From assembly GCF_013350005.1 (NCBI RefSeq), contig NZ_JABVWW010000013.1, forward strand, positions 33,317 through 97,316: a stretch of 64,000 bases of DNA, read 5' to 3'. The notes below the pieces were generated by a model. It was not told the origin of the DNA. It saw only the letters and a program-made list of their open reading frames with translations, and made no database searches. The position numbers and the translations under genes were made by a program. Below are positions 1 through 64,000 of this stretch, one piece after another (the first letter of the stretch is position 1; the number at the start of each line of letters is the position of its first letter). The stretch comes from Methylocystis silviterrae (GTDB taxonomy: Bacteria; Pseudomonadota; Alphaproteobacteria; Rhizobiales; Beijerinckiaceae).

Positions 1-177
1 CCCCAGCAGGGGGTCGACCCCGCCGCCTATGAGCGGCTCGACTTCACGCATTTTCTGTTGCAGCCCATGGACGGCCCGGATGTTTCGCGCAATACGGAGG
101 CTGCGGTCAGCTACTGCCTGGCGCATCCGCGCTGGCGTCTGTCTTTGCAAACCCACAAGTCGATCGGGGTGAAGTGA
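1..177 (+). CDS. queE: 7-carboxy-7-deazaguanine synthase, C-terminal end (partial)
   Basis: Only the last 58 codons are inside the window; the gene starts upstream. The tail ends in HPRWRLSLQTHKSIGVK, matching the QueE radical-SAM family C-terminus (RLSLQTHK followed by a short hydrophobic end). QueE converts 6-carboxytetrahydropterin to 7-carboxy-7-deazaguanine in queuosine synthesis. Its stop overlaps the GTG start of queD by 4 bases, so the two consecutive pathway enzymes are translationally coupled. The catalytic CxxxCxxC motif lies outside the window and cannot be checked. Confidence 0.85.
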   Translation, partial: PQQGVDPAAYERLDFTHFLLQPMDGPDVSRNTEAAVSYCLAHPRWRLSLQTHKSIGVK

Positions 178-554
178 CTGTGTCGAGTTTCGAGGTCTTT
201 CGGGAGTTTTATTTCGAGGCGGCGCACGCGCTCTACGATCCCGAGGCTCCAGAGGGCGGCAAATACCGCAATCTCCACGGCCATTCCTTTCGCGTGCGCG
301 TCACCCTGCGGGGCGAGCCCAGCGTCGAAGAGCAATGGGTGATGGACCTCGGCAAGCTTGGCCGCAGGCTCAACGAGCTGCGCGAACGCCTCGACCATTC
401 GTTTCTCAACGATCTTGAAGGGCTGGGAAAGCCGACGCTCGAAAATCTCTGCGCCTATATCTGGCGCGACCTTGCGCCCACATTGCCGGGTCTTGTCGAA
501 GTCGGGGTCTTTCGCGACAGCTGTTTCGAGGGCTGCGTCTACCGCGGCGACTGA
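174..554 (+). CDS. queD: 6-carboxy-5,6,7,8-tetrahydropterin synthase
   Basis: 126 aa, the usual QueD/PTPS length. It converts dihydroneopterin triphosphate to 6-carboxytetrahydropterin, the substrate of QueE. Visible motifs: the first zinc histidine in FEAAH, the HGH pair in NLHGHSF, the conserved MDLG segment, and the LDHSFLND and KPTLENLC segments near the active site. The start is GTG at 174 inside a GTGA overlap with the queE stop; a second GTG at 180 is also possible. The family and pathway assignment is secure. Confidence 0.92.
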   Translation: MTVSSFEVFREFYFEAAHALYDPEAPEGGKYRNLHGHSFRVRVTLRGEPSVEEQWVMDLGKLGRRLNELRERLDHSFLNDLEGLGKPTLENLCAYIWRDLAPTLPGLVEVGVFRDSCFEGCVYRGD

Positions 555-729
555 CGGCCAATCTCCCGCGCGTTGGCGAGGTTGCGGCCGATCTGCGGCG
601 CATCGCCGCTATTGCGCGAGGGCGGCGCGGTCTCTACGGTTGAGCGCTCATTTTGAGCAAAACGCCCACCAGAGCGGCGACGTCAACGGTCCGCAATCAA
701 AGAGTGGGGAGCGAGGGAACCCTGAGGAC

Positions 730-2691
730 ATGGCGAACAATAAGGTCATTACCGCCGACGAGGCGATTGCGCTCATTCGCGACAATGACGTCGTAACCAC
801 CACCGGCTTCGTCCAGAGCTGCATTCCCGAGGCCTTGCACGCCGCTTTGGAAAAGCGCTTCGTCGAGAGCCAGCATCCGCGCGACCTCACGCTGATCATG
901 ACGGCCGGCGCCGGCGACTCCAAGGGCCTCGGCACGGGACGCTTCCATCACGAAGGATTGCTGCGCCGGGTGATCGCCGCCAATTTCGGCCGCATGCCGA
1001 AGGTCGCCCAGGCGGCGCAGGAGAACAAGATCTGCGGCTACAATCTCCCGCAGGGCGTCATCTCGCAGCTTTACCGCGCCTGCGCCGCAGGCCAGCCGGG
1101 CCTCTTCTCCAAAGTCGGCCTCTACACCTATGTCGACCCGCGCTTTGGCGGCGGCAAGGTGAACGACCGCACCAAGGAGGACATGGTCAAATACCATAAC
1201 ATCATGGGTGAGGAGTGGCTGTTCTATATCGCCACCAAGATCGACGTCGCCTTCATTCGCGGCACCTCGGCCGATCCTTCCGGCAATATTTCGATGGAGC
1301 GCGAGGCGCTCGTGCTCGACAATCTCGCTCAGGCGATGGCCGCGCATAACAATGGCGGGCTGGTGATCGCGCAGGTCGAGCGCATCGTCGAACAAGGTTC
1401 GATCAAACCGAAGGACGTGCATGTGCCCGGCATTCTGGTCTCGGCGGTCGTCATCGCCGATCCGCCGGAAATGCACCGCATGAACTATGGCGTGATCCAC
1501 AATCCGGCGCTTTCCGGCGAAATCCGCGTGCCGGTCGAGAAGTTCGCCAAAATGCCGCTCGACGAGCGCAAGGTCATCGCGCGGCGCGCCAGTTTCGAGC
1601 TGCCGCCGAACGGCGTGGTTAATCTTGGCGTCGGCGCGCCGGAAGGCATCGCCGCCGTCGCCAACGAAGAAAAGATGACGCCCTACATCACGCTGACGAC
1701 GGAAGCCGGCGCCATCGGCGGCGTGCTCGCGGCCGGTTCGAGCTTCGGGGCCGCGACCAACGCCGACGCGATCATTCAGCAGAACCAGCAGTTCGACTTC
1801 TATGACGGCGGCGGTCTCGACATGACCTGCCTCGGCATGGCCGAGTGCGACCTGCAGGGCAACGTCAACACGTCGAAATTTGGCGGACGCCTCAACGGCT
1901 GCGGCGGCTTCATCAATATCAGCCAGAACGCGCGACTCGTCGTTTACGCCGGCACCTTCACCAATGGCGGGCTGCGCGTCGAGATCGCCGACGGCAAGGT
2001 GAACATTCTGCAGGAAGGCAGGAACAAGAAGTTCCTCAACGCCGTCGAGCAGATCACCTTCTCCGGCAAATTCGCGCAAAAGCGCAAGCAGCCGGTCTAT
2101 TACGTGACCGAGCGCTGTGTGTTCAAACTCGTCGACAAGGGGCTTGAACTGATCGAGGTCGCGCCGGGGATCGATATCGACAAGGACATCCTGGCGCATA
2201 TGGATTTCAAGCCCATCATCGAACACGCCGAACTGATGGATAAGCGCATCTTCATCGACGAGCCGATGGGGCTGCTCGCCGACCTGATCAATCTCAACAT
2301 GTCCGATCGCGTCACGTACGACGCCGACCGCAACATTCTTTTCGTCAATCTCGAGGGCTGGCACGCCCGCACCAAGAAGGACATCGACGATCTGCGCAAG
2401 ACGCTGATCGAGGCGTCGGACAAGGTCGGCAAGCGCGTCAACTCGGTCGTCAATCACGACGGCTGGAAGATCAACGAGGCGCTCTACGACGATTACGCCG
2501 AAATGATCGACTATATGAGCCAGCGCTATTATCTGACGACGACCCGTTATGCGACGAGCGCCTTCGCGCGCCTGAAGATGAAGGAGGCGCTGTCCAAACG
2601 CGGACTGCAGCCGCATGTCTTCGAGCGGCGCGAGGCGGCGGAGAGCTTCCTCGAGGTCGTCAGCAAGGAAGAAGAGAAGGCGCCGGCGTAG
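730..2691 (+). CDS. Acyl-CoA:acetate/3-ketoacid CoA-transferase, long form
   Basis: 653 aa. Both halves of a family I CoA-transferase are present in one chain: an alpha-like half from the N-terminus to about residue 260 (VTTTGFVQSCIPE, GLGTGRF) and a beta-like half from about 280 to 520. The catalytic glutamate is recognisable in TTEAGAIGG (about E325), where YdiF/propionate CoA-transferase relatives carry theirs. It moves CoA between short acyl-CoAs and carboxylates; the substrate cannot be read from sequence. About 130 extra residues at the C-terminus (from about 525) exceed the roughly 520-530 aa of YdiF. The start ATG was chosen because the CoA-transferase homology begins there; the open frame extends further upstream without similarity. 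Confidence 0.85.
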   Translation: MANNKVITADEAIALIRDNDVVTTTGFVQSCIPEALHAALEKRFVESQHPRDLTLIMTAGAGDSKGLGTGRFHHEGLLRRVIAANFGRMPKVAQAAQENKICGYNLPQGVISQLYRACAAGQPGLFSKVGLYTYVDPRFGGGKVNDRTKEDMVKYHNIMGEEWLFYIATKIDVAFIRGTSADPSGNISMEREALVLDNLAQAMAAHNNGGLVIAQVERIVEQGSIKPKDVHVPGILVSAVVIADPPEMHRMNYGVIHNPALSGEIRVPVEKFAKMPLDERKVIARRASFELPPNGVVNLGVGAPEGIAAVANEEKMTPYITLTTEAGAIGGVLAAGSSFGAATNADAIIQQNQQFDFYDGGGLDMTCLGMAECDLQGNVNTSKFGGRLNGCGGFINISQNARLVVYAGTFTNGGLRVEIADGKVNILQEGRNKKFLNAVEQITFSGKFAQKRKQPVYYVTERCVFKLVDKGLELIEVAPGIDIDKDILAHMDFKPIIEHAELMDKRIFIDEPMGLLADLINLNMSDRVTYDADRNILFVNLEGWHARTKKDIDDLRKTLIEASDKVGKRVNSVVNHDGWKINEALYDDYAEMIDYMSQRYYLTTTRYATSAFARLKMKEALSKRGLQPHVFERREAAESFLEVVSKEEEKAPA

Positions 2692-2722
2692 CCGGGCCAG
2701 CGGCTGGTTCCGAGCCTTGAAA

Positions 2723-2756
2723 GGCGAAGGGCCGAACGTCGCGTTCGGCTTTCGCC
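2723..2756 (+). terminator. Stem-loop after the CoA-transferase gene
   Basis: GGCGAA-GG-GCCGAAC pairs with GTTCGGC-T-TTCGCC around a 5-base loop, about 30 bases after the stop at 2691. A T-run follows only about 10 bases later, so its strength as an intrinsic terminator is uncertain. Confidence 0.5.
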
Positions 2757-2790
2757 CGGGACTGTGCTTTTTAGCGATGGAAATAAAACA

Positions 2791-2818
2791 GGCCCCGTGG
2801 CGCAGAGCTCACGGGGCC
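2791..2818. terminator. Bidirectional stem-loop terminator
   Basis: A perfect 9-bp stem GGCCCCGTG / CACGGGGCC with a 10-base loop. Read on the minus strand it is followed by TGTTTTATTT, a good U-rich tail; on the plus strand it is followed by the poorer GTTTGCTTCTC. This suggests a minus-strand transcript arrives from about 3.0 kb and ends here, convergent with the CoA-transferase gene. Confidence 0.6.
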
Positions 2819-2836
2819 GTTTGCTTCTCTTGGAAG

Positions 2837-3022
2837 CTAGTCTGGATTGTCCAGTCTGTGAACGGGCGTCCGACGCTTGGCCTTTGCCTTCGGCCGCCCG
2901 GAAGATTGTCGATTGTCTCGGAGGATGGACGGATCAGGCAGCTGCTCCTGATCGCCCAGTGACCGGAACCAAACGCCGGTCAAATGGTATGACCCGGTGG
3001 CGTCATGCTCCTCTCGCAACAC
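2837..3022 (-). CDS. Hypothetical 61-aa basic protein
   Basis: A short frame with a GTG start (GTG-TTG-CGA) and a TAG stop. It is hydrophilic and rich in Arg, Lys and Pro near the end (GRPKAKAKRR); no family recognised. The only support for a real gene is context: the hairpin at 2791-2818 has its U-rich side oriented to end a minus-strand transcript just past this stop. No convincing ribosome binding site is seen. Chance occurrence remains quite possible. Confidence 0.3.
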   Translation of the reverse strand: MLREEHDATGSYHLTGVWFRSLGDQEQLPDPSILRDNRQSSGRPKAKAKRRTPVHRLDNPD

Positions 3023-3229
3023 TGTTGCTCGGTTCGGCTCATCAACAGGGGGTTTTTGAGCCTATCCTGGATCGCGTCCGCGTCGAGGTCCCGCCCGAGC
3101 GAGCCTGCCGATCATGCTGTCAGATCGACAGGTGCGATGTAACAAAAGATGAACCTGGTTTGGAATTCGGTCAAGAGCATTCCGTCGCCAAAAAACGGCG
3201 ACCGCGGTTGCGCCCGGTAAATTTGACGT

Positions 3230-3245
3230 ATATAGATATCTTTAT
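3230..3245. promoter_or_regulatory. Palindromic operator candidate for the methionine-cycle regulator
   Basis: ATATAGATATCTTTAT is a 16-bp palindrome with a single mismatched pair around a perfect AGATATCT core, in otherwise GC-rich DNA. It ends on the first candidate ATG of the ArsR-methyltransferase gene. A TTGACG box lies at 3223-3228. ArsR-family repressors bind such AT-rich dyads and usually autoregulate, so this is the likely binding site of the gene product itself. The factor-site link is inference. Confidence 0.6.
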
Positions 3246-4272
3246 GTCTAATGCTGAAACCATGAAGTCCGTCGCCAAATTGGCCCTCGACCCGACGCTT
3301 GCGGCGCTGAACGCCGCTGGAGAGGAGACGCGCCTACGTCTTCTGGCGTTGCTCGCCCAGTCAGAGCTGACGGTGAGCGAGGTTGTGGCGATCCTGGGCC
3401 AGTCTCAGCCGCGCGTCTCGCGCCATCTTAAGCTCCTCGTCGAGGCTGGCCTCGTCGAGCGCCGCCGCGAAGGGGCGTGGGCCTTTTTCCGTCTGTCGCC
3501 GGCCGGCCCGGCGGGCGCCCTCGCGCGCGCCCTCGTCGGTTGGCTCGAGGCTGACGACGCGCTTCTCGCCGGCGACCGCGCGAGACTCGCCCAGGTGCGT
3601 CACGCGCGCGCCGAGAACGCCGCCCGCTATTTCGCCGCGCATGCCGAGGAATGGGACCGCATTCGCGCGCTGCATGTCCCCGAGGAGAGCGTCGAGGAGG
3701 CGATGCGCGAGGTCGTGGGCGAGAGACCGGTGCGCAATCTGCTCGATCTCGGCGCCGGCGCCGGACGGATGCTGGAGCTTTTCGCGCCCCAGGCGGAACG
3801 CGCCGTCGGCGTCGATCTTTCCTCCGCCATGCTCGGCGTCGCGCGCGGCCGTCTCGAAGAGACCGGCTTCGACAATGTGCAGCTGCGTCAGGGCGACATC
3901 TACGCGCTGCCGATCGAGCGCAACTCCATCGACCTCGCGATCATGCATCAGGTTCTGCATTTTCTCGACGATCCGGGCCGCGCGCTGCGCGAGGCGGCGC
4001 GGGTGCTCGCCCCCGGCGGCCGTCTGCTCGTCGTCGATTTCGCGCCGCATCAGGAAGAGGCGCTGCGCGATAAGCACGCGCACCGCCGCCTCGGCTTTTC
4101 CGACGCTGAAATCACCGGACTGCTCGCGCAAGCCGGTCTCGACATTATTCAACACCGGCAATTGGCGCCCGACCCCAGCGAAGGCGCCAAGCTCACCGTG
4201 TCCTTGTGGCTGGCGCGCGATCCGCGCGTCATCGCCGATCCCATTCCCACAGTATCTTATGAGACAGCCTGA
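3244..4272 (+). CDS. ArsR-family regulator fused to a SAM-dependent methyltransferase domain
   Basis: 342 aa. Residues about 10-100 form an ArsR-type winged helix (LRLLALLAQSELTVSEV, then SQPRVSRHLKLLVEAGLV). Residues about 160-320 form a class I methyltransferase domain with SAM motif I LDLGAGAGRML and the acidic end of strand 2, GVDLS. It is the first gene of an operon with metF (stop and start overlap, TGATG) and metH. Proteobacterial ArsR regulators of the SAM cycle (SahR/SamR type) occur in this setting, some with a methyltransferase-like sensor domain, so it probably senses SAM or SAH. A second ATG at 3262 would place the palindrome wholly upstream; neither start has a clear ribosome site. 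Confidence 0.82.
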   Translation: MSNAETMKSVAKLALDPTLAALNAAGEETRLRLLALLAQSELTVSEVVAILGQSQPRVSRHLKLLVEAGLVERRREGAWAFFRLSPAGPAGALARALVGWLEADDALLAGDRARLAQVRHARAENAARYFAAHAEEWDRIRALHVPEESVEEAMREVVGERPVRNLLDLGAGAGRMLELFAPQAERAVGVDLSSAMLGVARGRLEETGFDNVQLRQGDIYALPIERNSIDLAIMHQVLHFLDDPGRALREAARVLAPGGRLLVVDFAPHQEEALRDKHAHRRLGFSDAEITGLLAQAGLDIIQHRQLAPDPSEGAKLTVSLWLARDPRVIADPIPTVSYETA

Positions 4273-5171
4273 TGTTTAACGCTCTTCATCCCACGGCGTC
4301 GCCCAACCAATTTGCGATCTCCTACGAATTCTTCCCGCCCAAGACGCCGGAGATGGAGACGCAACTCTGGCAGACGATCAATCGGCTGGCGGCGCTCAAA
4401 CCGCATTTCGTTTCCGTCACCTATGGCGCCGGCGGCACCACCCGCGAGCGCACGCATTCGATCGTCGCGCGCATCGTGCGTGAGACCGAAATGAAGCCAG
4501 CCGCGCATCTCACCTGCGTTTCCGCCGCGCGCGAAGACGTCGACGCGATCCTGCGCGACTATTGGGACGCCGGCGTTCGCCATATCGTGGCGCTGCGCGG
4601 CGATCCGCCGACAGGCGTGGGGTCGAAATTTGAGGCGCATCCGAAGGGCTACGGCACGTCGACCGATCTCGTAAGCGGCATTCGTCGGATCGGCGATTTT
4701 GAGATTTCCGTGTCGACCTATCCCGAAGGCCATCCGGAAAGCGCCTCGATCGAACAGGATCTCGACGCGCTTCAGGCGAAGGTCGACGCCGGCGCGACGC
4801 GCGCCATCACGCAGTTCTTCTTCGACAATGACGTCTACTTCAAATTTCTCGACAAGGCGCGCGGGCGGGGAATCACCATTCCGATCGTGCCCGGCATCAT
4901 GCCGATCCGCAATTTCAAGCAAGTCGCGGGTTTTGCGCAAAAGGCCGGGGCGAGCGTGCCGCGCTGGCTCGCCGAGCGCTTTGATGGACTGGACGAGGAT
5001 CCGGAGACGCGCGCGCTCATCGCCGCGACGACCGCCGTCGAGCAGGTGATGAGCCTGGCGCGCGCCGGCGTCAATGAATTCCACTTCTACACCAATAATC
5101 GCGCCGACCTCGTCTTCGCCATTTGCCATTTGCTTGGCGTGCGTCCCGTTCGTGAAAGGGCCATCGCATGA
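4272..5171 (+). CDS. metF: 5,10-methylenetetrahydrofolate reductase
   Basis: 299 aa, normal for bacterial MetF. It makes 5-methyltetrahydrofolate, the methyl donor for MetH. The TIM-barrel family signatures are clear: [13 protein letters not shown] at the N-terminus with the catalytic Glu, [22 protein letters not shown], and FFFDND plus PGIMPI in the second half. It overlaps the upstream regulator by 1 base and the downstream metH start by 4 bases (ATGA), giving a tightly coupled three-gene methionine unit. Confidence 0.97.
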
Positions 5172-8100
5172 TTTTCGACAAAGCTTACGGCCCCAATATT
5201 CTCCAGACTTTGGAGGAGGCCGCCTCGCGCCGGATCCTCATTCTCGACGGCGCCATGGGCACGATGATCCAGCGCCACAAGTTCGAGGAGGCCGATTTCC
5301 GCGGCGCGCGCTTTACAGATCACGCCAAGGATCTGCGCGGCAACAATGACCTGCTGACGCTGACGCAGCCCGACGCGATCAAGGCGATCCATGTCGCCTA
5401 TCTCGACGCCGGCGCCGACATCATCGAGACCAACACATTTTCGTCGACGACAATCGCTCAGGCCGATTACGGGCTCGAGCATCTCGCCTTCGAACTCAAT
5501 TGCGAGGGCGCCCGGCTGGCGCGGGCGGCGGCCGACGAAGTCGCGGCGAAGACCGGCGTGCGCCGTTTCGTGGCGGGTTCGCTCGGCCCAACCAATCGCA
5601 CCGCGTCGATCTCGCCCGACGTGTCAAACCCGGGCTTTCGCGCCGTCACCTTCGACGAGCTGCGCGCCGCCTATAAGGAAGCCGCGCTTGGCCTCATCGA
5701 AGGCGGCGCCGACATTCTTCTCGTCGAAACCGTTTTCGACACGCTGAACGCCAAGGCGGCGCTCTATGCGCTCGAAGACGCGTTCGACGAGGTCGGAACC
5801 CGTTTTCCGATCATGATCTCCGGCACGATCACCGATCTTTCGGGCAGGACGCTCTCCGGTCAGACGGCGGTCGCCTTCTGGAATTCGCTCGCCCACGCCA
5901 AGCCGTTTTCGATCGGCTTCAATTGCGCGCTCGGCGCCCGCGAGATGCGTCAGCATATCGCCGAGATCGGCCGCATCGCCGATACGCGCGTCTGCGCCTT
6001 CCCCAACGCCGGCCTGCCCAATGAATTCGGGCTTTATGACGAAAGTCCCGAATATATGGCGGAGCTCGTCGGCGAATTCGCGACCGCGGGTCTCGTCAAT
6101 GTGCTTGGCGGCTGCTGCGGCACGACGCCGGACCATATCGCCGCGATCGCCGGCGCCGTGAAAGGCGTCGCCCCTCGCGCGATTCCGACGATCGAGCCGA
6201 TGCTGCGTCTTGCTGGATTGGAGCCCTTCACGCTGACGAAGGACATTCCCTTCGTCAATGTCGGCGAGCGCACCAACGTCACCGGTTCGGCGAAGTTTCG
6301 CAAGCTCATCACCAACGGCGACTATGCCGCGGCGCTGGACGTCGCGCGCGATCAGGTGGCGAACGGGGCGCAGGTCATCGACGTCAACATGGACGAAGGC
6401 CTGCTCGATTCCGAACGCGCCATGGTGGAATTCCTCAACCTCGTCGCCGCCGAGCCCGACATCGCCCGCGTGCCGGTGATGGTCGATTCCTCCAAATTCG
6501 CCGTGATTGAAGCCGGCCTGAAATGTCTGCAGGGCAAGGGGGTCGTCAATTCGATTTCGATGAAGGAAGGCGAAGAGAAATTCATCGCCGACGCGCAAAA
6601 GGTGCGCCGCTATGGCGCCGCCGTCGTCGTCATGGCCTTCGATGAAAAGGGCCAGGCCGACACTTTCGCCCGCAAGACCGAGATTTGCACGCGGGCCTAT
6701 AAAATCTTGACCGACATCGTGGGCTTTCCGCCCCAAGACATCATTTTCGATCCCAATATTTTCGCGGTCGCGACCGGCATTGAAGAGCATGAGAATTACG
6801 GCGTCGATTTCATCGAAGCCACGCGCGTCATCAAACGCGATCTGCCGCATGTGCATGTGTCGGGCGGCGTGTCGAACTTGTCCTTCTCATTCCGCGGCAA
6901 CGAACCCGTGCGCGAAGCGATGCATTCGGTGTTCCTCTATCACGCCATCCAGGCGGGCATGGATATGGGCATCGTCAACGCCGGCCAGCTTGCGGTCTAT
7001 GGCGAGATCGATCCCGAGCTGCGCGAGCTTTGCGAAGACGTCGTCCTGAATCGCCGCAAGGATTCGACCGAGCGCCTCGTGGAACTGGCTGAAAAGTTCA
7101 AGGGCTCGGCCGGCAAAACCCAGGAAAAGGACGCCGCCTGGCGCGAGAACACCGTCGAGAAGCGTCTCGAATATGCGCTCGTGAACGGCGTCACCGATTA
7201 CGTCGAAGCGGATGTGGAAGAGGCGCGTCAGCGCTCCACGCGCCCGCTTGACGTGATCGAAGGTCCGCTGATGACCGGGATGAATGTCGTCGGTGATCTC
7301 TTTGGCGCGGGCAAGATGTTCCTGCCGCAGGTCGTCAAATCGGCGCGGGTGATGAAACAGGCGGTGGCCTATCTCATGCCCTTCATGGAGGCCGACAAGA
7401 GCGAACGCTCCACAGCCGGCAAAATCCTGCTGGCGACGGTGAAGGGCGACGTTCACGACATCGGCAAGAATATCGTCGGCGTTGTGCTCGGCTGTAACAA
7501 CTTCGAGGTGATCGACCTTGGCGTCATGACGCCTTGCGCGAAGATTCTCGAAGTCGCCAAGAAGGAAAAGGTCGATCTCATCGGTCTTTCCGGCCTCATC
7601 ACGCCGTCGCTCGACGAGATGTGTTTCGTCGCTTCTGAGCTCGAGCGCGAAGGTCTCGACACGCCGCTCCTCATCGGCGGCGCGACGACGAGCCGCGTGC
7701 ATACGGCGGTGAAGATCAGTCCCAATTATCGTCGCGGCCAGGCGGTCTATGTCACCGACGCGAGCCGCGCCGTTGGCGTCGCGCAGGCGCTCGTCTCCGA
7801 GAAGACGCGTCCTGACTATGTCGCGCAAACGCGCGCTGAATATGAGCGCCTCGCGGAGGCGCATGCCCGCGCGCAGGCCGACAAGCTGCGGGCGCCGCTC
7901 GCGCAGGCGCGCGCCAACGCTTATAAAATCGACTGGGCCGCCTATGAGCCGCCGAAACCCTCCTTCAGCGGCGCGCGCGCCTTTGCGAGCTATGACGTCG
8001 GCGAACTCGTCCCCTACATCGATTGGACGCCGTTCTTCCAGACCTGGGAATTCAAGGGGCGCTATCCGTCGCTGCTCGACGATCCCGAGCGCGGCGAGGC

Positions 8101-8890
8101 GGCGCGCACGCTGTATGACGACGCCCGCGCCATGCTGAAGCGGATTGTCGAGGAGCGCTGGTTCACGCCGAAGGCCGTCATCGGCTTCTGGCCGGCGAAT
8201 TCCATCGGCGACGACATCGCGCTGTACAATGGCGAGTCGCGCAACGAAAAGATCGCCACGCTGCACACCTTGCGCCAGCAATTGCAAAAGCGCGACGGCA
8301 AGGCCAATCTCGCGCTCGCCGATTTCGTCGCGCCCAAGGAGAGCGGCAAGGCCGATTATGTCGGCGCCTTCGTCGTGACCGCCGGCGCGGAAGAAGAAAA
8401 GATCGCCGCGCGCTACGCCCGCGCCAATGACGACTATGGCTCGATCATGGTCAAGGCGCTTGCGGACCGTATCGCGGAAGCTTTCGCCGAGCGCATGCAT
8501 GAGCGCGTGCGCAAAGAATTTTGGGGCTATGCGCGTGAAGAGAATTTCGCGCCTGAGGCGCTGCACGCCGAGCCTTACGCCGGCATTCGCCCGGCGCCCG
8601 GCTATCCGGCGCAGCCCGATCACACCGAAAAGGCGACGATCTTCGATCTGCTCAATGTCGAAAAACGCACCGGCGTGAAGCTGACCGAAAGTTTCGCCAT
8701 GACGCCGGCCGCTTCGGTCAGCGGGCTCTATCTGGCGCATCCGAGCGCGCATTATTTCGGCGTCGCCAAGATCGAGCGCGATCAGGTCGAAGATTACGCC
8801 CGCCGCAAGGGCATGGAGGCGCGCGAGGTCGAACGCTGGCTCGCGCCCATTCTCAACTACGCGCCCGTCGCCGCGGAAGCGGCGGAGTGA
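5168..8890 (+). CDS. metH: Cobalamin-dependent methionine synthase
   Basis: 1240 aa, full length, all four modules present. 1) Homocysteine domain (about 1-330) with the zinc cysteines in FNCALGA and [10 protein letters not shown]. 2) Pterin domain (about 350-620) with [14 protein letters not shown]. 3) Cap and B12 domain (about 640-890) with the DxHxxG motif GDVHDIGKN, whose His is about residue 763. 4) Activation domain to the C-terminus with [12 protein letters not shown] for SAM-dependent reactivation. It transfers the methyl group from 5-methyltetrahydrofolate to homocysteine. The start is fixed by the ATGA overlap with metF. Confidence 0.98.
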
Positions 8891-8906
8891 TATCGAATCG
8901 ATTGGC

Positions 8907-9017
8907 CTGTCATTCCCGGCGGACCGGAGGTCCGACCGGGAATCCAGGGCCAGTTCAAGAATGTTGGTCTTGCTCTGGATTCCCGATCGCGCGCGTTGCG
9001 CGTGTCGGGAATGACAG
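8907..9017. repeat. Palindromic REP-like element, double hairpin
   Basis: The ends CTGTCATTCCCG and CGGGAATGACAG are inverted copies about 110 bp apart. Inside lie two hairpins: ATTCCCGG...CCGGGAAT (8912-8942) and a second with ATTCCCGA...TCGGGAAT ending at 9012. The architecture is that of a bacterial interspersed palindromic element. It sits directly after metH, where it may also end transcription. Confidence 0.7.
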
Positions 9018-9040
9018 CGGAGTTGATCAACGGATTGGTC

Positions 9041-9472
9041 ATGACCGGCTCCCCGGGTGATGCTTACGACCTCGCCCGCTTCGTCGCGGCGCAAAAACCG
9101 GTTTACGCTCAGGCGGCGGCGGAACTCGCCGCCGGCCGCAAGCGCAGTCACTGGATGTGGTTCGTTTTTCCGCAGCTCGAAGGGCTGGGCGCGAGCGCCA
9201 TGGCGCAGCGCTACGCCATCCGCTCGCTCGCCGAGGCGCACGCCTATCTCGCGCATCCTCTATTAGGCGCGCGGCTGAAGGCGTGCGTTGGACTGGTCAA
9301 CAAGGTCGAGGGACGCAGCGCGCATGAAATCTTCGGCTCTCCCGACGATTTGAAGTTTCATTCGTCGATGACCTTGTTTGCGGCGGCGGCGCCGCAAGAG
9401 CCGCTTTTCGGCGAGGCTCTGCACAAATATTTCGCCGATCGCCGCGATCCCTTGACCCTCGCAAAATTATAA
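9041..9472 (+). CDS. DUF1810 family protein
   Basis: 143 aa from the ATG at 9041. The family pattern is unmistakable: YDLARFVAAQKPVY, then RKRSHWMWFVFPQLEGLG and MAQRYAI, then HPLLGARL. No biochemical role is established for the family. The frame is open back into the palindromic element, with an earlier ATG at 9011 inside the repeat; I chose 9041 because family members begin a few residues before the DLxRFxxAQ motif. Confidence 0.85.
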   Translation: MTGSPGDAYDLARFVAAQKPVYAQAAAELAAGRKRSHWMWFVFPQLEGLGASAMAQRYAIRSLAEAHAYLAHPLLGARLKACVGLVNKVEGRSAHEIFGSPDDLKFHSSMTLFAAAAPQEPLFGEALHKYFADRRDPLTLAKL

Positions 9473-9520
9473 GTTTCGTTGAACCCGATGCGCCGAGAGT
9501 GGGCGCTATTCGGAGTTCTA

Positions 9521-11614
9521 ATGTCGATCATCAACATCGCCGACAGCCGTCAGACATTGAAGCTGTTTCCCTGGGCGCTCGTGTTCGCCCTCGTGCTGTT
9601 CTCGCTTTACACGCTCGCGGTCTCGCGCGGCGAGAACGTCAACGCCATGTGGCTCGTCACGGCGGCGATCGGAACCTACGCCATTGGCTATCGCTTCTAT
9701 TCGCGCTTCATCGCCGAGCGGGTGCTGGGGCTCGATGCGCGCCGCCGCACCCCCGCGCTTCGCCGCAATGACGGTCTCGATTATGTGCCGACCGACAAAT
9801 GGGTGCTGTTTGGCCACCATTTCGCGGCCATCGCCGGCGCAGGACCGCTCGTCGGCCCCGTGCTTGCGGCGCAGATGGGCTATCTCCCGGGAACATTGTG
9901 GCTCTTAACCGGCGTCATCTTCGCCGGCGCCGTGCAGGATTTTCTCGTCCTGTTCATCTCGACGCGCCGCGACGGGCGTTCGCTCGGCGATCTCATCAAG
10001 ACCGAGATGGGGCGCGTGCCCGGCGTCATCGCCATGATCGGCATTCTCACGATCATGATCATCCTGCTGGCGGTGCTGGCGCTCGTCGTCGTTAAGGCGC
10101 TCGCGGACAGTCCCTGGGGCGCGTTCACCGTTTTCGCGACGCTGCCGATCGCCGTCTTCATGGGCGTCTACGGCCGCTATCTGCGGCCGGGACGGATCGG
10201 CGAAATGTCGGCGATTGGCTTCGTTCTGCTGCTCTTGAGCATCGCCTTCGGCCGCACCGTGTCGGAGAGCGCGTTGCTCGCGCCGCTCTTCTCCTTCAAG
10301 GCCGAGACCCTCGCCTTCATGCTCATCGGCTATGGCTTCGTCGCGTCGGTTTTGCCGGTGTGGCTGTTGCTCGCGCCGCGCGACTATCTGTCGACCTTTC
10401 TGAAGGTCGGCACGATCATGTCGCTCGCGATCGGCATTTTCATCGTCTGGCCCGACCTTCAGATGCCGGCGATCAGCCGGTTCATCGACGGCACGGGCCC
10501 GGTCTTCGCCGGCAGCGTCTTCCCGTTCCTGTTCATCACCATCGCCTGCGGCGCGGTGTCGGGCTTTCATGCGCTTGTGTCCTCCGGCACGACGCCGAAG
10601 ATGATTGCCGACGAAACGCAAACGCGCTTCATCGGCTACGGCGCGATGCTGATGTAATCCTTCGTCGCCGTCATGGCGCTCATCGCCGCGAGCGTGCTGG
10701 AGCCCGGCGTCTATTTCGCGATGAACAGCGCGCCGGCGCTGATCGGCGCGACGCCCGATTCCGCCGCGGCGGCGATCTCCTCATGGGGCTTCGCGGTCAC
10801 GCCGGAGACGCTTTCGGGCGTCGCCGCCGAGGTCGGCGAGAAGACGATTCTGTCGCGCACCGGCGGCGCGCCGACGCTCGCCGTCGGCATGGCGCATATT
10901 CTCTCTTCCGCCGTCGGCGGCTCGGCTGCGAAAGCCTTCTGGTATCATTTCGCCATTCTTTTCGAAGCGCTGTTCATCCTGACCACGATCGACGCCGGAA
11001 CGCGCGTCGCGCGCTTCATGATCCAGGATCTCTTCGGCGCCTTCTTTCCGGCCTTCGGCAACACAAGGGCCTGGGCGCCGAACCTCGCCGCGACCGCCAT
11101 CGCCGTGAGCGGCTGGGGCTATTTCCTCTATCAGGGCGTGATCGATCCGCTCGGCGGCATCAACACGCTGTGGCCGCTGTTCGGCATCGCCAACCAGATG
11201 CTTGCGGCGATCGCGCTGACGCTATGCGTCGTCGTGCTCTATCGGATGAAGCGCGAGCGTTACGCCTTTGTCGCCATCGCGCCGACGGCGTGGCTCTATA
11301 TCTGCACGCTGACGGCGGCCTTCGAGAAAATCTTCCATGACGATCCGCGTATCGGCTTTCTGGCGCACGCCAGAAAATTCGCGGCGGCCGCCGATAAGGA
11401 TCAGCTGCTGGCGCCGGCGAAGACTCTCGCCGAGATGCAGCGCGTCATCTTCAACGACTATGTCGACGCTACGCTTTGCGCGATCTATGTCACGCTGGTT
11501 CTGGCGATGCTCGGCTTCGCGATCAGAGCCATTCGCGCCGCGCGCGCCGCTGAGCATGTCACCACGCGGGAGACCGAGGATGAATTGCACGATCTGCAGC
11601 CTGCCGGGGCTTGA
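9521..11614 (+). pseudogene. cstA: Carbon starvation protein CstA, interrupted by one in-frame TAA
   Basis: The reading frame covers a full-length CstA (about 697 codons, compared with 701 in E. coli), a polytopic inner-membrane pyruvate/peptide transporter. GGAG at 9512-9515 precedes the ATG. CstA hallmarks are intact: NDGLDYVPTDKWVLFGHHFA, AGAGPLVGPVLAAQMGYLPG, TIACGAVSGFHALVSSGTTPKM. At 10655-10657 the frame reads GYGAMLM-stop-SFVAVMAL, where E. coli has GYGGMLMESFVAIMAL; one G-to-T change in a GAA codon explains it. The frame then stays open to 11614 with no other damage. Either a recent nonsense mutation, a read error or readthrough. An ATG at 10673 could start a C-terminal fragment. Confidence 0.85.
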
Positions 11615-11807
11615 TCTCAATCGTCTCGCGCGCAAGCTGCGCGACGGCGCGAAGCTGATGGTCGGGCAAGGCGATTACGACGCCTATGTCGCGCATGTCC
11701 GCGCGCTCCACGATGGCGAGGCGATCATGACGCGTGACGAATTTTTCCGCGCGCGCGAGAACGCGCGTTTCGGCGCGGGCGGCGCGCGCGCGTTTCGCTG
11801 CTGTTGA
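11580..11807 (+). CDS. YbdD/YjiX (DUF466) family small protein
   Basis: 75 aa. The pattern MVGQGDYDAYVAHV, then MTRDEFFRARENARFG, then a Cys-Cys end matches YbdD/YjiX, which nearly always follows cstA-type transporter genes and is reported to assist them. It overlaps the last 35 bases of cstA in another frame, so translation probably depends on ribosomes finishing cstA. If the upstream TAA really stops them, this gene would be poorly expressed. Further context supports identity rather than mechanism. Confidence 0.8.
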   Translation: MNCTICSLPGLDLNRLARKLRDGAKLMVGQGDYDAYVAHVRALHDGEAIMTRDEFFRARENARFGAGGARAFRCC

Positions 11808-11823
11808 ATCTCGTCGAGCCGCT

Positions 11824-13836
11824 TCACGCCGCCGCGTCGTCGCACAATAAATCAGTGACGAGGCGGATGTCCTCCGGCGTAAAGGGTTTCTCTATGATTG
11901 GACAGCCCGAACGCGCGATGAAGCGATCTGCGCCGGGACCCAAGACGTCGCCGGTGACAAAGGCGATGCGGTTGGTCATCTGCGGATGTTCGACGCTGAG
12001 CCAGTCGTAGAAAGCCGGGCCGTCGCCGTTGGGCATACGGATATCGCAGAGAATGAGGTCCGCCGGCCGCGCGGCGATCGCTTGTTTCGCGTGGTCGCCG
12101 CTCGTCGCGATTTCGCAGTCGAAGCCTAGCCGTCGCAAAATTTCGCCGAGCAAGCCTGCGATTTCGACTTCATCGTCCACGATCAGCGCACGCCTCTGCT
12201 TGATCCGCTGCGCTGCCGTCGCTGTATTCTCGGCGACGGCGACGCTTTCGATGCTCACTGCGTCGATCGGCAGCCTGATCGCGAAAACAGCGCCCGCGCC
12301 CGGCTGTGGCGGCTCCAGAGTGAGCGAACCTCCGTGCGACTCGATGAGACCGCGCGAAACGGCAAGTCCGATTCCTGTTCCCACCCCCTGCGGCTTCGTC
12401 GTGAAGAAAGGATCGAAAATGCGGTTGCGGATAGCGTCTGGAACGCCCGGCCCATTGTCGGAAATGTGGACATCGAGCTTCTGGGCCGCTTGATCGGCGC
12501 GCGCGACGATCGAAATCCGCCGTGGCGCCGGCTGCGCTTCCAGCGCCTGCTTGGCGTTCACCACCAGATTGAGCAGCACCTGATGCAACTGGTCGCTGTC
12601 GGCCAAGAGCGGCGGCAGGTCCGCTGGGACGTCCTTGGTCACCTCGATGCCGGCCGTCCGCAATCCATACGAAAGCAGTTCGAGCACGCGCTCGACGAGG
12701 TCGGGAATCTCCACTCTTCCGCGTTCCGCCTCGCGCTGACGGGCCATGGCCAGGAAAACCTTGACGATTCGCGCGCAGCGGTTGGCGGCTGTCTCGATTT
12801 TCGCGCCGCGTTCCGCAAATTCCTCAAAATGCGTGTCGAAACTCGCATGCGACTGAGCCGCCTCGCGCAGCATGAGCGCCTGTCCGATGACGATGGAGAG
12901 CGGATTGTTGAGTTCATGCGCCACACCGGCGAGGAGCGACCCAAGGGCTGCGAGCTTTTCGTTTTGGTAGAGCGCTTCTCTTTGACCTTCGATTTGCGCC
13001 TGCGCTTCTCGCGCCGGACGTAGGTCGCGAAGATGCGCAGTGAAGAGAGCGCTTGGGCCCGAACCAACCGCCGTGATCGCCAGTTCGACGGGAATGCGCG
13101 AACCGTCGGCGCGCATCGCCTCCAATTCGACGCGCCGCCCGATAACGGAGGCCGGCCCGCCCGCTCGGAAGCGCTCAAGCCCGCTGTTGTGATGATCGCG
13201 CATTTCCACCGGGACGATCAGTTCGGCGACGGTCCTGCCGATCGCGTGCTCGCGCGAATAGCCGAACGTCGCCGAAGCCGCAGGGTTGAACTCGACGACA
13301 CGGCCCTGTGCGTCGATGACGACGATACAATCGAGAGCGGAGTCGACCACCGCCGCATGAATCGCCTCCCGCGTCTTATGCGATTCCAGCAATTTCAGCC
13401 GATCGCTTTCGCACTGCTCGGCGTCGGCCAGCAGGCGCGCGACGCAGACGACACCCTGCATGACCCCGCCCGGCGTGAACGGCCTGAACTCCTCTTCGAT
13501 CCAACGAGGGGCGCCGTCTGCGTCGTCAACGAAACGGCGCAGGCGTTGCGGCGCGTTCGCCGAAAGATTTTGCATCGCTGCTTTGTAAAGACTGGCCGCC
13601 TGGGCGCCCAAAACGTCCTCGACGAATTTCCCGATGACGCAATCCTCTGTCGCTCCGAGCGCCAAGAGAAACTCGCGATTGACGTAGCGATAGCGTAGCT
13701 CCACGTCGAGAAAGGCGGCGCGGCCTGGCATAGCGTCGAACAATGCCTGCAGCAGCGCGCCGCCGGTCACCGGCGCTTGCGTCGCCCCTTGCTGGATATT
13801 CATTTGAGGCGCTCTCTCAATTTGATGCGCGCTCAT
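11824..13836 (-). CDS. Hybrid sensor histidine kinase (PAS-PAS-HisKA-HATPase-REC)
   Basis: 670 aa, no obvious transmembrane segment, so cytoplasmic. Two PAS domains (about 25-145 and 160-285), then a HisKA domain with the phospho-acceptor His in GVAHELNNPL (about H307), an HATPase domain with the N box LVNAKQAL, DNGPGVPD and GTGIGLAVSRG, and a C-terminal receiver (about 540-670) with CDIRMPNGDGP. Signal and target are not evident. It is encoded directly after the response regulator-cyclase gene, overlapping it by 20 bases from the first ATG; an ATG at 13803 avoids that overlap. The two probably form one signalling pair. Confidence 0.88.
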   Translation of the reverse strand: MSAHQIERAPQMNIQQGATQAPVTGGALLQALFDAMPGRAAFLDVELRYRYVNREFLLALGATEDCVIGKFVEDVLGAQAASLYKAAMQNLSANAPQRLRRFVDDADGAPRWIEEEFRPFTPGGVMQGVVCVARLLADAEQCESDRLKLLESHKTREAIHAAVVDSALDCIVVIDAQGRVVEFNPAASATFGYSREHAIGRTVAELIVPVEMRDHHNSGLERFRAGGPASVIGRRVELEAMRADGSRIPVELAITAVGSGPSALFTAHLRDLRPAREAQAQIEGQREALYQNEKLAALGSLLAGVAHELNNPLSIVIGQALMLREAAQSHASFDTHFEEFAERGAKIETAANRCARIVKVFLAMARQREAERGRVEIPDLVERVLELLSYGLRTAGIEVTKDVPADLPPLLADSDQLHQVLLNLVVNAKQALEAQPAPRRISIVARADQAAQKLDVHISDNGPGVPDAIRNRIFDPFFTTKPQGVGTGIGLAVSRGLIESHGGSLTLEPPQPGAGAVFAIRLPIDAVSIESVAVAENTATAAQRIKQRRALIVDDEVEIAGLLGEILRRLGFDCEIATSGDHAKQAIAARPADLILCDIRMPNGDGPAFYDWLSVEHPQMTNRIAFVTGDVLGPGADRFIARSGCPIIEKPFTPEDIRLVTDLLCDDAAA

Positions 13837-14740
13837 TGAGCGCCGCGCTGGAGGTCTCGTGCAGCCACAACTGCATCGGCTCGGCGATGTTTTTGAGCGC
13901 GTGCCGTCGCGCCACGAAGTCCTTGCGTATATTCCCGCGCGTCATAGCGTGCGCCACATCCGAGATCATCACCGAACCGGCCGGCGCGGCTTCCTGTATG
14001 CGCGCGGCGAGCGCCACGACTTCGCCGAAGCGGTCTCCGTTCCGAACGACCACGTCGCCAACCGCCACGCCGATGCGCAACTGCAGCGTCTGCGCGTGCC
14101 CATGCGCCGTCGCATAAGCGCGCGTTTCCGTCTGGCATTCTACGGCCCATTCGATCGCGTTGTGCACGCTGGCGAAATCGATCAGCGCGCCGTCGCCGAG
14201 CATCTTGAATAAACTTCCGGAGCGGCGAGGAAGCGATTGCGTGACGACGTCGCGAAAGAACCGGTCGATGAGCGCCAATCCGTTATGCTCGTCGTATTGA
14301 ATCAAGCGCGTGTAGCCGACGACGTCGATCGACGTGATTGCCGCCAGCCTTTTGCCGGCGAGGGCCGCGCGCACCATCTTTCTGCGCCGCAGCAGGCCGC
14401 GGATACGCGCCAGCATTTCGCGCATGTGATACGGCTTGGTGACATAGTCGTCGGCGCCCGATTCGAGCCCAACGATGCGGTCGATCGCCGAATTGACCGC
14501 TGTTGCGAAGATGATGCCCGTGGAGCCGCGCGCATTCAGCCATCTCGCAAGCGACAGCCCGTCTTCGCCCGGCATATTGATGTCAAGAATGGCGAGATCG
14601 ATCGCCTCGAATTCCACCATGGAGCGGAATTCCGCGGCGCTCGACGCCGCGAGAACGCGATAGCCGTTCGTCGATAGAAACTCGGCGAGCAGTTCACGCA
14701 GGTCCTGTTCGTCTTCGGCAATCGCGACGGTCTCGAGCAT
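13817..14740 (-). CDS. Response regulator with class III nucleotidyl cyclase output domain
   Basis: 307 aa. Receiver domain (1 to about 125): the acidic pocket AEDEQDL, the phospho-acceptor Asp in LAILDINMPG, and Lys in DDYVTKPY. Cyclase homology domain (about 140-300): both metal aspartates are visible (TSIDVVGYTRL and KMLGDGALIDF), as is the substrate-reading Lys before the second. The helix normally reading VNxAAR is VALAARI here, so the catalytic Asn is replaced by Ala while the Arg stays. The output may be cAMP made at low rate, or a non-catalytic switch. Start ATG at 14740 gives a receiver of normal length. Confidence 0.82.
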   Translation of the reverse strand: MLETVAIAEDEQDLRELLAEFLSTNGYRVLAASSAAEFRSMVEFEAIDLAILDINMPGEDGLSLARWLNARGSTGIIFATAVNSAIDRIVGLESGADDYVTKPYHMREMLARIRGLLRRRKMVRAALAGKRLAAITSIDVVGYTRLIQYDEHNGLALIDRFFRDVVTQSLPRRSGSLFKMLGDGALIDFASVHNAIEWAVECQTETRAYATAHGHAQTLQLRIGVAVGDVVVRNGDRFGEVVALAARIQEAAPAGSVMISDVAHAMTRGNIRKDFVARRHALKNIAEPMQLWLHETSSAALNERASN

Positions 14741-14870
14741 CGGCCGATCTGTCTCATTGAGAAAGAGCTTTGATTTGGCGCAATATAGATTGCGCAAATC
14801 GCCGCCGCAAAATGTGCGGCTCCACACCGCTTCGGTTGATCTCGCGCCAGCTTCGTTTAGTCTCAATGTC

Positions 14871-15728
14871 ATGCGCGCCGACCTTCCGGAAAATACTAAC
14901 GCCCTCAGGGCCTTGCTCGACTGGTACGTTCAAAGCGGCGTCGATCTCGCGCTCGACGAGGCGCCGCACGACCGCTACGCGGACAGCGCGCGCGCGGTCG
15001 CGGCGTCGCTGACCGAGCCAGCCGAATCGATGGCGATGCTTCAAACCTTGCCGCAGCCGACGGCCGCCGAACGCCCGCGCCGCGCCGCGGCGCCGATCGC
15101 CGCGCCGGATGAAGCCATTCGCGCCGCGGAGCAGGAGGCCTCCAGCGCGCGCGATCTTGACGAGCTCGCCGCGCGTCTCGCCGATTTTCCGCACGCGCCG
15201 TTTCGCGACATGGCGCAGCATTTTCTATTCGGCGCCGGCGCGCCTGCAGCGCGTCTCATCGCCTTCGACGCCGCGCCGGGCGTGACGGAAGAAACAAGCG
15301 GCGAGGCGTTCAGCGGGCTTTCGGCGAAACTCCTCGACAATATGCTGGCGGCGATCGGTTTTGATCGCTCCAGCGTCACTCTCGCCTATGTCTCGCCTTG
15401 GCGCCCGCCTGGCGACCGCGCGCTGAGCCCGCATGAAGCGGCGATATTCGCGCCATTCGCGCGACGCAGGGTCGAATTGGCGCGGCCGGACGTTCTGCTG
15501 ATTTTTGGCGAAGCGCCGGCGCGGATTATGCTGACGACCAACGAGCCGGTGGGAAAGCTGCGCGGCAAGGCGTTTGAAGCGCGCTGCGGCGCGCATGTCG
15601 CGCGCGCCTTCGTCTTTTCGAGTCTCGAGGCGATGCTGAAAAGCGCGGCCTTAAAGCCCGCCGCCTGGCGCGATCTGCGACGGGCCGCGGAGGCGCTGGA
15701 ATCGGCGTCAAACGGCGCGCAGCTTTGA
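14871..15728 (+). CDS. Uracil-DNA-glycosylase-like protein, family 4 fold, degenerate motifs
   Basis: 285 aa. The central part resembles family 4 uracil-DNA glycosylases: FDAAPGVTEETSGEAFSG and LLDNML stand where those enzymes have GEAPGxxED...PFVGxxGxLLD, followed by AYVSPWRPPGDR and ELARPDVLLIFGEAP. The usual chemistry looks lost. The motif 1 region reads DAAPG rather than GEAPG, the C-terminal HPA/HPS motif is replaced (FVFSSLEAML), and only one Cys is present, so no 4Fe-4S cluster can form. About 120 N-terminal residues are Ala-rich linker. Possibly a DNA-binding relative without glycosylase activity. Start chosen at the ATG preceding conserved-looking sequence. Confidence 0.65.
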   Translation: MRADLPENTNALRALLDWYVQSGVDLALDEAPHDRYADSARAVAASLTEPAESMAMLQTLPQPTAAERPRRAAAPIAAPDEAIRAAEQEASSARDLDELAARLADFPHAPFRDMAQHFLFGAGAPAARLIAFDAAPGVTEETSGEAFSGLSAKLLDNMLAAIGFDRSSVTLAYVSPWRPPGDRALSPHEAAIFAPFARRRVELARPDVLLIFGEAPARIMLTTNEPVGKLRGKAFEARCGAHVARAFVFSSLEAMLKSAALKPAAWRDLRRAAEALESASNGAQL

Positions 15729-15732
15729 CATT

Positions 15733-15827
15733 TCGCGCGTCATGCCCGCGCTTGTCGCGGGCATCCACGTCGTCATCGCGCTTCTTTGCGTGGATGGCCG
15801 GGACAAGCCCGGCCATGACGCGCGCGA
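15733..15827. repeat. Palindromic intergenic repeat (GTCATGxCCGxGCTTGTC type)
   Basis: Two hairpins, ATGCCCGCGCTTGTCGCGGGCAT and ATGGCCGGGACAAGCCCGGCCAT, joined by inverted CCACG/CGTGG and bounded by outer inverted ends TCGCGCGTCATG / CATGACGCGCGCGA. It lies between convergent genes (UDG-like and ispG) and could serve as a two-way terminator. A half copy of the same family is at 56844-56876. Confidence 0.7.
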
Positions 15828-15843
15828 GAGACGACGGCGTAGT

Positions 15844-17142
15844 TTACTCCGCCGCTTCGCCCTTCGCGCCGCCGCCGAAGCGGCGCACGATGTAATCGTC
15901 GACGATGCGGGTGAATTCCTCGGCGATGCCCTCGCCCCGCAATGTCATCGCCTTTTTGCCGTCGATGAACACCGGCGCGGCCGGAGTCTCCCCGGTGCCG
16001 GGCAGCGAAATGCCGATGTCGGCGTGTTTCGACTCGCCGGGACCGTTCACGATACAACCCATCACCGCCACATTGAGCGTCTCGACGCCTGGATATTGCG
16101 CGCGCCAGGCCGCCATCCGCTCGCGGATATGCGCCTGGATGTCGCGGGCGAGTTCCTGAAACACGGTCGAAGTGGTGCGCCCGCACCCCGGGCAGGCCGC
16201 AACGAGCGGCACGAAGGTGCGAAAGCCCATGGTCTGCAGAATTTCCTGGGCGACGCGCACTTCGAGCGCGCGGTCGCCGCCAGGTTCGGGCGTCAGCGAC
16301 ACGCGGATCGTATCGCCGATGCCGTCCTGCAGCAGCACGCCCAGCGCGGCCGAGGACGCGACGACGCCCTTCGATCCCATGCCGGCCTCGGTGAGGCCAA
16401 GATGCAGCGCATAGTCGCTGCGCTGCGCGAGCATCCGGTAACAGGCGATGAGATCCTGCACCGCCGAGACCTTCGCCGAAATGACGATGCGGTCCTTCGC
16501 AAGGCCGATCTCCTCGGCGCGCTTCGCCGACATCAGCGCCGAACGGGTCAGCGCCTCGCGCATCACGGCGCGCGCGTCGAGCGGCCTGTCGGAAGCGGCG
16601 TTGACGTCCATCAGATAGGTGAGCAGCTCCTGATCGAGCGAGCCCCAATTGGCGCCGATCCGCACCGCCTTGCCGTGCTTGGCGGCAAGTTCGACGATCG
16701 AGGCGAACTGCTTGTCCTTCTTTTCCTTGAAGCCGACATTGCCCGGATTGATCCGGTATTTGGCGAGCGCCTCGCCGCAGGCGGGATGATCGGCGAGCAG
16801 CTTGTGGCCGATGTAATGGAAATCGCCGACCAGCGGGACGTGGCATCCCTTCTGCGCGAGCTTCTCGAAAATATGCGGCACGGCGGCCGCCGCCTCGTCG
16901 CGATCGACGGTGATGCGCACCAGCTCGGAGCCCTGCTGCGCCAGCGCCAGAACCTGCGTCACGGTCGACTCGACATCCGCCGTGTCGGTGTTGGTCATGG
17001 ACTGGACGACGACGGGCGCGCCGCCGCCGACGATCACCGCCGCGGGGCCCGCGCCAACAGCCACCGCGCACGTGCGGTGGCGGGGCGCCGGTTCGGCGAC
17101 GACCGGGTCGGGCAGACGGGTCTCTGATGCGGCTTCGTTCAT
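15844..17142 (-). CDS. ispG: 4-hydroxy-3-methylbut-2-enyl-diphosphate synthase (flavodoxin)
   Basis: 432 aa. This is the 4Fe-4S enzyme of the penultimate step of the MEP isoprenoid pathway. TIM-barrel part: [14 protein letters not shown] near residue 40, [17 protein letters not shown]. The C-terminal cluster domain has ACPGCGRT plus GCIVNGPGE, supplying the three cysteine ligands and the glutamate. Start ATG 17142 gives MNEAASE...; the frame is open further upstream without homology. Together with dxs at 45.4 kb, two MEP pathway enzymes lie in this window. Confidence 0.96.
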
Positions 17143-17413
17143 GGGGGTCGTTTCGGCGGTCGTTGCGGACGCCGATAGGTCGCCCGTAAGGCGTTCGAGG
17201 TCAAGCGCCCAAAAGCAATAGGGCCATCGCAGCGATGCGGGCGACACGAGCGCTTAATCGAAAGTTCAGCCAAGCATGAACTTCGAGACTTATCTGAGTC
17301 GGTGCAAATCCCAACTTCGAGGAGGCTCTGCCTTTAAAGTGTAGCATCTTCCACAGCTCCGATTCGCCAACGTGGCAAGTCTACGCGAGCGCGCGTCCCC
17401 GGCTTGTGCCGCT
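17143..17413. other. Intergenic region between ispG and the toxin-antitoxin pair
   Basis: About 270 bases upstream of divergent ispG and the DUF1778 gene. I see no gene, RNA or recognisable remnant. It should hold the ispG promoter, which I could not locate with confidence. Confidence 0.4.
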
Positions 17414-17450
17414 TATACTAGGTAATGACATTAGCGTTACACTATGCTAA
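17414..17450 (+). promoter_or_regulatory. Candidate promoter -10 and operator of the toxin-antitoxin operon
   Basis: TATACT (17414-17419) is a good -10 box, though no clear -35 was found. Just downstream are two dyads: GTAATG...CGTTAC (17422-17440, one mismatch) and TTAGC-N10-GCTAA (17431-17450, perfect arms). Ribbon-helix-helix antitoxins of this type repress their own operon from such sites. Assignment is by position and symmetry only. Confidence 0.4.
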
Positions 17451-17473
17451 AGCGAGTGCTGGAGAAAACCGTC

Positions 17474-17755
17474 ATGGCGGCCAACCGGTCTGATGCAAAG
17501 CGTGAGACGCTCAACCTCCGGGTGAAGCCTGAGGACCGCGAACTCATCGCGCGCGCAGCGACGCTTCTCGGCAAGACGCGCACGGATTTTCTGCTCGACG
17601 CCGGCCGCCGCGCCGCCCAGGATGCGTTGCTGGATCGCACGCTGTTCAATGTCAGCTCGGAAGACTATGCGCGCTTCGTCGAACGCCTCGATGCGGCGCC
17701 CGCGCCGAACGAGAAATTGCGGCGCATGATGACGACCAAAGCGCCGTGGGAGTGA
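17474..17755 (+). CDS. DUF1778 family antitoxin (TacA-like)
   Basis: 93 aa. The N-terminus has a ribbon-helix-helix segment (ETLNLRVKPEDRELIARAA, then KTRTDFLLDAGRRAAQ), and the C-terminal part (FNVSSEDYARFVERLD) is the region that clamps the GNAT toxin in TacA-type antitoxins. GGAG at 17461-17464 sits 9 bases before this ATG, which favours it over the upstream ATG at 17444. It should neutralise the toxin encoded next and repress the operon. Confidence 0.85.
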   Translation: MAANRSDAKRETLNLRVKPEDRELIARAATLLGKTRTDFLLDAGRRAAQDALLDRTLFNVSSEDYARFVERLDAAPAPNEKLRRMMTTKAPWE

Positions 17756-18249
17756 AGCCCAGTCCACCCCGCCCGATATCCGACGCCGACGAACTCTCCG
17801 CTTTCGACTGCGGCGTTTCCGCTCTCGACGACTGGCTCAAACGCCGCGCCCGCGTCAATCAGGCGAGCGGCGCGTCCCGAACTTACGTCGTCTGCGAGGG
17901 GTCTCGCGGTGTCGCCTATTACGCGCTCGCCTCCGGAGCGGTCGCAGTTCTCGCGGCGTCGCCAAGGCTTCGGCGCAATATGCCCGATCCTGTTCCGGTG
18001 GCGGTGCTTGGCCGGTTGGCGATCGATCGCGCACGCCAGAACCAGGGTCTTGGTCGCGCGCTCGTCCGCGACGCTGCCCAGCGCGTTATCCACGCCGCCG
18101 AGACGATCGGAATCAGAGGCGTCTTGGTCCACGCCATATCCGCTGAGGCTGCCGCCTTCTATCTGGCGGTGGGCTTCGAGCCTTCGCCGTTCGAACCCTC
18201 AACGCTCATGGCGACGCTTTCTGATCTTTGCGCGGCGAGCATGCCCTAG
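17746..18249 (+). CDS. GNAT acetyltransferase toxin (TacT-like)
   Basis: 167 aa. GNAT fold: the acetyl-CoA loop RQNQGLGRALV, the toxin-family segment FDCGVSALDDWLKRRA near the N-terminus, and the conserved Tyr in AAFYLAVGFEP. TacT-type toxins acetylate the amino group of charged tRNAs and stop translation. It overlaps the antitoxin end: the first GTG is at 17746, and another at 17752 forms a GTGA overlap with the antitoxin stop. All catalytic features look intact, so the toxin is probably functional. Confidence 0.85.
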   Translation: MGVKPSPPRPISDADELSAFDCGVSALDDWLKRRARVNQASGASRTYVVCEGSRGVAYYALASGAVAVLAASPRLRRNMPDPVPVAVLGRLAIDRARQNQGLGRALVRDAAQRVIHAAETIGIRGVLVHAISAEAAAFYLAVGFEPSPFEPSTLMATLSDLCAASMP

Positions 18250-18274
18250 ACGGCGATGAGGTCAGACCTGCCGC

Positions 18275-18685
18275 CTAGGCGCTTGGCGGTTTGGGCGTCA
18301 TCCAGGCGACGAAGGCGCCGCCCGGCTGCTGCAGCACGGCCATGCGGCCGACGCCGGGGATCTCGAAGGCGTCCTTGCAGATCGTGGCGCCGGCGGCCTT
18401 GGCCTTCTCCAGGCGGGCGTCGACGTCATCGACGCCGATATAGGTCAGCCAGTGTTCTGGAACGCTCGCCAGTTCCGGGGCTTTCATCTCGAACATGCCG
18501 CCGACCTGCGCGCCCCGCGAACTGATGATCCAGTATGTGGCGCCGTCCATGGGCATTCCCACGAAGCTCCAGCCAAGAGTTTGGCTGTAAAACTTCTTCG
18601 CCCGCTCGACATCGTGGACATTGAGTTCGTTCCAGCAGACCGCGCCATGTTTTTGCGGCGCGCCACAGTCATTGGCGTTGGACAT
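18275..18685 (-). CDS. VOC (glyoxalase/bleomycin-resistance fold) family protein
   Basis: 136 aa, two beta-alpha-beta-beta-beta modules: VCWNELNVHDVERAKKFY...GWSF in the first, and YIGVDDVDARLEKAKAAGATI with PGVGRMAVLQQPGGAFVAW in the second. Members of this VOC subgroup act on small molecules or are of unknown role; substrate not predictable. AGGAGAG lies 6 bases before the ATG. It is single and unlinked to its neighbours except by strand with the thi operon end. Confidence 0.85.
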   Translation of the reverse strand: MSNANDCGAPQKHGAVCWNELNVHDVERAKKFYSQTLGWSFVGMPMDGATYWIISSRGAQVGGMFEMKAPELASVPEHWLTYIGVDDVDARLEKAKAAGATICKDAFEIPGVGRMAVLQQPGGAFVAWMTPKPPSA

Positions 18686-18748
18686 AGCCTCTCCTTTTCA
18701 GCTCAACATCGTTGCGGACGATCGGAAGGATCGTCCCAGGGCGGTCGC

Positions 18749-19600
18749 CTATTTCGGCAGCAGGCCGAGCCGGCGCGCCGTCAGCCAGTCGACGAGTCGC
18801 GCCGGCAATAGGCTGCGTAGCGTGTAGTCGGTAAAGCGATTCCTTACGACCGGGATCCGGGCGGGCGGGCGCGTGGCCGTCAGCGCCCGCAACACGGCGC
18901 GCGCGACGACCTCGGGACCGGGCGCGCGGCGGCCGGCCTCTACAAGCCACTCCAGCATCCTCCGACCTGGCGCGGCATAGGCCGTGCCCTCGAACATCGC
19001 GAGATCGGTCTCTTCGGCCTTGTCCCAGATCGGCGTCGCGATCATCCCTGGCTCGATCAGGACGACGTCGACGCCATAGACGATCAGCTCGCGCCGCAGC
19101 GCGTCCGACATGCCCTCTAGCCCGAATTTCGAGGCGGCGTAGGCGCCGAGAAACGGCGCGGCGGAGCGACCGGCGACCGAACTCATATTGACGATGCGGC
19201 CGGGCGCGCCGCGTCGCGGCGCCCCAGCGCCGAGCAGGGGCGCGAAGGCTTGGATGATCCGAAGCTGGCCAATCAGATTGATCTCGATCTGGCGGCGAAA
19301 GTCGTCGATCGGCAGATGCAGCAGCGGGCCGGGGACGGCGACGCCGGCATTGTTGACGAGGCCCGCGAGCGTTTCGCCTTCGAGGCGGGCCTCGACGTCG
19401 CGCGCGGCCAAGGCGATCGATTCGGCGTCGGTCACGTCGAAGAACAGCGGAATGACGGACGCGCCGTGTCGAGCCGTGAGCGCGGCGGCGTCGGAGTCCT
19501 TACGGACCGAGGCGAAAACCAGAAACCCGTTCTCAACCAATAAATCGACACAGGCCGCGCCGATCCCGGTCGAGGCGCCGGTCACGACCACGGCCTTCAT
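18749..19600 (-). CDS. SDR family NAD(P)-dependent oxidoreductase
   Basis: 283 aa, classical short-chain dehydrogenase: cofactor motif TGASTGIG at residues 7-14, NNAG, catalytic Ser in NMSSVAG and YAASK. The C-terminal extension is of the type seen in DltE/retinol-dehydrogenase-like members. Its ATG overlaps the stop of the ThiE-amidase gene (ATGA), so it is translated as the last gene of the thiamine operon, though no thiamine role is known for it. Confidence 0.88.
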   Translation of the reverse strand: MKAVVVTGASTGIGAACVDLLVENGFLVFASVRKDSDAAALTARHGASVIPLFFDVTDAESIALAARDVEARLEGETLAGLVNNAGVAVPGPLLHLPIDDFRRQIEINLIGQLRIIQAFAPLLGAGAPRRGAPGRIVNMSSVAGRSAAPFLGAYAASKFGLEGMSDALRRELIVYGVDVVLIEPGMIATPIWDKAEETDLAMFEGTAYAAPGRRMLEWLVEAGRRAPGPEVVARAVLRALTATRPPARIPVVRNRFTDYTLRSLLPARLVDWLTARRLGLLPK

Positions 19601-20967
19601 ACGCGTTCTCCCAATGTCGCGAGGAGACTGGCGAGCGCCACGCGCGTGTCGCCGTCGGCGCGGCCGTCGACCTTCGCGCGGCGGAAGTGGCGCTGAAACG
19701 CCTCCACCGCCTGGACGGTCTGGACGTCATAGACGCCGGTCGGCTCGACGCCATAGCCATAAGCCGCGAGGTCGCGCTGGAGCGAGGCGACCTTGGCGCC
19801 CGCGTCGACAAGCGAGATCGTCGTCGCGCCAGCGCCGAGACTCTCATCGGCGACCCGCCCGACGCCATGGCGGGCGAGCTCCTCCCAGGGAAAGAACTCG
19901 CCGGGGTCCCGCTTGCGCCCAGGCGCGATGTCGGAATGCGCCAGCACGCGCTCGGGCGGTATCGCGTGGCGCCGGCAAATGTCCTTGGCGAGCGCCGCCG
20001 TCGCCTCGATTTGCGCCGCCGGATAGGGTCTCGGGTCGTCGTGGCCCGGATGAACGACTTCGATCCCGATCGAGGCGGAGTTCATGTCGGTTTCGCCGGC
20101 CCAGTAGCTTATCCCGGCATGCCAGGCGCGCCGCGACTCCGGCACGAGCTGCAGCACGCCGCCGTCCTCCTCGACGACATAATGCGCCGAAACCTCCGAG
20201 CGCGGATTGCAAAGCAGGGCGAGAGCCGATTCCGCCGTCGGCATCCCCGTATAGTGAAGCACCAGCGACGAGATGGGGCGCAGCCGCGCGCCATGATTGG
20301 GCGATGGACACACGCGCGCGCCGTCGTAGTCGGGCGCGAAAAAGCCCTCGCGCTCACGCCAGGGTTGCGTCGCGGAGAGCCATTCCCGCGCGCGCGCCTC
20401 TGGTTCGGCGTTGCGCAAAATGTCGGTGACGACGCAGGCGCTGTCGGCGCCCGCGGCAAGCGCGGCGATGGCGCGTTCGGGGGTCAGTCCGCCGATGGCG
20501 ACAAGAGGCGTCTCGCCGATCTGCGCCTTCCAGGCCCCGATCCGGGCGAGGCCCTGCGGCGCAAAAGCCATTTGTTTCAGAAGCGTGGGATAGATCGGCC
20601 CAAGCGCGACATAGTCCGCGCCGAGCGACAGCGCCCGGCCAAGTTCGGCTTCGTCATGCGTCGAAACGCCGATCCTGACCCCGGCGCGGCGCAACGCCGG
20701 GATGTCCGCCGCGTCGAGATCGCCCTGGCCGAGGTGGACGAAGTCGCAGCCTTCCTCCATCGCGAGCCGCCAGTAGTCGTTGACGACGAGCTGCGCGCCA
20801 TGTCGCGCGCACATCTCCCGCGCCGTTGCGATCTGCGCGCGCACGTCAGGCTCGGCGCGATCCTTCACCCGCAGCTGCACGAGCTTAACGCCCTGCGGCA
20901 GCAGGCGGGAAAGCCAGTCGGCGTCGTCGACGATCAGATAGAACGGGTCGAGCCTCAGCGCCGCCAC
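19597..20967 (-). CDS. thiE: Fusion: thiamine-phosphate synthase + AmiD-like N-acetylmuramoyl-L-alanine amidase + peptidoglycan-binding domain
   Basis: 456 aa in one frame. Residues 1 to about 205 are a complete ThiE: LVQLRVKD, VVNDYW, FVHLGQGDLD, GVSTHD, YVALGPIYPT, IGGLTPER. Residues about 220-375 are an Amidase_2 domain with the zinc ligands in LVLHYTGM and VLAHSDIAPGRKRDPG. Residues about 390-450 are a PG_binding_1 domain (VASLQRDLAAYGYG...VQAVEAFQRHF). These are normally separate proteins, one cytoplasmic and one in the envelope, and no signal peptide is present. The link (WREREGFFAPDYD) crosses a run of five A at 20339-20343 (plus strand), where an indel could create the fusion. GTG start, 3 bases after the thiG stop. 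Confidence 0.8.
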   Translation of the reverse strand: MAALRLDPFYLIVDDADWLSRLLPQGVKLVQLRVKDRAEPDVRAQIATAREMCARHGAQLVVNDYWRLAMEEGCDFVHLGQGDLDAADIPALRRAGVRIGVSTHDEAELGRALSLGADYVALGPIYPTLLKQMAFAPQGLARIGAWKAQIGETPLVAIGGLTPERAIAALAAGADSACVVTDILRNAEPEARAREWLSATQPWREREGFFAPDYDGARVCPSPNHGARLRPISSLVLHYTGMPTAESALALLCNPRSEVSAHYVVEEDGGVLQLVPESRRAWHAGISYWAGETDMNSASIGIEVVHPGHDDPRPYPAAQIEATAALAKDICRRHAIPPERVLAHSDIAPGRKRDPGEFFPWEELARHGVGRVADESLGAGATTISLVDAGAKVASLQRDLAAYGYGVEPTGVYDVQTVQAVEAFQRHFRRAKVDGRADGDTRVALASLLATLGERV

Positions 20968-20970
20968 CCG

Positions 20971-21759
20971 TTACGCCAGTCTGTCGAAGGGTCGGCCGAT
21001 GATCGGCGTCGAAGGCTCCGCCATGTCGCGCGGCGTCATCGGCTGCGCGCGAAAGCCCGCTCGGCCGGCTTCGATCGCGAGGGCGAAGGCGCGCGCCATC
21101 AAGACGGGGTCGCCGGCGCGCGAAACGGCGGTGTTGAGCAGCACCGCGTCATAGCCCATCTCCATAACGAGCGCGGCGTGAGACGGCGCGCCAAGCCCCG
21201 CGTCGACAATGAGGGGCGTGTCGGGAAAATGCGCGCGCAGCGCCCGCAAGGCGAAAGCGTTGTTGACCCCGCGCCCGGAGCCGATCGGCGCCGCCCAGGG
21301 CATCAGCACGCGGCAGCCGGCGTCGAGCAGCTTTTCCGCCACCACCAGATCGTCGGTCGTGTAGGGAAAGACCTTGAAGCCGTCATCCGCGAGCGCGCGC
21401 GCCGCCTCGACGAGGCCGAAGACGTCAGGCTGTAGCGTGTCTTCCTCGCCGATAACTTCCAGCTTGATCCAGTCGGTTGCGAAGACTTCCCGCGCCATTT
21501 GCGCGGTCGCGATCGCCTCCTTGGCGGTGCGGCATCCGGCGGTGTTGGGGAGCACGCGCACGCCGACATCGCGGATGAGGCTCCAGAAAGTCTCGCCCGC
21601 GCGCGCCCCGCCGGCCTCGCGCCGGAGCGAGACGGTGACGATCTCGCATCCCGATGCGCGAATGGCCTCGGCGAGGATTGCTGGCGACGAATAGCGCGCG
21701 GTGCCGAGCAGCAGCCGCGAGGCCAGCGCGCGGTCGTAAAGCGTCACCGGGTCATTCAT
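20971..21759 (-). CDS. thiG: Thiazole synthase
   Basis: 262 aa. ThiG forms the thiazole ring from deoxyxylulose 5-phosphate, dehydroglycine and ThiS thiocarboxylate. Signatures: [26 protein letters not shown], the Schiff-base Lys in [11 protein letters not shown], and [12 protein letters not shown]. It lies between thiS and thiE, 13 bases after the thiS stop. DXP for this step would come from Dxs, also encoded in this window. Confidence 0.96.
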
Positions 21760-21772
21760 GCATCAAACTCGC

Positions 21773-21970
21773 TCACCCGCCCTGTCTCGGCGTCACGATC
21801 TCGACGGCGTCGCCTTCGCGAAGCCGCGTCTCGGCGCGGTCCCTGGCGCGCACGAACTCCTGATTCAGAGCGGTGCCGACGGTCTTTTCATCATACCCCA
21901 GTTCGTCCAGCAGCATTTGCAACGTGGTCGCGCTCACATCCTGCGGCCGCCCGTTGATCTGAATCAGCAT
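21773..21970 (-). CDS. thiS: Sulfur carrier protein ThiS
   Basis: 65 aa, ubiquitin-like: MLIQINGRPQDV, TLQMLLDELGY, and VEIVTPRQGG ending in the essential Gly-Gly that is adenylated and thiocarboxylated. Its start lies within the last 80 bases of thiO in another frame, so it is coupled to thiO translation. Confidence 0.95.
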   Translation of the reverse strand: MLIQINGRPQDVSATTLQMLLDELGYDEKTVGTALNQEFVRARDRAETRLREGDAVEIVTPRQGG

Positions 21971-22949
21971 CCATCACCTCTGGGAAATGTCCGTCGTTTA
22001 CAATGACCTCGGCCGCGCGGCGCGCCAGCGCCGGCGCAAGCAGGAATCCGTGGCGGTAGAGCCCATTGATATAGAGAGTGCGACCCCGCTTCAAAAGACG
22101 TGGCAGATTGTCGGCGAAGGCGGGTCGGAGGTCCGAGCCGGTCTCGACAATTTCCGCCTCGGCGAAGGCCGGGTGGACCGCAAAGGCGGAGTTGACGAGT
22201 TCGACGACCGACCGCGCGGTGACCCGCGCGCGCTCCTCATTCTCGATCATCGTCGCGCCGACCATGAACAGTTCCTCGCCGCGCGGCACGACGTAAACCG
22301 GCCGGCGCGGATGCAGCATGCGCACCGGACGCGCCAGGGAAATCTCCTCGCTGCGCAGGATCAGCATTTCGCCCTTCACGCCGCGCAGGCCGGGAAGCGC
22401 GTCGCGCGCCGCGAAGCCGCGGCAGTCGATTATCCAATCCGGGATCGTCTCCAGTCCGGCGGCGTCCTGTTGAACATGCAGCGTCACATTCGGCATTTGC
22501 GCGAGGCGCTCGGTCAGCGCGATGAGCGCCGCGCGGGGATCGAGATGCGCTTCTTGCCGAAAAAACAACGCGGCGTCGAAGCGCCCGGCGAGATCTGGCT
22601 CAAGCGCCGCGATATCCTTTGCGTCCAGCGAGTCGAAATTGCGCGTGCGCCGGGCGAAGTCGGCGAGTTCGGCGCGCTCCCGAGCCGGCGTCACGACAAG
22701 ACTGCCGGCGACCGTCGCGACGCCGAGTTCGCGCGACCAGAAGTCGAGCGCTTCTTCGCCGAGCGTCGCGACCAGGGGTTCGGCGCTTTCCAGTTCGCAC
22801 CAGGGCGCGATCATGCCGCCGGCGAAGCGCGAGCAGCCAAGGCCCGGCGCGGACTCGCGCTCGACGATCTCCACCTCCACGCCCTTCCGCGCGAGCGCAT
22901 AGGCGGCGCAGAGTCCGGCGACGCCGGCGCCAATCACGCGCGCGAGCAT
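21891..22949 (-). CDS. thiO: Glycine oxidase ThiO (FAD-dependent)
   Basis: 352 aa. FAD Rossmann motif VIGAGVAGLCAAYALARKG at the N-terminus, DAO fold throughout, RPVYVVPRGEELFMVGAT, and GLYRHGFLLAPALARR near the C-terminus. It oxidises glycine to the dehydroglycine needed by ThiG in organisms lacking ThiH. First gene behind the TPP riboswitch; its end runs 80 bases into thiS. Confidence 0.92.
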   Translation of the reverse strand: MLARVIGAGVAGLCAAYALARKGVEVEIVERESAPGLGCSRFAGGMIAPWCELESAEPLVATLGEEALDFWSRELGVATVAGSLVVTPARERAELADFARRTRNFDSLDAKDIAALEPDLAGRFDAALFFRQEAHLDPRAALIALTERLAQMPNVTLHVQQDAAGLETIPDWIIDCRGFAARDALPGLRGVKGEMLILRSEEISLARPVRMLHPRRPVYVVPRGEELFMVGATMIENEERARVTARSVVELVNSAFAVHPAFAEAEIVETGSDLRPAFADNLPRLLKRGRTLYINGLYRHGFLLAPALARRAAEVIVNDGHFPEVMDADSDQRAAAGCERDHVANAAGRTGV

Positions 22950-22980
22950 GAGCGCCGCCTTTCGGGAAATTTCGCTGACA

Positions 22981-23110
22981 CCATCCCTCCGCCAGTCTCA
23001 ACTGGATCAGGTTCGAAGGGTCGCCGCCCCCCGCGTTTTCGCGCGTCTTGCGGCCTCTCAGCCCCGTGGCGGCGTCGTTGGCGCGCCGCCGGGCGGGCTC
23101 CCCCGGCGGA
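22981..23110 (-). ncRNA. TPP riboswitch (THI element)
   Basis: On the minus strand the conserved blocks appear in order: GGGGGAGCCCG, GGGGCTGAGAGG, GACCCTTCGAACCTGATC, CAGTTGAGACTGGCGGAGGGATGG. These match the thi-box core (CUGAGA and ACCUGAUC with the closing GGGAUGG). It ends about 31 bases before the thiO start, a spacing that suits control by hiding the ribosome site. It should switch off thiO-thiS-thiG-thiE and the coupled SDR when TPP is plentiful. Confidence 0.95.
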
Positions 23111-23262
23111 CGTAGGCTGGCGCGAAGCACCGGGGCAGTCAAGCGCTGCGCTCGACTCCTTTAGGTCGCCGCGCCGCGCCGGGGCTTGCCAGACGTCATA
23201 TGATGGCTCAGTTTGCGCAAAGAAAAGCGCGCGAAAAAAGCGCAGCATACCGGGAGAAAATC

Positions 23263-23859
23263 ATGAGCTTCATCAGCAAAATGGCTAGCGTCCGCAGGAC
23301 GTTGGCCGGCGCCGTTCTCTGTGGCCTGCTCGCCTGCGCGATTTCTGCGGGGCCGGCTGGCGCCGCGCAGCTCGGCGAATATTTTCCCATTCCGAATTCG
23401 CTGAGCCTCAGCGGGGTTCCGCGCGACTCGCTCCTGAAGATCCAGTCGAAATGGCTGCAGAACGGCCTCGACAAACTCAAGAAGGCGCGCGCTGAAGCCG
23501 AAGCGGCGCTCGAAAAGGCCAAGTCCGGCGCTTCGGACCAGGTCGCGGCGGCGGAGGAGAAGGTCAAGAAGCTCGATGCGATGATCGCTGAAACTCAGGA
23601 AGAACTCGCGCTGTCGGAGAACAGTGATTCGTCGCATGAGATTCAACAAGCGCGCAAACGCAACTTGCTGCTCGCTCTCAACCAGTGGATCAATGAGCTC
23701 AATCGCCTCGCCACAGAGCAGATGAAGATCGCGATCCTCAAGGACGGCGCCGAGGCCATGGCGGCGCAAAACCGGAATTATCAATTGTCGGAACAGGCGG
23801 ACAATCTCGAAAAAGCCAAGCGCGACCCGAGTTTCGAAGATTGGGGCGTGACGAAGTAA
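23263..23859 (+). CDS. Secreted coiled-coil protein of unknown function
   Basis: 198 aa. N-terminal signal peptide (basic start, hydrophobic core LAGAVLCGLLACAISAG, cleavage near PAGAA). Residues about 60-115 are Ala/Glu/Lys heptad sequence (KLKKARAEAEAALEKAKSG) predicted to form a coiled coil. The rest is helical and hydrophilic, ending in FEDWGVTK. No family recognised. GGGAG at 23252-23256 supports the ATG at 23263. It lies divergent from the TPP riboswitch promoter. Confidence 0.7.
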   Translation: MSFISKMASVRRTLAGAVLCGLLACAISAGPAGAAQLGEYFPIPNSLSLSGVPRDSLLKIQSKWLQNGLDKLKKARAEAEAALEKAKSGASDQVAAAEEKVKKLDAMIAETQEELALSENSDSSHEIQQARKRNLLLALNQWINELNRLATEQMKIAILKDGAEAMAAQNRNYQLSEQADNLEKAKRDPSFEDWGVTK

Positions 23860-23949
23860 TCTTAAGCGGGCAGTCCGGGGTCAGGACTCATTGATCGAGC
23901 GCGCCGCCGATGAGTTGAGGAGACGGGCGGCTGCCCGGCGAGATTTCCA

Positions 23950-24600
23950 ATGACCCCCACAGTTACCGCCTTTGAACGGTCGCCAGATGGCGGCAAGGGA
24001 TTGGCGCGGGACATGCGCGTTCGCTGGGCGCTCGAAGAAGTGGGCCAACCCTACGACGTTCGTCTTCTTTCATTCAAAGCGATGAAGGAACCGGCGCATC
24101 TCGCGCTTCATCCTTTCGGGCAGATTCCGACCTATGAAGAAGGCGGTCTCGCCCTATTCGAGTCGGGGGCGATCGTGTTCCATATCGCGGAGCGCCATGC
24201 TGGGCTGCTGCCAGACGATGCAAATGCCCGGGCGCGCGCGATCACATGGATGTTTGCGGCGCTCAGCACGATGGAGCCGCCAATCATTGATCTTGCAATC
24301 GCCAGGCTTCTGGAGCGCGACGAGGCCTGGTACGAGCAGCGTCTGCCTCTCGTCGAGGATCGCGTCCGTAACCGGCTGGGCCAACTTTCCTTTCGCCTTG
24401 GCGATGCCGACTGGCTCGATGGTCCGTTCAGCGCCGGCGACCTGATGATGGCGTCGGTGCTGCTCAGGTTGAAGGCGTCGGGTCTGCTGGACCAATATCC
24501 GAACCTCTCCGCCTATGTCGCCCGCGGCGAAGCGCGGCCCGCATACAAGCGTGCCTTCGAGGCTCAACTGGCGGTTTTCAGCGCCGCATCCCGGACCTAG
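23950..24600 (+). CDS. Glutathione S-transferase family protein
   Basis: 216 aa. Thioredoxin-fold half with WALEEVGQPYDV and the cis-Pro glutathione segment FGQIPTYEEGGLALFESGAI, then a helical C-terminal half (DWLDGPFSAGDLMMASVL) typical of bacterial GSTs. Substrate unknown. The last bases CTAG are shared with the stop of convergent zapA: both genes end in the same palindrome. Confidence 0.88.
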   Translation: MTPTVTAFERSPDGGKGLARDMRVRWALEEVGQPYDVRLLSFKAMKEPAHLALHPFGQIPTYEEGGLALFESGAIVFHIAERHAGLLPDDANARARAITWMFAALSTMEPPIIDLAIARLLERDEAWYEQRLPLVEDRVRNRLGQLSFRLGDADWLDGPFSAGDLMMASVLLRLKASGLLDQYPNLSAYVARGEARPAYKRAFEAQLAVFSAASRT

Positions 24601-24980
24601 AGACCATCGTCCGGCGATGCGGCGGGCGGCGACAGTTCGCCAGTGAGCTTCACGATCCGACGCGTCGCGTCGCCAAGCGCCTTGGCGGCGAGCGTCGACG
24701 CGGCGTCGCTCGCCTTGTGCGCGGCGTCGAGTTCAGCGCGCAGCGCAGCGAACTCGGCTTCCGTCGCCTGCGCTTTGGCGCGTGCGTCCGTCGCCTCGTC
24801 GGCGATTGCGAGCGCGGCCATCACGATGATGCGCTGCTCGCCGATCTCGCCGAAGCTCTCGCGCATCGACTGGATCTTGCTTTCCACGTAACGCGCGAGC
24901 TCTTCGATGCGCTGCTCCTCGCCCTCCTCGCAGGACATGCGATAGGTGCGACCGGCGATGGCGACGACGACGGCGGCCAT
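24597..24980 (-). CDS. zapA: Cell division protein ZapA
   Basis: 127 aa. ZapA globular domain: IAGRTYRMSCEEGEEQRIEELARYVESK, then ERIIVMAALAIADE-like segment (QRIIVMAALAIAD), followed by a coiled coil. ZapA cross-links FtsZ protofilaments at mid-cell. The start at 24980 removes an unconserved upstream extension of the frame. It sits 1 base after the DUF4164 gene, the usual Rhizobiales pairing. Confidence 0.9.
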   Translation of the reverse strand: MAAVVVAIAGRTYRMSCEEGEEQRIEELARYVESKIQSMRESFGEIGEQRIIVMAALAIADEATDARAKAQATEAEFAALRAELDAAHKASDAASTLAAKALGDATRRIVKLTGELSPPAASPDDGL

Positions 24981-24981
24981 A

Positions 24982-25305
24982 TTAATTCTCTCGGGTCGAG
25001 GCGACGCCCGCCGCGCCGAGCGCTGCGGCGACGCCTTCGCTCGCGGCTTCGAGCCTTCGCAGCACCTCGTCGCGGCTCTTCTCCAGGGCGTTCTGCTGCG
25101 CCAACGCGGCGTCGAGATCGAGAGCGAGACGCGACCGATCATCTTGCATGACGGCGAGTTCTTCTTCGAGTTCGGCACTGGACAGCTCGTCTTCGAGCTT
25201 TGCGGCGACAGTGCGCTCCAGCTGAGCGAGCGCCGCCTGCAGCTCGGCGACGGCGGCCTCGAGCCTCTTGGCGTTTTCTTCGTCGCGCTTATCTGAATGG
25301 GTCAT
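24982..25305 (-). CDS. DUF4164 coiled-coil protein
   Basis: 107 aa, almost entirely coiled coil (RLEAAVAELQAALAQLERTV, then SRLALDLDAALAQQNALEKSRDEVLRRL). Matches the DUF4164 family, found beside zapA in Rhizobiales and plausibly part of the division machinery, though no function is proven. ATG at 25305; an in-frame ATG at 25326 is possible. It is divergent from gapA. Confidence 0.8.
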   Translation of the reverse strand: MTHSDKRDEENAKRLEAAVAELQAALAQLERTVAAKLEDELSSAELEEELAVMQDDRSRLALDLDAALAQQNALEKSRDEVLRRLEAASEGVAAALGAAGVASTREN

Positions 25306-25429
25306 CGCCGGTCGCGGAAGGTGCATGGCTTTGCGGCGCGGCGAACACGCCGAACGATTCGCTTGCCAGCCTGTTCCTAGCATGAATCGCGCAAATCGAA
25401 ACCGCGCCAATTGGCGCGACCTTGGCGCG

Positions 25430-25457
25430 TTGACAGGGGGGCGCGAGGTGCTATCAC
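25430..25457 (+). promoter_or_regulatory. Candidate promoter of gapA
   Basis: TTGACA (25430-25435), a 16-base spacer, then TATCAC (25452-25457), close to the alphaproteobacterial housekeeping consensus. It lies about 75 bases before the gapA ATG. Confidence 0.5.
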
Positions 25458-25530
25458 ACGCTCGCCTCCAGAGCCCACAGGCTCGATGGCGAGGGCCGCG
25501 GAGTTCCGGCGGCGCAAGGAGATTTTCCAA

Positions 25531-26538
25531 ATGACCGTGAGAGTGGCGATCAACGGATTCGGGCGCATCGGCCGCAATATCCTGCGCTATATCATCGAGA
25601 CCGGACGCACGGACCTCGAAGTCGTCGCCATCAACGATCTCGGCCCGGTCGAGACCAATGCGCATCTGTTGCGATATGATTCAGTCCACGGCCGCTTCCC
25701 GCATGAGGTGAAAGTCGCCGGAGACACGATCGACGTCGGCCGCGGCCCGATCAAAGTGACCGCCATCAAGAATCCGGCCGAGCTTCCCTACAAGGACCTC
25801 AAGATCGACATCGCGCTGGAATGCACCGGGCTTTTCACGGCGCGTGACAAGGCGAAATTGCTGCTCGACGCGGGCGCGAAGCGCGTGCTGGTTTCAGCGC
25901 CCGCCGAAGGCGCCGACATTACGGTCGTCTATGGCGTCAATCACGATAAGATCACCAAGGATCATCTCGTGATCTCCAACGCGTCCTGCACGACGAACTG
26001 TCTCGCGCCGGTCGCCAAGGTGCTGCATGATGCGATCGGCATCGAGAAGGGGATCATGACGACGATCCACGCCTATACGGGCGATCAGCCGACGCTCGAC
26101 ACGATGCATAAGGATCTCTACCGCGCCCGCGCGGCGGCGCTTTCGATGATCCCGACCTCGACGGGCGCGGCGAAGGCCGTCGGACTCGTATTGCCGGAGC
26201 TGAACGGCAAGCTCGACGGCTACGCCATTCGCGTGCCGACGCCCAACGTCTCGGCGGTCGATCTGAAATTTGTCGCCAAGCGGGCGACGACGAAGGACGA
26301 GGTGCACGCCGCGATCAAGGCCGCCGCCGACGGCCCGCTCAAGGGCGTGCTCGGCTATACGAGCGAGAAGCTGGTGTCGATCGACTTCAACCACAATCCG
26401 CTCTCGTCCTGCTTCCATCTCGACCAGACCAAGGTCCTGGACGGCAATCTCGTGTCGATCCTGTCCTGGTACGACAATGAATGGGGCTTCTCCGGCCGCA
26501 TGACCGATGTGGCGAGCGTGATCGGCAAGCTTCTGTAA
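25531..26538 (+). CDS. gapA: Glyceraldehyde-3-phosphate dehydrogenase, type I
   Basis: 335 aa. NAD fold [10 protein letters not shown] at the N-terminus, catalytic Cys in [13 protein letters not shown] (about C153), and WYDNEWGFS near the end. It oxidises glyceraldehyde 3-phosphate to 1,3-bisphosphoglycerate. AAGGAG at 25516-25521 fits the ATG at 25531. pgk follows 73 bases later, the next step of the pathway. Confidence 0.97.
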
Positions 26539-26558
26539 GCATCGTTCCACCACGCCGG

Positions 26559-26588
26559 CGCGGACCTTCGGGTCCGCGTTTGGCTTTT
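26559..26588 (+). terminator. Hairpin between gapA and pgk
   Basis: CGCGGACC-TTCG-GGTCCGCG: an 8-bp perfect stem capped by a UUCG tetraloop, followed by TTTGGCTTTT. It may be a partial terminator or mRNA-stabilising end that lowers pgk expression relative to gapA. Confidence 0.65.
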
Positions 26589-26611
26589 CAAGCCGCGATT
26601 GGACGCCCGAC

Positions 26612-27817
26612 ATGACCGCTTTCCACACTCTCGACGACGTCGACGTCAAAGGAAAGCGCGTGTTGCTGCGCGTCGATTTGAACGTGCCGATGGAGGACGG
26701 GCGCGTCACCGACGCGACGCGCATCGAGCGTGCGTTGCCGACGATCAACGAGATCGTGGAAAAAGGCGGCAGAGTCATTCTGCTTTCGCATTTCGGCCGG
26801 CCAAAGGGTCAGCGCGTCGATGCGGATTCGCTGCGCCAGGTCATCCCGACGCTCGAACATTTTCTCAAACGCAAGATCGCTTTCGCCGACGACTGCGTCG
26901 GCGACGCCGCGGCGAAGATCGTCGACGGGCTCAAGGACGGCGACGTCGCATTGCTCGAGAACACGCGTTTCCACAAGGGCGAAGAAAAGAACGCCGCCGA
27001 TTTTGTCGACGCGCTCGCCAAGAGCGGCGATATCTTCGTCAGCGACGCCTTTTCGGCTGCGCACCGCGCGCACGCGTCGACCGAAGGCATAGCGCACAGA
27101 CTGCCCGCCTTCGCCGGCCGAGCCATGCAGGCGGAACTTGAAGCGTTGCAGTCCGCGCTCGCCAATCCGCAGCGGCCGGTCATGGCGATCGTTGGCGGCG
27201 CGAAAGTTTCGACGAAGCTCGAACTCTTGGGCAATCTCGTCGCGAAGGTTGACTATCTCGTCATCGGCGGCGGCATGGCCAACACTTTCCTGGCGGCGCA
27301 AGGCAAGAGCGTCGGCAAATCGCTGTGCGAACATGATCTCGCCGGCGCCGCGCGGGAGATTTTGGCCAAGGCGGAAAAGGCCGGCTGCGAGATCGTGCTG
27401 CCGATCGACGCCACGGTTGCGCAGAAATTCGAGGCGCATGCGCCGTCGCGCTTCGTCTCGGTCGATCATGTCGGCGAAAACGACATGATCCTCGACGTCG
27501 GGCCAAAATCAATCGCCCATGTCGAATCGCTGCTCGCTGCGTGCAGGACGCTGGTGTGGAACGGCCCGTTTGGCGCGTTCGAACTGCCGCCCTTCGACGA
27601 AGGCACCAACGCCGTCGCGCAGACCGCGGCGCGGCTCACCGTCGAGGGCAAGTTGCTCTCGATCGCCGGCGGCGGCGACACCGTCGCGGCGCTCAATCAG
27701 GCGCATGTCGCGCAGGAATTTTCCTATGTGTCGACGGCCGGCGGCGCCTTTCTCGAATGGCTCGAAGGAAAGACGCTGCCCGGCGTCGCGGCGCTGATGC
27801 AATCTTCACAGCGCTGA
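26612..27817 (+). CDS. pgk: Phosphoglycerate kinase
   Basis: 401 aa. Signatures: [41 protein letters not shown], and the nucleotide loop TVAALNQA with SIAGGGDT; the C-terminus has [14 protein letters not shown]. It makes ATP and 3-phosphoglycerate. The ATG at 26612 gives the usual N-terminus. In a serine-cycle methylotroph it would also link to gluconeogenesis, but that is inference. Confidence 0.97.
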
Positions 27818-27857
27818 AATCGCGGCCGCTTGGTCCGCGTTTCTTGGGAAGGAACGC

Positions 27858-28343
27858 CTAGAGATGGGCGAGCGTGGCTTCGGCGGTCGAGACCGTCGCT
27901 TCGCTCGAATTCTCTTCGACATTGATCCATTTGACGACGCCGTCGTCGATAAGCGCCGAATAGCGCTTGCCGCGCACGCCAAGCCCCGCGTCGGTTAGAT
28001 CGAGTTCGACGCCGAGCGCTTTGGCGAAGGTCGCCGAACCATCGGCGAGCGCGTCGATCTTGTCGCCGCCTCCCGACTCCTTCACCCAGGCGTCGAGCGC
28101 GAAAATGTCATTGACCGCCGTGACCGCCACCGCGTCCACGCCTTTGGATTTGATTTCATCCGCCTTGGCGATGAAGCCGGGCAGATGTTTCTTGTGGCAA
28201 GTCGGCGTATAGGCGCCGGGAACGCTGAAGAGCGCCACCCTGCGTCCCGCAAAATAGTCTTTCGTGGCGACCGGCTCAGGTCCATTCTTGCCCATGACGG
28301 TCAACTTCACGTCGGGGAGTCGGTCTCCAGCTTTAATGGTCAT
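27858..28343 (-). CDS. Peroxiredoxin (Prx5-like, redoxin family)
   Basis: 161 aa. The peroxidatic Cys is in PGAYTPTCHKKHLPGF, the Prx5/hybrid signature. The rest follows the family (VDAVAVTAVNDIFALDAW; GLGVRGKRYSALIDDG). It reduces peroxides with thiols or glutaredoxin. Convergent with pgk, 40 bases apart. Confidence 0.94.
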   Translation of the reverse strand: MTIKAGDRLPDVKLTVMGKNGPEPVATKDYFAGRRVALFSVPGAYTPTCHKKHLPGFIAKADEIKSKGVDAVAVTAVNDIFALDAWVKESGGGDKIDALADGSATFAKALGVELDLTDAGLGVRGKRYSALIDDGVVKWINVEENSSEATVSTAEATLAHL

Positions 28344-28513
28344 GCACGATCTCGCTCTGATTTGGGGTAAGGCCCAGAACTAGATAGCGCGCTTCCTGGC
28401 TTTGTGTCGCGTGCGCGGCGCGACTTGCTTGCAGCGCACTTGTGAGCTTCGCCGAGGCGAGGCAACATGCGCAAGCGGCCGGCGCAGACGATTCGCTTCT
28501 GGAGGACGGGCCA

Positions 28514-29029
28514 ATGTCGGATTCTTCGAATGGAGGCGGCGGCGAGACGCCCCCCTCCGCATGGGTATGGAGCCAGTATCGCGCCGTGTTGCCTGATTCG
28601 CCCGATTCGCCAGCGCGACGCGCGCCGGTCCTCACAAAGAAGAGCGTGCAAACGCCGCCGCCGCGGCCCGCATCCGATCCGCCGCCGCCACGACGCTCCG
28701 GCGGGGGTGGGGGCGGGATCGCCTTCTTGGTGGCGCTCGCAATTCTGACTCTTGCCGCAGCGACGTGGTGGTTCGCCGCCTCGCGGTCGCAGCCTCCCGC
28801 TCCCGATGCGCAGCCCGTCGAAGAGAGCGGCGCGCCGAGCGCGCCGCCGCCCGAACCCGAGGTTGCGCCGCCGGCTGAATCCGCTGCTCCGTCTTCACCG
28901 GAGGAGGCCGCCCCGCCGGCGCAGCCTTCGCCGCCGGCCGCGGCGCCGCCGGCCGAGCGGGGCGCTGAGCCCCGCGCCCGGACGGAACCCGGCGCGAAGC
29001 GGAAAAAGCCCAAGAACCGGCCTCACTAA
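28514..29029 (+). CDS. Single-pass membrane protein with Pro/Ala-rich tail, unknown function
   Basis: 171 aa. One transmembrane helix (IAFLVALAILTLAAATWWFAA, about residues 68-88) follows a Pro/Gly-rich cytoplasmic segment. The C-terminal third is low-complexity Pro, Ala and Glu ending in a basic stretch (KRKKPKNRPH). GGAGG at 28501-28505 with 8-base spacing selects the ATG at 28514 over the upstream GTG at 28442. No domain recognised. Confidence 0.6.
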   Translation: MSDSSNGGGGETPPSAWVWSQYRAVLPDSPDSPARRAPVLTKKSVQTPPPRPASDPPPPRRSGGGGGGIAFLVALAILTLAAATWWFAASRSQPPAPDAQPVEESGAPSAPPPEPEVAPPAESAAPSSPEEAAPPAQPSPPAAAPPAERGAEPRARTEPGAKRKKPKNRPH

Positions 29030-29039
29030 CGAGGGCGGT

Positions 29040-29474
29040 TCAGGTGCGCCAGGGATGCTCGGGAAGATCCCAAACGCCGAGCGTCTCGACGCCCGCCTGC
29101 GCGACCGCATGATCATTCTCGACGGCCGAACCGCTGACGCCGATGGCGCCGATCATCACGCCGTCTGCGTCGACGATGGGGAGTCCGCCGGGAAAGGTGA
29201 TGAGCCCGTCATTCGAATGCTCGATGCCGTAGAGCGGTCCGCCCGGTTGCGACAGCTTGCCGATCTGCCCGGTCGGCATGCCGAAGAAGACGGCGGTCTT
29301 CGCCTTTTTCATCGCAATGTCGATGCTGCCGACCCAGGCGTCGTCCATCCGCTCGAACGCCTTTAGGACGCCGCCGGAATCGACGACGGCGATGCACATC
29401 TGTGTGCCGAGCTCGATGGCCTTCCGGCGCGCCGCGGCGATCGCCTTGTCGGCCTGTTCAATCGAAACATGCAT
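29040..29474 (-). CDS. GlcG/HbpS family heme-binding-like protein
   Basis: 144 aa. The GlcG/HbpS (DUF336) pattern is clear: [38 protein letters not shown], then [22 protein letters not shown]. Members bind heme or sit with glycolate and other oxidase operons; exact role open. GGGAGA 7 bases before the ATG. Only 10 bases separate it from the convergent upstream gene stop. Confidence 0.88.
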
Positions 29475-29567
29475 TCGCCGATCTCCCTTTTGAAAAAACA
29501 GCGGCCCCTAGGGGTCGTCGATGACGAAAGTAGAGTGGTGGCGGTCCGAGGGACGCCAGCTGCGCGA

Positions 29568-30299
29568 TTAATTCGAAGGCGTCTCGAGCGCGCGGGAGAT
29601 CAGCGCCTTGGCGTCCGCGCTGTCCCAGGCGGCGGGACCGTTCATCAGCCCGATCTGGCAGCCGTCGGGGCCGATCAGCAGCGTGGTGGGGAGGCCCAGC
29701 GCTTTGCCCGATTGCTTCATCTCATAGAAGAGGTTGGCCTTTGGGTCGCCGTAATAGGTCAGCGACTTGACGCCCGTCTCAGCGAGAAACGCCTTCGCCC
29801 GTTCAAGACGGGTCGTATCGACGTTGACGGCGACGACTTGAAAGTTCTGCCCGGCGAAGGCCTCCTGGAGCCTGTCGAGCGCCGGCATCTCGGCGCGGCA
29901 GGGCACGCACCAGGTCGCCCAGATATTGAGGAGCGCCGTCTTGCCTTTGAAAGAGCCGAGCGAAACCGGCGCGCCGTCGGGCCCGTCGAAGGCGTAGTCC
30001 GGCATCGGCTCCGGCTTAGTGGCGATCGTCATCGCCGCGACTTCGCCCTTGGCGAGATCCTTCACATTGGCGGCGATTTTCGCCGAGGCGGCGCATGCGG
30101 CGTCGCCCTCAGCCGGGGCGGCCGCGCTCTGCTGAGCCTCGCCGGCGGGGCCGACGCCCTCGTCAACCGCGCCGGCAGGCGGTTTCTTGCCGCCCATGCT
30201 GCCGATCACGTATAGAAACGCCACGCTTGCCGCGATTGTTATCGAGGCCGCCTTCACGACAAGTAGGAAAGATCGCGGGGGCGGTGGCGGTTTGGCCAT
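29568..30299 (-). CDS. tlpA: TlpA-like thiol:disulfide interchange protein, membrane anchored
   Basis: 243 aa. N-terminal membrane anchor ([17 protein letters not shown]), a Pro/Ala linker, then a thioredoxin domain with active site [13 protein letters not shown] and cis-Pro segment GLPTTLLI. TlpA proteins reduce periplasmic cysteines, for example in cytochrome c or CuA oxidase assembly. Divergent from argH across 24 bases, an arrangement typical for Rhizobiales. Confidence 0.88.
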
Positions 30300-30323
30300 G
30301 AGGCGTGGGCTCCGAGGTTAAAA

Positions 30324-31709
30324 ATGACGAGCAAGATATGGGGCGGACGCTTCAAAAGCGCAACCGACGCGGTTCTGGAGGCGATCAACGTCTCGATCGA
30401 CTTCGACAAGCGCCTCGGCCTGCAGGACGTCCGCGGCTCGCTCGCCCATGTCGCCATGCTCGGCGAAACGGGGATCGTGTCGCGCGACGACGCGGCGAAG
30501 ATCGCCGATGGATTAGAGCGAGTCAAAGCGGAAATCGAAAACGAGCGCTTCCATTTTTCGCGCGCGCTCGAAGACATTCACATGAACGTCGAGTCGCGCC
30601 TTGCCGAGCTGATCGGGCCGACGGCGGGGCGCCTGCACACGGCGCGCTCGCGCAACGACCAGGTGGCGACCGATTTCCGACTCTACATTCGCGACCAGAT
30701 CGACGGCCTGGATGCCGAACTCGCCGATCTGCAGCTGGCGCTGGCGACCCGCGCGCGGGAAGAGGCGGCAAGCGTCATGCCCGGCTTCACGCATCTGCAA
30801 TCGGCGCAGCCGGTGACGCTCGGCCATCATCTGCTCGCCTATGTCGAAATGATCGCGCGCGACCGCGGACGTCTTCGCGACGCGCGCGCGCGCCTGAACG
30901 AATGTCCGCTCGGCGCAGCGGCGCTGGCCGGGACGAGCTTTCCGATCGACCGCGCGATGACAGCGGGCGCGCTCGGCTTCGATCGGCCGACGGCGAATTC
31001 GCTCGACAGCGTCTCAGATCGCGACTTCGTTCTGGAGACGCTGAGCGCGGCGGCGATCTGCGCCACGCATCTGTCGCGCTTCGCCGAAGAGATCGTGCTG
31101 TGGACGACGCCACAATTCGGCTTCATCGCGCTGTCCGATAAATTCACCACCGGCTCGTCGATCATGCCGCAGAAGCGCAATCCCGACGCCGCCGAACTCG
31201 CGCGCGGCAAATCGGGCCGCGTCATCGGCGCGCTTGTCGCGCTGCTCGTCGTCATGAAGGGCCTGCCGCTCGCCTATTCGAAGGACATGCAGGAGGATAA
31301 GGAAGGCGCCTTCGACGCGCTCGACACCTTATCGCTCTGCATCGCCGCCATCGCCGGCATGGTCCGCGACATGCGCGTCGACCGCGCGCGGATGAAGGCG
31401 GCGGCCGGCGCGGGCTATGCGACCGCGACCGACCTTGCCGACTGGCTGGTGCGGGCGCTGTCGTTGCCGTTTCGCGAAGCGCACCACGTCACCGGCCGCA
31501 TCGTCGCGCTCGCTGAAGCGCGCGGGGTTGGTCTTGAGGATTTGACGCTCGAGGAGATGCGGAGCGTCGAACCGCGCATCAACGCCGATGTTTGCGACGT
31601 GCTCGGCGTCGAGAAGTCGGTGCAAAGCCGCAGGAGCTTCGGAGGCACGGCGCCCGACAATGTGCGCGCCGCCGCGCAAGTCTGGCTCGACAGATTGAAG
31701 GACAAATGA
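30324..31709 (+). CDS. argH: Argininosuccinate lyase
   Basis: 461 aa. It cleaves argininosuccinate to arginine and fumarate. Fumarase-superfamily signature [16 protein letters not shown], plus [27 protein letters not shown] and [18 protein letters not shown]. Its stop overlaps the next gene (ATGA). Confidence 0.97.
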
Positions 31710-32317
31710 ACGACATTTCGCCGCGACTCTATCTCGCGACCCCGCCGCTTGCCGACGCGGCGGCATTTGCGCCTGCGCTCAACGAGGCGCTCGCGGCGGG
31801 CGACGTCGCGAGCCTGCTCATTCGTTTCGCCGATGCCGACGAGCGCGGTCAGGAAGCGATCGTGCGCGCTCTGGCGCCCGCCGCGCAGGATAAGGGCGTA
31901 GCGGTCCTTGTCGCGGCGGCGCCCAATGTCGCGCTGCGCGCCGGCGCCGATGGCGTCCATGTCGCCGGCAGCGGCGAAGCGCTTGTCGAGGCCATCAAGA
32001 AACTCTCGCCCCGCTACATCGTCGGCGCCGGAGATATCGAGACGCGCGACGACGCCATGCGCGCGGGCGAGTTAAGCGCCGACTATGTGATGTTTTCGGA
32101 TCTTGACCGTGAAGCGCTCATCGAGCGCGTCGCCTGGTGGGCGGAGCTTTTCAACACGCCCTGCGTCGCTCGCGCGGAATCGCTCGACGATGTCGCCTCG
32201 CTCGTTCAGGCGGGCGCCGACTTCGTGCGGCTCGACGACGCGGTCTGGAGCGACGCGCGCGGTCCGGCGGCGGCGGTGGCGGAGGCGCAGGCGAGGCTTA
32301 AGGGAGAGCAGCAGTGA
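31706..32317 (+). CDS. ThiE-like TIM-barrel protein (thiamine phosphate synthase paralogue)
   Basis: 203 aa. It shows the ThiE barrel pattern [55 protein letters not shown]. The segments that bind pyrophosphate and pyrimidine in true ThiE (QxRxK, NDYW, STHD) are changed, so it is unlikely to be the main thiamine enzyme, especially as a canonical ThiE is encoded at 20 kb. Coupled to argH by ATGA and to the Sel1 gene region; role unknown. Confidence 0.7.
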
Positions 32318-32341
32318 CCCGAGGGCGATCGAGCGAAAGGC

Positions 32342-32463
32342 TTCCTCATCCTGAGGAGGCCCCGAAGGGGTCGTCTCGAAGGACGAGGAAGCCGCTCACT
32401 TTTTTGTTTCCATTCGCCCTCGTCCTTCGAGGCTCGCTTCGCTCGCGCCTCAGGATGAGGGCG
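32342..32463. repeat. Palindromic repeat of the CCTCATCCTGAGGA...TCGAAGGACGAGG type
   Basis: Outer inverted arms CTTCCTCATCCTGAGG and CCTCAGGATGAGGGCG; inner inverted arms TCGAAGGACGAGG and CCTCGTCCTTCGA. The 122-bp element follows the stop of the ThiE-like gene and runs into the start of the Sel1 gene. Similar palindromes are frequent in Rhizobiales genomes. Confidence 0.75.
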
Positions 32464-33351
32464 AAGATCGAGCGATTGCTCGCGACGCTCGCGATCGTTG
32501 CCATTTTGGCGCCTGCCGCGGGGGCCGCCAATGATGCGCCGCCCGCGCCAGACTTCGCCTTTGGCGCCTATCAGCGCGGGGATTATCTGGTCGCGATGAA
32601 GGAGGCGAAAAAGCGCATCGCCGCCAATCCGAAGGATGCGGCCGCGCTCACCCTTATCGGTCAGCTTTACCTCGAAGGCGCGGGCGTGGGGCGTGACCTC
32701 TCGACCGCGATGGAATGGTTCAAGCGGGGCGCCGACGCCGGCGATAAAGAAGCGGCCTATCTCTACGGCGCTGCGGCGCTCAATGGCGCCGGCGCGCCGA
32801 AGAACCGCGCCGTCGCGCGCGCCTATCTGGAAAAGGCCGCTGCGCAGGATCATCCCGCCGCCCTCCATCTGATCGGGGAGATCGCCCTCGAAAATGAGGG
32901 CGCGCCGTCGGACTTCGGCAGAGCGTCTGATTATTTCCGCCGCGCCGCCGCCAAGGGCGACGCCGACTCGCTCTACGCGCTTGGCCTTCTCTACAAGACC
33001 GGCAGAGGCGTTCCCAAGGACGAGCGCGAAGCCGCGGAGTGGTTCAGGCGCGCGGCCGAGCTGGACTTCGCGCCGGCAATGGTCGAATTCGCCGTTCTCC
33101 AGTTCAATGGCGTCGGCGCGTCACGCGACCGTGGCGCAGCCGTGCAATGGTTTCGCAAAGCGGCGGCGAAGGGCAACGCCGTCGCGCAAAACCGTCTCGC
33201 GCATATTCTCGGAGAAGGCCTCGGAGTCGAGACCAATCTCGCCGAGGCGCGCGAGTGGCGTGACAAATCGCGCGAAGCCGGCCTGAACGATCCCTCGCTC
33301 GATTACCTCTCGAGCGCGTCCGCGCCGGCGAAGCCGACCGCCGTAAAATGA
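32455..33351 (+). CDS. Secreted Sel1-repeat (SLR) protein
   Basis: 298 aa. Signal peptide (IERLLATLAIVAILAPAAGAA), then about six Sel1 repeats of the form LYxxGxGVxxDxxxAxxWFxxAA (LYLEGAGVGRDLSTAMEWFKRGA; LYKTGRGVPKDEREAAEWFRRAA). These act as protein-protein scaffolds, often in the periplasm. The ATG used is the last part of the palindromic repeat (CAGGATGAGG). The frame is also open through the repeat to a GTG at 32314 that overlaps the previous stop, but that extension is just translated repeat. Confidence 0.82.
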   Translation: MRAKIERLLATLAIVAILAPAAGAANDAPPAPDFAFGAYQRGDYLVAMKEAKKRIAANPKDAAALTLIGQLYLEGAGVGRDLSTAMEWFKRGADAGDKEAAYLYGAAALNGAGAPKNRAVARAYLEKAAAQDHPAALHLIGEIALENEGAPSDFGRASDYFRRAAAKGDADSLYALGLLYKTGRGVPKDEREAAEWFRRAAELDFAPAMVEFAVLQFNGVGASRDRGAAVQWFRKAAAKGNAVAQNRLAHILGEGLGVETNLAEAREWRDKSREAGLNDPSLDYLSSASAPAKPTAVK

Positions 33352-34247
33352 GCGCCGGCGGCGCGAGCGCGGCGACGCGGCGGACCGTCGCCTTCCTTCG
33401 CCGTTTCGTTAAGCCGCGCATCCTGGCGTTGACGGCGCCTTTGCGCGGCCTCCAGCGGCTTGTCGAAATGCTGTCTCCCGAACGGCGCGCGCCTTTCGCG
33501 GCAAAGATTCCTGGCGATTGGACTCCTGCTTCAGGGAGCGCGATTGCGACGCTGTTCTATCTTCACGGCGGCGCCTTTCTCATCGGGTCGCCGCGGCTTT
33601 TTCGCTATGTTTCGCGCGCGTTCGCGCGTGCGGGCTTCGATGTCTTTGCGCCAGCCTATCGGCTTGCGCCGGAGCATATCTTTCCCGCCGCGCTCGAAGA
33701 TGTCTTGCGCGCCTATCGGACCTTGACCGAGGCGCGGCCAGGACCCTTCGTCATCGTTGGAGATTCCGCCGGCGGCGGACTTGCGGTGTCGCTGATGCTG
33801 CGCATACGCGAGGAAGGCTTGCGGCCGCCCGTCGCCGCGGCGCTGTCCTCGCCCTGGGTCGATCTCGCCGCGACCGGCGCCTCGATGCGCGAGAATGAAA
33901 ATCGTGACCCGCTGTTCACGCGCAAGGACATTCTGCTCGGCGCTCGCACCGTGCTGGGACGCCAAAGCGCCAGAAATCCGCTCGCTTCGCCGATCTACGC
34001 CGATCTCTCCCGCCTGCCGCCGATGCTCGTTCACGTCGGCGCGGACGAAGTGCTGAGAGACGATTCGACGCGGCTCGTCGCGCGCGCAAGGCAGGCGGGG
34101 GTCGACGCGCGGCTCGAGATCTGGCCTTGCGTGCCGCACGCCTGGCAGCTGATGAGTTTTCTCCCCGAAGCGCGAGACTCGCGGGCGAAAGCGATCGAAT
34201 TTTTGAAGGCGCGGGTGGCGGAAGCGTCCGCGCGAGGCGCGCTCTAG
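33348..34247 (+). CDS. Alpha/beta hydrolase, hormone-sensitive lipase (acetyl esterase) family
   Basis: 299 aa. Oxyanion-hole motif HGGAF in FYLHGGAFLIGSP, nucleophile Ser in VGDSAGGGLAVSL, catalytic Asp near VHVGADEVLRDD and His in VPHAWQL. Likely a short-chain carboxylesterase. Its ATG overlaps the Sel1 gene stop, so it ends the argH-led gene string. Confidence 0.9.
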   Translation: MSAGGASAATRRTVAFLRRFVKPRILALTAPLRGLQRLVEMLSPERRAPFAAKIPGDWTPASGSAIATLFYLHGGAFLIGSPRLFRYVSRAFARAGFDVFAPAYRLAPEHIFPAALEDVLRAYRTLTEARPGPFVIVGDSAGGGLAVSLMLRIREEGLRPPVAAALSSPWVDLAATGASMRENENRDPLFTRKDILLGARTVLGRQSARNPLASPIYADLSRLPPMLVHVGADEVLRDDSTRLVARARQAGVDARLEIWPCVPHAWQLMSFLPEARDSRAKAIEFLKARVAEASARGAL

Positions 34248-34248
34248 C

Positions 34249-35367
34249 TCAGCGCCCCGCGCTGCCCCAGGGACCGCGCGGCGGCCAGAGCGGATGGCGT
34301 CCGTCCTTGGGCAGGAAGGCGGCCTCGTCCTCACGCGGCGCAACGATCGCCTCGCGTTCTTCTCCTAAAGCCGCGACCGACACATCCCGGCCGCCGCCGA
34401 ATTCGACGAGCGCCGCGACACGCGCATCGACGCTCGGATGGCTCGCAAGCCAGCCGAACTCCGGATGCAGCGCCGGCGTTTCGATGAAGAAATATTGCAT
34501 GCGCGAGGGCATGTTCGGAATCGCCGCATGCGCTTCGATCTTGCGCAGCGCCGAGATCATCGCGTCGGGGTTCTTCGTCAGTTCGACGCTGCCGGCGTCG
34601 GCGAGGAATTCGCGCGAGCGCGACAGCGCGAAGCGGATCAGCACGGAGGCGCCCCAGCTCAGCGCGATGATGAACAGGGCGATGAGAATGGCGAGCGCCG
34701 CGCCGCCATTGCCTCTTCGGCCATTGTCGCTTTCGGGGCGATGCGGCGAGAAGCCGAAAGGAAAATCCCAGCGGCGGATCGTCAGATCGGCGACGAAGGC
34801 GAAAATGCCGGCGAAAATCACGGCGATCACGAGAAGCTGAACGTCGCGGTTGCGAATGTGGGTCAGTTCATGCGCGAGGACCGCCTCGAGCTCGGCGTCG
34901 GTCAGATAGCGCGTCAGACCACGGGTCACCGCGATCTTGTACTCCCCCTCTTTAAGCCCCGAGGCGTAGGCGTTGAGCGCATCGCTCTCAATCATCTGCA
35001 GGGCGGGAATCGGGACGCCCCGCGAGATGCAGAGATTTTCGAGCAGATTGTAGACGCGCGGCGATTCGGCGCGCGACAGGTTCGCGGCCCCGGTGGCGAA
35101 GTCGATCATCTTCTGATGGAAGAGATAGGCGATGACGAACCAGACGCCCGCCGCGACGACGCCGATCGGCCAGCCGCGTTTCAGGTCATCGACCGCCAGC
35201 GCCAGGATGTAGTCGAAAGGCGCACCAGGCCGCGCGCTCATCGCCTCGATCAGCAGCGCGAAGGAGAACATCAGCGCAAGAAGCAGAACGACGAAGCCGG
35301 CGAGCAGAAAGGCCGAGCGCAGTTCGTTGGCGCGAATGTGGGAATAAAGGCCGTAGGCTTTGAACAT
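34249..35367 (-). CDS. M48 family zinc metallopeptidase (HtpX-like), membrane bound
   Basis: 372 aa. Four hydrophobic segments (AFLLAGFVVLLLALMFSFALL; WPIGVVAAGVWFVIAYLF; LVIAVIFAGIFAFVADL; ALAILIALFIIAL). The zinc motif HELTH is in AVLAHELTHIRNRD, with the Glu ligand in SREFLADAGSVELT. HtpX-type proteases remove faulty membrane proteins. Start ATG 35367 precedes MFKAYGLYSHIRANE. It lies 76 bases after lemA, a common pair. A C-terminal cytoplasmic tail of about 60 residues is unassigned. Confidence 0.88.
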   Translation of the reverse strand: MFKAYGLYSHIRANELRSAFLLAGFVVLLLALMFSFALLIEAMSARPGAPFDYILALAVDDLKRGWPIGVVAAGVWFVIAYLFHQKMIDFATGAANLSRAESPRVYNLLENLCISRGVPIPALQMIESDALNAYASGLKEGEYKIAVTRGLTRYLTDAELEAVLAHELTHIRNRDVQLLVIAVIFAGIFAFVADLTIRRWDFPFGFSPHRPESDNGRRGNGGAALAILIALFIIALSWGASVLIRFALSRSREFLADAGSVELTKNPDAMISALRKIEAHAAIPNMPSRMQYFFIETPALHPEFGWLASHPSVDARVAALVEFGGGRDVSVAALGEEREAIVAPREDEAAFLPKDGRHPLWPPRGPWGSAGR

Positions 35368-35443
35368 GGTGTTCCTGATCGCCGGTGAGGCGCTACTCCA
35401 AAGTTGGCCGCGATCCTTTAAAAGGAGCGGCGCTTCCGCGCGC

Positions 35444-36004
35444 CTAGAACTCCACCTTCGGCGGGGTTTCGATCGCCTTCTGCTGCGCTTCGTCCAACTC
35501 GAAATAATCGAGCGGCTCGAAGCCGAAGCGCTGCGCAATCAGGAAACCGGGAAAGCCCTCCCGCGTGGCGTTGTATTCGGCGACGGTATTGTTGAGGAAG
35601 CGCCGCGCCGCCGAAATCTTGTTTTCGATGTCCGACAGTTCGCTCTGCAGCTGCTGGAAATTCTGGTTCGCCTTCAGATCCGGATAGGCTTCCGACAGCG
35701 CGATCAGCCGCGAGAGCGCGCCGGTCAGCGCGCCCTCGGCCGCCCCTATCTGCGCCGGGCCCTGCGCGGTCACCGCGGCGTTGCGCGCCTTGACCACGTC
35801 ATCCAGCGTGCTTTTCTCATGGGCGGCGTAGCCCTTCACCGTCTCGACCAGATTGGGCACGAGATCGTGCCGCTGCTTGAGCTGCACATTGACGTCGGAA
35901 AAGGCCTGCTTGCCGCGCTGGCGCAACGACACGAGGCCGTTGTAGACGCTGACCAGCCAGAAGGCGACGGCGGCGACGAGGCCCAGAAAAATCAGCAAAG
36001 ACAT
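35444..36004 (-). CDS. lemA: LemA family protein
   Basis: 186 aa. N-terminal membrane anchor (LLIFLGLVAAVAFWLVSVYN), then the LemA helical bundle: LVSLRQRGKQAFSDVNVQLKQRHDLVPNLVETVKGYAAHE and RRFLNNTVAEYNATREGFPG. Function not settled. Its position directly before an M48 protease gene suggests joint action at the membrane. Confidence 0.93.
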   Translation of the reverse strand: MSLLIFLGLVAAVAFWLVSVYNGLVSLRQRGKQAFSDVNVQLKQRHDLVPNLVETVKGYAAHEKSTLDDVVKARNAAVTAQGPAQIGAAEGALTGALSRLIALSEAYPDLKANQNFQQLQSELSDIENKISAARRFLNNTVAEYNATREGFPGFLIAQRFGFEPLDYFELDEAQQKAIETPPKVEF

Positions 36005-36175
36005 GGCGCGCTCTCCAGGCGCCGCGCCGCTCCGCGCGGCGGCGATTATTTTTTACCCCTGCATGTTAGCCGCCTTTGGCGCCGAGGCAAAGACGCGCCG
36101 CTCCCCCCTTTCGATTTGACGGACGCGCCGGTCGCGCCTATCTCATGGAAACGCAAAGAGCCACGGCGAAACACA

Positions 36176-36742
36176 ATGGCCATTCTGCCGATCATCACCC
36201 TTCCGGATCCGCTGCTGCGAAAGATTTCCGAACCTGTCGACCGTGTCGACGCGGAGGTGCGGCGTCTGCTCGACGACATGCTGGAGACCATGTACGAGGC
36301 GCCCGGCGTCGGCCTCGCGGCGATCCAGGTCGCGGTGGCCAAGCGCATCGTCGTCGTCGATGTCGGCAAGACTGAGGAGACGCGTTCGCCGCTCTTCCTC
36401 ATCAACCCGGAAATCATCTGGGCGTCGGAGGAATTAAGCGTCTATCAGGAAGGCTGCCTGTCCGTGCCCGACTATTTCGAAGACGTGAAGCGGCCGGCGC
36501 GGGTGCGTGTGCGTCATCTCGACCGGGACAGCGCGGTTCAGGAATTCGACGCCGAAGGGCTGCTCGCGACCGTGGTGCAGCACGAACTGGATCACCTCGA
36601 AGGCGGCCTTTTCATCGACCATCTCTCGCGCTTAAAGCGCGAGCGCGTCGTCAAGAAGTTCAGCAAGGCGGCGCGCCACGACGAGATCGCCGCCCAGCAT
36701 CGCGCCGCCACGGAGCGTCAGTCGGAACAAGCCGGAGCCTGA
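36176..36742 (+). CDS. def: Peptide deformylase
   Basis: 188 aa. All three motifs: GVGLAAIQ, EGCLSVP (metal Cys) and QHELDHLEG (two metal His and catalytic Glu). It removes the formyl group from nascent proteins. The ATG at 36176 gives MAILPIITLPDPLL, the standard N-terminus. fmt follows, so formylation and deformylation are in one operon with truA. Confidence 0.96.
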   Translation: MAILPIITLPDPLLRKISEPVDRVDAEVRRLLDDMLETMYEAPGVGLAAIQVAVAKRIVVVDVGKTEETRSPLFLINPEIIWASEELSVYQEGCLSVPDYFEDVKRPARVRVRHLDRDSAVQEFDAEGLLATVVQHELDHLEGGLFIDHLSRLKRERVVKKFSKAARHDEIAAQHRAATERQSEQAGA

Positions 36743-36757
36743 CGATTGCGCGACAGA

Positions 36758-37684
36758 ATGCGCGTCGTCTTCATGGGCACGCCGGACTTCGCAGCCCGCC
36801 TGCTCAAGGAAATCATTTCTCGCGGCCACGAGATCGCGGCCGTCTATACGCAGCCGCCGCGTCCCGCCGGGCGCGGCATGGCGGAGAAGAAGTCCGCCGT
36901 CCACCTCTTGGCGGAGAGCCTCGGCCTTACCGTTCGTTCGCCGAAAAGCCTGAAGAACGCCGACGCGCAGGTGGACTTCGCCGCGCTTGGCGCCGACGTC
37001 GCCGTCGTCGCCGCCTATGGGCTGCTGCTGCCTCAGCCGATCCTCGACGCGCCGCGATACGGCTGCCTCAACCTGCATGGGTCGCTGCTGCCGCGTTGGC
37101 GCGGCGCCGCGCCGATTCAGCGCGCGATCATGGCGGGCGACGCCGAGAGCGGTGTCATGGTGATGAAGATGGAGGCCGGTCTCGACACCGGTCCCGTCGC
37201 CTTGACGGCGAAAACGCCGATCGGCGCCGAGATGACGGCGGGCGAGTTGCACGACCGTCTCGCCGAGCTCGGCGCGCCGCTGATGGCGCAGGCCCTCGAT
37301 CTGCTGGCGAAAGGCGAACTGCGCTTTACGCCGCAGGCCGAAAACGGCGCCTGCTATGCGCAAAAGATCGAGAAGGCTGAAGCGCGGCTCGATTGGCGCC
37401 GATCGGCGCAAGACCTCCATGATCTCGTGCGCGGCCTCTCCCCCTTTCCGGGCGCTTTTTTCGAAGCCGATCTCGGCCGTGGCCTCGAGCGCGTGAAGGT
37501 TTTGCGCGCGCGGGTCGAGGAGGGAGCGGGCGCGCCAGGCGCCGCGCTCGATGACGCCGGGCTCATCGCTTGTGGCGCGGGCGCGCTGCGGCTGCTGCGC
37601 GTGCAACGCGCGGGCAGGGGCGAAATGGAATTTGAAGAATTCGCGCGCGGCCGCAGGCTGACGCGTGGCGTTTCGCTCGCCTGA
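36758..37684 (+). CDS. fmt: Methionyl-tRNA formyltransferase
   Basis: 308 aa. [16 protein letters not shown] start, [20 protein letters not shown] with the catalytic region, and [11 protein letters not shown]. It formylates initiator Met-tRNA with 10-formyltetrahydrofolate. The ATG at 36758 fits the family; an in-frame TTG at 36746 is the alternative. It is 15 bases after def. Confidence 0.96.
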
Positions 37685-37685
37685 C

Positions 37686-38426
37686 GTGCCCCGCTTCGCG
37701 CTGACGGTCGAATATGACGGCGGCCCTTTCATCGGTTGGCAGCGGCAGGCGAATGGCGTTTCCATCCAGCAGCGCCTTGAAGAGGCCGTGGCTGCGATCA
37801 ATGGCGGCGCGCGCGCCGTCGTTCATGGCGCGGGCCGCACCGACGCCGGCGTGCATGCGCTGGGGCAGATGGCGCATGTCGATCTTGCGCGCGATTGGCG
37901 CGTCGATCGGCTGCGCGACGCGATCAATGCGCATCTGAAGCCGGACCCGATCGCGGTGCTCGCGGCGCGCGCGGTCGGCGAGGATTTCGAAGCGCGCTTT
38001 TCCGCCATCCGCCGTCATTATCTCTATGTCATCGACAATCGCCGCGCGCCCTTGGCGCTGAACCTCGGCCGCGCCTGGCACGTCAAGCGGCCGCTCGACG
38101 CGCAAGCCATGCATGAAGCCGCGCGGTCGCTCGTCGGCCGTCATGACTTCACGACCTTTCGCGCCTCGGAATGCCAGGCGAATTCGCCGATGCGCACGCT
38201 GGAGCGTCTCGACGTGCGCCGCGATGGCGAGCGCATCGAGATCGTCGCATCGGCGCGCTCCTTCCTGCACAATCAGGTGCGCTCCATGGCGGGCTCGTTG
38301 GAGCATGTCGGCAGCGGCAAGTGGCGCGTCGAGGATCTGGCGCTGGCGCTCTTGGCGAAAGACCGTGCGCGCTGCGGACAGGTCGCGCCGCCGCACGGTC
38401 TTTACCTTGTTGCTGTCGATTATTAG
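37686..38426 (+). CDS. truA: tRNA pseudouridine(38-40) synthase
   Basis: 246 aa. Catalytic Asp in [16 protein letters not shown]; also [34 protein letters not shown] and [11 protein letters not shown]. It isomerises uridines in the tRNA anticodon stem. GTG start at 37686, one base after the fmt stop; the frame is open to a GTG at 37665 within fmt, which I consider less likely. Confidence 0.94.
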
Positions 38427-38447
38427 CGATTTGCGCGAGGACGCCCG

Positions 38448-38663
38448 CTACGGCTTATCGCCCGCGCCTTGCTCGTCACCCGGCGTCGGTTTGTTCGCGT
38501 CCTGCTTCGGCGCTGGCGGCTTCGCCGGCTTCTTTGCTGCATGTTTCGTGGCGCCGGGCGCGTTGGCGGATCTGTCTTCCTTCGCAAGCGCGTCGTGAAT
38601 GGGAAGGAAGCTCGCCGATAGCACGGCAGCCAATATGCCGTTCACGCAGGGTCGCTGATTCAT
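38448..38663 (-). CDS. Small secreted protein, paralogue of the next upstream gene
   Basis: 71 aa. N-terminal signal peptide sharing MNQRPCVNGILAAVLSAS and the cleavage end ALAKE with the gene at 38855-39064. The mature part is short, Lys/Pro/Ala-rich and ends GAGDKP. No family recognised. GAGG lies upstream; an in-frame GTG at 38666 precedes the ATG. The repeated arrangement on the same strand indicates a gene duplication in which the signal peptide is conserved and the mature part is not. Confidence 0.6.
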   Translation of the reverse strand: MNQRPCVNGILAAVLSASFLPIHDALAKEDRSANAPGATKHAAKKPAKPPAPKQDANKPTPGDEQGAGDKP

Positions 38664-38838
38664 CACTGGATGGTCCCCTCGAAGTGAGAGCCCCCCGCCG
38701 AATCAACCGGCCCGCCCCGCAGACATCAGGCCGGTCAACGATGATGAAGTTGGGTCGCCGCCACGCCTACGCTGCGGTGATTTCATGACGGAATTCGCGC
38801 AGTTAGCGTCAGTTTGACGAATTGGTTAATGAAGTCAT

Positions 38839-38864
38839 AAAAAAAATTGCGGCGTCATTCGCCG
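38839..38864 (-). terminator. Rho-independent terminator of the small secreted protein gene
   Basis: On the minus strand CGGCG-AATGA-CGCCG is followed by CAA and eight T. The loop contains the TGA stop of the gene, so the terminator overlaps the coding end. Confidence 0.8.
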
Positions 38865-39064
38865 TCGGCTGCTTCCGTTTCCTCCGGTTTGACCGCCTCT
38901 CCCACGGAGACCTCGTTCTTGACCGGCAAAGAGGCGGGAAGTCTCACGGCCGGCCGCTGTGCGGTCGGAGTTTTCTCCTGCGCGAGCGCGCCGTGAAGCG
39001 GGATAACGCTGGCGGACAGGACCGCCGCGAGAATGCCGTTAACGCAGGGTCGACGATTGGTCAT
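38855..39064 (-). CDS. Small secreted protein, paralogue pair member
   Basis: 69 aa. Signal peptide MTNRRPCVNGILAAVLSAS followed by a cleavage region (HGALAQE), then a short hydrophilic mature part rich in Pro, Val and Glu. GAGGA 4 bases before the ATG, and a strong intrinsic terminator at its end, argue for a real, independently transcribed gene. The mature sequence differs from its paralogue at 38448. Function unknown; a Cys and a Pro in the signal peptide are conserved in both. Confidence 0.65.
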   Translation of the reverse strand: MTNRRPCVNGILAAVLSASVIPLHGALAQEKTPTAQRPAVRLPASLPVKNEVSVGEAVKPEETEAADGE

Positions 39065-39167
39065 ATATCCTCGCTGTCAGGGCGCCGACTCAGCTGCCGC
39101 CGCGACTATAGAGCGTCAAAAAAGTGGCGAGAAAGCGTCGGCTTAGGTATGCAGCCCTCGGCGCAGG

Positions 39168-39908
39168 TCAAGAGCCGCTGAACCAATTGTAGCCCTTGTC
39201 CTCCCAGTAGCCGCCCGGATAGTCGTTCGTCACGAAGATCTCGCCGATGAATTTCGGATTCTTGAAGCCGAGTTTCGTCGGAAGGCGCAGGCGCAGCGGG
39301 TAGCCGTATTTGGCCTCGGTGAAGTCAAGCGCCAGCAGCGTTTGCGGATGCAGCGCGCTCGGCATGTCGATGCTCGAGTAATATTTGTCGGCGCATCTGA
39401 AACCGACGTAACGCGCCGTCAGATCGGCGCCGATCCGTTCGAGAAAATGCCGAAAGGCGACGCCGCGCCATTTGCCGATCGCGCTCCAGCCCTCGACGCA
39501 GACGAGGCGGGTGATCTGGCTGGATTGCGGCAGCGCGCGCAAGTCGCCGAGGCTCCAGGGCCGTTTGTCCGCGATGAGGCCCGAGACCTGCAGTCGATAG
39601 TTCTCGCCGTCGATGACCGGAATATCCTGTTCTTCGTAATAGGCGTTGAAGGGGAAAGGCGTCGTGACGTCCGCCTCAGAATAGGTCGGCGCGAGCTTCG
39701 CGGGATCGAAAAGCGCCGCCTGGACGCGGTCGTTAAAGCGCGACATTGTCAAAAGCAGCCGATCGACGGCGTCGTCGTCCTTCAATGTGCAGCCCGAAAG
39801 GAGCGACAGCGCGCCAAGCGACAGGCCTTGCTTGAGAAAGAGACGGCGTTCGAGCCGCGCGATCTGCGGCCGAAAGGCGGAAAGACGTTCGCTGCGAGGC
39901 GGCTTCAT
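39168..39908 (-). CDS. Molybdopterin-dependent oxidoreductase (sulfite oxidase/MsrP-like)
   Basis: 246 aa. N-terminal twin-arginine type signal RRLFLKQGLSLGALSLLSGC, which also ends as a lipobox. Mo-cofactor domain with the Mo-ligand Cys in RLVCVEGWSAIGKW, then FRCADKYYSSIDM and PLRLRLPTKLGFKNPKFI. It resembles the YedY/MsrP branch, smaller than sulfite oxidases. Encoded after a cytochrome b protein with ATGA overlap, so electrons probably come from the membrane. Substrate unknown. Confidence 0.85.
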   Translation of the reverse strand: MKPPRSERLSAFRPQIARLERRLFLKQGLSLGALSLLSGCTLKDDDAVDRLLLTMSRFNDRVQAALFDPAKLAPTYSEADVTTPFPFNAYYEEQDIPVIDGENYRLQVSGLIADKRPWSLGDLRALPQSSQITRLVCVEGWSAIGKWRGVAFRHFLERIGADLTARYVGFRCADKYYSSIDMPSALHPQTLLALDFTEAKYGYPLRLRLPTKLGFKNPKFIGEIFVTNDYPGGYWEDKGYNWFSGS

Positions 39909-40522
39909 CGCTGCGCCTCCGCCCGTCCGGTGAACATCGGCGCCAGAATGCCTTTGACGCTCACGGCGAGTCCGATGTGAACGACAAGGAAAGCAACGAT
40001 CGTCGCCATCGCGAAGAAATGCACTACTCGCGCCGCCTCATAGCCGCCCATCAGCGCCGTCAGCCCCTGAAGCTGCACGGGCTTCCAAATGGCGAGGCCC
40101 GACAGAATGGCGACGATCACGGCAAGAATGATCCCAACGTAAAATACGCGCTGAGCGGCGTTGTAGCGGCCGGGCGCATGATTGAGGTGGCCTCGCATCG
40201 CGACCAATAAGTCGTCGAACGCGCCGCGGAGCGAGATCGGCATGAAGCTTCTTCGGAAGTGGCCCGAAACCAGGCCGTAAGCGAGATAAGCCAATCCGTT
40301 GAGCGCCAGGAGCCACATCGCCGCGAAATGCCAGGCGAGCGCGCCCGCGAGCCAACCACCCAAAGTGAAATCCTTAGGAAATTCGAAGCCAAAGAGCGGC
40401 GAGGCGTTGTAAATGCGCCAGCCGCTCAGCACCATGACGAAGATCGCGAAGGCGTTCACCCAATGCGTCACCCGAACGAAGAGCGGGTGGATCGTCCTAG
40501 GCTTATCGGCGCCGCCAACCAT
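39905..40522 (-). CDS. Cytochrome b561-type membrane protein, partner of the Mo-oxidoreductase
   Basis: 205 aa with four membrane helices (WVNAFAIFVMVLSGW; WHFAAMWLLALNGLAYLAYG; VFYVGIILAVIVAILSGLAIW; FFAMATIVAFLVVHIGLAVSV). Histidines suited to two b hemes are present (RVTHWVNA, LAWHFAAMW, RVVHFFAM, VVHIGLAVS). AGGAGA 7 bases before the ATG at 40522 fixes the start. It likely passes quinol electrons to the Mo protein, an arrangement like MsrQ with MsrP but with a different membrane family. Confidence 0.85.
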   Translation of the reverse strand: MVGGADKPRTIHPLFVRVTHWVNAFAIFVMVLSGWRIYNASPLFGFEFPKDFTLGGWLAGALAWHFAAMWLLALNGLAYLAYGLVSGHFRRSFMPISLRGAFDDLLVAMRGHLNHAPGRYNAAQRVFYVGIILAVIVAILSGLAIWKPVQLQGLTALMGGYEAARVVHFFAMATIVAFLVVHIGLAVSVKGILAPMFTGRAEAQR

Positions 40523-40651
40523 GACGGTTTCTCCTCTTTGCGCCAACATATGGCTCGAAGCGTCGAAAACGAAGGCCTCGCAGGCGCGTTGACAGGCCGG
40601 TCGCCTTCGCCCATGAGGGCGAAGCTTTGATCAAAGGGAATATGGCGGCTC

Positions 40652-41662
40652 ATGCGCGTCTTTGTGACCGGCACGGCAGGTTTCATCGGCTTTCACTTGG
40701 CGAAGCGCCTGTTAGAGGCCGGGCATCTGGTGGACGGCTACGACGGCATGACGCCTTATTACGATCCGGGTCTCAAGGAGGCGCGGCGCGCCATTCTGCT
40801 GCGCAGCAACGGCTTTCGCGACACGATCGCCATGCTGGAGGACATGGAGGCGCTGACTCGCGCTGCGGAGGAGGCCGCGCCGGACGTCATCATCCATCTC
40901 GCGGCGCAGGCGGGCGTGCGCTACTCGCTGCAAAATCCGCGCGCCTATGTCGACGCCAATCTCGTCGGCGCCTTCAACGTCATGGAGATCGCGCGACTGC
41001 TGAAGCCGCGCCATTTTCTGGTCGCCTCGACGAGCTCGGTCTATGGCGCGAGCCCTACCGTGCCATTTCACGAGAGCGATCGAACCGATTTCCCTTTGAC
41101 TCTTTACGCCGCGACGAAGAAAGCCGGCGAAGCCATGGCGCATTCCTATGCGCATCTGTGGTCGATCCCGACGACGATGTTTCGCTTCTTCACCGTCTAC
41201 GGGCCGTGGGGACGCCCGGACATGGCCCCGTTGAAATTCGTCGACGCCATCGAGAACGACCGGGTCATCGACATCTATAATCACGGCGACATGTCGCGTG
41301 ACTTCACCTATGTCGCAGACCTCGTCGAAGGCGTCGTGCGGCTGATCGATTGCGTTCCCGAGCGGGATTCAAGCGACGACAGCGTGTCGCCCGTGGCGCC
41401 GTTTCGTATCGTCAATATCGGTCGCGGCGAGCCGGTGAAGCTTCTCGACTTTATCGAGACGATCGAAAGGGCTCTCGGGAAAAAGGCCAAACGCAACTAT
41501 CTCGACATGCAGCCCGGCGACGTGCCGCGCACCTTCGCCAGCGCGGACCTGTTGAAGCGCCTGACCGGCTATCGCCCGCATACGTCGCTCGATGAGGGAG
41601 TCGCAGCGCTCGTCGAATGGTATCGCGAGTATCGCCGCGCTCATGGAGAATTGTCGTATTAA
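40652..41662 (+). CDS. NAD-dependent epimerase, UDP-glucuronate 4-epimerase-like
   Basis: 336 aa extended SDR. NAD motif [17 protein letters not shown], then [21 protein letters not shown], catalytic STSSVYG and [10 protein letters not shown], and [17 protein letters not shown], all characteristic of UDP-glucuronate epimerases of the LpsL/GAE type. It would supply UDP-galacturonate for surface polysaccharide. Single gene, divergent from the Mo-oxidoreductase unit. Confidence 0.88.
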
Positions 41663-41739
41663 CCGGCCAGCCGCTCGACGCCCTGCGTCGCGGCCTTCCT
41701 GTCGTAGCCGTCGGCGAGCGGGCGCGCTCCGCAGCATGT

Positions 41740-42015
41740 CTACTTCTTGTTGGCTGAGAGAAATCTGTGCGCGGCGTCTTCGTCGAAGACCGGCGTAATG
41801 TGATTGACGTTGAGGTCTGTCCAGGATTGGAAGAGCTTGCCGAGATCGGCGATGTCGTTGGCTTCGACGATGCTCCAGCCCTCGAGCAGCGTGACGGAAA
41901 GCCAGTTTCCGACGACTTTCATACCCTTTGGCGCGGCGTCGCCGAATTTCTGAAAGCGCTTGAGAACCTCGTCGCGACGTTCGGGCGTCATCTCATAATA
42001 GATCGCAAACAACAT
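41740..42015 (-). CDS. DUF3303 family protein
   Basis: 91 aa. MLFAIYYEMTPERRDEVLKRFQKFG...WLSVTLLEGWSIVEANDIADLGKLFQSWTDLN matches the DUF3303 ferredoxin-like fold. Function unknown. GGGAG about 8 bases before the ATG at 42015; another ATG at 42021 is too close to it. Confidence 0.8.
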   Translation of the reverse strand: MLFAIYYEMTPERRDEVLKRFQKFGDAAPKGMKVVGNWLSVTLLEGWSIVEANDIADLGKLFQSWTDLNVNHITPVFDEDAAHRFLSANKK

Positions 42016-42283
42016 CAGCATTTCTCCCTGCGGATTGGAAAGCGAAAGACGACTGAGCGCGTTTTCTCAAGACTTCTGGCGGGCCGCGCTCAAGGCTGCC
42101 CCAATTCGAAATTCCATACAAGGGCTTGGTCATTGTCGCGCGCGGAGCATTCGTGCGCCGCCGCAGTGTCCGGGGGATGACGTCAGGAAGATTGCCCAAG
42201 CCCCTTCAGGCCAGCGTCCTTCTCGGGCCGCTGCGGCGCCTGGCATATTGGCGCGTCTTCACTGATGAGAGAGAGCGCGCATC

Positions 42284-42712
42284 ATGTCGCAGTTTACCTT
42301 CAATGACGGCAATATTCCATGGAAGCGCCTCGATGGAATCGAACATCTGCTTTTTTCGGTCCTCGATATCGATGATCGAAACGTCCTCCATGTGCTGTTC
42401 AAATTTTCGGCCAATCAGCGGATCGTGCTTCACCGACACTGCGCGCTCAACAAGACATTCGTCATTCAGGGAGAACATCGGCTCTATCACGCGAATGGCG
42501 AACTCAAAGACGTCCGGCCGGCGGGCAGTTACACCGTTAGCCCTCCTGCGGACGACCCTCATCGAGAAGGCGGCGGCGATCAGGACGTCGTCGTGTTGTT
42601 CACCATCTACGATCGTGAAGGCCCGCTCTATGAGATTCTCGATGACGATTCGAATATTGTCGCGACGCTCTCGACGAGTGATTTCGTAAATTTTTACGAT
42701 CGCAAACACTAG
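42284..42712 (+). CDS. Cupin-domain protein
   Basis: 142 aa. A single cupin barrel with metal-ligand type residues in VLHRHCALNKTFVIQGEHRLYH and the second motif PAGSYTVSPPADDPHREGGG. It resembles ChrR-like and acetylacetone-dioxygenase-like cupins; activity unknown. Stand-alone gene ending at a strong palindromic element. Confidence 0.75.
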   Translation: MSQFTFNDGNIPWKRLDGIEHLLFSVLDIDDRNVLHVLFKFSANQRIVLHRHCALNKTFVIQGEHRLYHANGELKDVRPAGSYTVSPPADDPHREGGGDQDVVVLFTIYDREGPLYEILDDDSNIVATLSTSDFVNFYDRKH

Positions 42713-42830
42713 AGCGCTTCCCGATCACATGGATCATGTGATCGATAAGGAATCGCTCAAAATCGAAATGTTGGAGCAGGTCCTCATCGAAAAAGTCTGT
42801 CAACTTTTTCGGAACCTGCTCCAGGCGGTT
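42713..42830. repeat. Palindromic intergenic element with two strong hairpins
   Basis: Hairpin 1: CGATCACATG-GAT-CATGTGATCG, a perfect 10-bp dyad (42722-42744). Hairpin 2: GAGCAGGT...GAAAAAGT with ACTTTTTC...ACCTGCTC (42774-42827). It separates two convergent genes and probably ends both transcripts. Elements of this kind (GAAAAAGT/ACTTTTTC with flanking GAGCA/TGCTC) recur in Rhizobiales intergenic DNA. Confidence 0.75.
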
Positions 42831-42837
42831 CAGCGCG

Positions 42838-44106
42838 CTACGAGAGCCACGCCGGCACATGATCCTGCGCAATGAGCGCGGCGACGCTTGGGCGGGGACG
42901 GATCACCGCGAAGCGGTCGCCGTCAACAAGGACTTCCGGGATAAGAGGCCTTGTGTTGTAGGCGCCTGACTGCACGGCGCCATAGGCTCCGGCCGTCAGC
43001 ACGCAGAGCAATTCGCCGGCGCGCGGCTCCGCAATCTCGCGTCCATGCGCAAGATAGTCGCCCGTCTCGCAGACAGGTCCGACGACGTCGGCGACGATCT
43101 TTGGCCGATCCGCGCTCTGGCGCACCGGGATGATGTCGTGCCAGGCGTCATAGAGCGTCGGACGAATGAGATCGTTCATGCCGGCGTCGACGATCACGAA
43201 GGTCTTGGCGTCGCCATGCTTCACGTAGATGACGCGCGTGACGAGTATGCCGGCGTTGCCGACGATGAGCCGTCCCGGCTCCAGCACCAGTCTGCAGCCG
43301 AGCTCGCCGAAATGCCGGCGCACGATCTCGGCGTATTTCTCGGGATGGTAGGACTGCGGATCGTCGCCGTCGTGATAGGGAATTCCCAATCCGCCGCCGA
43401 GATCGACATGCGAGATATCGTGCCCGTCGGCGCGCAGGTCGCGCACGAGCTCGGCGAGCAGCGAAAAGGCCTCGTCGAAGGGCGCGAGGTCGGTGAGCTG
43501 GGAGCCGATATGCATGTCGGCGCCGGCGAGTTCGATTCCCTTGAGCTTGGCGGCGAAGGCGTAGACCTCCCGCGCCCGCGACAGCGGCACGCCGAATTTG
43601 TTTTCGGCGAGGCCGGTGGAGATCTTCTTATGGGTGCGGGCGTCGACGTCCGGATTGACGCGGAGCGACACGCGCGCCGCACGCCCGAGAGCGACCGCCG
43701 CTTGCGACAGGGCTTCGAGTTCGGGCTCGGACTCGACGTTGAAACAGAAGATTCCGGCGTCAAGCGCCGCTACGATCTCGTCACGCGTCTTGCCGACGCC
43801 GGAAAAGGTGATTTTTTCAGGCGCGACGCCGGCGGCGAGCGCCCGCGCCAGCTCTCCGCCGGAGACCACGTCCATTCCTGCGCCCTCGCGTGCGAGGAGA
43901 CGCAGCACGGCCTGATTGGAGTTGGCCTTCACGGCGTAGCAGACCAGCGCGTCGAGACCGGCGAAGGCCTGTGAAAACACCTGATAGTGGCGTCGGATCG
44001 TCGCCGCGGAATAGCAATAGAAGGGCGTGCCCACCTCATCGGCGAGCGTCGCCACGGCGACCTCCTCGGCGTGGAGCGCGCCGTTTCGATAGTCGAAAAG
44101 ATGCAT
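42838..44106 (-). CDS. lysA: Diaminopimelate decarboxylase
   Basis: 422 aa. PLP Lys in VCYAVKANSNQAVLRLLA, PLP-phosphate segments SGGELARAL and VDLGGGLGIPYHDGD, the active-site region LEPGRLIVGNAGIL, and GPVCETGDYLAH with the catalytic Cys near the end. It makes L-lysine from meso-DAP. Located 4 bases after the lptM-type gene. Confidence 0.97.
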   Translation of the reverse strand: MHLFDYRNGALHAEEVAVATLADEVGTPFYCYSAATIRRHYQVFSQAFAGLDALVCYAVKANSNQAVLRLLAREGAGMDVVSGGELARALAAGVAPEKITFSGVGKTRDEIVAALDAGIFCFNVESEPELEALSQAAVALGRAARVSLRVNPDVDARTHKKISTGLAENKFGVPLSRAREVYAFAAKLKGIELAGADMHIGSQLTDLAPFDEAFSLLAELVRDLRADGHDISHVDLGGGLGIPYHDGDDPQSYHPEKYAEIVRRHFGELGCRLVLEPGRLIVGNAGILVTRVIYVKHGDAKTFVIVDAGMNDLIRPTLYDAWHDIIPVRQSADRPKIVADVVGPVCETGDYLAHGREIAEPRAGELLCVLTAGAYGAVQSGAYNTRPLIPEVLVDGDRFAVIRPRPSVAALIAQDHVPAWLS

Positions 44107-44110
44107 CGGC

Positions 44111-44389
44111 TTACAGCAGCGGGTCGAGCGGGAAGGGATATTGCTCCGGCGGTCGATTGCCGATGGTGCCCGGAATAGGCGGCGGCGGGAGAGAGGTTTC
44201 AGGATCGCCGGCCGCCGGCCGGGGCGCCCCGCGCGCCGCTCTCGCTTCCGCCTCCGCCCGCAGAATCGCCCCGCGCGCCTGAGTTTCGGGCGGCAGCTCC
44301 ACAGGCCCGCGCCGGCCGCAAGCCCCGAGGCTCGCGGCGACGAGCGTCAGCGCAAGAACCGCCAAGGGGCGGCGGGTGAGGAGCGGCAT
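44111..44389 (-). CDS. LptM-like lipoprotein
   Basis: 92 aa. Lipoprotein signal with lipobox SLGAC, mature start CGRRGPVELPPE. The CGRxGPxELPP pattern, next to lysA, is typical of the alphaproteobacterial LptM family, which helps mature the LptD LPS translocon. Start ATG 44389 avoids an unconserved upstream extension. Confidence 0.78.
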   Translation of the reverse strand: MPLLTRRPLAVLALTLVAASLGACGRRGPVELPPETQARGAILRAEAEARAARGAPRPAAGDPETSLPPPPIPGTIGNRPPEQYPFPLDPLL

Positions 44390-44733
44390 TGGAGGCGTCA
44401 CGGCGATTCGTCCTAGGGAGAGCCGGCGCACTATAGCGATGAAGCAAAAAAAGGCGAGGGCGCGGGCGTGACGAAGATCGGCTTCTTTGCGGGCGAGGGA
44501 GAGTCCGGTAGCCGCGCGTCACTATGACCCCGATGAGGCGCGCCGCGCGCGCGCCCGAGCTCTGCTGTTCCAAAACGGAACGGGCGCGGAGTTAATGATT
44601 GCCGTCGACGTGACCGCTGCTCAGCTGCGCTGGACGCGGCGCTCGAAGGAGCCAAATTAACCCAAAAGCGCCAAAAGCCGGGCCATCCATCGGCGCGCCT
44701 TTACGATTTGGCGTCTGCGTGTTTAGGTCAAGC
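44390..44733. other. Divergent intergenic region, lptM-lysA / L,D-transpeptidase
   Basis: About 340 bases. A minus-strand TATAGT (44430-44435) could be the -10 of lptM-lysA, but no matching -35 is evident. I found no gene, RNA or repeat in the rest. Confidence 0.4.
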
Positions 44734-45285
44734 ATGGTCAGCGTTCCGCGTTTATTCGCAGCTCTTGCCGCGGCTGTTTTATTCACAGCGGCCCCTGCCG
44801 GCGCCGCGGTGCGCGTCCGCATCGACCTTGCGGCGCAAAGGCTGGAGGCGGTCACGCCGCAGGGCGAGACCGTCAGCTGGAAAATCTCCAGCGGCCGGCG
44901 GGGTTACGAAACGCCCACGGGAAATTACAGCGTCATGCGCATGGAGGCCGATCATCATTCCGACGAATATGATCAGGCGCCGATGCCCTACGCCATCTTC
45001 TTTTCGCCCCGCGGCCTGGCCATTCACGGGAGCTATGAGCGCGGTTTAGGCCGTCCGCTCTCCCACGGCTGCGTGCGGCTCGCGGTTCCGAACGCGCGGC
45101 AACTCTTCGATTGGGTGGAAAAGCACGGGGCGACGATCGAAATCACCGGCGGCGCCCGCCGCGCGGCCGGTCGCCAGGAGGCGGAGCGCCAGGAGGCGGA
45201 GCGCCCCCGCATGACGCGGCGACCGCGCCCGATTTACGAAGAGCCGTCCTTCGGCTTCGGCCTGGAGAGCTTCTCCCCTTACTAG
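44734..45285 (+). CDS. L,D-transpeptidase (YkuD domain)
   Basis: 183 aa. Signal peptide (LFAALAAAVLFTAAPAGAA), then a YkuD domain with the active-site motif SHGCVRLAVPNA preceded by AIHGSYERGLGRP. It makes 3-3 peptidoglycan cross-links or attaches proteins to the wall. A tandem RQEAERQEAER repeat occurs in the basic tail. ATG at 44734 chosen; GTG at 44719 is alternative. Confidence 0.88.
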   Translation: MVSVPRLFAALAAAVLFTAAPAGAAVRVRIDLAAQRLEAVTPQGETVSWKISSGRRGYETPTGNYSVMRMEADHHSDEYDQAPMPYAIFFSPRGLAIHGSYERGLGRPLSHGCVRLAVPNARQLFDWVEKHGATIEITGGARRAAGRQEAERQEAERPRMTRRPRPIYEEPSFGFGLESFSPY

Positions 45286-45428
45286 AGCTGCCCGATCCCG
45301 CAGCGTTGCATCTGGGCAACACTCAGGGACTGAATCGACATGGATGCTGCGGCGCGTTTGCCGGGCTTCTTATTAACGGGTAATGCTCGGATTTCTGGCG
45401 CTTGGTGTTGACGAGCAGAGTAGAGACA

Positions 45429-47357
45429 TTGACGACATCCAAAACACCCCTTCTCGATCGCATCGCCTCCCCCGAAGATCTGCGCAAGCTACGTCCCCAC
45501 GAGCTCAAGCAGGTCGCGGAGGATTTGCGGCGCGAGACGATCGACGCCGTGTCCGTGACCGGCGGCCATCTTGGCGCGGGCCTTGGCGTCGTCGAGCTGA
45601 CGGTCGCCCTGCACTATGTTTTCGACACGCCGCGGGACAAGGTGATCTGGGACGTCGGCCACCAGACCTATCCCCACAAGATCCTCACCGGCAGGCGCGA
45701 CCGCATCCGCACGCTGCGCATGGGCGGGGGGCTGTCCGGCTTCACCAAGCGCGCCGAGAGCGAATATGACGCCTTCGGCGCCGGCCATTCCTCGACGTCG
45801 ATCTCAGCGGGACTCGGCATGGCCGTGGCGCGGGATCTCGGCGACGGCGACAATCACGTCGTGGCGGTGATCGGCGACAGCTCGATGTCGGCCGGCATGG
45901 CCTATGAGGCGCTGAACAACGCCGGGGCGCTGCACTCTCGCCTGATCGTCATTCTGAACGACAATGACATGTCGATCGCCCCGCCCACGGGCGCCATGTC
46001 CGCCTATCTCGCCCGCCTGGTTTCGGGCGGCGCCTACCGCTCGATCCGTGAGGCCGCCAAACAGCTCGCCAGCCATTTGCCGCGCTTCATCTACGACAAA
46101 GCCCGCAAGGCCGAGGAGTTCTCGCGCAGCTTCATCACCGGCGGCACGATGTTCGAGGAACTCGGCTTCTATTATGTCGGGCCGATCGACGGCCACAATC
46201 TCGACCATTTGCTGCCCGTGCTCAAGAACGTCCGCGACAAGGACGACGGGCCTGTCCTGGTTCACGTCGTCACGCAGAAGGGCAAGGGATTTGGGCCGGC
46301 GGAGGAATCGGCCGACAAATGCCACGCCGTCAATAAATTCGACGTCGCGACCGGCATCCAGATCAAGCCCAAGGCCAATGCGCCGACCTATACGAATATT
46401 TTCGCCAAGGCCCTGGTCGCCGAAGCCGAACATGACGACAAGATCGTCGCCATCACGGCGGCGATGCCATCGGGCACCGGCCTCGATATTTTCGGAAAGG
46501 CCTTCCCGCATCGCACCTTCGACGTGGCCATCGCCGAGCAGCACGCCGTCACTTTCGCGGCCGGCCTCGCCTGCGAGGGCTATAAGCCCTTCTGCGCGCT
46601 GTATTCGACCTTCCTGCAGCGCGGCTACGATCAGGTCGTTCACGACGTGGCGATCCAGAACCTGCCGGTGCGCTTCGCCATCGATCGCGCCGGCCTCGTC
46701 GGCGCCGACGGTCCGACGCACGCCGGCGCTTTCGATCTGGCCTATCTCGGCTGCCTGCCGGGTTTCGTCATCATGGCGCCCTCCGACGAGGGCGAGTTGA
46801 TGCATATGGTGGCGACGTCGGCCGCCTATGACGACGGCCCGAGCGCCTTCCGCTATCCGCGCGGCGAGGGGCTCGGCGTCGACCTGCCGGAACGCGGCGA
46901 AATTCTCGAGATCGGCAAGGGCCGTATCCTGCGCGAGGGTTCGAAGGTCGCGATCCTCTCGCTCGGCACGCGGCTCGCCGACTCGCTGAAGGCGGCGGCC
47001 GAGCTCGAAAGTTACGGCGTGTCGACCACCGTCGCCGACGCCCGCTTCGCCAAGCCCATCGACCGTGACCTGCTGCGCCGGCTCGCCGCCAATCACGAGG
47101 CGCTTATCGTCGTCGAAGAAGGATCCATCGGCGGTTTTGGCTCCCAGGTCTTTCAGGCGCTCTCCGAAGATGGGATGCTGGACGGCGTGCGCGGCGCGTT
47201 CAAATTCCGCAGCATGACCCTGCCGGACGCCTACATCGATCATGACAAGCATGAGCTGATGATCGCCAAGGCGATGCTCGACAGCAAGGCGATCGTCGGC
47301 AAGGCGCTGGAGCTCCTGGGCGACGAAAAGGCCGCGGCGCGGGTGATGATCGCCTAA
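45429..47357 (+). CDS. dxs: 1-deoxy-D-xylulose-5-phosphate synthase
   Basis: 642 aa from TTG at 45429. It condenses pyruvate and glyceraldehyde 3-phosphate to DXP, feeding the MEP pathway, thiamine and pyridoxal. Signatures: [20 protein letters not shown] site [33 protein letters not shown] with the catalytic Glu. Earlier in-frame starts (TTG 45402, GTG 45405) are possible; 45429 gives the typical [13 protein letters not shown]-terminus. Confidence 0.95.
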
Positions 47358-47436
47358 GGCGCGCGCACCGCGCTTGCGTGGAAGTCTTCTCCCCAACAAA
47401 AATTGGCCGCTCCCGCGCGATCAGCGGCGCGCGCCA

Positions 47437-47459
47437 ACCCTCTCGCTTTGGGAGAGGGT
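47437..47459. repeat. Short hairpin element after dxs
   Basis: ACCCTCTC-GCTTTGG-GAGAGGGT, an 8-bp perfect stem in the gap between dxs and the DUF123 gene. It resembles the CCCTCTCCC/GGGAGAGGG class of interspersed hairpins; it may contribute to dxs termination. Confidence 0.45.
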
Positions 47460-47489
47460 GGCGCTCGGGATTTTTCATTGAATACGCCG

Positions 47490-47927
47490 ATGAATTTTGT
47501 CGCCTCTGACGCCGACGCGCCCGCGACGCCCGGCGGCTATGCGCTGGCGTTGCGTCTCGACGCGCCGCTCGACATTCGCGTCGGGAAAATCATAGCGACG
47601 CTTCCCGCCGGCGATTATCTCTATTGCGGCTCGGCGCGAGGCCCCGGCGGACTGCGGGCGCGACTGGCGCGGCACATGCGGAAAAACAAGCGCATGCATT
47701 GGCATATCGACCAGCTCACCGCTGGGGCGAGCCTGCTCGGCGCCTACATCGTCGAAGGCGGCGACGAATGCGCCCTCAACGCCGCGCTCGACGATCTGTC
47801 AATCCCGATCGCCGGCTTCGGCAGCTCCGACTGCCGCCGCTGCGCCGCGCATTTGCGATTCTTGCCAAAGGGCGCGCCTCTTCCTTCCCGGTGGGAAAAT
47901 GCTAGGAAGGCGGCACGTTTTACCTAA
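47490..47927 (+). CDS. DUF123 (GIY-YIG-like) family protein
   Basis: 145 aa. GGYALALRLDAP...IIATLPAGDYLYCGSARGPGGLRARLARHM...HWHIDQLTAGA is the DUF123 signature, related to GIY-YIG nucleases. Four Cys near FGSSDCRRCAAHL may bind zinc. ATG at 47490; an upstream TTG at 47478 is possible. Function not established. Confidence 0.8.
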   Translation: MNFVASDADAPATPGGYALALRLDAPLDIRVGKIIATLPAGDYLYCGSARGPGGLRARLARHMRKNKRMHWHIDQLTAGASLLGAYIVEGGDECALNAALDDLSIPIAGFGSSDCRRCAAHLRFLPKGAPLPSRWENARKAARFT

Positions 47928-47998
47928 GAGCGAGTCGCAGAGAGCGGCCGAACTCTCGCTAGAGGCGCGGGCGACCGATCCCGCGGCCAATCAGGCTT

Positions 47999-49492
47999 AT
48001 GTCCAAAGACGAAACCAAAACCAAAGTTGAGGCGCGCACGCCGCGCGGGCTCGCCGACCGCGAGGCTGGCGAACTCGCCGCCACGGCCCGGATGCTCGAC
48101 GTCATCCGCGAGGTCTACGAGACCTACGGCTTCGAGGCGCTCGAGACGCCGGCGATCGAATACACGGACGCGCTCGGCAAGTTCCTGCCCGACCAGGATC
48201 GCCCGAATGAGGGCGTTTTCTCCTTCCAGGACGACGATGAGCAGTGGCTGTCGCTGCGCTACGACCTGACCGCGCCGCTGGCGCGTTTCGTCGCGCAGAA
48301 TTTCGATCGGCTGCCCAAGCCCTATCGGTCCTATCGCGTTGGCCATGTCTACCGGAACGAGAAGCCGGGGCCGGGGCGGTTTCGGCAGTTCATGCAGTTC
48401 GACGCCGATACGGTCGGCTCCGCCTCGCCGGCCGCCGACGCCGAGATCTGCATGATGGCGGCGGACGCCATGGAGCGCCTGGGGATCGCCCGCGGCGATT
48501 ACGTCATCAAAATCAATAGCCGCAAGGTGCTCGACGGCGTGATGCAGTCGATCGGTCTTGCCGGCGAAGAGAACGCGGGTCGCCGCCTCGTCGTGCTGCG
48601 CGCCATCGACAAGCTCGACCGGCTGGGCCCCGACGGCGTCCGGCAGTTGCTTGGCGAGGGCCGCAAGGACGACAGCGGGGATTTCACCAAAGGCGCGGGG
48701 CTCCCTCAGCCGGCGATCGACACGATCCTGTCCTTCAGCCTCGGGGGACAATATCGCGACGGTGCGCCGGCCTTCGATCTCTTCGGCCTGCTCGGCAAGA
48801 GCGAGGTCGGCGCCCAGGGCGCGGAGGAGCTTCTGGAAATCGAGGATCTCGCGCGCGACGCGGGCTTTGGGCCGGAACGCATCCGCGTCGACCCTTCCGT
48901 CGTGCGCGGCCTCGAATATTACACCGGCCCCGTTTTCGAGGCCGACCTCACCTTTGAAACCAAAGACGAGAAGGGAAATCCCGTGCGCTTCGGCTCCGTG
49001 GGGGGCGGTGGCCGTTACGACGGTCTCGTCGGGCGTTTCAGATCGGAAAATACGCCGGCGACCGGCTTCTCGATCGGCGTTTCGAGGCTCTTCGCGGCCT
49101 TGAAGCTGATCGGCAGCCCGATCGTCTCGGCGCGTCCGCATGTCGGCCCGGTCGTCGTGCTGGTCCTCGATCGCGAGAGGCTCGCCGACTATCAGCGGAT
49201 GGCGGCGCAGCTGCGGGGCGCCGGGATCGCCGCCGAAATCTATCTCGGCGCTTCGGGCATGAAGGCGCAGATGAAATACGCCGACCGGCGCAACAGCCCG
49301 CTTGCGATCATCCAGGGCTCCGACGAAAAAGCGCGCGGCGAGGTCACCATCAAGGATCTCGTCGCCGGCGCGAAGGCCGCCGCCAATATCGCCACCAACG
49401 AGCAATGGAAGGCGCTCCGTCCCGCCCAATTCGCCGTGCCGGAAGCCGAACTCGTCGAAGAGGTCCGAAAGGCGCTCAAGGAACAAATTTAA
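47999..49492 (+). CDS. hisS: Histidine--tRNA ligase
   Basis: 497 aa. Class II motif 1 region near [20 protein letters not shown], motif 2 [26 protein letters not shown], histidine motifs [12 protein letters not shown] and [13 protein letters not shown], and the anticodon domain with [15 protein letters not shown]. Longer than E. coli HisS (424 aa), typical of the alphaproteobacterial form. AUG at 47999. Confidence 0.96.
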
Positions 49493-49566
49493 CCTGCGGC
49501 GAAGCAGATCATTGCCACGCGCGCGGGCGCGTATAGTTTTGCGAAGGGATAGAGGAGCAAACGCAG

Positions 49567-50385
49567 ATGAATGGCGACACGCCCAAATCAATCGTCCATC
49601 CCACCGATCTCTCCTTCGCAAGCCAGGACGCCTTCGCGCATGCGCTGCGCATCGCCGTGGCCTGCAAGAGCATGTTGCACATTCTGCATATCGAAGCGCC
49701 CGAGACCGAGGAGGACGATTGGGATCGCTTTCCGCAGGTGCGCGAAATGCTGGCGCGCTGGAAGATGATCTCGCCGACCGCGACGCGCGCCGAGGCGGTC
49801 GAACAGCTCGGCGTCAAAATCGTCAAGGCGGCGGTCGAATCGGAATCGCCCGTCGTCGGCGTCACCGCCTATGTCGAGCGGCACCTGTGCGATCTTCTTG
49901 TGATGATGACCCGGCCGCGCAGCGCTCTGGAGCGTCTGCTCGCCAGCTCGGTCGCCGAGGAAACGGCGCGCGAGACGCATGTGCCGGCGCTGTTCCTGCG
50001 CGAGGATCAGAAAGGCTTCGTCGACCGGGAGACGGGCGCCGTCTCGCTCAATACGGTGCTGATGCCGGTCGAGGCGACGGTCTCGCCGCTCGACGCCTTC
50101 CGCCACGTCGCCGCAGTCGCGCATTGTCTCAACCCGGCCGCCGACGTCATGCTGCTGCATGTCGGCGAAGATCTGCCGCTTTTTGAAGGGCTGCTGCCGC
50201 ATATCGAGTTGCGCCGCGGCCCCGTCGTCGAAACCATTCTCGCCTACGCCCAGGAGATCAAGGCCGACATGATCGCCATGCCGACGCGTGGCCGAAAGGG
50301 CCTGCTGGAGGCGCTGCGCGGCTCGACGACGCAGCGTGTGCTGCACGAGGCGCCCTGTCCGCTGCTCGCGTCTCCGGTGAAATAA
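49567..50385 (+). CDS. Universal stress protein, tandem UspA domains
   Basis: 272 aa. Two Usp folds: SIVHPTDLSFASQDAFAHALRIA at the start and a second half starting at NTVLMPVEATVSPLDAF. The second carries the nucleotide motif GRKGLLEALRGSTTQRVL; the first half lacks a full one. Purine-rich AGAGGAG precedes the ATG. Single gene after hisS. Confidence 0.88.
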   Translation: MNGDTPKSIVHPTDLSFASQDAFAHALRIAVACKSMLHILHIEAPETEEDDWDRFPQVREMLARWKMISPTATRAEAVEQLGVKIVKAAVESESPVVGVTAYVERHLCDLLVMMTRPRSALERLLASSVAEETARETHVPALFLREDQKGFVDRETGAVSLNTVLMPVEATVSPLDAFRHVAAVAHCLNPAADVMLLHVGEDLPLFEGLLPHIELRRGPVVETILAYAQEIKADMIAMPTRGRKGLLEALRGSTTQRVLHEAPCPLLASPVK

Positions 50386-50407
50386 TCGCCGGCGCATCGC
50401 CGCTCAA

Positions 50408-50435
50408 TCCCGACAGGCCGAAGGCCTGATCGGGA
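50408..50435. terminator. Imperfect hairpin after the Usp gene
   Basis: TCCCGA-c-AGGCC-gaa-GGCCT-ga-TCGGGA between the Usp stop and the convergent META gene. No clear U-tract, so it may be a terminator or a REP half. Confidence 0.4.
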
Positions 50436-50518
50436 CGCCAGAGTCGCGGTCCGAATTTTGGGAGCCTATTCGGGAATCTCGCTCAACGCGCGAGCGTCGG
50501 GTCGCTGTCGCGCCAGCT

Positions 50519-51004
50519 TTACAGCGAGCGCTGGAAATGCAGCACGCCGCCCTGCGCGCCCTTCAGGATGAGGTCGTCGCCCTTCGTGTCCCAATAGGGG
50601 CCCGAGAGCAGGACCGCCCAATAGTCGCGCTCGAAGGCGGCAAGCGGGCCTTCACATTTGCGTTCGTTGACCGCCGGCATGGTGCGCGGTCCGAGCCGGT
50701 TGGGGCCGATGATGAAGATGCCGGACCAGTTCTTGCAGCCCGAAAAACCGTTGGCGCGGCCGGTTGAGTCGATGGAGATCCACATCTCTACCGGCGGCGC
50801 TTTGCCGTTGATCTCCTTGAGCACGAAGTTCTGATTGTGCGGGAACGGCTGATAGCGCGGAATGCCGCCCGTCTCCTTGTTTTCGTCTTCCGGCTGCTTC
50901 TGCTCTGCGCCCTGAGGCGGTTTTGCGCGGCTCTTGGCGACGGCTGGCGCGGCGAGCGCAATGGCGCAGAGCGAGGCGGCTAAGGCGAGCAAAATCCTGT
51001 TCAT
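50519..51004 (-). CDS. META-domain protein (HslJ-like), secreted
   Basis: 161 aa. Signal peptide (ILLALAASLCAIALAAPAVAKS). The later part fits the META/HslJ fold: FVLKEINGKAPPVEMWISIDSTGRANGFSGCKNWSG then ERKCEG and the end LHFQRSL. Two Cys likely form a disulfide. Such proteins are linked to envelope stress or are uncharacterised. ATG 51004; GGGGAGG 11 bases before. Confidence 0.7.
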   Translation of the reverse strand: MNRILLALAASLCAIALAAPAVAKSRAKPPQGAEQKQPEDENKETGGIPRYQPFPHNQNFVLKEINGKAPPVEMWISIDSTGRANGFSGCKNWSGIFIIGPNRLGPRTMPAVNERKCEGPLAAFERDYWAVLLSGPYWDTKGDDLILKGAQGGVLHFQRSL

Positions 51005-51069
51005 CGCGTCAATCATCCTCCCCATAAGGCGACTCGCGCCAGTCGGTCCCGGGTCCGCGGCGCAGGGCC

Positions 51070-52065
51070 TTATAGCATGCTCGGCAGGACGCGGTCAGGC
51101 GGCCGGTGGCCGTCCATGAAGGTTTTGATGTTGATGATCACTTTCTCGCCCATATCGATGCGGCTTTCGATGGTCGCCGAGCCCATATGCGGGAGCAGCG
51201 TGACTTTCCCGGCCTTGGCGAGCTTCAATAATTTGGGAGAGACGGCGGGTTCATGCTCGAAGACGTCGAGGCCGGCGCCGGCCATTTCATCCGCTTCAAG
51301 CATGCGCACCAACGCGTTCTCGTCGACGATTTCGCCGCGCGCGGTATTGATCAAAATGGCGTGGGAACGCAGATGCGCCAGTCTGCGGGCGGAGAGAAGA
51401 TGATAGGTCGCCGGCGTATGCGGACAGTGGATCGACACGACGTCGACTCGCGCCAGCATCTGATCGAGCGACTCCCAATAGGTCGCCTCCAATTGCTCTT
51501 CGAGATCGGCCGAGACTCGCCGACGATTATGGTAATGGATTGAAAGTCCAAAGCTTTTCGCCCGCCGCGCCAAGGCTTGGCCGATCCGGCCCATGCCGAC
51601 GATGCCGAGCCTCTTGCCGGTGATCCGATGACCGAGCATCCAGGTCGGCGACCAGCCCGCCCAAGCGCCGTCGGGAATGGCGCTCGCGCCTTCGACGAGA
51701 CGACGCGACACCGAAAGAATCAGCGCCATCGTCATGTCGGCCGTGTCTTCGGTCAAAACGCCGGGCGTGTTGGTGACGGTGATGGAGCGATCGAGCGCCG
51801 AGGCGACGTCGATATTGTCGACGCCATTGCCGAAATTGGCGATCAGCTTCATTTGCTCGCCGGCCTGGGCGATCAGATGGGAATCGATACGGTCGGTGAT
51901 GGTCGGCACCAGCACGTCGGCCGTGCGCATGGCCTCGATGAGTTCGTCATGCGTGAGCGGCTTGTCGCTTTCGTTGAGGCGCGTGTCGAACAACTCGCAC
52001 ATGCGGGTTTCGATGACCTCGGGCAGCCGGCGCGACACGACAACGAGCGGCTTCTTTTTCGGCAT
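51070..52065 (-). CDS. D-isomer-specific 2-hydroxyacid dehydrogenase (glyoxylate/hydroxypyruvate reductase-like)
   Basis: 331 aa. NAD motif GIVGMGRIGQALARRAKSFG, catalytic Arg in NTARGEIVDE, Glu in DVFEHEPAV, and His in LLPHMGSATIESR. It reduces glyoxylate or hydroxypyruvate, or a related 2-oxoacid. In a serine-cycle methylotroph such an enzyme would be important, but the sequence alone does not fix the substrate. Confidence 0.85.
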   Translation of the reverse strand: MPKKKPLVVVSRRLPEVIETRMCELFDTRLNESDKPLTHDELIEAMRTADVLVPTITDRIDSHLIAQAGEQMKLIANFGNGVDNIDVASALDRSITVTNTPGVLTEDTADMTMALILSVSRRLVEGASAIPDGAWAGWSPTWMLGHRITGKRLGIVGMGRIGQALARRAKSFGLSIHYHNRRRVSADLEEQLEATYWESLDQMLARVDVVSIHCPHTPATYHLLSARRLAHLRSHAILINTARGEIVDENALVRMLEADEMAGAGLDVFEHEPAVSPKLLKLAKAGKVTLLPHMGSATIESRIDMGEKVIINIKTFMDGHRPPDRVLPSML

Positions 52066-52291
52066 ATCCCTGGTCGTGCCTCCGCGTTCATGTTGTGTTG
52101 CAGCAGCGTTTCTGCGATTGCGCTATGATCTGCGCCGCGTCGCCGCAGCGGATGAAAAGACGCCGGCGAGTTTCGCCGGCTTCAACCGGGTCTTAACGAC
52201 GGTCAGCGACAAAACCAATACGCCTCCTCGGCGGACGCATTCGACTTCCTAGCAGATGACGGGCCAAAGACAAGCGAGCGATCAGTCCATC

Positions 52292-52867
52292 ATGTCGCGA
52301 ATAAATACAGAATCTGCGCCAATTTCGGCCGCTTTCTCAAACGCTCAGGAACTTTTCCAAAAGCGTCGCCGCGCGGCTTTCGCCGCGCTCGTATGTGCGC
52401 TTTTTTGCGCAGCGCACGCCGCCGCTCAGGAGCCGCAGAAGGGCCCGGTGAGCGGCCTGCCCTTGCCCCGCTACGTCAGCCTCAAATCGGATCGGGTCAA
52501 TGTTCGCGAAGGGCCGAGCAAGGAGCATCCGACTCTGTGGATCTACGAACGCGCTGCGCTCCCTGTCGAGATCACCGCCGAATTCGAAACCTGGCGCAAG
52601 ATCCGCGATTCCGAAGGCGCCGAAGGCTGGGTGCTGCACTCGCTGCTCTCTGGACGACGCACCGCCTTGGTTGCGCCGTGGAAAAAGGAGCCGCAACTGC
52701 TCGTCGCCGCCGATCATTCGACGCCCGCGGCCAAGCTCGGCCCCGGCGTCATCGGCAATTTGCGCAGCTGCGACGGCAAATGGTGCCGCATCGCCGGTAA
52801 GGGCTTTGACGGCTATATGGAGCAGGAAAATCTCTGGGGCGTCTATCCGGGCGAGAAATTTGAATAG
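52292..52867 (+). CDS. SH3-domain secreted protein
   Basis: 191 aa. Signal peptide (FAALVCALFCAAHAAAQ) then an SH3-like domain: YVSLKSDRVNVREGPSKEHPTLWIYERAALPVEI, WRKIRDSEGAEGWVLHSLLSGRRTALV, and a second module SCDGKWCRIAGKGFDGYMEQENLWG. Of the SH3_4 type. ATG 52292 taken; ATG at 52256 in frame is the alternative. Its stop abuts the convergent response regulator stop. Confidence 0.82.
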   Translation: MSRINTESAPISAAFSNAQELFQKRRRAAFAALVCALFCAAHAAAQEPQKGPVSGLPLPRYVSLKSDRVNVREGPSKEHPTLWIYERAALPVEITAEFETWRKIRDSEGAEGWVLHSLLSGRRTALVAPWKKEPQLLVAADHSTPAAKLGPGVIGNLRSCDGKWCRIAGKGFDGYMEQENLWGVYPGEKFE

Positions 52868-53242
52868 TCAGCCGGATGGACCGCCCGGCAGGCGGCTCTT
52901 GAGTTTCTCCAACGCCGTCGAAACGGCGTCCCGACTGAAGGGCTTGGCGACGACCGGCGCATCGGCATGCGCCTCAAGCACGCCCTGTTCGCCGTAACCG
53001 GTCACGAAGGCGAAGGGCTTATGCCGGCGCTCCAGAACGCCGGGGAGAACATGAGCCTTCTGGCCATTGAGGTTGACGTCGAGAAAGGCGATATCGAAAT
53101 CTTCGCTCGTCGCCTTTTGCAGCGCCTCCTGCACATTGCCCGCGGTGGCGACGACTTGCGCGCCAAGCTCCTCGAGAAACATTTCGAGCGCCATGGCGAT
53201 CACGGCCTCGTCTTCGACGATCAGGACGCGAGGCGTGTTCAT
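52868..53242 (-). CDS. Single-domain response regulator
   Basis: 124 aa CheY-like receiver: VLIVEDEAVIAMALEMFLEE, phospho-acceptor Asp in IAFLDVNLNG, and Lys in VVAKPF. No output domain. Translationally coupled to the HWE kinase gene upstream (ATGA), its probable phosphodonor. Confidence 0.9.
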   Translation of the reverse strand: MNTPRVLIVEDEAVIAMALEMFLEELGAQVVATAGNVQEALQKATSEDFDIAFLDVNLNGQKAHVLPGVLERRHKPFAFVTGYGEQGVLEAHADAPVVAKPFSRDAVSTALEKLKSRLPGGPSG

Positions 53243-54225
53243 TTGAGCACTTCCACGCCAAGAGGAATGTCCAACTCGCAGCGAAATCCTTCGCAGGGGA
53301 ATTCGACCGCGATCCGCGCGCCCGCTTCGGACGCCAGCGTTTTCTCGATCAGGCGCATGCCAAATCCTTTGACCGATGGGGGCGAGATCGGCGGTCCGCC
53401 ATATTCGCGCCAGACGAGATGGAGCTTAGAAGCGCGTCCTTTGGCGTCAATGCTCCACCCGACGGCGACTCGTCCGCTCGGCGCCGAGAGCGATCCGTGT
53501 CTGACGGCGTTCGCGCACAATTCATGCAGCGTCATCGCCAGGGCCGCCGCGATGCGCGGGCAGACGTCGACTGGCGCTCCTGAAACGTCGAAATTCTCCT
53601 GGCCCGCCGGGGCGGTCGCAGTACGCACGAGTTCGTCGACCTGCGCCTTCGTCCAGTTTTCACGGGTCAGCACGTCATGCACGGCGGCGAGCGCCAGCAG
53701 ACGATTCTCAAAGAGCTCCACCGAATTCTGCTTCAACTCGCGCAACGAATGCAAAGCGATCGAGTGAACCGTCGCAAGCGTATTCTTGACGCGATGGTTG
53801 AGCTCGTGGATCAGAAGCTGCAGGCGTTCGCGGTCGCGTTCCTGTTCGGTGACGTCGGTGTTCGTGCCGAACCAGCCGACGACTGCGCCGTTCTCGCGCA
53901 GCGGTTCGATGCGCGTCAGAAACGGCCGGTAGAACCCGTCGGCGCCTCTGAGCGGAAAGATCATTTGGAAAAATTCGCCGTGCTGGATCGCATGCGTCCA
54001 GCGCTCCAGCATCTTGGGCAGCACGTCCGGATGATGTACCGATTGCCAACCCCATCCCGCCATCTCCTCGGGCGTCGCGCCGGTATATTCATACCACCGG
54101 TCATTGTACCAAAACACCCAGCCATCCGGTCGCGCCATCCAGGCGAGATTCGGTATGGAATTGGCGAGCGCCTTGAACTGCGCGTAGGTGATCTCGGATT
54201 CCTGTTTGGTCGCCCGCTGCGACAT
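53239..54225 (-). CDS. PAS-containing HWE-family sensor histidine kinase
   Basis: 328 aa. PAS domain (about 15-135: NLAWMARPDGWVFWYNDRWYEYTG). Kinase with the HWE-type phospho-acceptor HELNHRVKNTLATVHSIA, N box TLHELCANAVRHG and the WRE signature in LVWREYGG. No membrane segment. HWE kinases act in general stress and light/redox sensing in alphaproteobacteria. The pair with the single-domain regulator could feed a PhyR-like system, which is not in this window. Confidence 0.88.
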   Translation of the reverse strand: MSQRATKQESEITYAQFKALANSIPNLAWMARPDGWVFWYNDRWYEYTGATPEEMAGWGWQSVHHPDVLPKMLERWTHAIQHGEFFQMIFPLRGADGFYRPFLTRIEPLRENGAVVGWFGTNTDVTEQERDRERLQLLIHELNHRVKNTLATVHSIALHSLRELKQNSVELFENRLLALAAVHDVLTRENWTKAQVDELVRTATAPAGQENFDVSGAPVDVCPRIAAALAMTLHELCANAVRHGSLSAPSGRVAVGWSIDAKGRASKLHLVWREYGGPPISPPSVKGFGMRLIEKTLASEAGARIAVEFPCEGFRCELDIPLGVEVLK

Positions 54226-54323
54226 TGCTCCCGCCCCACCCTGGCTTTCGAAGAGGTCCCGACGGCCCTGCGGCGACGTCGAGCTGCTTCGAAATGTGTC
54301 GTCTCCCGGAATATAGGGCGGGC

Positions 54324-54770
54324 TTAGGCGCGGCGAAGACGCACCACGACATCTACGCGTGCGACGCGCAAACCGTCGGGCGGCTGGGGAAGATCGGAGA
54401 CCGAGACATTCGCGCCGGCGATGTCGTAAAGCTCTCCGTCGTCTTCGAGAAGAAAATGATGGTGGTCGGCGGTATTGGTGTCGAAATACACCCGGGCGCC
54501 GTCGACGGCGATCTCCCGCAGCAAGCCTGCCTGGGTGAACTGGTGGAGCGCGTTGTACACGGTCGCGAGGGATACGGAGAGATTGGCGGCGAGCGCCTCT
54601 TCATAGAGCCGCTCCGCCGTCACATGACGATCGCCGCTCTGTCCAAACAGCAACTCGCCGAGGGATAGCCGCTGACGGGTCGGCCGCAGCCCGGCGTTGG
54701 CCAGCAACTCTGCGACGCGCTTGCGCGGCGCACAGTCTGGCGGAACGGTCGAATTCGGCTCGGCGTCCAT
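54324..54770 (-). CDS. irr: Fur-family transcriptional regulator Irr
   Basis: 148 aa. Fur winged helix (LRPTRQRLSLGELLF, VSLATVYNALHQFTQAGLLREI), and the Irr hallmark of three consecutive His in TADHHHFLLEDDGELYDI. Irr represses or activates genes under iron limitation and is controlled by heme. Its position divergent from fabA is the standard Rhizobiales arrangement. Confidence 0.9.
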   Translation of the reverse strand: MDAEPNSTVPPDCAPRKRVAELLANAGLRPTRQRLSLGELLFGQSGDRHVTAERLYEEALAANLSVSLATVYNALHQFTQAGLLREIAVDGARVYFDTNTADHHHFLLEDDGELYDIAGANVSVSDLPQPPDGLRVARVDVVVRLRRA

Positions 54771-55031
54771 TGCAGCGGCTCGCGGTTTTCCACTCTCGCG
54801 GTTTTCTACATGGCATCATAGGGGGAATGGCGGGAAATTCAACGCCGCCCGGCTGTTGCGACCCCGCTTGCGACGGCGCTTCCGGCCCGGGCGAGGCTAT
54901 GTTACGGATCGCTTCGCCCAAAAGCGGATAAGAGCGGCGCCGCCGCCGGCGCCAAAAAGATAAGGGCGCGCCCTTTGGGCGCTTGGGGAAGAATGGGCCT
55001 TCAAAGGCTCCAACGCGAGGAACAAAGCACG

Positions 55032-55556
55032 ATGGGCGAAAGGCGCTCCTCATTCGGCTACGAGGATTTACTGGCATGCGGCGAGGAAAAGCTGTTCGGC
55101 CCGGGCAATGCCCAGCTGCCGCTGCCGCCGATGCTGATGTTCGACCGGATCACCGAGATCTTCGAAGACGGCGGCGAGCACGGCAAAGGCTACATGCGCG
55201 CCGAACTCGACATTAAACCGAGTCTTTGGTTCTTCGACTGCCATTTCAAGGGCAATCCCGTGATGCCGGGCTGCCTTGGCCTCGACGCTCTATGGCAGAT
55301 GGTCGGCTTCTATCTCGCCTGGCTCGACAATCCGGGACGCGGCATGGCGCTGGGCGTCGGCGAGGTGAAATTCAGCGGGCAAGTTCGCCCGACCGTCAAA
55401 AAGGTGACCTACGGCATCGACTTTAAGCGCGTCTTCAAGGGCAAGCTTGTGCTCGGCATCGCCGACGGCTGGGTCGCGGCGGACGGAGAGCGCATCTATG
55501 AGGCGAAGGATTTGAAGGTTGGGCTCGCCAAGGCCGAGGCGCCGGCCGCCGCCTGA
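55032..55556 (+). CDS. fabA: 3-hydroxydecanoyl-ACP dehydratase/isomerase
   Basis: 174 aa. Catalytic His in [14 protein letters not shown] and the Asp in LGLDALWQM. It makes the cis-3-decenoyl precursor of unsaturated fatty acids. ATG 55032 preceded by GAGG; the frame extends back to an unconserved ATG at 54975. A 14-bp palindrome AAGGGCGCGCCCTT lies at 54962-54975. Confidence 0.96.
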
Positions 55557-55601
55557 AGCCCACACAAAGGCGCGGGAAAGCGCCGCCAAGGAGTTGGACC
55601 A

Positions 55602-56825
55602 ATGAGACGAGTCGTCGTCACCGGCATGGGGATTGTGTCGTCGATCGGCAACACCACCCAGGAAGTGATCGCTTCGCTGCGCGAGGCGAAGTCTGGCATC
55701 GCCCGCGCCGAGAAATACGCCGAACTCGGCTTCCGTTCGCAGGTGTACGGAATGCCGTCGCTCGACCCCTCGACGCTCGTCGACCGCCGCGCCATGCGCT
55801 TCCATGCGACAGGCACGGCGTGGAACCACGTCGCCATGGATCAGGCGATCGCCGACGCCGGCCTGACCGAAGCGGAAATCTCCAACGCGCGCACCGGAAT
55901 CATCATGGGGTCCGGCGGCCCCTCGACCCACACGCTTGTCGAATCCGCCGACATCACCCGCACCAAGGGACCCAAGCGCGTCGGTCCCTTCGCCGTGCCC
56001 AAATGCATGTCTTCGACCGCCTCGGCGACGCTTGCGGTCTGGTTCAAGATCAAGGGCGTCAACTATTCGATCTCGTCGGCCTGCGCCACGTCCAATCACT
56101 GCATCGGCAACGCCTACGAACTGATTCAGTATGGCAAGCAGGACATGATGTTCGCGGGCGGTTGCGAGGAGCTGGAGTGGGAGCTGTCGGTTCTCTTCGA
56201 CGCCATGGGCGCCATGTCCTCCTCCTATAATGATCGGCCGGCGACGGCCTCGCGCGCCTATGACAAGAATCGCGACGGTTTCGTCATCGCCGGCGGCGCC
56301 GGCGTGCTGGTGCTCGAAGAATTCGAACACGCCAAGGCGCGCGGCGCGAAGATCTACGCCGAAGTCGCCGGCTATGGGGCGACCTCCGACGGCCATGACA
56401 TGGTGGCGCCCTCGGGCGAGGGCGCGGTGCGCTGCATGCAGCAGGCGCTCGCGACGGTGAAGTGCCCGATCGACTACATCAACCCCCACGCCACGGCGAC
56501 CCCGGTCGGCGACGCCAAGGAAATCGAGGCGCTGCGCGAAGTGTTCGGCGTCGGCGACAAATGCCCGCCGATCGCCGCGACCAAATCCCTGACCGGCCAT
56601 TCGCTCGGCGCGACGGGCGTGCAGGAGGCGATCTATTCCTTGTTGATGATGCAGAACGGCTTCATCTGCGAAAGCGCCAATATCGAAGAACTCGATCCGG
56701 ATTTCGCCGACATGCCCATCATGCGGGCGCGCCGCGACAATGTGAAGCTTGGCGCGGTGCTGTCCAACTCATTCGGCTTCGGCGGCACCAATGCGACATT
56801 GGTGTTCAAGCATCCAGACGCCTGA
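55602..56825 (+). CDS. fabB: Beta-ketoacyl-ACP synthase I
   Basis: 407 aa. Catalytic triad: Cys in [16 protein letters not shown], His in [12 protein letters not shown] and His in [12 protein letters not shown]. It elongates unsaturated acyl-ACPs from FabA. 45 bases after fabA; AAGGAG precedes the ATG. Confidence 0.96.
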
Positions 56826-56843
56826 CGCCGATCCCTCGCGATA

Positions 56844-56876
56844 CGTCATGGCCGGGCTTGTCCCGGCCATGGACGT
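56844..56876. repeat. Half-size copy of the GTCATGGCCGGGCTTGTC palindrome
   Basis: ATGGCCGGG-CTTGT-CCCGGCCAT (56848-56870) with flanking CGTC/GACG. Same family as 15733-15827, but only one hairpin. It follows the fabB stop by about 20 bases and could separate fabA-fabB from fabI. Confidence 0.65.
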
Positions 56877-57050
56877 CGAGACATCCAGCCGGCGTTTAGG
56901 AGGCGATTCTTCCAGTTGCGAACGACGCCCGCGGCGCTCGTGAACAGAAGTATCGCCGATACGGCCCACAGCGTCGTTGTTCTTTGCTGTCTGCGTCTCC
57001 ATAGGGCTTAGGCCCAAACTTTCGATCTCTCCTACGACGACAATCGCCAT

Positions 57051-57860
57051 ATGACAGTTTCAACCGGTCTCCTGCAGGGTAAGCGCGGCCTCATCATGGG
57101 CGTCGCCAATGATCATTCCATCGCCTATGGCATCGCGCGCGTTCTTGCGCGCCATGGCGCGACGCTCGCATTCACCTATCAGGGCGAGGCGCTCGGCAAG
57201 CGCGTCAAGCCGCTCGCGCAGGAGCTCGGGTCGAACCTTGTGCTGCCGTGCGACGCCGAGGATATTTCGACGGTGGATCAGGTGTTCGCGCGTCTCGAAC
57301 AGGACTGGGGCGATATGGATTTTCTCGTCCACTCCATCGCCTATTCCGACAAGAGCGAATTGAAGGGACTCTACGCCGACACAAGCCGAGAGAATTTCAT
57401 TCGCACGCTTGTCATTTCCTGTTTTTCCTTCACCGAAGCCGCGCGCCGCGCCGCCAGGCTGATGAAGAACGGCGGATCGCTGCTGACGGTCAGCTTCGGC
57501 GGCGGCACGCATGTCATGCCGAATTACAACGTCATGGGCGTCGCGAAGGCGGCGCTCGATTCATCGGTGCGCTATCTTGCCGCCGATTTCGGCGATCGCG
57601 GCATTCGCGTCAATGCGCTGTCGCCCGGCCCAGTGCGCACCATGGCGGGCGCCGGCATCACGGGCGCGCGGGCGATGGGCGCGTTTCAAAAAAAGCATTG
57701 TCCATTGCGTCGGATGATCACGCTTGATGAAATTGGCGGCTCGGCGCTCTATCTGCTGTCGGAGCTTTCGGGCGGCGTTACGGGCGAAGTTCATCTTGTC
57801 GACGCCGGCTACAACATCATGTTGCAGCCACGTCCCGAGGATCTCAACGGCGAGGAGTAA
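57051..57860 (+). CDS. fabI: Enoyl-ACP reductase (NADH)
   Basis: 269 aa SDR of the FabI type: LIMGVANDHSIAYGIARVLA, SIAYSDKSELKG, and the active-site Tyr-x6-Lys in YNVMGVAKAALD. It completes the fatty acid elongation cycle. Separate promoter likely, 225 bases after fabB. Confidence 0.96.
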   Translation: MTVSTGLLQGKRGLIMGVANDHSIAYGIARVLARHGATLAFTYQGEALGKRVKPLAQELGSNLVLPCDAEDISTVDQVFARLEQDWGDMDFLVHSIAYSDKSELKGLYADTSRENFIRTLVISCFSFTEAARRAARLMKNGGSLLTVSFGGGTHVMPNYNVMGVAKAALDSSVRYLAADFGDRGIRVNALSPGPVRTMAGAGITGARAMGAFQKKHCPLRRMITLDEIGGSALYLLSELSGGVTGEVHLVDAGYNIMLQPRPEDLNGEE

Positions 57861-57864
57861 GGCA

Positions 57865-58179
57865 ATGAGGATAGCGCTGTCTTTGGGTTTCGTCCTCGTT
57901 GCGGCGCCGGCGATGGCCGCGAGCGCGGATCCGACGACCGGCGCGCGTATCGCCAAAGCCGAATGCGCCTCATGCCATGCCGTTGGATCCGACGCAGAGG
58001 CCAAGAGCCCGGACCCCAAGGCGCCGCGATTTATCGATGTGGCGAAGATGCCTTCGGCGACTGAACTGTCGCTCAAAGTTTTTCTGCGCTCTTCGCACAA
58101 GAACATGCCCAACATCATTCTTGCCCGCGAAGAGATCGACTCGCTGGCAAGCTATATTTTGGGGCTTGGCGGCAAATAG
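57865..58179 (+). CDS. Small periplasmic c-type cytochrome
   Basis: 104 aa. Signal peptide (SLGFVLVAAPAMAAS), heme motif CASCH and a likely Met ligand in HKNMPN. A monoheme class I cytochrome. GAGGAG before the ATG, 4 bases after the fabI stop, so it is in the fabI transcript. Electron partner unknown. Confidence 0.88.
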   Translation: MRIALSLGFVLVAAPAMAASADPTTGARIAKAECASCHAVGSDAEAKSPDPKAPRFIDVAKMPSATELSLKVFLRSSHKNMPNIILAREEIDSLASYILGLGGK

Positions 58180-58187
58180 CCGCCAAG
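58165..58187 (+). terminator. Hairpin over the cytochrome c stop codon
   Basis: CTTGGCGGC-AAATA-GCCGCCAAG, a perfect 9-bp stem that contains the TAG stop. Not followed by a U-run; may act as a transcript end between convergent genes. Confidence 0.45.
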
Positions 58188-58216
58188 CTGATTGAAAGCT
58201 GTTCCGCGCGGTAAAT

Positions 58217-58564
58217 TTATGCGGCCATCTTGCGTCCGGACATCCTGCGGCATTCCTCGGCGCAGCGACGGCATTCGTCGGCGCATTCCTTCATGTCCGG
58301 AATCGGATCGCACTCCTTGGCGCAGGTTTCGCACGCCTCGGCGCAGAGCGCGCACATCTGTTTCGCCAGCGGCGAATTCATCAGCATCATTTGCGTGCTG
58401 TTGCGGCACATATCGGCGCAGGCGATCATCGCCCGGAAATGTTTGGGCTTCACATGCTCGCCGCCTTTCTCAAGGCAATGGGTCATCGCCATGCCGAAGC
58501 ACATCTGATAACAGTTCAGGCAGGCGTCGATGCAGGCCTGCATTTCCTTCGGGATCATGTGCAT
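58217..58564 (-). CDS. Four-helix-bundle copper-storage protein (Csp family)
   Basis: 115 aa with 16 Cys, in helices with CxxxC spacing (ACIDACLNCYQMC; MCALCAEACETCAKEC; ECADECRRCAEEC). This is the Csp pattern, in which the Cys line the core of a helix bundle and bind many Cu(I). No signal peptide, so it is the cytosolic Csp3-like type. Csp proteins were described from methanotrophs. It lies near a copper ATPase gene. GAGGA 8-10 bases before the ATG. Confidence 0.9.
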   Translation of the reverse strand: MHMIPKEMQACIDACLNCYQMCFGMAMTHCLEKGGEHVKPKHFRAMIACADMCRNSTQMMLMNSPLAKQMCALCAEACETCAKECDPIPDMKECADECRRCAEECRRMSGRKMAA

Positions 58565-59322
58565 GATGGATCGTTCCTCTTATAGGCTTTCCGCCTCGCC
58601 GCCCCGCAGGCAGCTAGTTCACCTGCCTCGCAGGTCAAGATTTGTGACGAAGGCGCAGGACCGACGGTCAAGTTTCGGCCTTTGGGCTTCGATCGTCGTT
58701 GCGGCGATCTTGCAGAGGGGCGAAGAAGGCTAATCCGCCGGCGGCTATTTGCGGGTTCTGACCACTAAGGCGCGGGCAGGGACGGTTTCGCTGGGACCTG
58801 TGCTTAACTTCCTCTTTTGGCGACGACGATCGCGCATCCGTCAATGCGTAATGCGACTGGACGCCGGCCGCGCCCGAGCGTTCCGGATTGGCCTTCGAGC
58901 GTCGCGCATGGTTACGCGCGCGCGGCGCAAGACGCGTATGCGCTGGCAGAACTGTCGCGGCGTTCCAATTTACTGTTGAGCTGCGCGCCAAAATTGCGCG
59001 CCAAGAGGGCTGCGCGCGCGTCGATTTGTTGCTCGCCGTCGATTTGCGTTTCTGCGGCGCGGGCGGCGGGACTCTCGGATCGCGCCAGTCGGCGTCCTTT
59101 TTGAGCGCCTCATCGAAAAGGCGCGCTTATTCGCGCTGGTCGCGCCTGCCATATTGAGCTCAGCGCCGCGGTCGACGGAGGCGTTGCCGTGACCGAAGGA
59201 ACCGCCGTTTTTGGGGGCGCGGCGGCCGTATTGCCGAGCGGGCGACGACGGTCGAGGATGCGCAAGGGACGCCGAGATCGATTACGATGCCGTTTCTGAT
59301 GGCGCGAGGAAGGATGACACGC
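58565..59322. other. Large intergenic region between csp and the copper ATPase
   Basis: About 750 bases upstream of both genes. Several short open frames exist (for example 58817-59104 and 58888-59157) but none resembles a protein I know or has a good ribosome site. It should hold divergent promoters that could respond to copper. I found no clear MerR-type dyad. Confidence 0.4.
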
Positions 59323-61578
59323 GTGGCCCATAAGCATCAACATGATCACACCTCGCATGAGGAATCGAGATCGGCCCGCGACGACGCTGCGACCGAAGAT
59401 GCGGCTCACGGCGATCCGCACGCGTCGAACATCATCTACACATGCCCGATGCATCCGCAGATTCGCCAGATCGGCCCCGGCAATTGTCCGATCTGCGGCA
59501 TGACGCTCGAGCCGCTGGTCGCTTCAAGTGAAGTCGAACCGAACGCCGAACTCGTAGATATGACAAGGCGGTTCTGGATCGGGCTGGCGTTGGCGGCGCC
59601 GGTGCTGGTCTTGGAGATGGGCGGCCATTTATTCAATCTGCATCACTTGCTAGCGCCGCAGGCGTCGAACTGGCTTCAGCTCATCTTGGCGACCCCGGTC
59701 GTACTCTGGGCTGGCTGGCCGTTTTTTGTTCGAGGCGCGCAGTCGCTCGTGACACGCAATCTGAATATGTTCACCCTCATCGCCATGGGAACTGGCGTCG
59801 CCTGGATTTACAGCGTCGCCGCAACATTCGCGCCGTCTCTTTTTCCACCTGCATTTCGTAACATCGACGGCTCTGTCCCGATCTATTTCGAGGCGGCGGC
59901 GGTGATCATCGTCCTTGTTCTGCTTGGACAAGTTCTTGAATTGCGCGCGCGGGAACAGACCGGCGGCGCCATACGCGCGCTCCTCGATCTCGCGCCAAAA
60001 ATGGCGACTCGGATTAACGCTGACGGATCCGACGAAGAGATTGTGCTGGATCTTGTGAAGGTCGGCGAGCGCCTGCGCGTCCGTCCAGGAGAAAAGGTTC
60101 CTGTGGACGGCGAACTCGTCGAGGGCCGCAGTTCGGTCGATGAATCCATGGTCACCGGCGAATCCATGCCGGTGACCAAGACTGCAGGCGACAATGTCAT
60201 TGGCGGCACGCTCAATCAGACTGGCGGCTTTGTGATGCGCGCCGAGAAGGTTGGCCACGACACCGTGCTCTCGAGGATTGTCGAGATGGTCGCATCGGCG
60301 CAGAGAAGCCGCGCGCCAATACAACGCCTCGCCGATCAAGTGGCGGGATGGTTCGTGCCCGTCGTCATTCTCATCGCCGTTCTTGCATTTCTTGCCTGGG
60401 CGATCTGGGGACCGGAACCACGCATGACGTATGGCCTTGTTGCGGCGGTCTCCGTTCTCATCATCGCCTGCCCCTGCGCGCTCGGTCTTGCGACGCCGAT
60501 GTCGATCATGGTCGGCGTGGGACGCGGCGCGCAGTCGGGCGTGCTGATAAAAAGCGCCGAGGCGCTGGAGCGCTTGGAAAAAATAGACACGCTGGTGGTG
60601 GACAAGACCGGGACGCTCACCGAAGGCAAGCCGCGCGTCACGGCCATCCGCGTCGTTGCGGGCATAGTAGAGAACGATCTACTGGCGACGGCGGCGAGTC
60701 TTGAACGCGCCAGCGAGCATCCGCTGGCGTTGGCGATCGTTCAGGCGGCAGCCGAGCGCGGGCTCGCGCTCAAGGGCGCGACGGATTTCGATTCCCCCGT
60801 GGGCAAGGGCGTCATCGGCCAGGTCGAAGGCAATGCGGTCGCGATCGGCAATCGTCGATACCTCGTGGAGCTCGGCGTCGATGCGACGCCGCTCGATAGC
60901 GACGCTGAACGCCTGCGGGAAGACGGCGCGACAGCGATCTTCGTGGCAATCAACGGAAAGATTGCTGGCGTCATTGCCATCGCCGACCCCATCAAAGCGA
61001 CGACGGAAGCTGCGCTGCAATCGCTGCGCGACGATGGCGTCGCCGTGGTGATGCTGACCGGCGATAACTGGACAACGGCGCGCGCCGTCGCCAAACGCTT
61101 GGGGATCGGCGAGATCGAAGCTGAGATCCTCCCGGAGGACAAGAGCAAGGTCGTGACCCGCTTGCGCGAGGCGGGTCGAATCGTCGCCATGGCGGGAGAC
61201 GGCGTGAATGACGCCCCTGCCTTGGCCGCCGCCGATGTCGGCATCGCCATGGGAACCGGAACCGATGTCGCGATCGAAAGCGCGGGCGTGACTTTGCTGA
61301 AGGGCGATCTCGGGGGCATCGTGCGTGGCCGACGTCTCTCCAAGACAACGATGCGCAACATCCGGGAGAATCTGTTCTTTGCGTTCATTTATAATGCCGC
61401 GGGCGTGCCCATTGCGGCTGGCGCGCTCTATCCGATCTTCGGGCTACTCTTATCGCCGACGATCGCCGCCGCAGCGATGGCGCTGTCATCAGTCAGCGTC
61501 GTCGTCAATTCCCTGCGACTGAGGCAAGCCCAACTGGATCCCGAAAGAAAGATTGAGATGCCGCCGTTCTCCTACTAG
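59323..61578 (+). CDS. Copper-translocating P1B-type ATPase
   Basis: 751 aa from GTG 59323. Histidine-rich start ([14 protein letters not shown]), then a heavy-metal-binding YHS-like motif [22 protein letters not shown], eight membrane helices with CPC in [16 protein letters not shown], phosphorylation motif [18 protein letters not shown] and [16 protein letters not shown]. It exports Cu(I). GAGGAAGG (59306-59313) fits GTG 59323; in-frame ATGs at 59314 and 59287 are alternatives. Confidence 0.93.
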
Positions 61579-61859
61579 CCACTAGATTGCGATGATGCTC
61601 ATACCGTGGCGCAAAAACGCCTAGCGCCGCGCCATAATAGCTTTGACGCGGCGGACGACGATCTTTGCACGCTCGGTCAACGGAAATTGGACAACCAGGG
61701 GCGGGCGTGTGATGGTCGCCGCCTGCACGCCGGCACGTCACCCTCTCCGCCACTCCCGATAGGGGGCAGCGCACTATTCATGAGCTTTTGCCGGCCGCGC
61801 CGCGCTCGCGCGCCGCATCGATATTAATCTCCAACTAGCGAAAGGGCTACGAAACCGAA

Positions 61860-62198
61860 ATGACCAAGCTGAAGAAGGAGACTAACCAGCCCGCGCCCGC
61901 CAATTCGATCGAAAAGCAAGACTCCGACCGCCAACACATTTGCAATCAAAGGCAAAGCGGGAATTTGAGGCCATTGGCCGCATCGGCTCCTATTCAGTTC
62001 ATGCAGATCCGAAATGGAAGGTGCCGCTGGCCGATCGGCGATCCGCACCATTTCGACTCGTTCCGGTTCTGTGGCTGCGCGTGCGCGCCAGAGGCCATTT
62101 ATTGCGATACGCACAAGAATATGGCTTTTGCTCCGAACCGGGCTAGGACGTTCGTGCCAGGAAGAGCCGTTCCACTGCCGGCGACCAAAGTTTCTTGA
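61860..62198 (+). CDS. Stand-alone GcrA-type zinc domain protein
   Basis: 112 aa. The C-terminal half matches the end of GcrA cell-cycle regulators: GRCRWPIGDPHHFDSFRFCG...AIYCDTHKNMAFAP, with the metal Cys/His in order. The N-terminal DNA-binding half of GcrA is missing: residues 1-50 are unrelated. Could be a partner or antagonist of GcrA, or a decayed paralogue. Weak ribosome site. Confidence 0.6.
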   Translation: MTKLKKETNQPAPANSIEKQDSDRQHICNQRQSGNLRPLAASAPIQFMQIRNGRCRWPIGDPHHFDSFRFCGCACAPEAIYCDTHKNMAFAPNRARTFVPGRAVPLPATKVS

Positions 62199-62283
62199 CG
62201 AACCGGGCTCCTTGCGAAATCGCTTGGCGCGCAGGTCGAGAATTTCGATGGGTCCGCTCGTCCTGCGCGCCAGTCGATGGCGG

Positions 62284-62502
62284 CTAGGCTTTTCTGACGA
62301 ACTCCGTCCGCAGCACGAGTCCTTTTACTTTCTCAGCGCGGCAATCGATCTCGGCCGGATCATCCGTGAGCCGGATATTTTTGATCAAGGCGCCGCGTTT
62401 CAGGACGACGGACGAGCCCTTAACCTTCAAGTCCTTTATCAAGGTCACGGAATCGCCGTCCTTAAGTTCTGCGCCATTGCTGTCTTTCACGACTACCGTC
62501 AT
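62284..62502 (-). CDS. PhnA-domain (YjdM-like) protein, short form
   Basis: 72 aa. VVVKDSNGAELKDGDSVTLIKDLKVKGSS...IKNIRLTDDPAEIDC...GLVLRTEFVRKA is the PhnA/YjdM C-terminal domain; the zinc-ribbon N-terminus of E. coli YjdM is absent. Function unclear despite the name. GGAG 7 bases before the ATG at 62502 supports this start. Confidence 0.82.
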   Translation of the reverse strand: MTVVVKDSNGAELKDGDSVTLIKDLKVKGSSVVLKRGALIKNIRLTDDPAEIDCRAEKVKGLVLRTEFVRKA

Positions 62503-62761
62503 CAGGCACTCCGAGCATTCCATAGTTGATCATGCGCATCGTTATATTCGCCGAGGAGCCCGTTTGCATATCCCAGGCGATCATTCGCTCATTCAGAGGC
62601 CAATCGGCCATCCGCCTCGGGGCTTCGTCCGGTCGAGCCGACGCCTTATTCCGCTTCTTCGTCTGGATCAAGACGTCCAGAACTTCTCCTTCCGCCAAGG
62701 TGGCGCGCGATGCCGGCGACCATTTTCGAAGGCGGATCTGCCGAAGAACCGCCTTGATCAC
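62462..62761 (-). CDS. Possible small protein coupled to the NDUFA9-like gene
   Basis: 99 codons from GTG at 62761, overlapping the upstream gene stop in a GTGA. Basic N-terminus (MIKAVLRQIRLRKW); no family recognised. Its end overlaps the PhnA gene by about 40 bases on the same strand, which speaks against it. Retained only because of the coupling signal. Confidence 0.25.
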   Translation of the reverse strand: MIKAVLRQIRLRKWSPASRATLAEGEVLDVLIQTKKRNKASARPDEAPRRMADWPLNERMIAWDMQTGSSANITMRMINYGMLGVPDDGSRERQQWRRT

Positions 62762-63678
62762 TGATCCCGTAATATCTCCTGGAGTATTTCCTCAACCGAG
62801 TGCGGCGAAATTCCGAGATCTTCAAATCCTGGCATCTCTGGCGACCACACAGTGTCGACCTGCATCAGCTCTACTTGATTGCGAGTGATGGGCGGGCTCG
62901 GGAGCATTTCCGCGAACCACGCCAGCGTGCGCCAAACGGCAAATGGAATAGGAACTAACATAGGCTTAAGGCTGGCTTCGTGGGCAATGACCCGGAGCAA
63001 TTCTTCATAAGAGTAGACGCGAGGTCCGCCAAACTCGAAGGTCATCGCATGCACGTCCTTCCGATCCAGCGCCCTAGCGATTGCTTCCGCCACATCTTCC
63101 ACATACGCGGGCTGCAGTCTCGTGAGACCGCGCCCGAACATCGGATAGATTGGAAGCCGGCCGAGGAGTTTGAGGATGGAGGTGAGAAATGAATCGTCAG
63201 GTCCGAACATCACCGCCGGGCGAATGAGAATTGTATCTGCGAACGCGGCGCGAACCGCCAATTCGCCTTCGCCACGCTTGCGGATGTAGAGCGATGATGA
63301 GCCGGCATCGGAGCCGATTCCCGAGACGTGCGCGAGCTGCTCAACTTGGGCTCGACGCGCCTGATCGGCTAATCGTTGAGCAGCCTCAACGTGCACAGAA
63401 TGAAAAGTCTCGCGGCCATGCTCGACGTATAGGCTTACCGCATTCACAACGCCGTAAGCGCCAGCAAGCGCATCGGCGATTGACTGCTCATCGTGAATGT
63501 TGGCCTCGACCGAGCGAAGTTGCGGATCATCGAAACCAAACAGCCTATGAGCCCGATCCGGATGCCTCGACGCAACCCGAACAAAAAACCCAGCCTTGCG
63601 GAGGCGCCAAACGACGCGGCGACCGAGAAACCCGGTTCCGCCGAACACGACAATGGAGCGCTCGTGCATGGTCGCCAT
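62758..63678 (-). CDS. NDUFA9-like NAD(P)-binding protein (atypical SDR)
   Basis: 306 aa. NAD(P) motif VVFGGTGFLGRRVVWRL, RVASRHPDRAHRLF, AHVSGIGSDAGSSSLYIRKRGEGE with the degenerate active site, and RPAVMFGPDDSFL. Matches the complex I NDUFA9/atypical SDR group, which bind NADPH and usually lack dehydrogenase catalysis. Alternative ATG at 63669. Confidence 0.85.
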   Translation of the reverse strand: MATMHERSIVVFGGTGFLGRRVVWRLRKAGFFVRVASRHPDRAHRLFGFDDPQLRSVEANIHDEQSIADALAGAYGVVNAVSLYVEHGRETFHSVHVEAAQRLADQARRAQVEQLAHVSGIGSDAGSSSLYIRKRGEGELAVRAAFADTILIRPAVMFGPDDSFLTSILKLLGRLPIYPMFGRGLTRLQPAYVEDVAEAIARALDRKDVHAMTFEFGGPRVYSYEELLRVIAHEASLKPMLVPIPFAVWRTLAWFAEMLPSPPITRNQVELMQVDTVWSPEMPGFEDLGISPHSVEEILQEILRDQ

Positions 63679-63855
63679 GGCTCAAATTGGCCGCTTACGT
63701 CGGAGCAGCCCAAGTGCATATAGATAACGTGGATGCATGGCGCGCCAACTGCATGCGCCTTGCGTGGATCGGACAAGCAAGCTGCACAAGCCTGCAGAGG
63801 CGCCTCTGAAGCGGGGGAGTTTACGTCCGGCGTGCAGTAGCTCGCCGTGCGTGCT

Positions 63856-64000
63856 CTAGGGTCCAGACTCATAACCAATAGCTGATTGTCGCCGCGATGC
63901 AGACGGCTGCGAGAAAGTTAGTTGCGCTTCGATCGTAGCGCGTGGCGATGCGCCTGAAGTCCTTCAACCGGCAGAACATGCGCTCGATGGCGTTTCGGTT
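63856..64000 (-). mobile_element. IS5-family insertion sequence, one end
   Basis: The IS continues past the window edge. Its visible end is marked by CTAG (63856-63859) followed by GGTCCAGACTCATAA, just after the transposase stop, in line with IS427-group elements that insert at CTAG-type sites. Exact boundary not verified. Confidence 0.6.
63869..64000 (-). CDS. IS5-family transposase, C-terminal end (partial)
   Basis: 43 codons and the stop: NRNAIERMFCRLKDFRRIATRYDR then ATNFLAAVCIAATISYWL. The Glu in IERMF is the third residue of the DDE triad, and the YDR-x-NFLAAV segment is the usual end of IS427-group transposases. The rest is beyond the window edge. Confidence 0.85.
   Translation of the reverse strand, partial: NRNAIERMFCRLKDFRRIATRYDRSATNFLAAVCIAATISYWL

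Follow-up and report, generated by a model that had tools for sequence, protein, structure and literature searches.

The stretch of DNA analysed here (64,000 nucleotides from Methylocystis silviterrae, hereafter the window) contains one open reading frame in which a thiamine phosphate synthase, ThiE, runs on into a peptidoglycan amidase. Gene fusions are commonly taken as a sign that two functions belong together. The questions raised by this locus are whether the two genes are truly joined, or were brought together by a sequencing error, and what a genuine join would mean for vitamin B1 synthesis and cell-wall recycling.

The original prediction, that a single 456-codon frame carries complete ThiE, Amidase_2 and PG_binding_1 domains, was borne out. 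The frame is open throughout, and the Pfam matches all lie well above their cut-offs: TMP-TENI (PF02581, residues 15-183) at 161 bits against 27, Amidase_2 at 137.6 bits against 26, and PG_binding_1, which follows Amidase_2, at 52.1 bits against 23. The AlphaFold model of the fusion has a mean pLDDT of 87.5 and a pTM of 0.79, and Foldseek searches with this model returned matches to AmiD, AmpDh2 and ThiE structures. Coordinates of the fusion, its parts and its neighbours are given in Table 1.

Table 1. Features of the thiE::amidase region, in window coordinates
Feature	Positions	Strand	Remarks
ispG (GcpE)	15844..17247	(-)	beyond the SDR gene in the window
SDR oxidoreductase	18749..19600	(-)	4-nt overlap with the end of the fusion gene
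thiE::amidase fusion gene	19597..20967	(-)	GTG start, 456 aa, TGA stop; open frame
PG_binding_1 domain, residues 390-445	19633..19800	(-)	Pfam
Amidase_2 domain, residues 230-357	19897..20280	(-)	Pfam; zinc ligands H238/H344/D354
Linker, residues 204-216	20320..20358	(-)	unfused relatives have the stop codon of thiE and the start codon of the amidase here
ThiE part, residues 1-200	20368..20967	(-)	Pfam and NF000734 matches; R33, K35, N63, D64, D75 and K131 present
thiG	20971..21759	(-)	ends 3 nt ahead of the fusion start codon
Likely thiS	21773..21970	(-)	65 aa, Gly-Gly end; named by position and ending
thiO (glycine oxidase-like)	21891..22949	(-)	TIGR02352 229.8 bits, below the cut-off of 250.8
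TPP riboswitch match	22966..23114	(-)	just upstream of thiO

The ThiE part scored 319.7 bits against the NCBIfam equivalog model NF000734 (cut-off 252) and 151.8 bits against TIGR00693 (cut-off 145.1). Its active-site residues, located by alignment with 1G4T/2TPS and presumably those that bind diphosphate and Mg, are well conserved: R33, K35, N63, D64 and K131 are identical in all 30 aligned fused copies, and D75 in 29 (Glu in one). In fold and active-site residues the ThiE part therefore resembles ThiE of B. subtilis (2TPS; NF000734), from which it differs in running on into the amidase without a stop, and on these grounds it likely makes thiamine phosphate. ThiD-ThiE fusions exist, and in yeast Thi6 (3NL2, a sequence match) the ThiE domain is likewise half of a double enzyme. 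The partner of ThiE in those proteins is another thiamine enzyme, whereas the partner in the Methylocystis fusion belongs to cell-wall recycling. The window encodes a second TMP-TENI protein of 201 aa at 31706-32308 (+), adjoining a gene at 30324-31709 that we take to be argH-like. By eye, the N-D and P-T..K motifs that mark a working ThiE are missing from this second protein, and it scored 142 bits against PRK06512, a model named thiamine phosphate synthase, below the cut-off of 218. Because those motifs are missing, the fusion is likely the sole working ThiE of the genome, which also encodes ThiC.

In the amidase part, H238, H344 and D354, which by comparison with AmpD/AmiD we take to be zinc ligands, are all present, as had been predicted; together with E303 and K352, presumably catalytic, they are identical in 30 of 30 aligned fused copies. 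The best matches of this part, by sequence and by structure, are AmpDh2 (4BJ4) and AmiD (3D2Y). In E. coli, AmiD is a lipoprotein of the outer membrane, and both AmiD and AmpDh2 act outside the cytoplasm. The fusion differs from these closest matches, since it has no signal peptide, of the AmiD lipoprotein kind or otherwise, and its N-terminus is ThiE; the absence of a signal peptide had also been predicted. The model for E. coli-type AmpD, NF008758, matched residues 258-367 with 110 bits, below its cut-off of 143.

The original prediction also held that the two enzymes act in different compartments, and this did not stand. No hydrophobic N-terminal segment was found ahead of the amidase domain in any of 73 unfused relatives (the highest 12-residue mean was 1.54, compared with 2.475 for the one signal-peptide control, taken from the window). 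Moreover, the same pair of domains is described as cytoplasmic in two other bacteria. According to the accessible text of PMC13046382, Caulobacter crescentus AmiR has an Amidase_2 and a PG-binding domain, cuts muropeptides but not sacculi, and is assigned to the cytoplasm; that of PMC9238390 gives the name AmpD to Agrobacterium tumefaciens Atu2113, a protein with both of these kinds of domain, which is cytoplasmic in the authors' model. Caulobacter AmpD is likewise described in the accessible text of PMC11980594. Separate compartments are rejected on the evidence of the N-termini of the unfused amidases together with these homologues, as far as the papers could be consulted, and both halves are most likely cytoplasmic, so that the fusion would be a cytoplasmic double enzyme. 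AmpD/AmiR-type is a better label than "AmiD-type"; the AmiD label of Atu2113 is called a misannotation in the accessible part of PMC9238390. We link the fused amidase to AmiR and Atu2113 by its two domains, by the lack of a signal peptide and through relatives at the level of the order; Rhizobium-type relatives match at 52-57%. In the text available, AmiR and Atu2113 are described with the domain pair and the cytoplasmic recycling role that we propose for the fused amidase, but without a ThiE part, whereas in the fusion a complete ThiE precedes the amidase.

By this likeness, the amidase part likely recycles muropeptides; proteins resembling NagZ (GH3) and AnmK are also encoded in the window's own genome. 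That genome has just one other Amidase_2 protein (G000:C33:304822-305379; loci L002 and L003). It has about 203 aa, is 37% identical to the fused amidase and, judged by length and by reading, is without a PG-binding part; short matches similar to it occur in many genomes of the genus. With a second Amidase_2 protein and a second TMP-TENI protein in the genome, neither function necessarily depends on the fusion.

Relatives were searched for fused or separate genes, as the original prediction had proposed. The fused frame was observed in 31 of 37 Methylocystis genomes, the window's own included, at 63-100% identity. Separate thiE and amidase genes were found in four (G006, G024, G033 and G034), a broken join in one (G016), and no good match to either part in one (G028, which is 90% complete and 7% contaminated, in about 490 contigs). 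For 30 of the 31 fused genomes the DNA itself was read, and in every one of these both parts share a frame; the remaining genome, G007, was counted as fused by its match-table row. For G008 and G009, one TGA was listed within the match, yet the DNA reading still gave both domains in one open frame. A scan of 84,980 species kept 79 loci (from the best 80 of 349 relatives), comprising 15 fused loci (L033-L047), the record of the broken copy of G016 (L048) and 63 single-part matches (L049-L111); since the fused loci overlap with the 37 genomes, they are not an independent count. In a sample of 149 genomes of the family, the fusion was present in five of six same-genus genomes, and among the matches listed for the 143 genomes of other genera, one of which had no match at all, none covers both parts unless a stop is read through. 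At the protein level, all three Pfam domains were found in 101 of the 120 clusters listed (of 5247 found) and ThiE with Amidase_2 in 3 more of these. Among the three-domain clusters listed, every name that gives an organism gives Methylocystis. The cluster names listed from NCBI give just "thiamine phosphate synthase", and some of those from JGI just the amidase; annotators should be warned that such one-sided names hide the other half of the fusion.

Comparison with unfused relatives located the join. Unfused ThiE proteins in this group end in ATAEWRR, ATADRRG, ATALLR (each followed directly by the stop) and similar sequences, and unfused amidases begin with MSFDADYKPARVVASPNHGER in G024, MSFVPDYKSARVVPSPNHGER in G033 and MTFLPDYPLARVVPSANHGER in G034, that of G006 having a GTG start. 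Fused copies read AT.PWR at the join (PCR in place of PWR in one), then a short linker, a similar F..D...A stretch and SPNHG, which is replaced by SLNHG in two copies. The linker of the fused copies thus lies between the places where ThiE ends and the amidase begins in unfused relatives, and both the stop codon of thiE and the start codon of the amidase have been lost. The linker of the window copy is 3 residues shorter than that of a second fused group. The G016 copy has 37 bases missing at the linker (span 1331 compared with 1368), which leaves ThiE and amidase in different frames. This deletion is seen at about position 4600 of L120 and also in L048, and G016 is a metagenome bin that falls within the fused clade. 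The frame break may be a real split or an assembly error; if it is real, coupling of the two enzymes is dispensable there.

The original prediction had raised the suspicion that two truly separate genes were joined by a one-base sequencing or assembly error in a T run. Such a run is indeed present at the join of the window copy (T5 on the minus strand, within GGC TTT TTC; plus strand 20339-20343), and the broken join of G016 might be read as favouring the same idea. However, the fused frame recurs in 31 of the 37 genomes of the genus, isolates and metagenome bins among them, and among 16 close copies the run is TTT TTC in 5, while 11 have TTC TTC or TTC TTT, an interrupted run with the frame intact. 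Two of the 5 TTT TTC copies have GGT ahead, which makes six T, and they are still in frame. Also, the start and stop codons of unfused relatives are both missing at the join, and the three domains recur together in most of the protein clusters listed. The further proposal, that one extra T would give the amidase a GTG start, calls for a correction: no indel is required to read this GTG, in ARVCPSP, in frame with the amidase, and just 4 of 30 fused copies have a GTG there. We consider that an error in the T run has a vanishingly small chance of being the explanation, and a one-base indel as the cause of the join is ruled out by the relatives that combine a fused frame with an interrupted run. 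A join common to most genomes examined is a real gene fusion.

A real fusion in DNA might still be just apparent at the protein level, if one mRNA frame gave rise to two proteins because the amidase was released at the linker, either by translation from an internal start or by proteolysis. The in-frame GTG ahead of CPSP in the window copy could serve in this way, as could the GTG next to the catalytic His in many fused copies, and the amidase of G016 could be obtained solely from an internal start. But we found no conserved internal start at the join of the fused copies: no ATG is conserved there, the CPSP GTG is rare as stated, and the commoner GTG falls inside the first amidase strand. On the side of such a release, dN is higher in the linker than in both enzyme domains in 11 of 11 pairs, though the linker comprises just 16 codons. 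For ThiE and amidase themselves, dN was 0.014-0.079 and dS 0.20-0.67 (in 11 pairs out of the 29 that can be formed with the window's copy), values that indicate purifying selection on both parts. On balance, we regard the release of a separate amidase as rather improbable. About equally improbable, in our estimation, is a functional link in which contact between the domains would let amidase output or the muropeptide level influence the synthesis of thiamine, or the other way round. Retention of the fusion through divergence to 63% identity, with both active sites intact, is what such a link would lead one to expect, but gene adjacency is sufficient to explain the join, and we know of no metabolite shared by thiamine synthesis and the amidase. 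In addition, G016 may have lost the coupling and unfused sister genomes do without it, which argues against channelling or cross-talk being essential. We think it highly probable, and this estimate covers the explanation as a whole, that the fusion is a genuine gene encoding one likely cytoplasmic protein, in which ThiE is joined to a predicted wall-recycling amidase of the AmpD/AmiR type. In such a protein, the ThiE part would make thiamine phosphate and the amidase part, in the cytoplasm, would remove the stem peptides from muropeptides that have been imported; the two domains would work side by side without channelling, and the tie between them would be shared expression, falling when TPP is plentiful.

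With regard to origin, independent fusions were left open by the single-gene trees, as neither the ThiE-alone nor the amidase-alone tree recovered a single fused clade (2 changes each). They were rejected on the combined tree of thiG, thiE, amidase and SDR with five Methylosinus-like genomes (43 rows, 12 of them unfused; the broken G016 was included, G007 was not), in which the 31 rows with the joined layout form one clade with support of 100/97; outside this clade lie the unfused same-genus genomes and the five Methylosinus-like genomes, among which we counted G162, whose placement is unsure. The fused clade had support of 93/79 with just thiG and thiE, 99/98 with just amidase and SDR, and 92/85 in an earlier combined tree without the Methylosinus-like genomes. 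In G024, in G033 and in 4 of the 5 Methylosinus-like genomes, the gene after the unfused amidase is a close relative of the window's SDR gene, and ispG lies beyond the SDR gene also in the unfused loci L116 and L140. This arrangement makes it likely that the amidase-SDR(-ispG) block was resident and that the thi operon arrived later. This reading draws on part of the unfused genomes, since the amidase-SDR pair was not seen in G006, G034 or G162, and in L114 other genes, with no ispG, stand beside the pair. On this view, the thi operon would have become placed 5' of the amidase-SDR locus already there, and the two genes would have fused once the stop codon of thiE and the start codon of the amidase were lost.

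We also considered a simple inversion between thiE/fabA and the amidase. In G024 and G033, a MoeA-like gene precedes the amidase and a FabA-like gene follows thiE (MoeA of L114 and FabA of L115 were profile-tested), and in the window's genome fabA is about 34 kb from thiE. The inversion was not upheld, because moeA of that genome is on another contig and the placement of fabA differs elsewhere: it was not seen after thiE in G006 or in L144, the sole Methylosinus-like locus listed. In the window, a Fur-family gene adjoins fabA and two further fab-like genes (54324-57860); these are the fab genes that the thi operon directly precedes in the unfused G024 and G033.

The genes thiO, likely thiS, thiG, thiE::amidase and SDR form a row on one strand, behind a match to the TPP riboswitch (RF00059). 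The match is full length, scores 48.3 bits (E 3e-07), short of the Rfam gathering score of 54.3, and contains both CUGAGA and CUGAUC. Of the 7 fused loci examined, 5 have a TPP match upstream of thiO, with scores between 37.3 and 52.3 bits, none of which reaches the gathering score; in the other two, L037 and L044, the stretch ahead of thiO falls outside the locus. Both unfused loci given have one, at 53.5 and 60.8 bits, the latter (L117) passing the gathering score. Within 17400-23400, a weak test found no minus-strand sigma-70-like promoter, and another, also weak, found four terminator-like sites compared with 4.2 expected by chance; the minus strand carries two of the four, one of which falls within thiO. 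L037 (1818-3001) and L044 (1811-3001) carry about 1.2 kb of other DNA between thiG and thiE::amidase; in L037 this DNA presumably holds an oxygenase-like frame, and in L044, on the opposite strand, one that resembles a phage tail sheath gene. Between ispG and the glyoxalase/SDR genes of the window lies a small gene pair (17444-18249, (+)), which we take to be a DUF1778 antitoxin and a GNAT toxin.

Given an operon with a TPP-riboswitch match, the amidase, and with it wall recycling, would be under the operon's predicted vitamin B1 sensor. We can offer only tentatively, as an unlikely extension, the idea that Methylocystis ties wall recycling to its vitamin B1 status, with the riboswitch setting, by way of the ThiE fusion, the dose of the cell's AmiR-type amidase and the fused enzyme also coordinating both pathways at the protein level.

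Our literature searches, in a scope that ended short of the supplementary tables of PMC4921024, found no published ThiE-amidase fusion. That paper compiles thiamine gene fusions, and the word "amidase" is absent from its main text as accessible to us; the fusion may yet be listed in its supplementary tables. The same searches found no published link between thiamine and peptidoglycan recycling. The fusion is a new, genus-level union of two known enzymes, fusions of ThiE with other thiamine enzymes being already known. It joins B1 synthesis to peptidoglycan recycling and has been kept across most of the genus, and its parts, its unfused neighbours and the likely route of its origin are all visible. 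It thus provides a clean case in which to ask whether a long-kept fusion reflects a functional link or a lucky join held by shared expression. Should the amidase indeed be controlled by the riboswitch, these methanotrophs would adjust their recycling of muropeptides in response to thiamine.
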